Of a stretch of 45,402 nucleotides of DNA, positions 1 through 45,402 are shown piece by piece (within the stretch, counting starts at the first letter, position 1; each line of letters starts with the position of its first letter). Under the pieces are notes generated by a model, which had not been told where the DNA came from, ran no database searches, and was given only the letters and a program-made list of their open reading frames with translations. The DNA is from an uncultured Arenicella sp. (GTDB lineage: Bacteria > Pseudomonadota > Gammaproteobacteria > Arenicellales > Arenicellaceae), in contig CALINO010000079.1 in assembly GCA_938045295.1 (NCBI GenBank), positions 1 through 45,402 on the forward strand, given 5' to 3'. Made by a program: the position numbers and the translations under genes.

Positions 1-1191
1 CCAATTCTGATGGCGGAGTTGGTGATTGGTCGTCATGCCAAATCAGACACCGTTAAATCCTTGGTGAAAATCAGCGGTTCACGCTTTAAACCGTTCGCCT
101 ATTTCACCGGTTATTGGGGGATTATAACCGCCAGTTTGATACTCAGTTTTTACGCCATTGTGGCCGGTTGGATGGTGGCGCATGGCTTAGGTTCGGCAAT
201 TCAATTGGCAGGTCTTGATAGCGCCAGCGCGTGGCTGACTGATTTTTCAATAAGCCGAAATATTGTGTTTGTTATTGTCTTTTACGCGCTGACCATCGGC
301 ATTGTGGCCAATGGGGTTACCTCCGGTATTGAAAAATGGTCAACTCGGCTAATGCCCATGTTGATTTTGCTCATTGTGGCCCTAATTGCTTACATAGCCA
401 CCCAAGATGGCGCAATGCAAGGCTGGAAGGTGTATTTGCAGCCAGACTTTTCACGCGTATTGAACCCTGACTTATTATTCAGCGCGCTAGGCCAAGCCTT
501 CTTCTCATTGTCATTAGGCGTGGGCACCATGATGGTGTATGGCAGTTACATTAGTAAGTCTGAAAATTTGCCTAAATTGGGCGCAACGGTTGCCTTAGTG
601 GACATCGGCATTGCGTTCTTGGCGGGCTTGTTAGTGATACCCGCCATGTACGTTGCGCAAACCAATGGCGTGACTATTTATAACGAAGCAGGGCAGTTGA
701 TTGACAGCGATGGTTTAATCTTCACTGTGCTGCCTGCGTTATTTAACACCATGGGTGGCGCTGGCATTGTGGTGTCATTGCTGTTTTTCACCTTAATGAC
801 GATTGCGGCGTTAACCTCGTCAATATCAATGCTGGAAGTGCCCGTTGCTCATGCTGAAGAATCGCACGGCTTATCACGCCGCTCGGCGGCATGGAGTGTG
901 GGATTGGCGGTGTTACTGGTCAGTGTGGTGATTGTGTTTAATTTTGGCTCTTTATTTGGTGCCGTGATTGCGTTTACCACTAAATACAGCGAGCCGCTCA
1001 TTGGTATTTTATTTTGCGTGTTTGCCGGTTGGGTTTGGCAGCGCAATGAATTATTGAAAGAATTACAACAAGGCAAACCAGACATTCAAAACACGCTGTT
1101 TTGGAAAGTCTGGCCTGCCTACGTTAAAGTGGTTTGCCCGGTGATTGTATTAGCCGTGTTTATACATAGTTTTGGCTTACTGAACTCTTAA
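1..1191 (+). CDS. Sodium-dependent transporter, NSS/SNF family (5' end outside window)
   Basis: This is a multi-pass inner-membrane symporter of the neurotransmitter:sodium symporter family, which couples Na+ entry to uptake of amino acids or similar solutes. The frame is open from base 1 (Pro-Ile-Leu before the first Met at 10), and P-I-L-M-A-E-L-x-I-G-R is the family motif at the end of TM2, so the true start and the Na+-binding TM1 lie upstream of the window. About 396 residues are visible, against a usual 440-500, with roughly ten hydrophobic segments. The sequence GQAFFSLSLGVGTMMVYGSY matches the conserved TM6 region. The substrate cannot be told from sequence. The last 32 bases overlap the 3' end of the convergent DAHP synthase gene. 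The family call is secure. Confidence 0.93.
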   Translation, partial: PILMAELVIGRHAKSDTVKSLVKISGSRFKPFAYFTGYWGIITASLILSFYAIVAGWMVAHGLGSAIQLAGLDSASAWLTDFSISRNIVFVIVFYALTIGIVANGVTSGIEKWSTRLMPMLILLIVALIAYIATQDGAMQGWKVYLQPDFSRVLNPDLLFSALGQAFFSLSLGVGTMMVYGSYISKSENLPKLGATVALVDIGIAFLAGLLVIPAMYVAQTNGVTIYNEAGQLIDSDGLIFTVLPALFNTMGGAGIVVSLLFFTLMTIAALTSSISMLEVPVAHAEESHGLSRRSAAWSVGLAVLLVSVVIVFNFGSLFGAVIAFTTKYSEPLIGILFCVFAGWVWQRNELLKELQQGKPDIQNTLFWKVWPAYVKVVCPVIVLAVFIHSFGLLNS

Positions 1192-2233
1192 ACTCACGCA
1201 GCTTATCAGCCAATCGGGTTAATGTGGTTTCGGTTGTTTCCCAGCTAATGCAGCCGTCGGTAATGGATTTTCCGTATTCGAGGCTGCTTTTATCGTCGGT
1301 TAATTTTTGATTGCCGGCTTTTAAGTGGCTTTCAAGCATCACCCCAATAATGCTTTGGTTGCCTTCTAGTATTTGTTGGGAAATGTTGTCCAGCACTAAA
1401 GGCTGAAGTTCAGGGTCTTTGTTTGAGTTTGAGTGGCTGCAATCGACCATAATGTTCTCAGGCAAGCCTTTTTCTCGCAGCGCGCGTTCTGTGAGTTTTA
1501 CGTTCACTGAATCGTAATTGGGTTTGCCACCACCGCCTCTGAGCACAATGTGCGAGTACTGGTTGCCAGAAGAGTGCACAATCGAAACCTTGCCTTTGCC
1601 GTCAATGCCTAAAAAGCTGTGGCCACTGCTGACGCTTTGTAGGGCATTAATCGCCACGCCTAATGAACCGTCGGTGCCGTTTTTAAAGCCAATGGGCACC
1701 GATAAGCCGCTGGCCATTTCGCGGTGCGTTTGAGACTCGGTAGTGCGTGCGCCAATCGCTGACCAGGCAATTAAGTCTTGCATGTACTGCGGCGAAATAG
1801 GGTCTAGCGCTTCATTGGCAATGGGTAAGCCTAACTCATTTACTTTGAGCATGAGCTCACGGCCAATGCTCATGCCTTTTTCTATTTGAAACGTACCATC
1901 AAGGTAGGGGTCATTAATTAAGCCTTTCCAACCGACGGTGGTGCGTGGTTTTTCAAAGTACACCCTCATTACAATCAGCAATTGGTCTTTAACCGTTTCA
2001 GAAAATGCCGCCAAACGTTCGGCGTATTCAATGGCGGCCTTGGTGTCGTGCACAGAGCAAGGGCCAACCACCACAATTAAGCGATGATCTTTGCGGTCTA
2101 AGATATTTCGAATGGTGTTTCGAGACTGTTCAACGTGAGCCTCTATCTCTGGAGTGATTGGCAACGCCGCTTTAAATTGCTTGGGAGTGACTAATCGCTC
2201 AAGGCTTTTAATATTGGTATTTTCAATTGACAT
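1160..2233 (-). CDS. aroF: 3-deoxy-7-phosphoheptulonate (DAHP) synthase, class I
   Basis: This enzyme condenses phosphoenolpyruvate and erythrose 4-phosphate to DAHP, the first step of the shikimate pathway, in the cytoplasm. The protein has 357 residues, the normal length for the AroF/AroG/AroH group. Visible family motifs are GPCSVHD, MRVYFEKPRTTVGWKG, GARTTESQTHREMASGLS, GFKNGTDGS and VDCSHSNSNKD, which carry the PEP, metal and E4P ligands. The wording of the NEALDP, ESQTHREMASGLS and CISWE segments is closer to the tyrosine-sensitive AroF than to AroG or AroH as I remember them, but the allosteric specificity is an inference. It lies 82 bases downstream of the lipid operon on the same strand and may have its own promoter (2266-2295). 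Its tail overlaps the NSS transporter gene by 32 bases. Confidence 0.93.
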   Translation of the reverse strand: MSIENTNIKSLERLVTPKQFKAALPITPEIEAHVEQSRNTIRNILDRKDHRLIVVVGPCSVHDTKAAIEYAERLAAFSETVKDQLLIVMRVYFEKPRTTVGWKGLINDPYLDGTFQIEKGMSIGRELMLKVNELGLPIANEALDPISPQYMQDLIAWSAIGARTTESQTHREMASGLSVPIGFKNGTDGSLGVAINALQSVSSGHSFLGIDGKGKVSIVHSSGNQYSHIVLRGGGGKPNYDSVNVKLTERALREKGLPENIMVDCSHSNSNKDPELQPLVLDNISQQILEGNQSIIGVMLESHLKAGNQKLTDDKSSLEYGKSITDGCISWETTETTLTRLADKLREFKSSVSQNYV

Positions 2234-2265
2234 GTTGGCTAAGGCTTGTAATTTAACGGATCAAA

Positions 2266-2295
2266 TAATTAGGCTGATTAAAACACAAAAAACAA
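2266..2295 (-). promoter_or_regulatory. Possible sigma-70 promoter for the DAHP synthase gene
   Basis: Read on the minus strand there is a -35-like TTGTTT (2295-2290), an 18-base spacer and a -10-like TAATTA (2271-2266), ending 32 bases before the ATG at 2233. The boxes are only moderately good and the region is AT-rich, so this is a weak prediction. No TyrR-like TGTAAA-N6-TTTACA operator is visible. Confidence 0.3.
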
Positions 2296-2315
2296 TCATC
2301 GCTAATAGCGTATGT

Positions 2316-2876
2316 TTAATTATTTAAATGATTACGAGGTTTGGAATTGTACTGGCCAAATATGACAAGAATAGTAAGTGCAATGGCCCACGCGACCGCT
2401 AAGCCAAGAGAGACTTCAAACACACTGGCGGTGTATTTCACAGCGCCAATTTTTATGCCGGCAAAGTAAGTGATGGGGGCGGCAATGGCACCGGTAATGG
2501 CCGGCAGAGCCGGGTGCGCTTTAAGCCATTTCAAAGAATGATTAACCGTAAGTGCAAACCCCACCCACAATATGATTATCCACCCAGGCGCAATGCTGGC
2601 GAAGGGGCGTTTGTCGGTAAAATCCATGTAGTTAAATTGTACCCAAAGAGTGTCAACAATGAGCCCTAATACAATGCTCAGTGCCACCAACTTTATGTCA
2701 TTGGGGTGGCGGTTGCGAGGGTGCAGTTGATACGCCGCAAGCACGGCGCAACTGAGTAGGGCTGGCCACAGTAATTGTTTGGCGCTGCCCGCAACGCATG
2801 CAATCCATACCACGTTGAACAACATAGCATTGATGAATACGTTCAATTTGAACATGCTTTTAATTAACTCAATCAT
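2316..2876 (-). CDS. DUF2878 family membrane protein
   Basis: This is a 186-residue integral membrane protein with about five or six hydrophobic segments and few charged residues outside the loops. It resembles the DUF2878 family, whose function is unknown. Family members occur beside cyclopropane-synthase-like and DUF1365 genes in many gammaproteobacteria, as here. Its start lies 12 bases after the methyltransferase stop, so it is very probably co-transcribed as the last gene of the lipid operon. A supporting role in membrane lipid modification is inferred from context only. Confidence 0.75.
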   Translation of the reverse strand: MIELIKSMFKLNVFINAMLFNVVWIACVAGSAKQLLWPALLSCAVLAAYQLHPRNRHPNDIKLVALSIVLGLIVDTLWVQFNYMDFTDKRPFASIAPGWIIILWVGFALTVNHSLKWLKAHPALPAITGAIAAPITYFAGIKIGAVKYTASVFEVSLGLAVAWAIALTILVIFGQYNSKPRNHLNN

Positions 2877-2888
2877 GCTACGCCAGTG

Positions 2889-4244
2889 TTATGCCTGTGC
2901 CTGTTTGCGAAGCACTACTTGGCCTACGCTGATGGCACGTTCATCGAAGCCTCCTTCGCAGTAGCAAAGGTAGTATTCCCACATGCGCTGAAAAGAACGG
3001 TCGTAGCCTTGATGAGTGACGTCTTCAATTTTTTGGTAAAAACGCTTGCGCCAGTCTCGCAACGTTTGTGCGTAGCTCAAGCCCATGTCGTGCAAGTCTT
3101 CTAACATTAAACGGTTCTGAGCGGCGAATGTGGCTATGACGCTGTAAGAGGGCATAAAGCCCCCCGGAAATATATAACGTTTAATGTAGTCCACGGTTTT
3201 TAAGGCGCTTTTGTAGTGCCTATCGTCAATCACAATTGATTGTATTAACGCCTTGCCATTGGGTTTGATTAAGGTGTTGACCTTATTGAAGTAGGTGTCT
3301 AAATATTCATGCCCAATGGCCTCAATCATTTCAATGGACACCAACTTGTCGTACTGGCCTTCAATGTCACGATAATCTTGTAACTTTACGGTTACTAAAT
3401 GCTCTAAGCCCAGTTCGTGAACTTTGCGCTTTGCTTCATCGAACTGCGCTTGAGAAATAGTCACGGTGGTGATCTTGCAGCCGGTATTTTGCGCGGCAAA
3501 GCAGGCAAAACCACCCCAACCAGAGCCAATTTCAATCACATGGTCTGACGCGCTTATTTCCAGTGCGTTGCAAATTCGTTGAAGTTTTCGGTCTGAGGCT
3601 TGTTGCAAATTATCGCCCTGGCAATACAAGGCCGACGAGTACATCATGTTGTCGTCTAAAAATAAGCGGAAAAACTCATTGCCTAAATCGTAGTGAGCTG
3701 CAATGTTTCGCTTTGAGCCTTGTTTGGTATTTTTATTGCGAGCGTGCCAGCGCTGATAGATAAACTGCGCTAATTTGGCTAAGCCAGATTCCATTTCTTT
3801 GAGTACGCTTCGGTTACGAACAAAAATCCGAATTAATTCGGTCAAATTGTCGGTGGTCCACAAACCGTCAATGTAAGCTTGTGCTGCACCATTTGGGCCG
3901 TTTAAAACCACTTGGGTATAGCTGTTAATGTCAGTTAGGTGAATCGTGCAATGCAACTCAGACTCTGGGTCGCCCAATTGGTGGGTTCCTAATGGGTCGG
4001 TTAGCACAATGCTGCCGCGTTCTAGCTTCGATAAAAGCGCAATGAGCTTACGGCGGAAAAATTTGGCCACTAACGAGTTGGCTTTAGAGCTGGGCGCGTT
4101 GGCTAAGGTGTTAGTAAATATGGACGGTATGGATTCAATGGTTTGAAACTGCGACGCATTAAGTTGCGACGAAAGTTCATCAATTACCCGTTGTTTTAAT
4201 TCTACATTCGGTGCTGTTTTCAATGCTTGGCTACGAGTGTTCAT
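2889..4244 (-). CDS. cfa: Cyclopropane-fatty-acyl-phospholipid synthase-like SAM methyltransferase
   Basis: The product is a 451-residue SAM-dependent enzyme that adds a methyl or methylene carbon to the double bond of unsaturated acyl chains in membrane phospholipids. The SAM-binding motif VIEIGSGWGGFACFAA sits near the middle. The catalytic-domain signatures IAAHYDLGNEFFRLFLD, MMYSSALY and YIFPGGFMPS precede and follow it, and YLCYCEGGF lies near the C-terminus. The length is longer than E. coli Cfa (about 380), with the extra residues at the N-terminus, as in the Cfa-like proteins encoded beside DUF1365 and FAD oxidoreductase genes. In such clusters some members make methylated or furan fatty acids rather than simple cyclopropanes, so the exact product is uncertain. 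It lies 31 bases downstream of the DUF1365 gene. Confidence 0.9.
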   Translation of the reverse strand: MNTRSQALKTAPNVELKQRVIDELSSQLNASQFQTIESIPSIFTNTLANAPSSKANSLVAKFFRRKLIALLSKLERGSIVLTDPLGTHQLGDPESELHCTIHLTDINSYTQVVLNGPNGAAQAYIDGLWTTDNLTELIRIFVRNRSVLKEMESGLAKLAQFIYQRWHARNKNTKQGSKRNIAAHYDLGNEFFRLFLDDNMMYSSALYCQGDNLQQASDRKLQRICNALEISASDHVIEIGSGWGGFACFAAQNTGCKITTVTISQAQFDEAKRKVHELGLEHLVTVKLQDYRDIEGQYDKLVSIEMIEAIGHEYLDTYFNKVNTLIKPNGKALIQSIVIDDRHYKSALKTVDYIKRYIFPGGFMPSYSVIATFAAQNRLMLEDLHDMGLSYAQTLRDWRKRFYQKIEDVTHQGYDRSFQRMWEYYLCYCEGGFDERAISVGQVVLRKQAQA

Positions 4245-4275
4245 AAAATTCTTATTAGTATTCTTGTTAATAATA

Positions 4276-5073
4276 TTACGGCGCTTTACCGCTAATGGGG
4301 TGGCGATAGAAGGGCACCCGTTTTATCCACAGTTTTAATGCTTGCCAGTAAATTGCCAATACAACTTTTGCACACATAAATGGGTACTTGAACGGTAAGC
4401 GGTTGGCGGTTTTCGTCGTTAAGTCATGGCCTTTCAAATTAAGTGTGGCGTTGAATATGTGCGTATCATCTTGGCTTAGATTCATGCTGATGACCGAGCG
4501 CTGTTCGCTTAATGTGTATCGCCATTCGTAGCGCAGCCCCATTGGCATAAAGGGTGACACATGAAAGTTTTTATCAAAATGGGCAACGTGTGTTTTTTTA
4601 TTATTGGTGTCAAGTTGTGCGTCAGCTTGTGTGTTAGTCGGGGCGCCAAGGCTAACATCATGAACATAGCAAAAGCGTTCGCCCCAAGGTGTGTTGTGAA
4701 TTTCGCTAATGAAATACTGCAAGACACCATTGTCATAACAGGCAAAAAAGGTAACCGGGTTATAGCAGTGGCCCCAGTAACTTAAGTTACTCAGCATATA
4801 CACGTCGCCGGCAAAGGCTTTACCGGTTTGTTGCTCAATGACGGATAAAACTTCATCGTAAAGAGGTTGTTTGCTGGGCAAGTAATTGCGCCGGTCAAAG
4901 TGAACCAAATTAAACGGCGAGCTCGACCACCAACGGCTGAGAGTGTCTAATAACTGAGGCTGCTTTACGTCTAACCATATCTGAAACACCTTGTAGCGAA
5001 ACTCGTGTTCAACGGGGCTCATTCGCTTATGGCTAAGCCACCCTTCATAAAGCCTTAAAGCGCTGATGTTCAT
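4276..5073 (-). CDS. DUF1365 domain-containing protein
   Basis: This 265-residue protein shows DUF1365 features: LYEGWLSHKRMSPVEHEFRYKVF at the N-terminus (SHKRxxPxxHxFxY), LSNLSYWGHCYNPVTFFACYD in the middle and FHVSPFMPM after it. Its ATG overlaps the TGA of the upstream FAD oxidoreductase gene (ATGA), which implies translational coupling. As I recall, in Rhodobacter a homologue belongs to the sigmaE-ChrR singlet-oxygen regulon and takes part in furan fatty acid synthesis as a desaturase-type step. I did not verify this, and the activity here is inferred from operon context. Confidence 0.88.
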   Translation of the reverse strand: MNISALRLYEGWLSHKRMSPVEHEFRYKVFQIWLDVKQPQLLDTLSRWWSSSPFNLVHFDRRNYLPSKQPLYDEVLSVIEQQTGKAFAGDVYMLSNLSYWGHCYNPVTFFACYDNGVLQYFISEIHNTPWGERFCYVHDVSLGAPTNTQADAQLDTNNKKTHVAHFDKNFHVSPFMPMGLRYEWRYTLSEQRSVISMNLSQDDTHIFNATLNLKGHDLTTKTANRLPFKYPFMCAKVVLAIYWQALKLWIKRVPFYRHPISGKAP

Positions 5074-6386
5074 ACTGATTCCGACACCGTTTGTTTCAGT
5101 AGTTGGCAGGCATTATACGCACTGCGTGCGCCATCTTCGTGAAAGCCCCAGCCCCAATAAGCGCCTACGTAGTAGGTATTATTAACGCCATTAATTACGG
5201 GCAGTTTTTTCTGCGCAGCAACGCTGCGTGCGCTAAATACGGGGTGCGAATAGTGGCGCTCAACTAATATTTTTTCAGGGTCTATTTTTTTACTGCTGTT
5301 AAGCGTGGTGAATATGTTGGTTTGTGTTGTTAAACCTTGCAGTAAGTTCATCCAATAATTGGCGGTACAACACCGAAGGCTGTTCTCATCACCCGCATGA
5401 GGAACGTCAGTGTTCCAACTGGCCCAAGCCTGTTTATTTGAGGGCATGAGTGACTCATCGGTGTGTACCACAACGTGGTTTTTCTCAAACGTAATTTCTT
5501 CTAATATCGCGCGTTCGTCATCACTGGCGTCAGTCAGCAGCGATAAGCTGGTGTCGGCATGCGTTGCCATTATCAGCTGGTCGTACTGTTCGGTGTCGCC
5601 ATCGCTGGTTTGAATGTGCACGCCATCAGAGTGTCGGCTAATGCTTTTTATACGCTGATTCAATTTCCATTGGCAGTTAACATGCCGCTGTATTGCTTCC
5701 ACATAACTGGCTGAACCGTTTTTCACCACTAACCATTGTGGCCGGTTAATGATTTTCATTAGGCCGTGGCGTTGAAAAAAATCAACCAAATGGTGAATGG
5801 GAAACAGCGCTACTTTTTCTGGTGGTGTAGACCACAAAGCGCTGATCATTGGCAGTAAATGGTCTTCGCTAAAGGCGTCACTGTAATTGTTCTGTTTTAG
5901 GTAACTTCCTACGTTCAATGTTTGTGAGCTGTCATGCGTTAACACTTTAGGCGCTGAATTGTAAAACCGAACAATGTCGAACAGCATGCGCCAAAAACGT
6001 GGGCGTAATAAATTTTTTCGATCACAAAATAAGCGGTTCAAATTGGTGGCGTTATACACCGTGTTGGTGCGTTGGTTGCGCGCTGAAAAGCTCATGTTTG
6101 TGGCCTGTGACTCAACGCCAAGCTCATTCAACATGCGGGTGAAATGTGGGTAGTACTGCGGGCAAAAAATAATAAAACCGCTGTCAACGCGCACTTCGTT
6201 ACCGTCCACCGTTAATGTGTGAGTATCGGTATGGCCACCGAGGTAGTCGTTTTTTTCGTAAACGGTAACCTCGTAATCGTTGTGTAAGTGATAAGCCGCA
6301 CTCAAACCTGAGATGCCGGCACCCACAATGGCGATACGCTTGCGTTTTTTTAAATAATTGGTCTTGTTTGAAATGCGTGCGGTCAT
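5070..6386 (-). CDS. FAD-dependent amine-oxidase-like oxidoreductase of the Cfa/DUF1365 cluster
   Basis: This 438-residue flavoprotein begins with a Rossmann dinucleotide-binding motif at about residues 18-45 (IAIVGAGISGLSAAYHL, then YEKNDYLGGHTDT) and ends with an FAD-contacting segment (YYVGAYWGWGFHEDGARSA). It belongs to the amine oxidase/phytoene desaturase superfamily that accompanies DUF1365 and Cfa proteins. It is the first gene of the four-gene minus-strand operon and overlaps the next gene by 4 bases. The ATG at 6386 is chosen because an earlier ATG at 6397-6395 is out of frame and soon meets a stop. Oxidation of an acyl chain or of a modified fatty acid is a reasonable but untested role. 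Confidence 0.88.
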   Translation of the reverse strand: MTARISNKTNYLKKRKRIAIVGAGISGLSAAYHLHNDYEVTVYEKNDYLGGHTDTHTLTVDGNEVRVDSGFIIFCPQYYPHFTRMLNELGVESQATNMSFSARNQRTNTVYNATNLNRLFCDRKNLLRPRFWRMLFDIVRFYNSAPKVLTHDSSQTLNVGSYLKQNNYSDAFSEDHLLPMISALWSTPPEKVALFPIHHLVDFFQRHGLMKIINRPQWLVVKNGSASYVEAIQRHVNCQWKLNQRIKSISRHSDGVHIQTSDGDTEQYDQLIMATHADTSLSLLTDASDDERAILEEITFEKNHVVVHTDESLMPSNKQAWASWNTDVPHAGDENSLRCCTANYWMNLLQGLTTQTNIFTTLNSSKKIDPEKILVERHYSHPVFSARSVAAQKKLPVINGVNNTYYVGAYWGWGFHEDGARSAYNACQLLKQTVSESV

Positions 6387-6401
6387 CGTACGGTCATCGC
6401 T

Positions 6402-6430
6402 TATATAGTAGTGAGGTTTTCAAAACACAA
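6402..6430 (-). promoter_or_regulatory. Possible sigma-70 promoter of the lipid-modification operon
   Basis: On the minus strand a -35-like TTGTGT (6430-6425) is separated by 17 bases from a -10-like TATATA (6407-6402). The -10 box is only 15 bases from the ATG at 6386, so a transcript starting there would have an almost absent leader. This weakens the prediction and leaves room for a second promoter farther upstream. A TGATC pentamer lies near 6451-6455, but I could not assemble a convincing ECF-type promoter around it. Confidence 0.3.
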
Positions 6431-6775
6431 TTTAATTATGTTTTAACTTTCGATCAGTTTAATATCGTTTTTGTGTATTGATGTGAAAGTGTGAAACTAG
6501 AGTGAAGTTAAAAAGTTGGCAATAATTATTTAACTCTCATGCGATGCTCAGTATCATTGAATTTGTTGTTCTGATTTAAGGCGCTGATTCTAAGTGCCTA
6601 CACGCAGTTATATTGGGTGCTCGATCTGAGTAATGGTTGTTTACGATAAAAAGCAACAGAAAAATCACCATCACAGCGGCGATCATGTATCGTCATATTA
6701 TAAGTACGTTTCATGCACAGGCGGCACACTTTATATGTTTTTAAAACTAATTCAGGTAAGGGAAATACACGAGCA
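6431..6775. other. Divergent intergenic region between the lipid operon and mltD
   Basis: This AT-rich stretch separates two divergent transcription units. It must hold the promoter of the transglycosylase gene and any upstream control of the lipid operon. I see no open frame with coding character, no clear terminator and no strong operator-like palindrome. A purine-rich GGTAAGGGA just before 6776 is the likely ribosome-binding site of the next gene. Confidence 0.5.
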
Positions 6776-8602
6776 ATGAGTAAAACATTTATATTGCCTA
6801 TCAGAAAAATCCTTTACAGCGCCATGATTGTTGGCTCGTGTTTTGTGGTTAATACCGCCGCTCAAGCCAAAGCCGTAGACCCCGTTGCAAGCTATACCTT
6901 AGATTGCAACGATACTTTTTCATGCCCTGATTCATTATTGCCCAGAGTGGCTTTTTGGGTGGAAGTGTTCAGCCGCTGGGACACCAGCACCGCCATTTTT
7001 CACGATAAAGACAATCCGCACCGTGTTTATTCCACCGTTAAGCGCAAAGAAGGGTGTCGACGCAGCCGCAAGGGCGATTCGGTTTATCGTGAACGCCGCC
7101 GGTTAAAAAAATCATTGTTGTCGGTAAACAGTAAGTTGGCGAAGGGAAGATCTCTTTCAAAGTCAGAACAAAGGCTTAAAGACTTGTTTATTGGTGAGCC
7201 TATTTCCAATATTAAAAGTGCGGCCGATAGAATTCGTTGTCAGTCAGGCAATAAAGACCGCATGAAAACCGCGTTGTCTCACTTTATGAGTTATCGGCCG
7301 GTGATTCTTGATGCTTTGAAGTCGCAGAATATAACCTCTGAATTGCAGTATTTGCCGTTTGTTGAATCTGCGTTTAACCCTAATGCGGTGTCGCATGTCG
7401 GCGCGGCTGGTTTGTGGCAAATTATGCCAAGCACTGGCCGAACGTTAGGCTTGACGGTAAACAATAAAGTGGATGAGCGTTTTGACCCCACTTCGGCTTC
7501 TTATGCTGCCGCTTTATATTTCCGTAACAGCGTTGATAATTTGTCTGAAACGGCGTTTGAAAATGGCTTAACGGTGGTGAATAAAGAACTAAACCCCTTC
7601 GTTATTACCTCGTACAACTATGGTGTAAGAGGCATGGAACGGGCGATTAACCAAGTAAATTTAGACTATGAGCGTTTGCTGCGTGAATACAAATCGCCCA
7701 GTTTTCAAACGGCGGTTAAAAACTTTTATGCCAGTTTTTTGGCGGCGCGCCATGTTGCTAAAAATGCTGAAAAGTTCTTTGGCCACATTGAGCAAGACAC
7801 CTCAATTAATTTAGGCTCTCATAACATTGTTAATGTTAAACGAGCCACGTCGGCAAAGCGATTCGCGGCTCAAACAGGGGTGAAAGTCGAGAGTTTGAAA
7901 AAGCTGAACCCGGCTTTGAAAAGTGTGATTTGGAAACACAAAGCGTTGATACCCAAGGGGTATCAAATGAAGTTGCCGTACCGTGAAGCGGGTTGGTCAA
8001 CTCAAATGGCCAGCTTATATCAATTGCCTGCTGAAAGAGAAGAACCGGGGTTTTTGTGGCATCGTGTGAGGTCAGGGCAAACCGCGTGTGGCATTGCCGA
8101 GCGTTATAACGCCTCGTGCAGGGCATTGCGAAAGTTGAATAATCTTGACCGTAAAGGCACTATTTTTGTAGGCAAAAAAATTAAAGTACCAACGCGATCA
8201 GGCGGTATTTCGTTAGCCAAATCAAAGAAAATACCCGCGTCAGCACCGGTGGTGTCTGATTTGCAAGTAAGTTCATCGGCGCCGTCTAAAACTAATGCCA
8301 TGACTCGTTATAAGGTTAAATCGGGCGATACTTCGTGTTCTATTGCTCGCCGTTTTGGCATGAAATGTCGCGAGCTATTGGCGCTCAATGGGCTAAATCG
8401 AAGCAGCATTATTCGAGTAGGGCAGCGCTTAACGGTAACGGCTGAAAACAGTTGGCATACGGTGCGTCGCGGTCAAACTGCGTGCGGTATTGCGGAGTCT
8501 TATCGGGTGCGTTGCAGTCAATTGCTGGATGCTAACCGTTTGAAGCGTAACTCCACCATTCGCGTTGGTCAGCGCTTACGAATACCGACGCAGCGTTATT
8601 AG
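6776..8602 (+). CDS. mltD: MltD-like membrane-bound lytic murein transglycosylase with LysM repeats
   Basis: This periplasmic enzyme cleaves the MurNAc-GlcNAc bond of peptidoglycan, forming anhydromuramyl ends. I start it at 6776 because GGTAAGGGA precedes that ATG and the first residues then form a signal peptide (basic N-region, YSAMIVGSCFVV, cut after AQA); the open frame itself continues up to 6713. The protein has 608 residues. The SLT domain spans about residues 175-330, with catalytic Glu197 in the ES-AFNPNAVS motif followed by GAAGLWQIMPSTGR and SYNYG. A divergent LysM at about 360-400 is followed by three clear LysM repeats at about 427-471, 511-555 and 560-604. Each of these three carries a C-x9-C pair (C438/C448, C521/C531, C570/C580), which is unusual for bacterial LysM. 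There is no lipobox, so membrane anchoring is unclear. Confidence 0.92.
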   Translation: MSKTFILPIRKILYSAMIVGSCFVVNTAAQAKAVDPVASYTLDCNDTFSCPDSLLPRVAFWVEVFSRWDTSTAIFHDKDNPHRVYSTVKRKEGCRRSRKGDSVYRERRRLKKSLLSVNSKLAKGRSLSKSEQRLKDLFIGEPISNIKSAADRIRCQSGNKDRMKTALSHFMSYRPVILDALKSQNITSELQYLPFVESAFNPNAVSHVGAAGLWQIMPSTGRTLGLTVNNKVDERFDPTSASYAAALYFRNSVDNLSETAFENGLTVVNKELNPFVITSYNYGVRGMERAINQVNLDYERLLREYKSPSFQTAVKNFYASFLAARHVAKNAEKFFGHIEQDTSINLGSHNIVNVKRATSAKRFAAQTGVKVESLKKLNPALKSVIWKHKALIPKGYQMKLPYREAGWSTQMASLYQLPAEREEPGFLWHRVRSGQTACGIAERYNASCRALRKLNNLDRKGTIFVGKKIKVPTRSGGISLAKSKKIPASAPVVSDLQVSSSAPSKTNAMTRYKVKSGDTSCSIARRFGMKCRELLALNGLNRSSIIRVGQRLTVTAENSWHTVRRGQTACGIAESYRVRCSQLLDANRLKRNSTIRVGQRLRIPTQRY

Positions 8603-8613
8603 GTTGGTAATGC

Positions 8614-8630
8614 TGTGCTCATACAGCACA
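8614..8630 (+). repeat. Small hairpin just after mltD
   Basis: TGTGCT and AGCACA flank a 5-base loop 11 bases after the mltD stop. There is no T-run, so it may help end or protect the transcript but is not a convincing intrinsic terminator. Confidence 0.3.
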
Positions 8631-8704
8631 TGAATAAGTAACATCAGCTTGTAAGTATGGTGTTCTTGGCATGGCCTTGTTAGTATTGGCGGCATAATAA
8701 GGCA

Positions 8705-8776
8705 CAAATGCCCATTTGCGTTACTCGATGGCTTTTTAATTACATCGAGTTACACCTTTTCCACGAAAAAAGGTGT
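8705..8776 (+). promoter_or_regulatory. Three consecutive hairpins in the pckG upstream region
   Basis: Three perfect inverted repeats follow each other within 72 bases: CAAATG/CATTTG (8705-8710 and 8713-8718), ACTCGATG/CATCGAGT (8723-8730 and 8743-8750) and ACACCTTTT/AAAAGGTGT (8752-8760 and 8768-8776). The 3' arm of the last one, GGTGT at 8772-8776, could alternatively pair with ACACC at 8790-8794. None is followed by a T-run, so they are not ordinary terminators. They could form a structured leader or serve as operators. They do not match any riboswitch class I can recognise. The pairing is seen directly; the function is inference. Confidence 0.5.
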
Positions 8777-8862
8777 GCAAGCCCTGCCAACACCAGGTGC
8801 GATTAGGCATATAAAAATCAAGTGTCACCCCCGACATTTCATTAACCCAAATAATCGCTAAA

Positions 8863-10605
8863 ATGACCACGAAAAATCAAGCTTTAGCGGCTTGGGTGCA
8901 CGAAGTTGCTGCCTTGACTCGCCCACAGAATATTGTGTGGTGTGATGGTAGCGATGATGAGTATGATCGTATGGTGAATCTCATGCTGGAAGAGGGCACG
9001 CTGTCGCCTTTGAACTCTCAAACGCACCCAAACTGTTACTTACACCTTTCCGACCCCCAAGATGTTGCGCGCGTAGAACATTTGACCTTTATCTGTAGTG
9101 AAAATGCAGAAGAGGCTGGGGACAACAACAATTGGTTAGCGCCAGAACAAGCCAAAGAAAAAATGGCGGGCCTGTACGACGGTTGCATGCAAGGGCGAAC
9201 GATGTACGTTGTGCCATATTGCATGGGGCCTATTGCTTCACCTTATTCACGCTGTGGCGTGGAACTGACTGACAGCCCTTACGTCGTTATTAATATGAAA
9301 CTAATGACGCGCATGGGAAGCGCCGCGCTTGAGCGAATTGAGCGTGGTGATTCTTTTGTTAAAGGTCTGCACTCCGTGGGTGAGCTGGATCCTGAGCGGC
9401 GCTTTATTATGCATTTTCCCGAAGAGCTCAGCATCATGAGTTACGGTTCAGGCTATGGCGGCAATGCCTTGCTGGGTAAAAAATGCCATGCCTTGCGTAT
9501 CGCCAGCTGGCAAGCAAGGCAAGAAGGTTGGTTGGCCGAGCACATGTTGATTTTGGGCTTGGAAAGCCCAACCGGTGAAACTCATTACATTGCCGCTGCA
9601 TTTCCTTCCGCGTGCGGAAAAACCAATTTGGCCATGTTGATACCACCAGAAAAATACAAAGACTGGAAAATATGGACGTTGGGTGATGACATTGCGTGGT
9701 TGCATTTAGATGACGAAGGCCAACTGAGGGCAATCAACCCAGAGGCGTGCTATTTTGGCGTGGTTCCAGGCACCAATGCTAAAACCAACCGCAATGCCTA
9801 TGACATGATTCAGCAAAACACCATATTCACCAACGTGGGGAAAACCGACGATAATCAACCTTGGTGGGAAGACAAAAAAGTGGGTGAACCCAGTGTTGAC
9901 TGGAAAGGCAACCCGTACTCTGTAGAGTCTGGGCCAGCTGCGCACCCTAATTCTCGTTTTACGGTATCGGCAACAGAGAATAAAGCGTACTCATCGTTGG
10001 CTGAAGCGCCGGAAGGCGTGCCTATTTCGGCAATTGTATTTGGTGGCCGACGCAAAGAGTTAGCGCCATTAGTGTATGAGGCTAAGTCGTGGGAACACGG
10101 TGTGTTGATTGGTGCTGGTGTGGCGTCTGAAACCACGGCAGCGGCCACCGGTGAAGTGGGAGTTGTGCGCCGTGACCCAATGGCCATGAAGCCATTCTGT
10201 GGTTACAACTTTGCTGATTATTGGTCGCATTGGCTGAGCTTTGCCGAACGAACCGATAAGTTACCCAAAATTTTTCACGTTAATTGGTTTCGACAAAACG
10301 ATGAGGGTGAATTTTTGTGGCCTGGGTTTGGTGAAAATTTGCGCGTACTTCAGTGGATTATTCAGCGCTGTGATGGTGAAGTATCAGCAAATGAAACTGC
10401 GATTGGCTATTTGCCGAATGAAGACAGCATTGACGTGTCGGACTTAAACATTGACCCAGCCGTGTGGCGATCATTGGTGTCGATTAATGATGATCAATGG
10501 CGTCAAGAAATGAGCGAATTTGGTGATTATCTGAATAGTTTTGGAGGCAAACTGCCGAAAAAACTACGTGATAAGCATCAAGAAATATCTTCTGCTCTGG
10601 CTTGA
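8863..10605 (+). CDS. pckG: Phosphoenolpyruvate carboxykinase (GTP)
   Basis: This cytoplasmic enzyme converts oxaloacetate and GTP to phosphoenolpyruvate, CO2 and GDP, the entry step of gluconeogenesis. The 580 residues are close to the family length of about 600. The GTP-type signature FPSACGKTN, with the reactive Cys251 and P-loop Lys253, lies at 247-255. WTLGDDIAWL is the metal-binding kinase-2 motif, and FGGRRKE and NWFRQNDEGEFLWPGFGENLRVL are guanine-nucleotide-enzyme segments. The ATP-type enzyme common in enterobacteria looks quite different. No good Shine-Dalgarno sequence precedes the ATG, but the N-terminus aligns with known PckG proteins. It stands alone between a hairpin-rich leader and a bidirectional terminator. 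Confidence 0.96.
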   Translation: MTTKNQALAAWVHEVAALTRPQNIVWCDGSDDEYDRMVNLMLEEGTLSPLNSQTHPNCYLHLSDPQDVARVEHLTFICSENAEEAGDNNNWLAPEQAKEKMAGLYDGCMQGRTMYVVPYCMGPIASPYSRCGVELTDSPYVVINMKLMTRMGSAALERIERGDSFVKGLHSVGELDPERRFIMHFPEELSIMSYGSGYGGNALLGKKCHALRIASWQARQEGWLAEHMLILGLESPTGETHYIAAAFPSACGKTNLAMLIPPEKYKDWKIWTLGDDIAWLHLDDEGQLRAINPEACYFGVVPGTNAKTNRNAYDMIQQNTIFTNVGKTDDNQPWWEDKKVGEPSVDWKGNPYSVESGPAAHPNSRFTVSATENKAYSSLAEAPEGVPISAIVFGGRRKELAPLVYEAKSWEHGVLIGAGVASETTAAATGEVGVVRRDPMAMKPFCGYNFADYWSHWLSFAERTDKLPKIFHVNWFRQNDEGEFLWPGFGENLRVLQWIIQRCDGEVSANETAIGYLPNEDSIDVSDLNIDPAVWRSLVSINDDQWRQEMSEFGDYLNSFGGKLPKKLRDKHQEISSALA

Positions 10606-10667
10606 GCATAGCCATTGCTTGAAATACAGCCATTATTTTCACATAGCCATAATGATGGTGCTGGCAT

Positions 10668-10705
10668 AAAAAAAGCCCATACTGTTTTGCAGTATGGGCT
10701 TTTTT
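10668..10705. terminator. Bidirectional intrinsic terminator between pckG and the 10719-11117 gene
   Basis: GCCCATACT (10675-10683) pairs with AGTATGGGC (10691-10699) across a 7-base loop. An A-run lies on the left and six T on the right, so it can serve both converging transcripts. Confidence 0.9.
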
Positions 10706-10718
10706 CTAGAATACGAGA

Positions 10719-11117
10719 CTAGCGGCTTTTAAATGCACGCACGGTTTCATTAAATTGTTCAGCCACTTGGTTTTCCATATCGACTGACTTATTCATGCGG
10801 TCAATCAGCAACGTTTTAACGCTTTCAAAGTCTTCAGCTTCAGGGTTTAACGCGGTTTCCACGGCAGCCAAACATTCACGAAATTCAACCAATGAGGTTT
10901 GGTAGGCTTTAATGCTGCCTTGTGCGGCAATCAATTCGTCTTTACTAGCCACATTGCCATCAGGAATAATCGGAGTGTTGTTGTCATAAGTGCAATGAGC
11001 ACTAGGGTCTGTGATGGCGGCGGCTTCAACGGCGGCTTCCTCTTCAGCGTAAGAAGCGGTTGAAACAAATAAACTGCCAGCCAAGGCAACGGATAGTAAA
11101 GGTTTAATTTTAAGCAT
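10719..11117 (-). CDS. Small exported protein of unknown function
   Basis: I do not recognise this 132-residue protein. It opens with a typical signal peptide (MLKIKPLL, then SVALAGSLFVSTASYA) with probable cleavage before EEEAAVEA, so the mature protein of about 108 residues should be periplasmic or secreted. The mature part has an acidic Ala/Glu-rich start, two cysteines (in HCTYD and FRECL) that could form a disulfide, and a long predicted helical region ending in basic residues. It is followed by a strong terminator and lies downstream of the cytochrome c4 gene on the same strand, but a terminator at 11272-11299 separates them, so it is probably a separate unit. Confidence 0.75.
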   Translation of the reverse strand: MLKIKPLLSVALAGSLFVSTASYAEEEAAVEAAAITDPSAHCTYDNNTPIIPDGNVASKDELIAAQGSIKAYQTSLVEFRECLAAVETALNPEAEDFESVKTLLIDRMNKSVDMENQVAEQFNETVRAFKSR

Positions 11118-11271
11118 CGTGGTATCTCATTGTTTTTAGCCCAGTCGAATGAAACCATTTCGGTAGGCCTTTTGTTATTTATATGGATATTCTTAAACGT
11201 GCCAAAGGCTTTGTCAAATGCCTTAAGCGCTTGAGACATTAAATCTGTTACATGATTTATGTAGCAAGAAT

Positions 11272-11299
11272 AAAAAAACCGCTGTTTAGCGGTTTTTTT
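11272..11299. terminator. Intrinsic terminator after the cytochrome c4 gene
   Basis: ACCGCT (11278-11283) and AGCGGT (11288-11293) form a stem with a GTTT loop, flanked by an A-run and a T-run. On the minus strand it follows the cytochrome stop codon at 11325. Confidence 0.85.
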
Positions 11300-11324
11300 A
11301 AATATTTTTAATACGTTAAAAGCA

Positions 11325-11996
11325 CTAGAACTTCTTGAAGATTTTAGATTCGGGTGCTGATAATCCACCGCCTTGAGATGAAAAGTAAGCTGACAGTGCT
11401 TTAATGTCTTCAATAGTTAGCCCTTTTACTTGGCCACTCATGATGAGATTGTTCCGGTCGCCAGAACGATAGTCTTTTAGCGCCTGAATTAGGTAACTTT
11501 TATATTGCCCAGCAAGCTTAGGAAAGGCATCTGATTCTGCGTCACCCGTTGCTCCGTGGCAGGCTGCGCATGCTGCGGCTTTCTCTTTGCCTTTGGCAAC
11601 CAGCGCTTTGTTTGACAGCCCTGGGCGAGAATTTCCGTCCATGCTTGCAAAGAATGCGCCAATGTCGGCCATGTCAGCGTCACTTAAATTAGCTGCTTGT
11701 GCCCGCATAGTAGGGTGGCCACGTTCTTGCGTTTTATACGCTTTGAGTGCGGAAATAATATAAGACGAATGTTGGCCGCCAATCATTGGGATTTCATACA
11801 CTGGCCCCGGGTTACGTAACCCAGGAGCGCCGTGACAGCCTAGGCATGTTTGGGCTTTTTGACTGCCAATTTCTGCGTCGCCAGCAGAGGCGGCGCCAAT
11901 AACACCTAATAGAGTAAAACCAATAATAGCAAGAGTGCTGATGATTGATGGAACAGCCCAATATGAGCTTTTGTTATCACTGCTTGTGTTCAACAT
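11325..11996 (-). CDS. Dihaem cytochrome c4-type protein
   Basis: This periplasmic or membrane-attached electron carrier has two class I haem domains. The haem-binding motifs are CLGCH (residues 51-55) and CAACH in the second half, each in a domain of about 80 residues with GQ-rich loops and downstream Met residues that could be axial ligands (IPMIGGQ, LIMSGQVKG). The ATG at 11996 is preferred because GGAT lies about 10 bases upstream; an in-frame TTG at 12011 would add five residues. The N-terminal hydrophobic stretch (VPSIISTLAIIGFTLLGVIG) ends in AASA and is a signal peptide or anchor. In the family such proteins pass electrons between the bc1 complex and terminal oxidases. It is divergent from the TetR-type gene. 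Confidence 0.9.
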   Translation of the reverse strand: MLNTSSDNKSSYWAVPSIISTLAIIGFTLLGVIGAASAGDAEIGSQKAQTCLGCHGAPGLRNPGPVYEIPMIGGQHSSYIISALKAYKTQERGHPTMRAQAANLSDADMADIGAFFASMDGNSRPGLSNKALVAKGKEKAAACAACHGATGDAESDAFPKLAGQYKSYLIQALKDYRSGDRNNLIMSGQVKGLTIEDIKALSAYFSSQGGGLSAPESKIFKKF

Positions 11997-12204
11997 TTTT
12001 AACTTATCCAACTTTGGTTGTTCGAGCTAATTAAAGCCCATAAGAGGCCGCCGTAACATTTATTGTTCAATAACAAATGACGGTTTTTATTATAATTATG
12101 ACGGCACGACATACGGTTTTACCTCGCAAAAAAGACTGCCAATAAAACCCTACCGAACTTTAAGAAAGGTTGTCATTAAACACAAGAGGTTTCGCTTATA
12201 TTTT

Positions 12205-12225
12205 CGGCATTCTTGCCGGTTTTTT
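12205..12225 (+). terminator. Plus-strand terminator-like hairpin with no gene upstream
   Basis: CGGCA (12205-12209), loop TTCT and TGCCG (12214-12218) are followed by G and six T. No plus-strand protein gene ends before it, so it either closes an unseen short RNA or attenuates a long leader. Confidence 0.55.
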
Positions 12226-12304
12226 AGACTGAGTCAGTGAAACCTGATTTGTTATGGAAAATGAGGCCGTTAAGTTTGGTCAATATTGATTGCTTGCGTA
12301 CTAT

Positions 12305-12322
12305 GTGTAAATGGGTTTACAC
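12305..12322 (+). promoter_or_regulatory. Candidate operator upstream of the TetR-type gene
   Basis: GTGTAAA and TTTACAC form a perfect 7-base inverted repeat with a 4-base spacer, 51 bases before the regulator ATG. Its size and position suit autoregulation by a dimeric TetR protein. Binding is an inference. Confidence 0.4.
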
Positions 12323-12373
12323 GTTAAAATACTCAAGATACGCTCGATTCGATTATTCATTTAAAATGATCCT

Positions 12374-12931
12374 ATGCCACAAGATAAAGAAAAAGCCATA
12401 TTGAAAATTACCCAAGAAATGATTCGCCGAGGCGGTTATAACGGGTTTAGCTTTAGAAATATTGCGGCCGCGGTTGGCATTAAAAGTTCATCGGTTCATT
12501 ATCATTACCCCACCAAAGAAGATTTGGCCGTGGCAGCGGCTCAAAACTACACGAATGAGTTTATTGATAATTTAGGTGAGCCAGCCGATATTGTTGCGCA
12601 AGGAGGCAACCCGATAGAGAGTTACGTAGACGCGTTTCGTAACGTGGTTTTGAATAAATCCGGCATGTGTTTGTGTGGGGTATTAGCCGCTGAAGCTGAT
12701 AATTTGCCAGAGCGTGTGGTGGCTGAGTTGAATGTGTTTTTCGAAAAGAACGTAGAATGGCTAAAAAATGCCTATACCGCCATCGGTAACACTAACAACA
12801 TTGAAGCTAAAGCCGTACAAACCTTGTCTTCACTACAAGGGGCGTTGGTGGTGGCGAATGCCGGCGGCAATATCGAGAAATTTAACTTGTCTGTTGCTCA
12901 CATATTGGATGACACCACCGGTAATTCTTGA
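12374..12931 (+). CDS. TetR/AcrR family transcriptional regulator
   Basis: This is a 185-residue one-component regulator. The N-terminal helix-turn-helix occupies about residues 8-52 (GGYNGFSFRNIAAAVGIKSSSVHYHYPTKEDL is the textbook TetR recognition region). The C-terminal ligand domain carries the MCLCGVLAAE segment found in a subgroup of TetR proteins, with two cysteines that might sense electrophiles or oxidation. The ligand and targets are unknown. It is divergent from cytochrome c4 and convergent with the cobalamin genes, so self-regulation through the palindrome at 12305-12322 and perhaps control of the cytochrome gene are the natural guesses. Confidence 0.9.
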   Translation: MPQDKEKAILKITQEMIRRGGYNGFSFRNIAAAVGIKSSSVHYHYPTKEDLAVAAAQNYTNEFIDNLGEPADIVAQGGNPIESYVDAFRNVVLNKSGMCLCGVLAAEADNLPERVVAELNVFFEKNVEWLKNAYTAIGNTNNIEAKAVQTLSSLQGALVVANAGGNIEKFNLSVAHILDDTTGNS

Positions 12932-12990
12932 GCTAGCGTAGGTAGTAAGTATAAGCCTCAGTCTATATCTATGTATAAGCGCAGTTATCC

Positions 12991-14049
12991 TCAGTGACCG
13001 TTTATTGCAAGGTCTTGCGTTCGTTCAATAAACTGATCGGTGTCTGCCGGTAACGATAGGCGTAGCCACGCTTGCGGGTCGGTAGAATTATTGCGCCTAG
13101 TCCAGATGTTTTGTTTTGCCAAGGCGTGGTGTAACCAATTGATGTTATCAGGGGCACCAAACAGCGTATGAAATAAACCCGTGTGCGTGGTGTGCGTAAT
13201 ACCAACGTTGGCGGCCAACTTGCTTACAAGGTGTTCAAACACCAGCGAATGTGTGCGTATGCGAGCCCGTTGTTTGGTGTGCCAAGCGCTGTCTTGCAAG
13301 GCGCTGATAGCAATTAACTCACCTGCGGATGAAATTGGCCAAGGCTGGGTAAACCTGCGCAATTGCGTTACTAGCTCATTACGACCAATCGCAAAGCCAA
13401 CTCTTAGGCCGGCAAGGCCGAAAAATTTGCCCAAAGATCTCAGTACGGTGATGTTGGGGTGAGAATGTGAAATGGCGCTTAGACTATTGGGGTGTTGGCT
13501 TTCAATGCATTCGAAAAACGCTTCATCGATAATGAGATGGCCATTGATGTTGCAAGCCAAGCTTTTAATGGTATTGGGCGGGGTAATTTCACCGGTTGGA
13601 TTGTTGGGGTTAATTAACACCGCGTGGTCTACGTTATTATTTTCAACCAATGCCAGCAATTCAGTTGTGTTGCGGTAGAAAACCGGCTGATGCCCGGCAA
13701 GCTGCCAAGCGTAGGCGTGTTCTTGATACCCCAAACTGGGCAATGCCACCGTTGAGCTTTCAATGAATTGAGGAATGAGCCGTATCAGTGGTTGAGAACC
13801 AGCCCCCGGGGCTATTTCATGCACTGGGGCTTGGTAAAATTGGCTGGCGGCTTCAATTAACCGCTGGCTATTCGACGGCAATTGCTGCCAAACCGACGAC
13901 GGTATTTCAGGGGTTGGGTAATGCCAAGGGCTAATGCCGGTAGACATATCCAGCCAGTTTTCTAATGTACCACCGTACTCTTTGCACGCCTGTTCTAAAT
14001 TGCCTCCGTGACGCGGTAGGGTCAATGCGGGCTGTAAATTAGTCATCAT
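12991..14049 (-). CDS. cobD: Threonine-phosphate decarboxylase-like PLP enzyme (CobD/CobC)
   Basis: This enzyme belongs to the histidinol-phosphate-aminotransferase-like branch of fold-type I PLP enzymes. In cobalamin synthesis it converts L-threonine phosphate to (R)-1-amino-2-propanol phosphate, the linker later attached by CbiB. The opening HGGNLEQACKEYG with LDMSTGISPW is diagnostic of the CobC/CobD group and is absent from HisC. INPNNPTGE binds PLP, IIDEAF follows, and the Schiff-base lysine is in SLGKFFGLAGLRVGF. The length of 352 residues is normal. Two adjacent ATG codons (14049 and 14046) could both start it. It lies 68 bases downstream of cbiB on the same strand. Nomenclature differs: Salmonella cobD equals Pseudomonas cobC. 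Confidence 0.9.
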   Translation of the reverse strand: MMTNLQPALTLPRHGGNLEQACKEYGGTLENWLDMSTGISPWHYPTPEIPSSVWQQLPSNSQRLIEAASQFYQAPVHEIAPGAGSQPLIRLIPQFIESSTVALPSLGYQEHAYAWQLAGHQPVFYRNTTELLALVENNNVDHAVLINPNNPTGEITPPNTIKSLACNINGHLIIDEAFFECIESQHPNSLSAISHSHPNITVLRSLGKFFGLAGLRVGFAIGRNELVTQLRRFTQPWPISSAGELIAISALQDSAWHTKQRARIRTHSLVFEHLVSKLAANVGITHTTHTGLFHTLFGAPDNINWLHHALAKQNIWTRRNNSTDPQAWLRLSLPADTDQFIERTQDLAINGH

Positions 14050-14117
14050 ATCGGTGCGCTAACAATAATTGAAAAAACCATTCGAGCAATATTCATCAAT
14101 AGCCATGATTAAAAGAG

Positions 14118-15167
14118 TTAAACGTGATTGTTTAGGTATTGAAACGCCGCTATTGCTGCAATAGCCGTGCACCACAGTATTAAGCTGTGGCTGATTAGCC
14201 GCAACGCGCGTGCAATGTCATTAACTCGTGCCATTTGGCTGCCACCAAAGTAGGGCTTATCTACAGGCTGGCCATGATAAATTGCCGGCCCGCCTAATTT
14301 GATATTTAAACTGCCGGCGCCAGAGGTCATCACTACGCTGGCATTGGGGCTACTGAGTAGCTTGGCGTGTTGTTTCCAGCTTGCCATGGCTTGTTGGATA
14401 TTACCCAAAGCGATGAAGCTCAGTGCCACCAAGCGGGCGGGCAGGTAATTTAATACGTCGTCAATTCTGGCGGCACATTTGCCAAATAATTCAAAGCGGT
14501 CATTCCGATAGCCCCACATGGCGTCTAAGGTATTGCTCAGGCGAAAAAGAACCACGGCAGGCGCACCTAAGCAGCAATACCAAAACAGGGGCGCAAAAGT
14601 GGCATCATTGCCGTTTTCCAGAGTGGTTTCTATGCTGGCATTGATGATTTGCTCTTGGTTCATTGATGTGGTGTCTCGGCTTACCACCAATGACACCCGT
14701 TGTTGAGCTAGTGGCAGGTCTTTGTTAATTAAGGCGTTGCTTATGTTGTTGATATGTTGGTTTAAGCTTTGATGACCAATGGCCCAATATAAAACGATGA
14801 TATCGAATAGCCAGCTTAAATAGTGAGCGTGGTTTCCTAAATGGCTTGAAATGAGGTAGGTGAGCCATGTTAATGGGGCTATTAACAAGGCGTAGCCGAG
14901 CACTCCCCGTGCGATGGCACGTGCTTTCTCTTGATTTTGCTCTTGATTTTGCTCTTGTTGTTGATTTCGGCTTTGATTTAACCAGCGCTCTATTGTATTG
15001 GCCAGCCAGCCAAAGCCCACCAACGGGTGGTAGCGTGTTGGTTCGCCTAGTAAGCGATCGATTAATAGGGCAGCAATAACAATAAAGAAAAGCACAGTAG
15101 GTATATAAGGCTGAAAGTAAGGCGGTTGATCAAATTTCTTCGAGTGCGTAGTATGGCTTGTATTCAA
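14118..15167 (-). CDS. cbiB: Adenosylcobinamide-phosphate synthase CbiB (CobD in Pseudomonas naming)
   Basis: This is a polytopic inner-membrane enzyme that joins adenosylcobyric acid to aminopropanol phosphate in the late steps of cobalamin synthesis. It shows LLIDRLLGEPTRYHPLVGFGWL at the N-terminus, VSRDTTSMNQEQIINASIETTLENGNDATFAPLFWY in the middle, and RLSNTLDAMWGYRN and SGAGSLNIKLGGPAIYHG later, all typical. No ATG start is available: the open frame begins with TTG at 15167, and GTG at 15095 would give a protein starting just before the first membrane segment as in most homologues. I cannot decide between them. A Gln/Glu/Asn-rich insert at about residues 70-82 is encoded by an imperfect 12-base tandem repeat. 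No adenosylcobalamin riboswitch precedes it. Confidence 0.88.
   Translation of the reverse strand: MNTSHTTHSKKFDQPPYFQPYIPTVLFFIVIAALLIDRLLGEPTRYHPLVGFGWLANTIERWLNQSRNQQQEQNQEQNQEKARAIARGVLGYALLIAPLTWLTYLISSHLGNHAHYLSWLFDIIVLYWAIGHQSLNQHINNISNALINKDLPLAQQRVSLVVSRDTTSMNQEQIINASIETTLENGNDATFAPLFWYCCLGAPAVVLFRLSNTLDAMWGYRNDRFELFGKCAARIDDVLNYLPARLVALSFIALGNIQQAMASWKQHAKLLSSPNASVVMTSGAGSLNIKLGGPAIYHGQPVDKPYFGGSQMARVNDIARALRLISHSLILWCTAIAAIAAFQYLNNHV
14927..14962. repeat. 12-base tandem repeat inside cbiB
   Basis: The unit GCTCTTGATTTT occurs about three times in a row with small changes. It encodes alternating Gln, Glu and Asn in a cytoplasmic or periplasmic loop. Copy changes would keep the frame. 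Confidence 0.6.
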
Positions 15168-15224
15168 TTGCCATCAGGCACGCTACATACTAACAAAAAC
15201 ATCGCTGATCAGGAGTTTTACATC

Positions 15225-16817
15225 ATGACGATGCGTCAAAAATTCGTAATAACATCGGTACTTGCCATTATTGCCATCGCGCTGCTGAGTTTGCTCTCAG
15301 TTCGTTGGTTATGGTTATTCGCTATTATTGCCCCGATTTTAGCATTGGGGCTTTACGACATGTTTCAAACTAAGCACGCGATTCGGCGTTTGTACCCAGT
15401 TCTTGGGCGCTTTAGATACATGTTGGAGTCTGTTCGCCCTGAAATTCAGCAATACTTTGTTGAGTCGGACACTAACGGAATGCCGATTTCACGAGAGTTT
15501 CGCTCTTTGGTGTATCAGCGTGCCAAAGGTGCTCGCGACACTCGGCCTTTTGGTACTATTTTTGATGTCGATCGTGCCGGCTATGAGTGGCTTAACCATT
15601 CTTTGCAACCCATTGAAGCGCATGATTTTGATCCGCGAATTAAGTTCGGTGGCCCAGATTGTTTAAAGCCCTACATGGCCTCGCCATTAAATATTTCGGC
15701 CATGAGTTATGGTTCTCTGAGCAAAAACGCGATTCGTGCGTTAAATAGAGGCGCGAAAATCGGAGGGTTTGCTCACAATACCGGTGAAGGCAGTATTAGC
15801 CCTTATCACTTAGAGTTTGGTGGCGACATTATTTGGCAAATAGGCACGGGCTATTTCGGTTGTCGCGATCATGATGGGCGGTTTGATGACGCCTTATTTC
15901 AGAAAAACGCCTCTCAAGAGGTGGTGAAGATGATTGAAATAAAATTATCTCAAGGTGCCAAGCCCGGGCATGGTGGCATTTTGCCGGCAGCAAAAGTAAC
16001 CGAAGAAATTGCTCAAATTCGTAACGTACCTTTGGGTAAAGACGTTATTTCGCCAGCCTCACACTCTGCATTCGACAGCCCCAAGGGCTTGCTGTTGTTT
16101 GTGAAGAAACTGCGTGACTTGTCTGGCGGAAAGCCGGTTGGTTTCAAATTGTGCATTGGGCGTAAAGATGAATTTTTATCTATCTGCAAAGCGATGTTAG
16201 ACACGGGTATTACGCCCGACTTTATCACCGTTGATGGCGGGGAGGGCGGAACCGGCGCAGCGCCGACTGAAATGACTAACTCAGTTGGCACACCGTTACG
16301 CGACTCATTAATTTTTGTGCACGGCGCGCTGAGAGGCATTGATGTGCGAGAACGAGTGAAAATTATTGCTTCAGGCAAAATGTTCTCGGCATTTCACATG
16401 CTGCGTTCACTGGCATTAGGCGCAGACAGCGTTAATTGCGCACGTGGCTTTATGTTGTCATTGGGCTGTATACAGGCACGCTCTTGTAACACCGACCATT
16501 GCCCAACCGGCATTGCCACCCAAAACCCCTCTCGTAATAAAGCCATAGTAGTGATGGATAAAGCCCAGCGTGTGGCCAATTTTCATCACGAAAGTGTTAA
16601 AAACCTAATGGAGTTGGCTGCAGCAGCAGGGTTGGATTCCATTGAAAAACTGGAGGCAAAGCACATTAACCGCCGTGTGCAAGGAACCGACGTGCAGACC
16701 TATTCTCAGTTGTATCCTGTGTTAGAGCCGGCATCTTTACTGGACGAAAGTAAAATACCGGAGCAGTGGGTCAACGATTGGAGGTCTGCAAAAAGTGACA
16801 CTTGGGCAGCGTCATGA
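15225..16817 (+). CDS. FMN-binding glutamate synthase-like family protein, membrane-anchored
   Basis: This protein corresponds to the FMN/iron-sulfur synthase domain of glutamate synthase without the glutaminase and NADPH parts. The start at 15225 is set by AGGAG about nine bases upstream and gives 530 residues; the frame stays open to 15126. Two membrane segments occupy about residues 6-45. The synthase domain then shows ISAMSYGSLSKNAIRALN, HNTGEGSISPYHL, GAKPGHGGILPA, TVDGGEGGTGAAP and the cluster motif C-x5-C-x4-C (CIQARSCNTDHCPTGIATQ). The electron donor and the true reaction of such stand-alone proteins are not known to me, so glutamate synthesis should not be assumed. It is divergent from cbiB and the two 5' ends may overlap. 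Confidence 0.9.
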   Translation: MTMRQKFVITSVLAIIAIALLSLLSVRWLWLFAIIAPILALGLYDMFQTKHAIRRLYPVLGRFRYMLESVRPEIQQYFVESDTNGMPISREFRSLVYQRAKGARDTRPFGTIFDVDRAGYEWLNHSLQPIEAHDFDPRIKFGGPDCLKPYMASPLNISAMSYGSLSKNAIRALNRGAKIGGFAHNTGEGSISPYHLEFGGDIIWQIGTGYFGCRDHDGRFDDALFQKNASQEVVKMIEIKLSQGAKPGHGGILPAAKVTEEIAQIRNVPLGKDVISPASHSAFDSPKGLLLFVKKLRDLSGGKPVGFKLCIGRKDEFLSICKAMLDTGITPDFITVDGGEGGTGAAPTEMTNSVGTPLRDSLIFVHGALRGIDVRERVKIIASGKMFSAFHMLRSLALGADSVNCARGFMLSLGCIQARSCNTDHCPTGIATQNPSRNKAIVVMDKAQRVANFHHESVKNLMELAAAAGLDSIEKLEAKHINRRVQGTDVQTYSQLYPVLEPASLLDESKIPEQWVNDWRSAKSDTWAAS

Positions 16818-17225
16818 GCGTTATTGCTAGATTAAACTGCTTAAATTTGAATAAAACCCACCATTTCACATTCTTTGACATTTGGAGCAAAAACAAGTTT
16901 TTGCTGGACAACTGAGCGTTAAATGTTGTTTATTTCTGCCTGTTACAAAAAATGTCAGTCATATTGTCATTTTACTTGCGTATAAAAAACCTAATATGAC
17001 GTGAATCGTCAGAGCTAAACCCCTTGTTTGCCAGTAAGGGGCAGGTGCTGACAAATATTAAATTTTTGCGTGATTCATTCCCTCGCTGTAAATTTATCTC
17101 ATCAAGTTAATTAGCGCTTTCGTTAGTCCGACTCAGACAAATTAACGAAGCAGCAAAGAAATAAGCAATAGAACAAGAGCTCTGCGTGTCATTAGCTCTG
17201 CACATTGAACGATAAGGTATATAAA
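16818..17225. other. Hairpin-rich upstream region of the first small paralog
   Basis: No protein gene is seen. The region holds a run of inverted repeats: AGCAAAAAC/GTTTTTGCT (16886-16905), GTCATATT/AATATGAC (16958-16965 and 16993-17000), TGACG/CGTCA (16997-17011), CCCCTT/AAGGGG (17020-17025 and 17036-17041) and TTCGTTA/TAACGAA (17119-17125 and 17143-17149). A direct repeat AGCTCTGC occurs at 17178-17185 and 17194-17201. Such density suggests a long structured leader or several protein-binding sites before the gene at 17226. Confidence 0.5.
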
Positions 17226-17555
17226 ATGAAATTAACCCGAAATGTTTTAAATTTGATGTTCGAATTAAGCAATATTGAAGGCGAGAGTAACTCGGGCTAC
17301 CTTTGTGGCGAAGGCTCAGTGTTGAGAAATAACCTACTAGAATTGTTCAAGATAACCACCAACCCAGAGTCTCATGGAATCATTATCGACATCATGAGCG
17401 AAGCAGGCTACCCGTGGTTTGGTGATTTAATCGAAATGGGTGATTGTTATATCCGAGACGCTGCAGCATTGTCAGAGTCAAATGAAAGCGGTTTCATGCC
17501 TATGAATGAAGATGATTTTTTAGAGCTTATTCCAGCAAACGGTCATTTTCACTAA
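17226..17555 (+). CDS. Small protein of unknown function, tandem paralog A
   Basis: I do not recognise this 109-residue acidic protein. The ATG at 17226 is chosen over 17205 because similarity to the second copy begins exactly there (MKLTRNVLNLMFELS). It has no signal peptide or membrane segment, so it is probably cytoplasmic. About two thirds of its residues match the protein encoded at 18106-18438, with the strongest blocks at NVLxLMFELSxIEGES, NPESHxIIIDIMSEAGYPWFG and the C-terminal ELIPANGHFH. Two near-terminal histidines (GHFH) and several conserved acidic residues could bind metal, but that is speculation. It is followed by a strong terminator at 17641-17674, so it is transcribed alone. 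Confidence 0.72.
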   Translation: MKLTRNVLNLMFELSNIEGESNSGYLCGEGSVLRNNLLELFKITTNPESHGIIIDIMSEAGYPWFGDLIEMGDCYIRDAAALSESNESGFMPMNEDDFLELIPANGHFH

Positions 17556-17640
17556 ATTAAGATTTTGTTCGGGGTGTTGGGGTCTTTAGGGGTTTGGTTA
17601 CAGTAGTTGTATTTTACAGCCTGATTAACCGGTGTCGTAA

Positions 17641-17674
17641 AAGCCATGTTTGAGTTATCAAACATGGCTTTTTT
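17641..17674 (+). terminator. Intrinsic terminator after paralog A
   Basis: A 13-base arm AAGCCATGTTTGA (17641-17653) pairs perfectly with 17658-17670 around a GTTA loop and ends in a run of six T (17669-17674). Confidence 0.9.
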
Positions 17675-18105
17675 ACTGCCCAGAGAAAATAAGGCGATAT
17701 GTTGTTTATCGTTATGGCGCGCTTATGATTACGATCTGGCCCAGAAGTTACCGGGCTAGCTACCATTCTTGGTTTTGGTTATTCTCACTTTGAGCTTCTT
17801 GACTGTCTTATGAGTAGCGTTATTTTCGCTTCGAAAATAGGTAGGCATAAAAAGACAATACTCATCAATGGCTTAGTACTTTGCGTAGGGCGTTCATTAA
17901 GTTTATTGTGTACTAGATGAGCGTTGCAGAGCTTTCAATATTGGCTGAGCGTTCATGATTTTGTATTGAAAAAATTCGACATAACAATTGTTTGCACTTA
18001 TTTGATGTTCTTATCTAGGATAGCGTTGCGAATTTGAGTATAAATAATAAACAGATTGTAAGTTAGTTGATGAGCGGTAAGTTTAATTGCAGGGGAGGCC
18101 ATAAA
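17675..18105. other. Long intergenic region between the two small paralogs
   Basis: No coding frame with family resemblance or credible start is seen. A perfect hairpin TATTTTCG-CTT-CGAAAATA lies at 17821-17839, and ATGAGTA near 17810 has an inverse copy TACTCAT about 60 bases later. The region must contain the promoter of the second paralog. It shows no evident similarity to the region upstream of the first copy, so the duplication, if recent, did not keep the control region. Confidence 0.45.
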
Positions 18106-18438
18106 GTGAAATTAACCCAAAATGTTCTAGATTTAATGTTTGAGTTAAGCTGTATTGAAGGTGAGAGTCATTCTATGTACCTTTCTGATGAAGGCTCAGG
18201 CTTAAGAGAGAATTTGTTAGAGCTATTTCAGCGAACAAGTAACCCCGAATCTCACGAAATCATTATTGATATTATGAGTGAAGCCGGTTACCCATGGTTT
18301 GGCAGTTTGTTCAAAATGGGCGACAGTTATATCTGTGATACTGAAGTGGCTTCCTTAGTGAGTAGCAATAAACGCTCTCAGTTGATGAGTGACGATGACT
18401 TTATGGAATTAATACCCGCCAATGGGCATTTTCACTAA
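18106..18438 (+). CDS. Small protein of unknown function, tandem paralog B
   Basis: This 110-residue protein is a paralog of the product at 17226-17555. A GTG start at 18106 is chosen because AGGGGAGG lies seven bases upstream and the following codons match the ATG start of paralog A; the frame itself opens at 18067. Conserved features are the N-terminal KLTQNVLDLMFELS, the block NPESHEIIIDIMSEAGYPWFG and the identical C-terminus ELIPANGHFH. Differences are concentrated in the segment just before the C-terminus. There are two cysteines, in different positions from those of copy A. It is transcribed alone, with a long upstream gap and its own terminator. Function unknown. Confidence 0.72.
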   Translation: MKLTQNVLDLMFELSCIEGESHSMYLSDEGSGLRENLLELFQRTSNPESHEIIIDIMSEAGYPWFGSLFKMGDSYICDTEVASLVSSNKRSQLMSDDDFMELIPANGHFH

Positions 18439-18527
18439 TAATGGTATGTCGCTAGAATGAATTGGAAAATAGAGGGGAATCAGTAAGCCTGTAGTGATCT
18501 TGCTATGTCACCTACAAAAAAGTCATA

Positions 18528-18563
18528 AAAAAGGCCGTATTAATTTATTAATACGGCCTTTTT
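18528..18563. terminator. Bidirectional intrinsic terminator
   Basis: AAAAAGGCCGTATTAA (18528-18543) pairs perfectly over 16 bases with 18548-18563 around a TTTA loop. It lies between paralog B and the convergent gene at 18592-18963 and suits both. Confidence 0.92.
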
Positions 18564-18591
18564 GCTTTTCTTTTACAAGCTCTGAAGTTAA

Positions 18592-18963
18592 TTAGCTTCC
18601 GGCTATAGATGCGCTGTACTCTTCATTGTTTGAGGTTCGATTCCAAAAACGAGTTCGCTTATAGCGATCATCGGGTTTACCACTGCTCACTTTCTGTGGT
18701 GTGTCAATGACGGTTAACAGCATATTGCCTTGTGACAAATTTTTATTCACTTCTCTAAGCAATAATTTGTAGCAGTGATGCACGTCAGGGTGCTTACTGC
18801 GAGCACAGCTGTTGTGAACATGTTTGAATACGTTCAAAGAACTTAATTGAATGACGACACCGTCATGTTCTTTAACATGTTTGGCAAATTTTGAAAGCAG
18901 CACCAATACCTTTGCAGGCAGTACCGTTGCCTTCACATTATAGAGGTTGTTGACCTTTTTCAT
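18592..18963 (-). CDS. Small basic protein of unknown function
   Basis: I do not recognise this 123-residue protein. It is rich in Lys, Arg and His, has no signal peptide and has no membrane segment. The N-terminal two thirds look like a compact alpha/beta domain (VKATVLPAKVLVLLSKFAKHVKEHDGVVIQLSSLNVFKHVHNSC); the C-terminal 35 residues look disordered and charged. Two cysteines are about 17 residues apart. It converges on paralog B and shares its terminator, and a palindrome at 19003-19022 lies about 40 bases before the ATG. Its location next to the paralog pair may or may not be meaningful. The full-length frame with its own upstream palindrome and terminator supports it being a real gene. 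Confidence 0.65.
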   Translation of the reverse strand: MKKVNNLYNVKATVLPAKVLVLLSKFAKHVKEHDGVVIQLSSLNVFKHVHNSCARSKHPDVHHCYKLLLREVNKNLSQGNMLLTVIDTPQKVSSGKPDDRYKRTRFWNRTSNNEEYSASIAGS

Positions 18964-19002
18964 ACTATTAACCCGATTTCCGTAAAATTCGTATCCATGA
19001 TA

Positions 19003-19022
19003 TCTAAATGCTAAAATTTAGA
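19003..19022 (-). promoter_or_regulatory. Candidate operator upstream of the small basic protein gene
   Basis: TCTAAAT and ATTTAGA form a perfect 7-base inverted repeat around six bases, 40 bases before the ATG at 18963. Position and symmetry suit a repressor site; no regulator is known. Confidence 0.35.
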
Positions 19023-19184
19023 CATATGTACAGATTTTTTATATTTTTACAAATATAGCGTGTAGGATTTTATTAGGTAACCCGGTGGCCTTTTAATTTA
19101 CAAATATTTACAGCGATGACTTTACGACTTCCTAATCTACAACGCAAAAAATCCATTTACCTTATGTATGTATGGCTCTTTTGT

Positions 19185-19230
19185 AACACTGGAATAAGAA
19201 TAGCAGTACGAAATATCTTATTCCAGTGTT
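19185..19230. repeat. Perfect 15-base inverted repeat downstream of lpdA
   Basis: AACACTGGAATAAGA (19185-19199) and its exact complement at 19216-19230 are separated by 16 bases. It starts 40 bases past the lpdA stop on the minus strand. No T-run follows on either strand, so it may be a 3'-end stabilising hairpin, a Rho-assisted stop or a trace of a mobile repeat. Confidence 0.7.
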
Positions 19231-19270
19231 TTGTGACAAAAAGGCACATTTACTTACAAAGATGCAAAAG

Positions 19271-21040
19271 CTATTTTTTCTTTGGTATGTAAAGGTCGGT
19301 AATGGTGCCTTCGTACACTTCAGCCGCCATGGCCACGCTTTCAGAAAGAGTAGGGTGCGGGTGAATCGTCAAGCCTATGTCGGTTGCGTCTGAGCCCATT
19401 TCAATGGCCAGAGCCACTTCGGCAATAAGGTCGCCGGCATTTTGCCCCACAATACCACCGCCCAATACTTTGTGCGTTTTAGGGTCAAACAACAGCTTGG
19501 TTTTGCCTTCGGTTCGGTCATTGCCAATGGCTCGGCCAGATGCGGCCCATGGAAAGACACCGGTTTCGTATTCCACGCCATCAGCTTTAGCTTGCGTTTC
19601 AGTTAAACCAACCCACGCTATTTCAGGGTCTGTGTAGGCAACCGAAGGAATAACACTGGCTTCAAAACCGCTTTTTAGCCCAGCACAAACTTCGGCCGCC
19701 ACTTTTGCTTCGTGTGTGGCTTTGTGCGCCAACATAGGCTGGCCAACCAAGTCACCAATGGCAAAAATATGATCAACGTTGGTTCTCATTTGCTGGTCAA
19801 CGGCAATAAAGCCACGTTCATCCACGTTGACTCCGGCATTGTGGGCGTCAATCAAATCACCATTAGGGCGGCGACCGGTGGCAACCAGTACGTAATCAAA
19901 AACTTGAGACTCTGGGCCTTTGCTGCCGTCTGCGTTGGCAAAATGCACTTTAATACCTTGTTTCTGAGTTTCAATGCTTTCCACTTTGGTGCTGGTCATG
20001 ACTTCTTTAACCAGTGACTTCATGCGCTTTTGCAGTGGTGCAATCAGGTCTTTGTCGGCGCCCGGAATAATTTGCGGCATAAACTCAACTATAGACACGT
20101 CTGTGCCTAATTCGCTGTACACCGTAGCCATTTCCAAACCGATAATGCCGCCACCGACAATCAGCATTGATTTTGGCACTTCTTTCAACTCTAAAGCGCC
20201 GGTTGAATCAATGACTCTAGGGTCGTCGGTTTCAAACATTGGGAACACAGTAACACGTGAGCCGGCCGCAATAATGGCCTTGTCAAAGCTTAAGCTGGTG
20301 GTGTTGCCGGCGTTTTCGATCGACAGTGTGTTGGCTGATGTAAATTTAGCGTAACCAGTCACCACATTGACTTTGCGTGCTTTTGCCATGCCGGCAAGGC
20401 CGCCAGTCAGTTTGCCAATAACCGATTCTTTAAAGTGCCTTAATTTGTCGATGTCTATTTTGGGCTTGCCAAAAGTAATACCGTGCTTTTCCATGGCGCG
20501 CGCTTCAGAGATAACGGCGGCCGAATGCAGCAGTGCTTTTGATGGTATACAGCCTACGTTTAAGCACACACCGCCCAGTGAATCGTATTTCTCAATCAGC
20601 GTTACGCTTAAGCCTAAGTCCGCGGCTCTAAATGCGGCGGTATAACCACCTGGGCCAGACCCAATAACCACAATGTCAGCATGGCTGTCGCTAGAGCTGG
20701 GTGTTTTGGCGGCGGTTGGTGCTGGCTTAGCGGCCGTTTCTTTTTTAGGCTCGGCCTGTTTGGCTTCGGCCGTATCAGTTTGTTTTGCCGATGGTTGGTC
20801 TGAAGCTGACTCAACAACCATAATGACATCGCCTTCATTGACGGTGTCGCCAACGGCAATGTTAATGGCCGTGATTTTACCGGCATCAGAAGAGGGGATA
20901 TCCATCGATGCCTTATCGGTTTCAACCGTCACCAGTGAGTCTTCTTGTGACACGTCATCGCCGATTGAAACAAGTACGTCGATTACCTCGACATCACTCG
21001 CGCCACCCAAATCAGGAACTTTAATTTCTACTTTAGACAT
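19271..21040 (-). CDS. lpdA: Dihydrolipoyl dehydrogenase (E3) with N-terminal lipoyl domain
   Basis: This flavoenzyme reoxidises dihydrolipoyl groups of the pyruvate dehydrogenase complex and passes electrons to NAD+. Residues 1-80 form a lipoyl domain with the attachment Lys43 in the ETDKASMD motif. An Ala/Pro/Lys-rich linker follows, then a full E3: FAD motif VIGSGPGGYTAAFRAADLG, redox disulfide GGVCLNVGCIPSKALL, NAD motif IVGGGIIGLEMATVYSELG, FAD segment IFAIGDLVGQPMLAHKA and C-terminal His-Glu pair HPHPTLSE. The total of 589 residues exceeds the usual 470 because of the lipoyl domain, an arrangement also known from Neisseria and some other proteobacteria. It is the third gene of aceE-aceF-lpdA, 20 bases behind aceF. 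Confidence 0.96.
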   Translation of the reverse strand: MSKVEIKVPDLGGASDVEVIDVLVSIGDDVSQEDSLVTVETDKASMDIPSSDAGKITAINIAVGDTVNEGDVIMVVESASDQPSAKQTDTAEAKQAEPKKETAAKPAPTAAKTPSSSDSHADIVVIGSGPGGYTAAFRAADLGLSVTLIEKYDSLGGVCLNVGCIPSKALLHSAAVISEARAMEKHGITFGKPKIDIDKLRHFKESVIGKLTGGLAGMAKARKVNVVTGYAKFTSANTLSIENAGNTTSLSFDKAIIAAGSRVTVFPMFETDDPRVIDSTGALELKEVPKSMLIVGGGIIGLEMATVYSELGTDVSIVEFMPQIIPGADKDLIAPLQKRMKSLVKEVMTSTKVESIETQKQGIKVHFANADGSKGPESQVFDYVLVATGRRPNGDLIDAHNAGVNVDERGFIAVDQQMRTNVDHIFAIGDLVGQPMLAHKATHEAKVAAEVCAGLKSGFEASVIPSVAYTDPEIAWVGLTETQAKADGVEYETGVFPWAASGRAIGNDRTEGKTKLLFDPKTHKVLGGGIVGQNAGDLIAEVALAIEMGSDATDIGLTIHPHPTLSESVAMAAEVYEGTITDLYIPKKK

Positions 21041-21060
21041 TATTTTTAAACCACTGATTA

Positions 21061-23277
21061 TTAAACGGTTAATCTTCTTACATCTTCAAGAATCATGGCG
21101 ATGTGACGAGTGAAGCGAGCCGCTTCAGCGCCATCAATAACGCGATGATCGTAAGACAGACTGAGTGGCAACATCATGCCTGGTGTGAATTCAGAGCCAT
21201 TCCAAACCGGTTGAATTTTACTTCGAGCAACGCCTAAGATGGCCACTTCAGGAGCATTCACGATTGGTGTGAATGAGGTGCCGCCAATACCGCCAAGACT
21301 TGAGATGGTAAAACAAGCGCCACTCATGTCGTTCATGGTTAATTTTTTGTCGCGTGCTTTTTTCGCTAATTCACCCATTTCAGTCGCAATTTCAGCAACG
21401 GATTTTTTGTCGGCATCGCGAATAACCGGTACTACTAAGCCGTTTGGTGTGTCTACAGCAATACCCACGTGGAAGTATTTTTTCAGTACTAAGTTTTCGC
21501 CACCCGATTCCAGTGAGCTATTGAACTGAGGGTAGGTTTGCAGTGCGTTAACCACGGCTTTGACGATAAAAGCCAATGGCGACAGCTTGATGTTTTTGTT
21601 CTGCGCTTTATATTCCGCATTGAGTTGCTTACGGAATGACTCCAGATCATTGATGTTAGTTTCATCATTGTGCGTAACGTGCGGCACGTTTAACCAAGAG
21701 CGGTGCAAGTTAGTGGCTGTTAAACGTTTGATTTTATTCAAAGGTTGAACTTCGATTTCACCAAACTTGCTGAAGTCTTGCGCTGGTATGGCTGGAATGC
21801 CAGCACCGCTGGATGTGGCTTGCTGAGCGCCGCCACCTTGAGTAATGACGCCTTTCACAAATGACTTAACGTCGTCTTTGGTGATGCGGCTTTTACGGCC
21901 AGAGCCCGATACTTGAGTTAAGTCAACGCCCAATTCACGCGCAAAACGTCGAATTGACGGAGAGGCGTGCGAATTGCCGCCACTGGCTTTAGGTGCGGCG
22001 GATGGCTGCGGTTTAGCGGCTTGAGCTGGAGCAGGGCTTGGCGCTGCTTTTTGTTCTGGCTGAGCGGGGGCGGGTGCTGATGCCGCTTTCGCAGGTGCGG
22101 CGGCTGAAGACTCAAGTGTAACAACAACCGTGCCTTCGCTTACTTCATCATCCACATTTACTTCAATGCTTTTAATCACGCCTGCGTTTGAGCTCGGTAC
22201 TTCCATACTGGCCTTATCACTTTCAAGCGTGACCAGTGCGTCTTCAACGTCCACCGTGTCGCCGACAGAGACTAGTATTTCAACTACTTTGGCCGCGTCG
22301 CCACCAATATCAGGAATGGCAACGTCCACAATTGCGGAAGAGCTAGCGGCTGGTGCTGCTGTGCTTGTTTCAACGTTGGCTTCTGGGCTGGCTTCTGGCG
22401 TGGCCGGTTCGGCGGCCTTAGCGTCATTTCCATTGTCACCACTGATTTCAAGTTCGATTAAAGCGGTTCCTTCGCTGACGTCTTGGTCTACTGAAACTGC
22501 AATGGACTTAATGGTGCCGCTTTGTGGGCTAGGCACATCCATGCTGGCTTTGTCACTTTCGAGGGTGACCAGTGCGTCTTCAGCATTAATTTGATCGCCG
22601 ACGTTGACCAAAATTTCAATTACTTTGGCTGAATCAGCGCCGATGTCTGGAACATTTATAGTTAGTAACGTGTTATCTGACATTGAATTACTCTCAGTAG
22701 TTTCTACATGGTGAGCTTGAGCCTTCACAGGCTCAGGCTGAGGCGCGCTTATTGGCGCTTCAGTTGAATTGGTTGTGTCGTCTAGGCCAGCCATTAAATC
22801 CAAAGACTGTTGTTTATGGACTTTTGCGTTTTGAGACTGAGTCGCTTTCTTAGACACTTTCTTAGTTTTCTTCTTGGCTTTCTTTTTGACTGGAGCCGGG
22901 GGAGGAGGCGCGAGCGTTTCCTCTATTTCAACCGGTTCTAAATCTTGAGCCACTTGCTCAGGCTCAATCGGCTCAATGGCCGCTTCTTCTTGTTCTGCAT
23001 TAACATTAATAGGAGTTGTTGCAGTGCTCTTTTCCACGGTGGTTTCAAGCAAAAGAAGAGGGGTCGATAAGCTGATATTTTCTTGTTCGCTAACAATAAA
23101 TTCAACTATCCGACCCTCTTTGGTCGACGGAAGCTCCAGTTTTGTATTGCCGCTTTGCACAATAAACAGCGTGTCACCAGCGCTTACCGTGTCGCCCTCA
23201 TTTCGCTCAATGGAAATGATCTTGGCTTGTCGGTAGGCACTGGCTTCAGGCGCTGTCAGTTCGACATACTTAATCAT
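21061..23277 (-). CDS. aceF: Pyruvate dehydrogenase complex E2, dihydrolipoamide acetyltransferase
   Basis: This core subunit of the pyruvate dehydrogenase complex transfers acetyl groups from lipoyl arms to CoA. In the 738 residues I see a lipoyl-like domain at about 1-80, an acidic/Pro linker with a Lys-rich run near 132-146, canonical lipoyl domains at about 204-278 (Lys243 in ESDKASMD) and 316-390 (Lys355 in ESDKASME), a peripheral subunit-binding domain (SPSIRRFARELGVDLTQVSGSG), and the catalytic domain with His711 and Asp715 in DHRVIDG. The first domain lacks lysine at the standard position (Asn44) and has Lys46 two residues later. A second possible start at Met199 (ATG 22683-22681, GAGAG upstream) would give a standard two-lipoyl E2. 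Confidence 0.95.
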   Translation of the reverse strand: MIKYVELTAPEASAYRQAKIISIERNEGDTVSAGDTLFIVQSGNTKLELPSTKEGRIVEFIVSEQENISLSTPLLLLETTVEKSTATTPINVNAEQEEAAIEPIEPEQVAQDLEPVEIEETLAPPPPAPVKKKAKKKTKKVSKKATQSQNAKVHKQQSLDLMAGLDDTTNSTEAPISAPQPEPVKAQAHHVETTESNSMSDNTLLTINVPDIGADSAKVIEILVNVGDQINAEDALVTLESDKASMDVPSPQSGTIKSIAVSVDQDVSEGTALIELEISGDNGNDAKAAEPATPEASPEANVETSTAAPAASSSAIVDVAIPDIGGDAAKVVEILVSVGDTVDVEDALVTLESDKASMEVPSSNAGVIKSIEVNVDDEVSEGTVVVTLESSAAAPAKAASAPAPAQPEQKAAPSPAPAQAAKPQPSAAPKASGGNSHASPSIRRFARELGVDLTQVSGSGRKSRITKDDVKSFVKGVITQGGGAQQATSSGAGIPAIPAQDFSKFGEIEVQPLNKIKRLTATNLHRSWLNVPHVTHNDETNINDLESFRKQLNAEYKAQNKNIKLSPLAFIVKAVVNALQTYPQFNSSLESGGENLVLKKYFHVGIAVDTPNGLVVPVIRDADKKSVAEIATEMGELAKKARDKKLTMNDMSGACFTISSLGGIGGTSFTPIVNAPEVAILGVARSKIQPVWNGSEFTPGMMLPLSLSYDHRVIDGAEAARFTRHIAMILEDVRRLTV

Positions 23278-23309
23278 CGCGTTGAAATACCCTTAAAAAT
23301 TAAGCCAGC

Positions 23310-25985
23310 TTAAAGCGTGTCTGGCGATGGTTTGTTAGGGTCGATGTTAAACTGTTTGATCGCTTTGTTCACTACTTTGGCATCAATACTGCCGTCTTCA
23401 AATAAAGCGGATAACGCTGCTACAACGATGTATTGATGATTCACTTCAAAGTGGCTTCTTAATTGCTGACGATCGTCACTTCGGCCAAAGCCATCCGTAC
23501 CCATCACCACATAGCGAGTCGGCACAAATTCGCGAATTTGGTCGGCATACACTTTCATGTAATCGGTGGCGGCAACCACAGGGCCATTTTGATCTTGCAG
23601 ACACTGTTCAACGTAGCTAATGCGCGGCTTTTCAGTGGGGTGCAACATGTTCCAACGTTGCGCTTCTAAACCTTCGCGGCGCAACTCGTTCATGCTAGTG
23701 GCGCTCCAAAGGTTAGCGGCAATGCCGTATTCGGCTTCGAGAATTTCCGCGGCTTTCACACACTCGTTCAAAATTGTGCCAGAGCCCATTAATTGAACGG
23801 TTGGGTTTTTGCCATTGTCTTTTTTGCTTTTAGACAGCTGATACAAGCCTTTCAATATGCCTTCTTCAACGCCTTTTGGCATTTCTGGGTGAGCGTAGTT
23901 CTCATTCATCACAGAAAGGTAGTAAAAGACATTTTCTTCTTCACCGTACATGCGGCGTAGGCCATCTTGTACGATTACGGCTAATTCATAGCTGTATGTT
24001 GGGTCGTATGAAATACAGTTCGGAATGGTCGCCGCTTGCAAGTGCGAATGACCATCTTGGTGCTGTAAACCTTCGCCAGCCAGTGTGGTTCGCCCAGCGG
24101 TACCGCCCACTAAGAATCCGCGTGCTTGCATGTCGCCTGCAGCCCAAGCCAAATCACCAATACGTTGGAAACCGAACATCGAGTAATAGATGTAGAACGG
24201 AATCATCGGCAATTCATTGGTTGAATACGAGGTTGCTGCCGCAATCCATGACGACATAGCGCCGGCTTCGTTAATGCCTTCTTCCAGCACTTGGCCTTTC
24301 TTGTCTTCACGGTAGTACATCAACTGGTCTGAATCTTCAGGTTCGTACTTCTGACCTTCGCTGGCGTAAATGCCAATTTGACGGAACAAGCCTTCCATAC
24401 CAAAGGTACGAGCTTCGTCTGGCACAATCGGCACCACGCGGTCTTTTAAGTTCTTGTCGCGAATCAGCGTAGACAGAATGCGTACAAACGCCATGGTGGT
24501 TGAAAATTCACGATCACCAGACGCTTCCAGCATTTTTGCAAAGGCTTTTAGTTCTGGTATTTGCAGTTTGTTAGAACTGACAGGGCGGGCAGGTAAGTAG
24601 CCACCCAATGCTTCACGTCTTGCGTGTAAGTACTTGATTTCTGGCGAATCTGGGTCAGGCTTGATGTACTCAAGCGTTTCTAATTGTTCATCAGAAACGG
24701 GGATTTTGAAGCGGTTACGGAACACATTCAGTGATTCCAAATCCATTTTCTTTTGTTGGTGCGAAGTGTTTTGGCCTTGACCGGCTTCACCCATACCCAA
24801 GCCTTTAACCGTTTTGGCTAAAATAACCGTTGGTTGACCAGAGTGCTTAATGGCTTCGCGGTAGGCGGCGTACACTTTGTCGGTGTCGTGGCCGCCGCGA
24901 GTCATTAACTCTAAGTCTTCGTCGCTCATATGAGCAACCATGGCTTTAAGTTCAGGGGTGTTCCAAAATACTTCTCGAATGTACGCGCCACCTTTGGCTT
25001 TAAAGGCTTGGTATTCACCGTCAACGCATTCTTGCATGCGTTTTTGCAGAATGCCATCAACGTCTTTTTCAAGCAAAATGTCCCATTGAGAGCCCCAAAT
25101 AACCTTGATTACATTCCAACCCGCGCCACGAAATTCAGACTCAAGCTCTTGAATGATCTTGCCATTACCACGTACTGGGCCGTCTAGGCGTTGCAAGTTG
25201 CAGTTAATGACGAATATAAGATTGTCTAATTTTTCGCGACCGGCTAAACCTAAGGCACCACGTGACTCAGGCTCATCCATTTCACCGTCGCCAAGAAACG
25301 CCCATACTTTTCGGTTCTCGGTTTTGATCAATTCACGGTTTTCAAGGTACTTCTGAAAGCGCGCTTGATAAATAGACATGATTGGGCCTAAACCCATAGA
25401 AACCGTAGGAAATTGCCAAAAATTTGGCATTAACCAAGGGTGAGGGTAAGACGATAAGCCGTTGCCGCCCACTTCTTGGCGGAAATTATCTAACTGCTCT
25501 TCAGTTAATCGACCTTCTAAGAAAGCGCGAGCGTACATGCCCGGCGCTGAGTGGCCTTGATAATAAATCATGTCGCCGCCGTGCTCGTCAGAGCGGGCGC
25601 GCCAGAAATGGTTAAAGCCGATTTCGTATAACACCGCTGCCGATGCATAACTGGCAATGTGGCCGCCGTACTCGGTGCTGATTTTGTTGGCGCGAAGCAC
25701 CATGGCTGCCGCATTCCAGCGAATCATGGAGCGAATTTTGAACTCTATTTGTCGGTCAGCAGGCAGGGCGGGTTGGTCTTCAACCGCAATTGTGTTGATG
25801 TAAGGCGTGTTTAATCCGTACGGTAATTGAGCGCCGGCTTGTCGAGCCGCATCTGCAAGCTCTTTTAATAGAAACTTAGCTCGTTCTGATCCATCGGCTT
25901 TTATTACGCTTTGCAGTGCATCTACCCATTCTTGGGTTTCAATTGCATCAATATCAATGGGGAGATTGGTTTGTTCTGTGCTCAT
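23310..25985 (-). CDS. aceE: Pyruvate dehydrogenase E1 component, homodimeric type
   Basis: This thiamine-diphosphate enzyme decarboxylates pyruvate and loads the acetyl unit onto the lipoyl arms of AceF. The length of 891 residues matches E. coli AceE (887). Visible features are SMIRWNAAAMVLRAN and GGHIASYASAAVLYEIGFNHF near the N-terminus, the ThDP-binding GDGEMDEPES motif with the downstream VINCNLQRLDGPVRGNGKI, and the C-terminal YVVMGTDGFGRSD. It is the first gene of the aceE-aceF-lpdA operon, 32 bases before aceF. There is no pdhR regulator gene next to it. A well-formed sigma-70 promoter lies 71-99 bases upstream of its ATG. Confidence 0.97.
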   Translation of the reverse strand: MSTEQTNLPIDIDAIETQEWVDALQSVIKADGSERAKFLLKELADAARQAGAQLPYGLNTPYINTIAVEDQPALPADRQIEFKIRSMIRWNAAAMVLRANKISTEYGGHIASYASAAVLYEIGFNHFWRARSDEHGGDMIYYQGHSAPGMYARAFLEGRLTEEQLDNFRQEVGGNGLSSYPHPWLMPNFWQFPTVSMGLGPIMSIYQARFQKYLENRELIKTENRKVWAFLGDGEMDEPESRGALGLAGREKLDNLIFVINCNLQRLDGPVRGNGKIIQELESEFRGAGWNVIKVIWGSQWDILLEKDVDGILQKRMQECVDGEYQAFKAKGGAYIREVFWNTPELKAMVAHMSDEDLELMTRGGHDTDKVYAAYREAIKHSGQPTVILAKTVKGLGMGEAGQGQNTSHQQKKMDLESLNVFRNRFKIPVSDEQLETLEYIKPDPDSPEIKYLHARREALGGYLPARPVSSNKLQIPELKAFAKMLEASGDREFSTTMAFVRILSTLIRDKNLKDRVVPIVPDEARTFGMEGLFRQIGIYASEGQKYEPEDSDQLMYYREDKKGQVLEEGINEAGAMSSWIAAATSYSTNELPMIPFYIYYSMFGFQRIGDLAWAAGDMQARGFLVGGTAGRTTLAGEGLQHQDGHSHLQAATIPNCISYDPTYSYELAVIVQDGLRRMYGEEENVFYYLSVMNENYAHPEMPKGVEEGILKGLYQLSKSKKDNGKNPTVQLMGSGTILNECVKAAEILEAEYGIAANLWSATSMNELRREGLEAQRWNMLHPTEKPRISYVEQCLQDQNGPVVAATDYMKVYADQIREFVPTRYVVMGTDGFGRSDDRQQLRSHFEVNHQYIVVAALSALFEDGSIDAKVVNKAIKQFNIDPNKPSPDTL

Positions 25986-26055
25986 GTTTAGCGGCCTAAC
26001 TGACTGTTCAATAAGATTAGATTCAATAGGTTGATACCTTATATTTGCGGCGTGA

Positions 26056-26084
26056 ATAATATCTATAAGTTTTGTAAATGTAAA
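26056..26084 (-). promoter_or_regulatory. Probable promoter of the aceE-aceF-lpdA operon
   Basis: On the minus strand TTTACA (26084-26079), a spacer of exactly 17 bases and TATTAT (26061-26056) make a good sigma-70 promoter. Transcription from it would give a leader of about 65 bases before the aceE ATG. A second TTTACA begins six bases after the first. Confidence 0.55.
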
Positions 26085-26146
26085 CCGTGTTGTCTAACTT
26101 TAAGAGCAATTTGTCCGGCTTTTTAGAGAGCTTTTGGAGTGAAAAT

Positions 26147-26173
26147 GGGCGCAAATGCAGAGTATTTGCGCCC
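26147..26173 (-). terminator. Probable terminator after maeB
   Basis: GGGCGCAAAT and ATTTGCGCCC form a perfect 10-base stem with a 7-base loop, 12 bases past the maeB stop. The following bases on the minus strand (ATTTTC) give only a short U-tract. Confidence 0.7.
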
Positions 26174-26184
26174 GAATGATGAGC

Positions 26185-28362
26185 TTAATCTTCCACGCTG
26201 GCCGTCACCAGTGTGGTGAGGTTAACGATGCCTCTAGGAGTGGTGGTTTTGGTGATGGCATGAATAGGCATGTCTAAGCCTAAAACGATAGGCCCAACCG
26301 AAATTCCATTGGCCATGGCCTTTAACACGGTGTAAGTAATATTGGCGGCATCAAGATTAGGCATAATCAGCAGGTTAGCGTCGCCTGTTAATGTGCTTTT
26401 TCCTGATTTTTGGCGTGTTACCGCATCCAGTGCGCTGCCACCTTTCATTTCACCGTCGACTTCCAACTCGGGTGCAAGTTCTTTTAACAGGGCGTTCGCC
26501 TGAGCCATTTTTCTAGAGGATTCGGTCTCATGGCTGCCAAAATTCGAGTGCGACATCAGCGCAACTCGTGGTTTCATGCCAAAGCGTTCAACCTCTCTGG
26601 CTGCCATAATTGTGATGTTGGCCAACTCTTTGGCGGTTGGATTTTCGTGAATGCTGGTGTCGGCAATAAAGACCGTGCCAGTGTCCATCAGCAATAAGTG
26701 CATAACCGCCAAATGACTATCGTCACTGTTAATGCCCACGTGTTTTTCTAACGAGGTGATTTGTTCGTACAATTTGGCGCCGGGCCCGGTGAGTGCCGCA
26801 TGCGCCTGACCTGCTTCGATTAACTCTTTGGTTTGAAGAATGCGGTCGTCCAATACGTCGCTCACCGGTTCAATGGTGTCGTAATGCGTGCCGTGTTGTA
26901 AGCGCAGTCCCAAGCGGGTAATGGTGTCAGCGATTTTTTGCTGGTCGCCAATCAGCATGGGGCGTGCGTAGCTCTGATCCACCACGTCTTGAACGGCTCT
27001 TAGTATGCGTTCATTTTCGCCGTCGGTATAAAGTACTTTATACGTGGCGTTTTGCGCGTGTTCGAAAATAGGGCGCATGACATTGCCGGTTCGGTAGACC
27101 AATGGCTCAAGGCTTTGTTTGTAGTCTTCAATGCTGTTGAACGGGCGCGTGGCCACACCGCTCTCAATAGCGGCTTGAGCAACGGCGGGGGCGATGGTGG
27201 TGATTAAGCGAGGGTCAAACGGTTTAGGCAGTATGTAGCCGGCACCGAACAACATGGACTCATTTTGATAATAGCCAGCCACCACTTCATTGCTTTCTGA
27301 GTGCGCCAATTCGGCCAGTGCGTAGACGCAGGCTTTTTCCATGTCGCGGGTGATGGTAGTAGCACCAACATCTAATGTGCCGCGAAATAAAAACGGAAAG
27401 CACAGCACATTATTCACTTGATTGGGGTAATCCGAACGCCCGGTGGCCATAACGGCATCAGGGCGGTGCTCGTAAACCAACTCAGGGCGCACCTCAGGGT
27501 CTGGGTTCGACATGGCCAAAATGATGGGTTTATCAGCCATACTCTTAAGCATGGGCACGCTGATGAGGTTGGGTTGCGACACACCTAAAAATACGTCGCA
27601 GTCAATCATGGCGTGTTCTAGGGTGCGCGCATCTGTGTCGCGTGCAAAGCGTTGCTTGGTTGGGTCTAAGTTGTCGCGCCCAGAATGAATGACACCACGG
27701 CTGTCGAGCATGGTGACCTTATTAATATCAATGCCTAAATCGATCAGCAGGTTGGTGCACGCCATGGCGGCCGCGCCCGCGCCAGAAACCGTTAAGGTAA
27801 CGTCCTCAATGTTTTTGTTGACCACTTTTAAGCCATTGATTACGGCGGCGGCCGACACAATGGCGGTGCCATGTTGGTCGTCATGAAACACGGGAATGTT
27901 CATTCGCTCGCGTAATTTACGTTCAATTTCAAAGCATTGCGGGGCTTTTATGTCTTCAAGGTTGATGCCGCCAAAGGTGGGCTCAAGCTTGGCAACCACA
28001 TCGCAAAAGGCATCAACGTCGGTCTCGTCAATTTCGATATCGTAAGCGTCAACATCCGCGAAATTTTTAAACAAAATCGCTTTTCCTTCCATCACCGGTT
28101 TGGATGCCAAGGCGCCGATATTGCCAAGCCCAAGTACAGCGGTACCGTTGGTAACAACGCCCACCAAGTTGCTGCGCGAGGTGTAATCGGCGGCGCTTAA
28201 CGGGTTTTTTTCTATTTCCTTACACGGCTCAGCCACGCCAGGCGAGTAAGCTAAGGCCAAATCTCGTTGATTAGACAACGGTTTGGTGGCTTGCACTCGA
28301 ATTTTTCCGGCTTTGGGGCTTCGGTGGTAGTGCAGTGCGGCATCTTTTAAGTTGTTGCTCAT
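26185..28362 (-). CDS. maeB: NADP-dependent malic enzyme with phosphotransacetylase-like C-terminal domain
   Basis: This cytoplasmic enzyme decarboxylates malate to pyruvate with reduction of NADP+. The N-terminal malic domain (about residues 1-420) shows [52 protein letters not shown] and the nucleotide fold [15 protein letters not shown]. The C-terminal part (about 430-725) resembles phosphate acetyltransferase ([25 protein letters not shown]) but in this family it is regulatory rather than clearly catalytic. The length of 725 is slightly below E. coli MaeB (759). It stands between lipA and aceE on the same strand, with terminators on both sides, so it is probably its own unit. The cofactor assignment rests on family resemblance. 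Confidence 0.95.
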
Positions 28363-28405
28363 GATTTTTCGTGGTCTTTATGTGCGGTTTCGTGTGTTGT
28401 TTATT

Positions 28406-28441
28406 AAAAAAGCCGCATATTGGGGAAATAATGCGGCTTTT
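28406..28441. terminator. Intrinsic terminator after lipA
   Basis: AAAAGCCGCAT (28408-28418) and ATGCGGCTTTT (28431-28441) form an 11-base stem with a 12-base loop. On the minus strand a run of T follows, 28 bases past the lipA stop. Confidence 0.85.
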
Positions 28442-28468
28442 ACATTCTTCAGGAAGGAAGTAATGCGT

Positions 28469-29455
28469 TTAATCGGATTGTTCGGCCGAGTGTGCTTGTA
28501 CGTCAGCGTGGTACGAAGAGCGAACCATGGGGCCTGATGCCACATGCTTAAAGCCCAGTGCGTCACCAAACTCGCGAAGTTCATCAAACTCGTCTGGGTG
28601 AACGTAACGTTCTACCGGTAAGTGATTTAAGCTGGGTTGTAGATACTGGCCAAGAGTGATCATGTCGCAGTCGTGCTCTTTTAAGTCTCGCAGCACGTCT
28701 TTCACTTGGTCTATGGATTCGCCAATGCCCAGCATTAATCCCGATTTCGTGTTTACCTGCGGTTGAGCGGCTTTGAAACGCTTAATTAAATCAAGCGACC
28801 ATTGGTAGTCTGAGCCCGGTCTTACTTTACGGTACAAATCTGGAATGGTTTCTAAATTGTGATTAAACACGTCTGGCGGGCAGCTCGACATGAGCTCAAT
28901 GGCAATGTCCATGCGGCCACGAAAGTCCGGCACTAAAATTTCAACTTGAGTATTGGGGTTTAAGGCGCGAGTTTCTTCAACGCAGCGAACAAAGTGGCCA
29001 GCACCGCCGTCTCGTAAGTCGTCACGATCCACTGACGTGATGACCACGTATTTCAAGCCCATTGCTTGAATGGTTTCAGCCAAATGCTTGGGCTCGTCTT
29101 GATCTAATGCCAATGGGCGCCCGTGGGCAACATCGCAAAAAGGGCAGCGTCGGGTGCAAATGTCCCCCATGATCATAAACGTAGCCGTTCCGCGGCTAAA
29201 ACATTCAGAAAGGTTAGGGCAAGAGGCTTCTTCACACACTGTGTGCAGTTTTTTGTCGCGCAACGTTTCTTTTAATTTTTGAACTTTGTCCCCGTGCGGC
29301 AGGCGAATGCGAATCCAGTCTGGCTTACGAATAGGGTCCACTGTTTTTTCGATTTTAACGGGGATGCGCGCCATTTTTTCCGCGCCACGAAGTTTTTCGC
29401 CAGCCACAACTGGTTTGATGGATGGCCTTGAGGCTGGGCGATTTTGATCTTTCAT
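28469..29455 (-). CDS. lipA: Lipoyl synthase
   Basis: This radical-SAM enzyme inserts two sulfur atoms into protein-bound octanoyl groups to make lipoyl cofactors, needed by AceF and LpdA encoded nearby. The auxiliary cluster motif C-x4-C-x5-C is at Cys74, Cys79 and Cys85 ([12 protein letters not shown]), the radical-SAM motif C-x3-C-x2-C is at Cys100, Cys104 and Cys107 (CTRRCPFC), and the C-terminal RSSYHA segment has the cluster-ligand serine. The length of 328 residues is normal. The usual partner lipB is not adjacent. Upstream it shares an 84-base divergent region with the truncated haemoglobin gene. Confidence 0.96.
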
Positions 29456-29470
29456 AAATAAACTTTTATC

Positions 29471-29494
29471 AGTTAAGCCTAATATGAGTTAAGC
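29471..29494. repeat. Direct repeat in the lipA/haemoglobin divergent promoter region
   Basis: AGTTAAGC occurs twice (29471-29478 and 29487-29494), 16 bases apart start to start. It is placed between two divergent genes and could be part of promoters or a regulator site. Confidence 0.35.
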
Positions 29495-29539
29495 TTATAA
29501 AATAATGTAGACAGTCTGTATTTTGGATTATAGCAACTA

Positions 29540-29953
29540 ATGTCAAAGAGCGACGTAATCAATCGAGCAGATATCGAAGATATTGTGACTCGCTTTTACC
29601 AAACCATGTTAGATGACCCGATTGTCGGGTTTATTTTCACCGATGTTGCCAAAATTGACCTTGAACACCATGTTCCGGTCATTGTGAATTTTTGGGCGGA
29701 CATCATTTTCAATGAGCGCACTTACTCAGGAAACCCCATGCGTAAGCATTTGGAAATTCATCAGAAATTGCCGCTTGTGCCAGGGCACTTTACGCGTTGG
29801 CTTTACTTGTTTAACCGTGCCATTGATGAAAAGCACGCCGGCGCTAATGCTGAACAAATGAAGCACCGCGCCGAAATGGTGGCGAAAAGCATTTCGGCTG
29901 TAATCAGTGACATGAAACGTGCCGACATGAATTTGGTGCTACCCACAACCTAG
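29540..29953 (+). CDS. Group III truncated haemoglobin
   Basis: This 137-residue haem protein has the compact group III fold. The N-terminal helix region IEDIVTRFYQTMLDDPIVGFIF carries the expected aromatic pair, and the haem pocket region reads HLEIHQKLPLVPGHFTRWLYLF, matching the family's H-x3-LPL-x3-HFxRWLxLF pattern, in which the first histidine is the probable proximal ligand. Group III proteins are linked to redox handling of nitric oxide, oxygen or peroxide, but no activity can be read here. The ATG at 29540 gives the normal N-terminus. It is divergent from lipA. Confidence 0.9.
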   Translation: MSKSDVINRADIEDIVTRFYQTMLDDPIVGFIFTDVAKIDLEHHVPVIVNFWADIIFNERTYSGNPMRKHLEIHQKLPLVPGHFTRWLYLFNRAIDEKHAGANAEQMKHRAEMVAKSISAVISDMKRADMNLVLPTT

Positions 29954-30030
29954 CTTATCTGTGCCGATGTGTGCATTAGGTTAATAACGCTAGGCTGTAC
30001 GTATTCGGTTTCTATTTTTTACGCCAGCTA

Positions 30031-30804
30031 TTACGCCTGTTTACGAAGGAAAACAGGGTTCAGTGCGTCTGAGTCGTTGGGGCTGTATTGATAGCCATCG
30101 ACATTAAACTCGGTTAGCTGTTCCACGCTTTTTATTTCATTTTTGATCACCCATGCTGTCATCAGGCCGCGTGCTTTTTTGGCAAAAAAGCTGATCATCT
30201 TATATTGATCGTTTTTCCAGTCTTTAAAAACAGGGGTGACGATGTCGGCATTAATTGATTTGGGTTTAATCGACTTAAAGTATTCATTAGAGGCCAAATT
30301 AACCAGCAAATCGCTGTTCACAGCCTTAAGCTGCTGATTGATTTCTTCGGTCACTTGCATGCCCCAAAACTCGTATAAATTTTTTCCTTTGGGGTTTTCT
30401 AAACGAGTGCCCATTTCAAGGCGATACGCTTGCATTAAATCAAGAGGGCGCAGTACGCCGTAAAGGCCAGATAAAATGCGTAAATGGTCTTGTGCGTACG
30501 CTAACTCTGAGTGGTTTAATGATTCGGCATCTAAGCCGGTGTAAACATCGCCTTTAAACGCCAATACGGCTTGTTTGGCATTGTCGGGCGTGAATGGCTG
30601 CGACCAATTGTGGTAACGTTCTACATTCAAAACAGCCAGCTTATTACTGATTTTCATCAATTTTTCTATGTCATCCGGTGATTTGGTGCTAAGAACGTCA
30701 ATTAATTCCTCACTGTGTTTTAACAGTGTCGGTTGCGAATGTTCGGTGGTGGTGGGCTCGGTTTCAAAATCCAAGGTTTTAGCAGGCGAAATAACAATTA
30801 GCAT
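30031..30804 (-). CDS. yaaA: Peroxide stress protein YaaA (UPF0246/DUF328)
   Basis: This 257-residue cytoplasmic protein starts with MLIVISPAKTLD, the hallmark of the YaaA family, and has the conserved blocks LSGLYGVLRPLDLMQAYRLEMGT, LVNLASNEYFKSI and RGLMTAWVIKNEI. In E. coli YaaA lowers damage from hydrogen peroxide by limiting free iron, and structural work suggests DNA binding. It converges with the truncated haemoglobin gene. No OxyR site was identified. Confidence 0.95.
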   Translation of the reverse strand: MLIVISPAKTLDFETEPTTTEHSQPTLLKHSEELIDVLSTKSPDDIEKLMKISNKLAVLNVERYHNWSQPFTPDNAKQAVLAFKGDVYTGLDAESLNHSELAYAQDHLRILSGLYGVLRPLDLMQAYRLEMGTRLENPKGKNLYEFWGMQVTEEINQQLKAVNSDLLVNLASNEYFKSIKPKSINADIVTPVFKDWKNDQYKMISFFAKKARGLMTAWVIKNEIKSVEQLTEFNVDGYQYSPNDSDALNPVFLRKQA

Positions 30805-31043
30805 GATAGAGTCTGTAAGCGCATTGCGCGTTTTAAGGCTATTTTTAAGTTACATGAGTGTGTAAAAGCATTAATATAACCCGCGGTTAGGGGTAACACC
30901 AATCGACAAATTTCGGTGTTTTATTTTATTTATCAAATACCGGCCAATAACCCGCCAAATTTCAGGTCTTCATCACCGTGCCATAGATAAAATTGCGCAT
31001 TGGTTATTTCTCACTCTATTTATCCTTTTACCCTTATTAATTT

Positions 31044-32240
31044 ATGAAACCTTCTAATGACTCGGCGCTGAACAAGTTTCTTAAGCTCGAATCCTCCGGC
31101 GGCATTGTGTTAATGCTTACCGCCACATTGGCGATGATTATTGCCAATAGCCCAGCCAACTCGTTTTACAACCTGCTTTTGGATACTCCGGTCGAGGTTC
31201 GAATTGGCCAGCTAGAGATTGCTAAGCCTTTATTGTTGTGGGTTAACGATGGCTTGATGGCGGTGTTTTTCTTTTTAGTTGGTCTTGAGCTCAAACGTGA
31301 ATTGGTGGAAGGCGAACTGTCTGACCCTAAAAACATTGTGTTGCCAGCCATTGGTGCCATTGGCGGCATGGCCGTGCCAGCGTTGGTGTATTTGTACTTT
31401 AATCACGATGACCCAGTCAGTGCCGCGGGTTGGGCAATACCTGCAGCCACCGACATTGCCTTTGCCCTAGGAGTCTTGAGCTTATTAGGGTCTAGAGTGC
31501 CTATTTCGCTAAAGATATTTCTCACCTCATTGGCCATTTTCGATGACATCGGTGCGATTGTGGTTATTGCTATTTTCTACACCTCAAAAGTTTCGTTAAG
31601 CGCATTGGCGTTTGCTCTTTTGTGCATTCCGGTGTTGTTTGTACTCAACTGTAAACGAGTCAGTTCGCGCAGCCCGTATTTGTTTATTGGGTTGTTGATG
31701 TGGGTAAGCATGCTCAAATCGGGTGTGCATGCCACATTGGCAGGAGTGATATTGGCGGTCTTTATCCCAATGCAGGCTGAAGACAGCAGTAAGCCATCGC
31801 CATTAAAGACTTGGGAGCATGAGTTGCATGGTTTGGTGGCATTCTTAGTGTTGCCGGTATTCGCTTTTGCCAACGCCGGCATTGATTTACGCGGTGTATC
31901 CAGTGATGTGCTGTTTCATGATGTGCCGATTGGCGTAGCGCTGGGCTTAATTGTTGGCAAACAGGTGGGTATTTTCGGGCTGTGCGCGTTGGCGGTGTTA
32001 TTAAAAATTACCAAGTTGCCTAAAGATATGAATTGGGGCGCGCTGTACGGGGTGAGCGCGCTGTGCGGCATTGGCTTCACTATGAGCTTGTTTGTGGGCA
32101 GTTTGGCGTTTGAAGAAACCGGCGTGAACCTGTTATTCGATGAGCGGCTGGGAATTATCGTGGGTTCGTTAGTATCGGGCGCGATTGGGTTTATCGTTTT
32201 GAGTGTTGTGTTGAAAGCTAAGGCTAGCGGCGATAAATAA
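31044..32240 (+). CDS. nhaA: Na+/H+ antiporter NhaA
   Basis: This is an inner-membrane antiporter that expels Na+ in exchange for H+, important for salt and alkaline tolerance. It has 398 residues and about twelve membrane segments. The functional aspartates are present: Asp137 in AIPAATDIAFALGVLSLLGSR and Asp167-Asp168 in LAIFDDIGAIVVIAIFYT, matching Asp133, Asp163 and Asp164 of E. coli NhaA. The N-terminal FLKLESSGGIVLM segment is typical. No nhaR gene is adjacent. The gene converges with a TonB-dependent receptor gene 50 bases away. Confidence 0.97.
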   Translation: MKPSNDSALNKFLKLESSGGIVLMLTATLAMIIANSPANSFYNLLLDTPVEVRIGQLEIAKPLLLWVNDGLMAVFFFLVGLELKRELVEGELSDPKNIVLPAIGAIGGMAVPALVYLYFNHDDPVSAAGWAIPAATDIAFALGVLSLLGSRVPISLKIFLTSLAIFDDIGAIVVIAIFYTSKVSLSALAFALLCIPVLFVLNCKRVSSRSPYLFIGLLMWVSMLKSGVHATLAGVILAVFIPMQAEDSSKPSPLKTWEHELHGLVAFLVLPVFAFANAGIDLRGVSSDVLFHDVPIGVALGLIVGKQVGIFGLCALAVLLKITKLPKDMNWGALYGVSALCGIGFTMSLFVGSLAFEETGVNLLFDERLGIIVGSLVSGAIGFIVLSVVLKAKASGDK

Positions 32241-32287
32241 AACGGCAAAACCCTAAAATTAGGCCTACATTAATAACCGCTTGAGAG

Positions 32288-32311
32288 AGCTTAGAGGCGG
32301 TACTCTAAGCT
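32288..32311 (-). repeat. Hairpin across the stop codon of the TonB-dependent receptor gene
   Basis: AGCTTAGAG (32288-32296) and CTCTAAGCT (32303-32311) pair perfectly around six bases and cover the last codons and the TAA of the receptor. There is no T-run, so it is a weak terminator candidate. Confidence 0.45.
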
Positions 32312-34351
32312 CAACATCAGCGCTCTGGGTCGCCCAGGGAAATAACGCTCACCGCTGAAGCCGGTGAAATCGGCTCTTTCGGCGTATCGTTTATTGCTGA
32401 CATTATCAACTCTCAGCGTTGTTTTCAGTGAATCGTTAACGGTGTAGGCCAAGCTTAGGTGCCATAGATTGTGCCCTGGGTATTGGTTCTCATTTTCTGG
32501 GTCTAGGTAATACTCACCCACGTGCTCGAAGTTTAGCCCAGCGTTTATGTTGTCGTAAGGAGACCAGTTAAGCTTTACATTGGCCATGCTCTTTGGGGCG
32601 GTATCAATGTCATTGCCACGAATATTAACGCCGCCAGAAATTTGCTCGGAATCGTACTGATGGCTGGCGACAGTAATGGCGCTTTGCCAAGTCAGCTTTG
32701 GGCTTAGTCGATGTTGAAATGATAATTCAACGCCTTTGCTCTTTGTGCGGTTACCGTCAATATTGAAAAAATTACTGTCTCTGATAATCACGTTGCGCTG
32801 GCTGAGTGCGTACACATTAGCGCGCATCACAAGGTTGGCCAATTCGTACTTTACGCCCATTTCATAAGAGGTGGCTCGAACGCTGTCTAGGTCAGCGACA
32901 CTTTGTTGCCGTTGTAAACGATACAGTTCGGTGGCTTGTGGCGCTCGAAAAGAACGTGACGCGGATGCATATAATTTCAGAGATTCATTAAGAGTGTATT
33001 TTAGTTCCAGCTTTGGTGACAGGTTCGAGAATGAATCGCTGCGGTCAGCAGGGCGGCTATAGCGGCAACCACCAAAGGCACATGCGGTGCCGTCGTCTCG
33101 AGTGCGCCCATCTAAGGCGCGGTTATCGTAATCGTATTTTAGGTACTCACCGCGCAGCCCAATGCTGGTTTCAAATTGTTCGTTAATGCGCCAATCAAGT
33201 TCAGAAAAAAGCGCAAATTGTTGTGAGTCTACGGCGTAATTGTAATGCGTGCCGGTTGGAATGGTGGCTTGTAAAAACGCTGAGCCACTCGTCGGCAGTG
33301 CTTGGGTTTGTGATAATTCGCCATTAGAAACGTCGGCATCAAGCCCCCAAGACCAGCTTACTGAACCGCTGGGCTTGTGTAATACGATTGCTTGCAAGCC
33401 AACGCCGTCTTGTTGGTTTGTTTCAAGCGGCTGGCCGGGCAAAAAATGCAACAAAAAGTCCATGTCGGTATGGCGAACATACGGAGTCAGCGTTAATGAC
33501 GATGAGTCACTTAACGCCCGCGACAGCTTGGCCCATGCGCGAAAAGAGTCTGACTTTCTAAACGCTTCAGGGTTGGCATTTTCGGTAATTCGCTCTGCGT
33601 CTAAATACGCATCGTCACCGACTAAAAAGCCAGCGGTTTCTTGATCTAAATGAGTGTAAGTGGCACCCAATTTTGCCTGCCACTGATTGAGCGTTGAATG
33701 GTGTCGCCAGCTGTATTTTTGCTGACGATAGCCTGAATCATCACGAAAACCATCGGTGTCGGTAACGGTGGCGTATAAACGCCCATAGTGATTGTCGTTT
33801 GCTTGGCGATTACCGTACGACAAGGCGGCTTTGGCTCTTACAAAATTGTCTTCACCAATATCGAGTTGCAATACATTTCGGCCATAGGGTTGTAGCGACA
33901 CATTAATGCTGCCGTTCAAGCTATTAGAGCCGTAAATGGCGCTGCCTGGGCCGCGAATAACTTCGATTTGGTTGGCATGTTCAAAGTGTGTGTCAAACAG
34001 CTCATTCACATTGCAAAACGCGGGGCCTCTCACTGCAATGCCGTCTTCGAGCACCAATACATTGCCACAAGCACCGGCGCCGGTCAGTACCGCTGAGCGA
34101 ATGCCCGGCAACGATTCTTGACCGCTGCCTTGTTGGTAATTAACCCCCGGTACCTGGCTGATTAAGGCATGAATGTGTTCCGCATTGGTGGCCTGTATTT
34201 GCTCTTGTGTGATAGCAAACAGGTTAACCGGTGCATCCACAATAGAGGTGGGCGATCGGTGCGCAAACACGGTTATTTCTTCTAGCTTTTCTGCGTAGGC
34301 TGGGTGGGTTGCAATAAACGCTAACAGCGCTACGATTTTGTTTTTACTCAT
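32291..34351 (-). CDS. TonB-dependent outer-membrane receptor
   Basis: This outer-membrane beta-barrel imports a ligand with energy from TonB. I start it at the ATG at 34351, where the N-terminus becomes a signal peptide (MSKNK, then IVALLAFIATHPAYA); the frame extends to 34378, with no clear Shine-Dalgarno sequence at either place. A TonB-box-like EEITVFA follows the cleavage site, then a plug domain (about 40-150) with PGVNYQQGSG, VLVLEDGI and the closing IEVIRGPGSAIYGSNSLNGSINV, and a barrel ending in aromatic-rich strands (RALMLSLEYRL). Two cysteines in the plug (GACGN, AFCNVN) and two in a barrel loop may form disulfides. No transport partner genes are adjacent, so the ligand is unknown. 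Confidence 0.92.
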   Translation of the reverse strand: MSKNKIVALLAFIATHPAYAEKLEEITVFAHRSPTSIVDAPVNLFAITQEQIQATNAEHIHALISQVPGVNYQQGSGQESLPGIRSAVLTGAGACGNVLVLEDGIAVRGPAFCNVNELFDTHFEHANQIEVIRGPGSAIYGSNSLNGSINVSLQPYGRNVLQLDIGEDNFVRAKAALSYGNRQANDNHYGRLYATVTDTDGFRDDSGYRQQKYSWRHHSTLNQWQAKLGATYTHLDQETAGFLVGDDAYLDAERITENANPEAFRKSDSFRAWAKLSRALSDSSSLTLTPYVRHTDMDFLLHFLPGQPLETNQQDGVGLQAIVLHKPSGSVSWSWGLDADVSNGELSQTQALPTSGSAFLQATIPTGTHYNYAVDSQQFALFSELDWRINEQFETSIGLRGEYLKYDYDNRALDGRTRDDGTACAFGGCRYSRPADRSDSFSNLSPKLELKYTLNESLKLYASASRSFRAPQATELYRLQRQQSVADLDSVRATSYEMGVKYELANLVMRANVYALSQRNVIIRDSNFFNIDGNRTKSKGVELSFQHRLSPKLTWQSAITVASHQYDSEQISGGVNIRGNDIDTAPKSMANVKLNWSPYDNINAGLNFEHVGEYYLDPENENQYPGHNLWHLSLAYTVNDSLKTTLRVDNVSNKRYAERADFTGFSGERYFPGRPRALMLSLEYRL

Positions 34352-34425
34352 TGTGATTGTGTGGCTTCTGTCGATCATGATTTTGACAAGCGCAGGAGCG
34401 GTGGGGGGTTATGAGGCAATTTCAC

Positions 34426-34456
34426 AATTGGCGGCAGAGAGCCTCTGCCGCCAATT
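34426..34456. terminator. Strong hairpin after fadE
   Basis: AATTGGCGGCAGAG (34426-34439) pairs perfectly with 34443-34456 around a three-base loop, 13 bases beyond the fadE stop. No T-run follows, so it may stop transcription only with help or protect the mRNA end. It also lies 75 bases upstream of the receptor start. Confidence 0.6.
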
Positions 34457-34468
34457 CTTGAACGGTGA

Positions 34469-36886
34469 CTAGCCGAATTTATCAAACTCAAAGTCATCCA
34501 CTTGAATGGCTAAGTTGCGAGCTTTTTCAGCGATTTTATATTTTTCCACTTCGTCTGTAGACAGAATGCCTTTTTCCACTAGCTGAGCGCAGAAAGCATC
34601 AAAATCATCCGAGCGTTCGACATCGCCTTGTTTTACCGCGGTTTTGATTTTTTTGCGCAAACCGCGAGTGCCTGTGACCTTAAGGAACGCGTCTTCAATA
34701 ATGAAGCCCGCTTCGTCTTCTCTTTCACCAACAAACAGGTTTTGCGTTAGTTTACGGCGTGTGTGGCCGTCTCGCAGCATGGGTTCGACAATTTTTTCAG
34801 CCAAGTCGTCGTTAGCTGGTTTGAACGAGTGACCGAAAGGAAACACAATACGCTTTAATATAACGGCCAGGAAACGATTCGGGAAGTTAGCAAAAAAGCC
34901 ATCAAACGCCAATTGGCATTCGTACAGGCACGTTTCAATTGCCCATTGAACGTAGGCGTCTTCGTTTTCAGGTTCACCATGATCTTTGTGGTATTTGAGC
35001 ACGGTGCTGGCTAAATAAAGCTGACTTAGCACGTCACCTAAGCGAGCTGATAAACGCTCGCGGCGTTTTAAGCTGCCGCCAAGTACCAGCATAGACATGT
35101 CTGAAATCATGGCCAGCGCGGCGCTGATGCGTGATAGTTTTTGATACGCACGTTTGTGGCGTGTGTCGCCGCCCACGCTGACAAAAAAGCCGCGCGTAAG
35201 ACCTAAGCCTAAGGTTCGCACCACATTGCTGATTGAGTAACCAACGTGGCCGAAGAACGCAGAATCAAATTCAGGCAAGGCCTTATCAAGGTTCGGGTTT
35301 TGTGCCGCTTGCATTTCTTTATACACATAAGGGTGGCAGCGTATTGCGCCTTGCCCAAAGATAATGAGGTTACGAGTGAGTATGTTCGCACCCTCTACGG
35401 TAATGGCAATGGGGGTGCTTATGTAGCTGTGAGCAAGGTAGTTTTTAGGCCCGAGAATCAGCCCGCGGCCACCGTGTACGTCCATGGCATTGCGCACAAT
35501 AACCCGTGACAGTTCGGTCATGTGGTATTTGGCGATGGCCGATGCCACTGAGGGTTTTACGTGTAAATCAACGGCACCGGCGGTCATGACTCGCGAGGCT
35601 TCAATTAAATAGGTGTAACCGGCAATGCGGGCCAGTGCTTCTTCTACGCCTTCAAACTGGCTAATTTCTAAGTTGAACTGTTTACGAATACGGCTGTATG
35701 CTCCGGTAAAGCCGTAACACAATGCCGCGGTGGCTGAGCTTAGCGCTGGCAGTGAAATGCCGCGGCCTTCAGACAGGCAGGTAACGAGCATCTTCCAGCC
35801 TTTACCGGCGTTTTCTTCGCCGCCAATAATCCAGTCTAGAGGAATAAATACATCGGTGCCGGTGGTGGGGCCGTTCATAAATGCCATGGCCATTGGGTTG
35901 TGGCGGCGGCCCGTTTCAACGCCTGCATGGTCTGTGGGTATTAATGCCACGGTAATTCCCAGGTCTTCGGTATCGCCTAATAATTGATCTGGGTCATACA
36001 ACTTGAAGGCTAGGCCTAACACCGTCGCCACGGGCGCTAAGGTGATGTAGCGTTTATTCCAACTCAGTTTAATGCCTTTTACTTTTTTGCCTTTGTACTT
36101 GCCATAGCAAACAACGCCTTTATCCGTTAGGGCGCCAGCGTCACTGCCGGCTTGAGGGCTGGTAAGCGCGAAGCAGGGTATTTCGTCACCGGTTGCCAGT
36201 TTAGGCAGGTAATGATCACGCTGTTCTTGGGTACCAAATTGCATTAACAGCTCAGCTGGCCCCAGAGAATTGGGCACCATAACGTCAACCGCGGCGCTGG
36301 CACTTTTAGTGGCAATGCGGGTTACAACGGTGGAGTGGGCTAGGGCTGAAAAACCAAGGCCGCCATATTCTTTAGGAATGATCATGCCAAGAAACTTTTC
36401 TTGTTTGATGTAATCCCACACTTCTTTGGGTAAGTCGTGCTCACGGTGAACAATATTCCAATCGTCTAACATTGAGCACAATGTTTCGGTTTGGTTATCG
36501 ACAAAAATTTGTTCTTCTTCGCTTAGCTCTGGCTTGGGGTAAGACCACAATGTTTGCCAGTTGGGCGCACCTTGAAACAGTTCCGCTTCCCACCATGTGT
36601 CACCGGCTTCAATGGCATCGCGCTCGGTTTCGCTCATTGAGGGCAATGCCGATTTAAACAATTTGAAAATGGGCTTGGTTAACACGTTCATGCGCAGCGG
36701 TTTAATCGCAGCAAAGGCGGTAATCACTGCGAGTACGATCCATAACAACCATGATGGCGTCCAAATGATCGAGAACAAGGCAAGCACAATGCCGGCTCCG
36801 CCCAAAATCCAAGGCATGGGTGAGCGGCGATAAATTAAGGGCGAAATAAATAAAAATAGAAGCAGAAACTGCGCGAGAGTGATCAT
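34469..36886 (-). CDS. fadE: Acyl-CoA dehydrogenase FadE
   Basis: This flavoenzyme carries out the first oxidation of fatty acid beta-oxidation, forming trans-2-enoyl-CoA. The 805 residues match the long FadE type (E. coli 814). Two or three hydrophobic segments at about residues 1-65 suggest membrane attachment. The dehydrogenase core shows MIIPKEYGGLGFS, CFALTSPQAGSDAG, NGPTTGTDVFIPLDWIIGG and the active-site region ITVEGANILTRNLIIFGQGA. The C-terminal 250 residues are the FadE-specific extension. An inverted repeat TGTTCA-N6-TGAACA at 37002-37019 lies about 115 bases upstream and might be a control site. Confidence 0.96.
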   Translation of the reverse strand: MITLAQFLLLFLFISPLIYRRSPMPWILGGAGIVLALFSIIWTPSWLLWIVLAVITAFAAIKPLRMNVLTKPIFKLFKSALPSMSETERDAIEAGDTWWEAELFQGAPNWQTLWSYPKPELSEEEQIFVDNQTETLCSMLDDWNIVHREHDLPKEVWDYIKQEKFLGMIIPKEYGGLGFSALAHSTVVTRIATKSASAAVDVMVPNSLGPAELLMQFGTQEQRDHYLPKLATGDEIPCFALTSPQAGSDAGALTDKGVVCYGKYKGKKVKGIKLSWNKRYITLAPVATVLGLAFKLYDPDQLLGDTEDLGITVALIPTDHAGVETGRRHNPMAMAFMNGPTTGTDVFIPLDWIIGGEENAGKGWKMLVTCLSEGRGISLPALSSATAALCYGFTGAYSRIRKQFNLEISQFEGVEEALARIAGYTYLIEASRVMTAGAVDLHVKPSVASAIAKYHMTELSRVIVRNAMDVHGGRGLILGPKNYLAHSYISTPIAITVEGANILTRNLIIFGQGAIRCHPYVYKEMQAAQNPNLDKALPEFDSAFFGHVGYSISNVVRTLGLGLTRGFFVSVGGDTRHKRAYQKLSRISAALAMISDMSMLVLGGSLKRRERLSARLGDVLSQLYLASTVLKYHKDHGEPENEDAYVQWAIETCLYECQLAFDGFFANFPNRFLAVILKRIVFPFGHSFKPANDDLAEKIVEPMLRDGHTRRKLTQNLFVGEREDEAGFIIEDAFLKVTGTRGLRKKIKTAVKQGDVERSDDFDAFCAQLVEKGILSTDEVEKYKIAEKARNLAIQVDDFEFDKFG

Positions 36887-37001
36887 TACTTGCTCTGTGT
36901 TGGTTAGATATCCGTTAACTGTATTTTAGTGAATAAAAGTCATATGTCTATGACCGCGTTGGCGTAACGCTCTAAGCATACAAAATTTTACATGTAGAGG
37001 G

Positions 37002-37019
37002 TGTTCAGGGTGGTGAACA
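37002..37019. promoter_or_regulatory. Candidate operator between fadE and the DCC-family gene
   Basis: TGTTCA and TGAACA flank six bases to form a perfect inverted repeat. It sits between divergent genes, about 115 bases from fadE and 107 from the other start. It does not match the FadR or PsrA sites that I know. Confidence 0.3.
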
Positions 37020-37125
37020 TATTTATGGTTAAAGTGCCATCTGCGCCCAAAGGCTCTTCGGTTGGGGCGTTAAATGGTATTGCTCTTTTTAGGCAGTTAA
37101 GCCGTGTTACTCTTATGTAAACGGA

Positions 37126-37605
37126 GTGTGGTGTTTTCTGAGCACGTTTTCCGTGGTGGCCGTGGTGGCTAAGTTACTGAGAGAGTTACTGATAGAATTG
37201 TTGAACAAAATTGAATTAGATAAACCCAACGCTTTAGTCATTGTCTATGATGGCGAGTGCCCATTTTGTAATAACTTTGCCGAATTTTACCGGCTTAAGT
37301 CTAAGGTTAAATCGATAGCATTAATCAATGCCCGAGAGCACCCAGGTCTGGTATCCGATTTTGCCAATAAAGGCCAAAGCTTGGATGACGGCATGGTGGT
37401 TTTTTGGCGCGGACAAACGCATTATGGCCCTAAGGCTATGCAGTGTCTGGCCATGCTTAATGAGTCTGGCGGTTTCTTTGGGGCGATCAATCGCTTCCTT
37501 TTCGTGCGTTCTTTTGCGGGTATTAGCATGGCCTCGGTGTTCTACCCAGTCTTAGTGAGGCTGCGAAAAATCACGCTTTTCTTCTTAAGAAAAACGCCGC
37601 TGTAA
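37126..37605 (+). CDS. DCC-family thiol-disulfide oxidoreductase-like protein (DUF393)
   Basis: This small protein shows the family hallmark VYDGECPFCNNFAEFY, where CPFC is a thioredoxin-like dithiol motif, followed by the DUF393 core (INAREHPGL, GMVVFWRGQTHYGPKAM). The C-terminal third is hydrophobic and basic, suggesting membrane contact. The frame opens with GTG at 37126, giving 159 residues; the first 30 are hydrophobic and unlike the family start, so translation may begin further in, for example at TTG codons near 37200, and I cannot decide. It is divergent from fadE and ends 10 bases before the convergent acyltransferase. The substrate is unknown. Confidence 0.82.
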   Translation: MWCFLSTFSVVAVVAKLLRELLIELLNKIELDKPNALVIVYDGECPFCNNFAEFYRLKSKVKSIALINAREHPGLVSDFANKGQSLDDGMVVFWRGQTHYGPKAMQCLAMLNESGGFFGAINRFLFVRSFAGISMASVFYPVLVRLRKITLFFLRKTPL

Positions 37606-37615
37606 GCTTAAACGG

Positions 37616-38656
37616 TTATTTTTTTAACGACAGTGCCTTCCGCTCAACAATATGCCACGAAAACACCGCTAATAATAAACTTGCTGCGCCAGAGCTGAAA
37701 AACAACGTTGGTGTAGAGATGTTTGGCCACAGAGTAACCAACCACTGTTGAATCGGGTAGGCAAAAATATACACGCCATAAGAGTAGTCACCCATGGCAT
37801 TAAATTTAAGCAGAACTCCTTTGGGTACGTATGCCAAATAAAGCAGTACATACGCCAATATTGGGTATAACACCGCCTTGTGAAAGGCTGGCAATTTAAT
37901 ACTAATAACAAGGGCCAATATAAGTGCTAGCAATACCCATGGAGTCAGTTTGATAAATTTTCTGGCAAGGTAGAAGGTGGCTCCAATGCCAAATAGGGCC
38001 GCAAAGCGAACGCTATTGTTTGCAAGTTTAGGCTCAAACTGCTCAGCCGTAATGCTGTAAATATATAAACCTAATGCCAGCGACGACAGTGCAATCACAG
38101 CAACACTAAACACGGTATTGTTTTCTTGTTTAATAAAGAAAAAGCCTAATAAGCCAATCAAAAGGTATAAATAAATTTCAAAAAACAGGGTCCACAGTGG
38201 TGCGTTTACCGTTTGTATTGAGCCCGTGTTGGTGAATACTGAAGGTAGGTAGTAATCAATACCAAACACTAATGTGCTGTTTTTCAATAAATACCGGTAG
38301 GTATTCGAGTCAGTGAAATAATCGAATAACGGCAAAGTGGTGTTTAATGGTCCTACAATGAAGACGCAAAATAGAGCGGCACAGAATAAAGCAGGGTAAA
38401 TTCTTAACACTCTAGCTCGATAAAAATCTCGAACCCTTGAATGTGCGAGAAGGCTTTTGCAGACCAAAAAGCCGCTCATAATGAAAAAACAGTTCACCGC
38501 AAGGTAACCCAACCCTCTGGGTATTGAGTTCGGTTCATTGTAAGACAATATGAAACTGTGGCTCAGAACCACCGCTATGGCTGCGCCTAAGCGCATTAAG
38601 TTGAAATTATTATCTCGAGTGTCGGCGACATGAGAAAGCGAAGCGGAAAATTTCAT
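37616..38656 (-). CDS. Acyltransferase-3 family membrane protein (346 residues)
   Basis: This is a polytopic inner-membrane acyltransferase of the OafA/NodX type, which O-acylates sugars of lipopolysaccharide, exopolysaccharide or similar molecules. About ten hydrophobic segments are visible. Family markers are NFNLMRLGAAIAVVLSHSFIL with the conserved His after the first membrane helix, FIMSGFLVCKSL, and YRARVLRIYPALFCAALFC with the Arg-x10-type basic loop. There is no SGNH domain. It is divergent from a second, larger acyltransferase gene across 158 bases, suggesting they work on related glycans, but no sugar-synthesis genes are in view. Confidence 0.92.
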   Translation of the reverse strand: MKFSASLSHVADTRDNNFNLMRLGAAIAVVLSHSFILSYNEPNSIPRGLGYLAVNCFFIMSGFLVCKSLLAHSRVRDFYRARVLRIYPALFCAALFCVFIVGPLNTTLPLFDYFTDSNTYRYLLKNSTLVFGIDYYLPSVFTNTGSIQTVNAPLWTLFFEIYLYLLIGLLGFFFIKQENNTVFSVAVIALSSLALGLYIYSITAEQFEPKLANNSVRFAALFGIGATFYLARKFIKLTPWVLLALILALVISIKLPAFHKAVLYPILAYVLLYLAYVPKGVLLKFNAMGDYSYGVYIFAYPIQQWLVTLWPNISTPTLFFSSGAASLLLAVFSWHIVERKALSLKK

Positions 38657-38814
38657 TGTCGTATTATAGGGTAAGTACTAAACAAGGTTGCAGGCCCGTC
38701 TTTGATATTTTGCAAGGCAAATTTTAGGCTATGTTACAAAGATTATCTTGATGATTTGGGTTAACCTTACGCCTGCTATTTTTTTCAATACGTCATCTGT
38801 ATTATTCACACATC

Positions 38815-40782
38815 ATGCTCAAATACCGCCCCGATATTGACGGCCTTCGCGCCATTGCCGTAGGCAGCGTTGTTCTGTATCACCTTGATGAATCGTTGGT
38901 AACTGGCGGCTTTGTTGGTGTGGATATTTTCTTTGTGATTTCAGGCTATTTGATCACCAAGCTTATCTACGGTGAATTATCCAGCAGCGGCACTTTTAGT
39001 TTTAAGAATTTTTATTTGCGTCGTGTGCGCCGTTTGTTCCCAGCGTTGTTGGCCACGTTTTTATTTTGTTTCGTGTGCAGTTATTTTCTGTTTCCTCCGG
39101 CGTATTTAACTGAGTTTGGCCAATCCTTAATTGCGGCATTATTCAGTGTCAGTAATATTTTCTTTTGGAGTGTGGCGGGCTATTTCGATTCGGAAAGTTC
39201 ACTCAAGCCGTTGCTGCATACCTGGTCATTGTCGGTAGAAGAGCAGTTTTATCTCATATGGCCGGCCGTATTGGTTGGCTTATTTTCGTTGAATAAACAG
39301 CGGCTTATTCCCATTTTTGTGCTCAGCATGGGCTTGGTCAGTTGGTTGCTTAATGAAGTGGTTTTTTCACAACAAGCCAGCATTAGCGCCTGGTTTGGAA
39401 CGCAAGATAATCAGTCAGTGCTGAATGTGCCATCAACGGTGTTTTATTGGTTGCCGTTTCGGGTATTCGAGTTCGCTATTGGCGCAATACTGGTTTGGTT
39501 TACTGCACCATTCAAGCACCGCCAATACAGCGCAGAAGCACTTTTTGCGATCGGCCTAGCAATGGTTACCATATCCATTGTCTTTTTTGATGATGCCATG
39601 GAGTTTCCATCAAGCGCGGCATTACTGCCATGCTTAGGCGCGGCTTTAATGATATTAAGTGGGCCAAATCATCGTTTGTCACCACTGGTTTCAAACAAGC
39701 TAATGGTTGGCATTGGCTTGATCAGCTATTCCTTATATTTAATACACTGGCCGTTAATCGTCTTTTATCAGTATTGGGTGGGGCGAGAATTTACCGAATT
39801 TGAGTGTGTTGCCTTAGTTGCCGTTGGTATTGGTGTTGCGTATTTAATGTACCGTTTTATTGAGCAGCCGTTTCGCCGCTCTAAAGAGCGTACGTCTGAA
39901 AATCCAACGCCCAATCGTTCTTTCTTATTGGCTACGCTGGCCTTAGTGCTTGTTGTGGTTTCGCTCAGCGCGAATGCAATCACCTCAAAAGGTTGGCTTT
40001 GGCGTTACCCCGACGACGTGGTGGCTCAGCTAAGTTATAAACAAGGCGATTACAGCGAATATTTTTGGGCAAACATTCGTCATTACCAGCGTGATTTTTC
40101 CAATACAGGGCAATCTAAGGTGCTGGTCATTGGCGACAGCATGGCCGCGGGTTTAATGAATGTGTTGGTGGCCGGTGGCGCGCACGAAGAAATTGATTTG
40201 GCCTCAGTGTTGGTAGGTGATAATTGCAAAACATTCTTTGGTTTAAGTGAGCAGCAATACCAAGGTATTTATTCTGGAGCCAAAGAAATATGCCAGCGAG
40301 AACACAGCAGGGTACTGTCTCAGCGTGAGCTTTTTGATAATGCCGACACCATTATTCTGGCAACGTATTGGTGGGAACAGCATCACTTAAAGTACGTATC
40401 GCAGACGGTTGAATATTTGAAGACCATCACCGATGCCAAAATCAAAGTACTGGGTTTAAAAGTGCAGCAAAGTAATGGTATTTATTTTCTAAGTAAGCAT
40501 GCGTTCGAGCCTAATATTAGCAAATTAAGAACGCCTCCTAACCCGCAAGCCTTGCATGTAAATCGCCAGTTAAAACAGCGAGCACAAGCATCCGGAAACT
40601 TTACGTATTTTGATTTAATGAACCTGTTTTGCAATCAGCAAGGCTGCCAACGTGTGACTAAAGACGGTTACGTGATTGTTTTTGATGCCACTCATTTCAG
40701 TGAGCAAGGCGCTCACTTTGCTGCACAGAAGCTTAAACAACAGGACTGGTACAAAACATTGCTGCAGCCGCGTACTGAGTAA
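38815..40782 (+). CDS. Acyltransferase-3 with C-terminal SGNH domain (OafA-like)
   Basis: This 655-residue inner-membrane protein has an N-terminal acyltransferase-3 domain of about ten membrane segments (YRPDIDGLRAIAVGSVVLYH, GVDIFFVISGYLITKLI, FYLRRVRRLFPALLATF, and LLHTWSLSVEEQFYLIWP), one further anchor near residue 375 and a periplasmic SGNH esterase-like domain from about residue 430. The SGNH catalytic residues are probably Ser in VIGDSMAAG and the Asp-His pair in FDATHFSEQG. Such fused proteins O-acetylate O-antigen or other surface polysaccharides. No Shine-Dalgarno sequence is visible before the ATG. Confidence 0.94.
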   Translation: MLKYRPDIDGLRAIAVGSVVLYHLDESLVTGGFVGVDIFFVISGYLITKLIYGELSSSGTFSFKNFYLRRVRRLFPALLATFLFCFVCSYFLFPPAYLTEFGQSLIAALFSVSNIFFWSVAGYFDSESSLKPLLHTWSLSVEEQFYLIWPAVLVGLFSLNKQRLIPIFVLSMGLVSWLLNEVVFSQQASISAWFGTQDNQSVLNVPSTVFYWLPFRVFEFAIGAILVWFTAPFKHRQYSAEALFAIGLAMVTISIVFFDDAMEFPSSAALLPCLGAALMILSGPNHRLSPLVSNKLMVGIGLISYSLYLIHWPLIVFYQYWVGREFTEFECVALVAVGIGVAYLMYRFIEQPFRRSKERTSENPTPNRSFLLATLALVLVVVSLSANAITSKGWLWRYPDDVVAQLSYKQGDYSEYFWANIRHYQRDFSNTGQSKVLVIGDSMAAGLMNVLVAGGAHEEIDLASVLVGDNCKTFFGLSEQQYQGIYSGAKEICQREHSRVLSQRELFDNADTIILATYWWEQHHLKYVSQTVEYLKTITDAKIKVLGLKVQQSNGIYFLSKHAFEPNISKLRTPPNPQALHVNRQLKQRAQASGNFTYFDLMNLFCNQQGCQRVTKDGYVIVFDATHFSEQGAHFAAQKLKQQDWYKTLLQPRTE

Positions 40783-40936
40783 ATGTGATCTGTATTAGGT
40801 TTGGGTACCAATATTGTGCGCAAACCTAAGTTTTTAACGTTTTAACATGTGATCGAGTCTGTAATACTGGCGCCTTGGTTTGGTGCTCAATAGGCTTGTG
40901 TTTTTCTGCCGTTTGCCAATAAATGAAAGGAATAGC

Positions 40937-42883
40937 ATGATGAAAATATTAAAACTAATAATAAGAGTATCGTTGCTTCTTGCCATGGTGGTACTGTGCA
41001 TTACTGCATTGTTTCCCGGGTGGTACGACAATCGTGGCATTATTTTTAACGAAGTAAGCCAACGCTTTATGTCTAATGACGAAGTCATTATGCGTGAAAA
41101 AGCAAGCAGGGCAGACGTGCCTTACCAAGAGTATAAAGAGAAAGCTGAGGCTAAGAAAAAAGCCAAAGCGTTACTTGCCAAGTTGAATGCGGGCCTAGAC
41201 CAGGCGATTGCGGCTAACGATTCGGCGGCAATTAACCGCGCCGTGGCTAAGTTTTCAGCCGAACAGATTAAACCAAACAATGTGGTGTCGTTGATAGAAA
41301 GTTCTAATATTACCGCCTTTACAGCGCTATATCAGCAGAGCCTTGCTTGTAATACCGATTACCAGCGTGATTTGGTTAAAACCCAAATGAAGAATAAAAC
41401 CGCCACCGACTACAGGGTTAGTCAGTTTGAAACAAAAGTGAGCCGGGCGGTATTAGCAAACTCAAACGATGCACTGATGCTCGCATGGTATGAAATGAAG
41501 TGCTGGCGTAGTGCCACAGAGTTGGCAAATAAGCATGATTATTTAAAGGCACTGGCGCATAAGTTGGTTGTACGTAATAAACCAAACAGAGTGCTGGCGC
41601 TGAAAAACGCCGAAGATTTTGATTACTTGCTAACACAGGTGTTATGGCAGAGCTTAAATAAGCGTAACGATGCGGCCGCTCAATCTTTATTTGAGAAGGC
41701 ATACGTAGAAGACACTAAAAAGAAACCGATTGTCAGTTTTGTGGATGTTAAAAAAGGGCGTGGTGGCATTTCAAGTGACCTTGTTTTTTACGCATTAAAA
41801 AACAACCACTTGCTGTTTGCTGAGTCTGTTTTGCAGTACGACCCAGAGTATATTAAACGTAATAATCTGAGCTGGAATATTTATAACGATATTGTTGCGA
41901 AACGATTCCCAGAACGTAAAACCGTACAGTTATTAAGCAATGGCTTATTAGACTTGGAGTCAGTAAAAATCGACGTTAATTCGGAGCTCACGACAGCCAT
42001 TGAGAACGGAATTACTGAGTCGGTACTGTTACTACTAAACCATGATGCGAAAGCAACGCTTAAAAATTTACCGGTGACTGACTGGGAAAATTTTAGGCGT
42101 TCTTCAGCCAATCTACCATTACAGACTCAGCGTTTCTTATTTGAACGCGGCCTTGATTATGGGGTGTTTGCCTATCAAGGCGTTGACCAGCTAGCCAATG
42201 CAATGAGCAAAGGTGACGAAGCGTTAGTAGAGTTTTATTTAGCTGAAGCGGGCGTGAAACCGGCGATTGAATATCGAGGCAAAACCATTCTTGATGCCGC
42301 GATTGGCGGTGACACAAAGACCCAACAACGAATTTTGGCCTTGCTGACTGAGTACGGCGCGCACGATGACTACTTTAAATTAATCAGAGAGATAACGGGT
42401 GTGGAATACGACCCTAACTGTTCAGTTGGGCAACCGCTTGAGCCTTCACGATATGCCAGTAATAAACTGGTTGAGCAACTCAAGGCGGCCGAAAGTCAAC
42501 AACCACTCACCCCCATGAATTTCTATGAAGCCGCCATTGTTCATTGTGTTTCTGACAATGGTCATGATCTCGACAGCTGTATTGTGTCTATTCGAGCTTG
42601 TTCTGACAGTAGCGCTGCAACACCTCGTGCTCAAATGAAGAGCTCTGACTTATGTTGCCCCAGTCATGTTAAGCGTACCTACACCCAAGCACGTTGTTCA
42701 GGTATGGATGTTGCCTCAGCCGCCGTTACGTTAAGGGGCACTGGTTTTACTGAAGCCTATACCATACCTTTGTTTTTCACTTACACAAAAGAATACAAAG
42801 AGCTGCAGGAATCTCAACAAAAAACGAGTAAGGAAAGCGAGATTAAAAACGAAAGAGCAACTCGCAATTTACATGAATTTTAA
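40937..42883 (+). CDS. Large exported protein with ankyrin-like helical repeats and a Cys-rich C-terminus, unknown function
   Basis: I do not recognise this 648-residue protein. The ATG at 40937 is chosen because AAAGGAA lies five bases upstream; the frame opens at 40880. Residues 3-24 are a membrane segment (signal anchor), so the rest should be periplasmic. A Lys/Ala-rich, probably coiled-coil stretch (EKAEAKKKAKALLAKLNAGLD) follows. The middle contains repeated helix pairs with ankyrin-like wording (YALKNNHLLFAESVL; SELTTAIENGITESVLLLLNHDA; GKTILDAAIGGDTKTQQRILALLTEYGAHD). The last 100 residues hold six cysteines in pattern CVSD, DSC, RAC, LCC, ARC. It lies downstream of the OafA-like gene on the same strand, but a separate promoter is likely. 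Confidence 0.8.
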   Translation: MMKILKLIIRVSLLLAMVVLCITALFPGWYDNRGIIFNEVSQRFMSNDEVIMREKASRADVPYQEYKEKAEAKKKAKALLAKLNAGLDQAIAANDSAAINRAVAKFSAEQIKPNNVVSLIESSNITAFTALYQQSLACNTDYQRDLVKTQMKNKTATDYRVSQFETKVSRAVLANSNDALMLAWYEMKCWRSATELANKHDYLKALAHKLVVRNKPNRVLALKNAEDFDYLLTQVLWQSLNKRNDAAAQSLFEKAYVEDTKKKPIVSFVDVKKGRGGISSDLVFYALKNNHLLFAESVLQYDPEYIKRNNLSWNIYNDIVAKRFPERKTVQLLSNGLLDLESVKIDVNSELTTAIENGITESVLLLLNHDAKATLKNLPVTDWENFRRSSANLPLQTQRFLFERGLDYGVFAYQGVDQLANAMSKGDEALVEFYLAEAGVKPAIEYRGKTILDAAIGGDTKTQQRILALLTEYGAHDDYFKLIREITGVEYDPNCSVGQPLEPSRYASNKLVEQLKAAESQQPLTPMNFYEAAIVHCVSDNGHDLDSCIVSIRACSDSSAATPRAQMKSSDLCCPSHVKRTYTQARCSGMDVASAAVTLRGTGFTEAYTIPLFFTYTKEYKELQESQQKTSKESEIKNERATRNLHEF

Positions 42884-43029
42884 TGTGGTAAGTTATTGAT
42901 TGGGCTTGGGTGAAGGCGCGAATTAGTTAGTATTTCGAGGTGTTTATTAGCCTAAACGGCGACCAATTCGTGTTTGACTTATTTGCTCAGAGAAGAGAGG
43001 ATAAACCAAACTTTGATTAGCCTTTAAGC

Positions 43030-43530
43030 ATGCGCTTTTTTAACAACAAACACACAGTCTCCGCCATGATTGTTACGCCTATTTTGACTGTGCTGGCGTA
43101 CTTTGCCGTTGATTTTATGGTTAAAGATAAGCCTCATGCTGCCATTGACGGTCAAGCGTACCCTTTGATAGCGCAATCTAACTGCCGTTTTACCAGCGGG
43201 CAATGCGATTTGGTGAATGCCTCATTCAAATCCAATTTAAGCGTTCAGAGTAATCAAGCGGTGTTGGTTCTCAACGTCTCGCACGCATTGCAAAACGCCA
43301 CCATTGGTTTTGTTGATTCGAACGGTGCGGAAGTCATGCCAGTGGCAATGCAGCCATTGAATAGTGACAACACGCATTGGACTCTCGACATTCCTGAGCG
43401 TATTGACAGTGCAGCAACGGCAAGACTTGCATTGCAGGCAAATAACGCGTTTTACTATGCTGAAACTCAACTGCGGTTCATTAATTACCGAACCGCTTTC
43501 GATAAAGATTTTAGAAGTAACGATCAATAA
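43030..43530 (+). CDS. Small membrane-anchored periplasmic protein of unknown function
   Basis: This 166-residue protein has one N-terminal membrane segment (AMIVTPILTVLAYFAVDFMV) followed by a periplasmic domain that looks like a small beta-sandwich (alternating hydrophobic strands, two cysteines in SNCRFTSGQCDLV). Proteins of this appearance are common as hypotheticals in aquatic gammaproteobacteria, in my recollection, but I know no function. A stop at 43018 limits the start, and the ATG at 43030 is the only reasonable one although no ribosome-binding site is close. It is on the same strand as acs, 96 bases ahead. Confidence 0.78.
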   Translation: MRFFNNKHTVSAMIVTPILTVLAYFAVDFMVKDKPHAAIDGQAYPLIAQSNCRFTSGQCDLVNASFKSNLSVQSNQAVLVLNVSHALQNATIGFVDSNGAEVMPVAMQPLNSDNTHWTLDIPERIDSAATARLALQANNAFYYAETQLRFINYRTAFDKDFRSNDQ

Positions 43531-43614
43531 GCAATCATCAAAATAATAACGAAACAACATATCTAAATCACGCACCTAAACCGCACAGCTAAACACAAAT
43601 AATGTTATCCGCGT

Positions 43615-43621
43615 AAGGAAG
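43615..43621 (+). promoter_or_regulatory. acs: Ribosome-binding site of acs
   Basis: AAGGAAG lies five bases before the ATG at 43627 and fixes the start of the acetyl-CoA synthetase gene. Confidence 0.75.
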
Positions 43622-43626
43622 CCACC

Positions 43627-45402
43627 ATGTCAGAAAATTCAATTTACCCCGTTTTTGAATCGATTAAACCTAATACGCATGTGACTGCCGAGCAGTACAC
43701 AGAGATGTATCAGCGTTCGCTGGATGACCCTGATGGTTTTTGGGGCGAGCAAGCGCAAACCCACTTAGATTGGATTGAGCAATGGCACACAGTAAGCGAG
43801 TTTGATTTTAATTCAGCTGACATAAAGTGGTTTCAAGGCGGTAAGCTGAATGTGTCGGTCAATTGCATAGACCGGCATTTGGCAAGCAAAGCCGATCAAA
43901 CCGCCATCATTTGGGAAGGGGACAGCCCAGATCAAAGTAAGAACATCTCCTACCAAGAGCTGCACGACGAGGTATGTCGTTTGGCGAATGCAATGCGCAG
44001 TATGGGCGTGGTAAAAGGCGACCGCGTTTGTTTGTACATGCCGATGATTCCTGAAGCCGTTTACGCAATGCTGGCGTGTACGCGTATTGGCGCGATTCAC
44101 TCGGTGGTGTTTGGCGGTTTTTCACCCGAGGCATTGCGAGGGCGTATTAACGACTCAGAGTGCAAAATGGTGATCACCGCTGACGAAGGTCTTCGTGGGG
44201 CAAAACCAATTCCTCTGAAAGCGAACGTTGATGAAGCTTGTAAAGATACACCGTCGATTGAATCCATCTTGGTTTGCAAGGTGACCGGCAATGCCGTTGG
44301 CTGGCAAGAGGGGCGCGATGTGTGGTACCACCATGCGGTGAGCGATCAAGCAAGCACCTGCGAGCCGGAAGTGATGGACGCCGAAGACCCCATGTTTATT
44401 CTGTACACATCAGGCTCAACCGGCACGCCTAAAGGCGTAATGCACACCACCGGCGGGTATTTGCTCTATGCCATGATGACCTTTAAGTATGTGTTTGATT
44501 ATCAAGACGGCGAAGTGTATTGGTGCACCGCCGATGTGGGCTGGATCACAGGGCATTCGTACCTAACCTATGGGCCACTTGCCAACGGCGCAACTACCTT
44601 GGTGTTCGAAGGCGTGCCTACTTACCCAGATGCCAGCCGGTTTTGGCAAGTGATAGACAAACACCAAGTGAACATCTTTTATACCGCCCCAACGGCGTTA
44701 AGAGCGTTAATGGGCGCTGGCGATGAGTATTTACAGACCACATCACGCCGTAGTTTGCGCATTTTAGGTACCGTCGGTGAACCCATTAACCCTGAAGCAT
44801 GGGAATGGTATTTTCATCAAGTTGGGCAAGAGAAATGCCCAATTGTAGACACGTGGTGGCAGACTGAAACTGGTGGAATTATGATTGTGCCATTACCCGG
44901 CGCAACACCGGCGAAACCCGGTGCAGCTACGCGGCCATTTTTCGGTGTAGAACCGGTATTGCTGGACGACGAAGGCAATGTTCTGCACGGCGAAGCGTCT
45001 GGCAACTTAGCCATACCTCGGTCGTGGCCAGGCCAAATGCGCGGCGTTTACAATAACCCCAAGCGCTTTCACGAAGCCTATTTTTCTATGTACCCCGGTT
45101 ATTACTTTACCGGTGACGGCTGTCGGCGTGACGCAGACGGCTACTACTGGATTACTGGCCGAGTGGATGACGTGATTAACGTCTCAGGCCACCGTATGGG
45201 TACCGCTGAAGTGGAAAGTGCATTAGTGCTTCATGAAGCGGTTTCAGAAGCAGCCGTGGTTGGCTACCCGCATGATATTAAGGGGCAGGGCATTTACGCC
45301 TACGTTACCTTAATGGCTGGCCAAGAGTACACGGATGATCTTAAATCGTTGTTGGTTCAACACGTGCGTAAAGAGATTGGGCCGGTAGCCACTCCTGATA
45401 TT
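43627..45402 (+). CDS. acs: Acetyl-CoA synthetase (3' end outside window)
   Basis: This enzyme activates acetate with ATP and CoA to acetyl-CoA through an acetyl-AMP intermediate, letting the cell use acetate. The frame is open from the ATG at 43627 to the last base, 592 codons out of about 650 expected, so roughly the last 55-60 residues, including the catalytic Lys-containing A10 motif, are outside. The N-terminus ([14 protein letters not shown], then [10 protein letters not shown]) is typical. The P-loop-like A3 motif [14 protein letters not shown], the acyl-binding [10 protein letters not shown], and [31 protein letters not shown] are all visible. It completes the acetyl-CoA-centred content of the window. 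Confidence 0.97.

Follow-up and report, generated by a model that had tools for sequence, protein, structure and literature searches.

Tandem small acidic proteins of Arenicella and their convergent basic neighbour: a possible partner pair with a portable C-terminal tail

Introduction

Why would a bacterium keep two tandem copies of a small gene of no recognised family, and do the products act by themselves or with something encoded nearby? The question is raised by a stretch of 45,402 nucleotides from an uncultured Arenicella sp. (contig CALINO010000079.1, analysed at its full length and called here the window), in which a first-pass annotation had picked out two similar single-gene units, here called A copies 1 and 2, and had read them as kept duplicates whose common C-terminus was the part most likely to carry function. 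That reading is largely right; it had overlooked the small gene B convergent with copy 2, a third paralogue of A and the lineage-specific nature of the duplication, and B is the strongest clue to the function of A. From the comparisons below A and B probably work together, and our preferred explanation, to which we give a probability of about 0.4, is that they are a co-inherited partner pair forming an acidic–basic complex in which the tail of A serves as a docking motif.

Results

Both A copies are constrained protein-coding genes

A copy 1 (17226–17555, plus strand) starts with ATG and encodes an acidic protein of 109 amino acids, in which a predicted helical domain (roughly residues 1–70) is followed by a linker and a C-terminal tail; A copy 2 (18106–18438, plus strand), which lies 550 bp further on, starts with GTG and encodes 110 amino acids. 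Lengths, spacing and start codons are all as first annotated. The open frames run on upstream to an in-frame TTG (at 17205 for copy 1 and 18067 for copy 2), and the ATG and GTG starts are preferred because similarity across the genus begins at M/V-K-L-T. The aligned proteins are identical at 78 of 108 residues (72%; 71% by tblastn), where about two thirds had been estimated, with an alignment score of 374 against a maximum of 16 for 1000 shuffles of one protein. Both end in ELIPANGHFH and carry the core NPESHxIIIDIMSEAGYPWFG, which differs only at x, again as originally described. Differences between the genes fall 28/17/52 over the three codon positions, and with pS at 0.83 (saturated), pN at 0.17 and dN at 0.20 synonymous change exceeds non-synonymous change, which is the bias on which the first-pass annotation had made its reading of kept duplicates depend. 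The third-position bias, the saturated pS and the dN of 0.20 together indicate purifying selection on two copies that are protein-coding, constrained and maintained. In the A tree the two are grouped with support of 99/95, and the duplication is therefore lineage specific; the A-family set of this genome consists of these two copies and one distant A3-type paralogue (G000:C8:86919–87206; subfamilies are described below).

The strong terminators noted earlier correspond to a hairpin after each copy. The one 3′ of copy 1 (17637–17676, plus strand; −21.1 kcal/mol, z −5.96) is terminator-like and is absent from the list of the consensus terminator scan, and the one between copy 2 and B (18528–18563) is a perfect terminator-like hairpin of 16 pairs that is listed on both strands, so that it can act for B, the convergent gene, as well. 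As a perfect hairpin of 16–17 bp is present in only four of 12 A–B gaps (from 11 genomes), the idea of an A–B terminator as a defining conserved part of the locus was dropped. A translation-arrest peptide, an idea prompted by PMC12992588, was also set aside: in the window each A copy is followed by a terminator-like hairpin and copy 2 by a convergent gene. Comparison of the 400 bp upstream of copy 1 with the 400 bp upstream of copy 2 reported no matching stretch of at least 14 bp, nor was a conserved upstream element found between them, which fits the view that the copies may be separately controlled. Among the loci, upstream regions match clearly (E up to 0.006) only between L004 and L006–L009.

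The A family is so far confined to Arenicella

A single-sequence search found relatives of A in 15 of 194 genomes, all from the genus of the window. The profile used for the searches of genus, order and class was made from 27 members (alignment A1; the tail-only protein L028 was omitted from this alignment and from alignment A2, and third-subfamily members were omitted from the latter). With it the family was found in 16 of the 18 genomes of the genus (E up to 0.1; at most six matches each, counting proteins that have the tail only), in 16 of 109 genomes of the order (E up to 0.01; none of the 91 outside the genus) and in four of 369 genomes of the class sample (E up to 0.001), all four in-genus, with none among the 365 others. 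No relative was found in viral contigs or in phage and plasmid records, or by a single-sequence scan of genome contigs; a genome-contig scan with an A3 query gave 10 loci. So far the family appears to be restricted to Arenicella, within the genomes searched and the sensitivity of the profile.

Members from the fetched loci fall into at least four subfamilies. Subfamily A1 is the window type (15 sequences from 13 genomes); A2 (seven sequences) has a variable linker and a Y-[FML]-H end in all seven; A3 (17 sequences) carries a W-[LV]-R-[KR]-L or WLQKL motif and is without the window-type tail; and A4 (19 sequences) is basic, with a pI of 9.1–10.7 in 19 of 19 and YRG within the last 15 residues in nine of them. 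Profile comparisons join the four as one family (probabilities of 99.5% for A1–A2, 99.0% for A1–A3, 95.4% for A1–A4 and 98.7% for A3–A4). In the loci examined several subfamilies return at sites of their own, beside fusA-, fkpB-, typA- or lpdA-like genes: the fusA-like gene, for example, has A4 as its neighbour, and the fkpB-like and ispH-like genes have short A3 proteins; all these names are what we take the genes to be from their sequence. The basic A4 paralogues are found in tandem pairs (L101, L102, L104, L107, L110 and L045), mostly beside the fusA-like gene, and their YRG (e.g. RIYRGQVVE) shows that this domain can also end in a short motif of another kind.

Library and structure searches

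That the proteins belong to no recognised family, as first annotated, was borne out by Pfam, NCBIfam, PHROGs, PADLOC and the PDB sequences, none of which gave a significant match. Pfam was searched with the two A copies, ten paralogues, B itself and a further orthologue and paralogue of B, none of which had a match above cut-off (PF11411, at E 0.016 for A copy 2, is below the family cut-off); NCBIfam, searched with the two A copies only, returned no row; PHROGs, searched with seven proteins, gave nothing significant for A or B types; PADLOC, searched with five, gave nothing significant and no row at E ≤ 1 for the A copies or B of the window; and there was nothing significant among PDB sequences for the A and B profiles. 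Two other candidates were judged to be chance matches, namely AbiEi for one third-subfamily protein (PADLOC E 0.0034, Pfam AbiEi_3 E 0.16) and PHROG 2700, which a protein of the second subfamily matched at E 0.0096. Among the matches listed from the open-licence literature there was no description of the A family. The family appears to be new to the libraries searched, and on present sequence evidence its domain is without a known relative that would suggest a function.

The AlphaFold2 model of A (from 11 sequences; mean pLDDT 72) has main helices at residues 5–21, 31–43, 47–59 and 65–81. Block means over residues 1–70 are 80–92, and pLDDT is below 50 at 74–96 and 105–109, so that the linker, the tail and the C-terminal part of the fourth helix are predicted to be disordered or are unreliably modelled. 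Compared with PDB structures, A gave a best Foldseek E of 0.56 (probability 0.21) and a best VIA Z of 5.3, and B a best Foldseek E of 1.7, none of them significant; a missing match does not make either protein a new fold. Chains of CARD or PYD proteins, which are small helical bundles, are frequent near the top of the Foldseek list for A, whose model has four main helices, but an E of 0.56 at best and a VIA Z of no more than 3.8 for CARD are values that any small helical bundle may give, and are no evidence of membership of the death fold. The structure prediction and survey of related genomes that the first-pass annotation had proposed yielded no significant match to a known fold and, in addition, B as a conserved neighbour.

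B is inherited with A beside an lpdA-like gene

B (18592–18963, minus strand) encodes a basic protein of 123 amino acids, modelled with three helices, and is the convergent neighbour of A copy 2 and its proposed partner. Next to it lies a gene for a dihydrolipoamide dehydrogenase (19271–21040, minus strand), which we presume from its sequence to be lpdA and which serves as a syntenic anchor outside the unit, being found with or without A and B. In the locus comparison 19 loci were used, the window among them, and A1 is present in 11 of these. B adjoins A1 and is convergent with it in 12 of the 13 A1 genomes (11 from the locus comparison together with G006), and the 13 B orthologues, from 12 of the 18 genomes of the genus, are all beside A1 and convergent. 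B had no match (E up to 0.1) in the other genomes of the 18, and none in 91 genomes of the order or 365 of the class sample outside the genus.

The sites without A1 and B are informative. In two of them (G004 and G001) the large glycosyltransferase gene that elsewhere flanks A on its far side abuts lpdA with gaps of 218 and 153 bp, its product being 55% and 50% identical, respectively, to the protein of L050; in G014 neither A1 nor B follows lpdA; and in G009 and G016, which are also without A1 and B, an orthologous lpdA was not found, only a distant homologue at 40%. This joint presence and absence at the lpdA sites means that A1 and B behave as one unit that is inserted or lost. This glycosyltransferase gene is on the far side of A in eight of the 11 A1 loci; that of L050 (4123–8301) encodes a protein of 1,392 amino acids whose N-terminus matches methyltransferases weakly and which contains two stretches of glycosyltransferase family 2, and a PhyH-type dioxygenase gene is often beside glycosyltransferases of this type. 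Both the glycosyltransferase and the PhyH-type genes persist where A is absent. An alpha/beta-hydrolase gene lies upstream of A1 and in the same direction in six of the 11 loci (L050:2985–3932, L042:6354–7340, L041:6529–7533, L049:6222–7328, L056:5050–6069 and L052:16111–16695), and is found neither in the window nor at the empty sites. It may be an optional third member of the A1–B unit, and its place beside A together with its absence from the two empty sites means that A is linked to more than B.

Two genomes depart from the usual arrangement. In G012 the gene order is A-B-A-B, compared with A-A-B in the window, where no relic of a lost B was found between the A copies (best E there 1.8 with the Bcore profile); the two A copies of G012 group with support of 99/96 and so arose by a duplication separate from that of the window pair, while in the B tree, which has long branches, the sister status of the two G012 B copies was not resolved. 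The pI of B is 9.5–10.5 in 12 of 13 sequences, the exception being the second B copy of G012, which is acidic (pI 4.7). G011 is the sole A1 genome without B, lpdA following A after 118 bp with no B between, and its A is an outlier with a pI of 9.6 (4.4–5.2 in the other 14 A1 proteins) and the tail LTEREFLSLLPANEFLH.

A and B may be distant relatives

In the models the three helices of B (17–34, 45–55 and 59–78) have the same order as the first three main helices of A, with similar loops; the segment NVFKHVH in helix 2 is specific to B. The first hhalign comparison of A with B was negative (probability 0.3%), and single subfamilies gave 2.1% at most, but of four comparisons with pooled profiles the best reached 39%, the others giving 12–18%. 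In this best comparison all A sequences (58) were aligned with B and its paralogues (28) over 62 columns in register, with a score of 30.5; 100 column shuffles scored no more than 16.4, the reversed profiles 8.8 and 10.0, and 82 reversed and rotated controls no more than 10.0. The pooled profiles with their shuffle controls are suggestive of kinship, and it is likely that A and B descend from a common ancestral domain.

The C-terminal tail is conserved and portable

The tail occupies the last 20 codons of each A copy (17493–17552 in copy 1 and 18376–18435 in copy 2, both on the plus strand), ending in ELIPANGHFH. Among the 15 A1 sequences the last 17 residues have a mean pairwise identity of 0.66, compared with 0.56 in the domain and 0.28 in the linker. 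The common form is [ML][ST][ED]x[ED]F[LM][DE]L[LIM]P[AIV][NS]x[HY][FLM]H, from which tails depart at several positions, and the end pattern P-x-[NS]-x-[HYFR]-[FLMI]-H is common to window-type A, the second subfamily and four small proteins that have no A domain. The proline and the final histidine are invariant in all 23 aligned tails. The first-pass annotation had called this C-terminus invariant and the likeliest carrier of function; its conservation across species stands and is extended to other proteins, but invariance does not, as the first histidine is replaced by Y, R or F in other members and the tail of G011 has ANEFLH. The tail alignment (A7) holds 23 of 26 tails, the omitted ones being L009, which hardly differs from L008, and two divergent tails, L023 and L026, so that the tail profile leans to the canonical form.

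Searched against the 18 genomes of the genus, this profile gave 24 strong matches (E up to 3.1e-8), made up of 15 A1 proteins, five A2 proteins and four without the A domain, all of them at the C-terminus of small proteins, with no large protein among them. Eight further rows were listed at E 0.23 to 0.83, one of them an A2 protein (L026, matched only at E 0.23) and seven judged to be chance; the A2 member L023 was missed. The four tail-only proteins (L043:6375–6650 in G005, L048:6040–6333 in G015, and L113:1908–2201 and L053:6533–6829 from G006 and G012) are acidic (91–98 amino acids, pI 4.3–4.7) and have nothing but their C-terminal tail in common with the A proteins of the window; L043 and L048 are near a typA-like gene. 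A2 and tail-only proteins, whose genes lie elsewhere in the genome, are present in seven of the 12 genomes with B and in none of the six without it, a pattern that is expected if the same receptor is used and that could also come from the relatedness of the genomes.

Discussion

Our preferred explanation starts from what is observed: A and B lie side by side in a conserved convergent order, are present or absent together and differ in the sign of their charge, the tail is conserved on different proteins, and the A copies are under purifying selection. From these observations we infer physical binding, the identity of the receptor and the role of the complex. Both A and B would be small helical proteins that probably go back, as very distant paralogues, to a single ancestral domain, and the acidic A domain, the acidic C-terminal tail or both would dock on basic B to give a hetero-complex, the flexible linker of A presenting the tail. 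Second-subfamily and tail-only proteins would use the same docking site as A, so that B or its complex may be a common receptor for several small clients, with the two A copies of the window as alternative clients of one B. Our guess is that the complex could act as a regulatory adaptor, and the inhibitor or small regulator suggested by the first-pass annotation is a possible role for A. What argues for a partnership with tail docking is that A and B differ in the sign of their charge, are inherited together and are both doubled in G012, and that the tail is altered in G011, where B is missing. It should be noted that convergent genes are not co-transcribed, so A and B may be neighbours through hitch-hiking on a single insertion, that the change of charge and tail in G011 is a single case and has to be counted as a limit on the partner reading, and that the acidic B copy of G012 counts against acidic–basic pairing. 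A wider proposal, which we consider rather unlikely as a whole, is that Arenicella has evolved an interaction system of its own, with acidic A clients bearing a portable tag, a basic and distantly paralogous B receptor, and the same tag on otherwise unrelated small proteins; the window would then show one receptor opposite two duplicated clients, and G012 a doubling of the entire client–receptor pair. If true, a new protein interaction module would have arisen within one bacterial genus. The material itself is a protein family known so far from one genus (at least four A subfamilies together with B and its paralogues), whose members have come to differ in charge and which has a C-terminal motif in common with other small proteins, and the natural experiments that it offers (the B-less genome, the doubled unit and the empty sites) make the partner hypothesis directly testable.

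It is quite possible, if doubtful, that A belongs to an ordinary genus-specific family of small proteins which act separately, e.g. as minor subunits or as RNA- or nucleoid-associated proteins, and that the A–B adjacency is an old insertion beside lpdA. Taxonomically restricted small genes are common, which favours such an account, as do the recurrence of several subfamilies at their own sites in the loci examined and the existence of basic subfamilies (all 19 A4 proteins), but it does not predict the doubling of A and B together in G012 or the altered A of B-less G011. The latter genome and the co-inheritance of B are also left unexplained if the tail is a degron-like signal for a protease adaptor or general machine, with A a short-lived regulator whose amount depends on proteolysis and B a mere linked neighbour. 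This we consider improbable, even though the tail is C-terminal, is modelled as disordered and can be carried by different proteins, and A resembles proteins with ssrA/SspB-type or docking tails in having a disordered linker and a short conserved C-terminus that is found on differing proteins. The tmRNA tag reported for Arenicella is ANDDNYALAA (four of four genomes tested), and its start resembles [AS][AS]ND near the C-terminus of 10 of the 17 A3 proteins (L024, L035, L037 and seven others; AANDD in three), a short resemblance that was spotted post hoc; window-type tails end in NGHFH (PANGHFH in the window), without the LAA of ssrA-type tags.

Two small proteins of opposite charge and patchy presence also call to mind a toxin–antitoxin or immunity-type pair, which is nevertheless very unlikely. 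The one-operon layout of type II systems was not found, A and B being convergent in 12 of 12 genomes with both and separated in the window by the terminator-like hairpin; among the described toxins and antitoxins that they cover, Pfam had no match above cut-off and PADLOC no row at E ≤ 1 for either A copy or B of the window; and the chromosomal site recurs, A being without a match in viral contigs, phages and plasmids. Still less probable is the peptide precursor originally suggested, with the C-terminus as the core of a modified peptide. A is small, its linker is flexible, the proline and final histidine do not vary in the 23 aligned tails, and some cofactor-type precursors have conserved cores; the alpha/beta-hydrolase of six of the 11 loci can be imagined as the processing enzyme. 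In five of the 11 loci, the window included, it was not found next to A, however, genomes without A retain the glycosyltransferase and PhyH-type genes, and in this comparison of linked genes it is B that stands beside A in 12 of 13 genomes. A leader with a separable core was not found either: the N-terminal domain of A is predicted as a confident fold and not a leader, and the tail is conserved on differing N-termini, on proteins that lack that domain and have no common leader.

Further features of the loci

In G017 two tandem B paralogues (L089:1423–1755 and 1932–2276) indicate that B-type genes also duplicate locally. Within 19271–23277 of the window the lpdA-like protein seems to bear an N-terminal lipoyl-type domain, and the putative aceF-like protein opens with an unusual segment, MIKYVELTAPEASAYRQAK, that appears to be kept in many loci of the genus. 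Three A3 matches (G015:C2:153001–153243, G017:C191:2407–2649 and G001:C69:8856–9116) were reported with internal stop codons; complete open reading frames of 80–100 amino acids are present at these places, and the reported stops may fall beyond the true ends of the genes.
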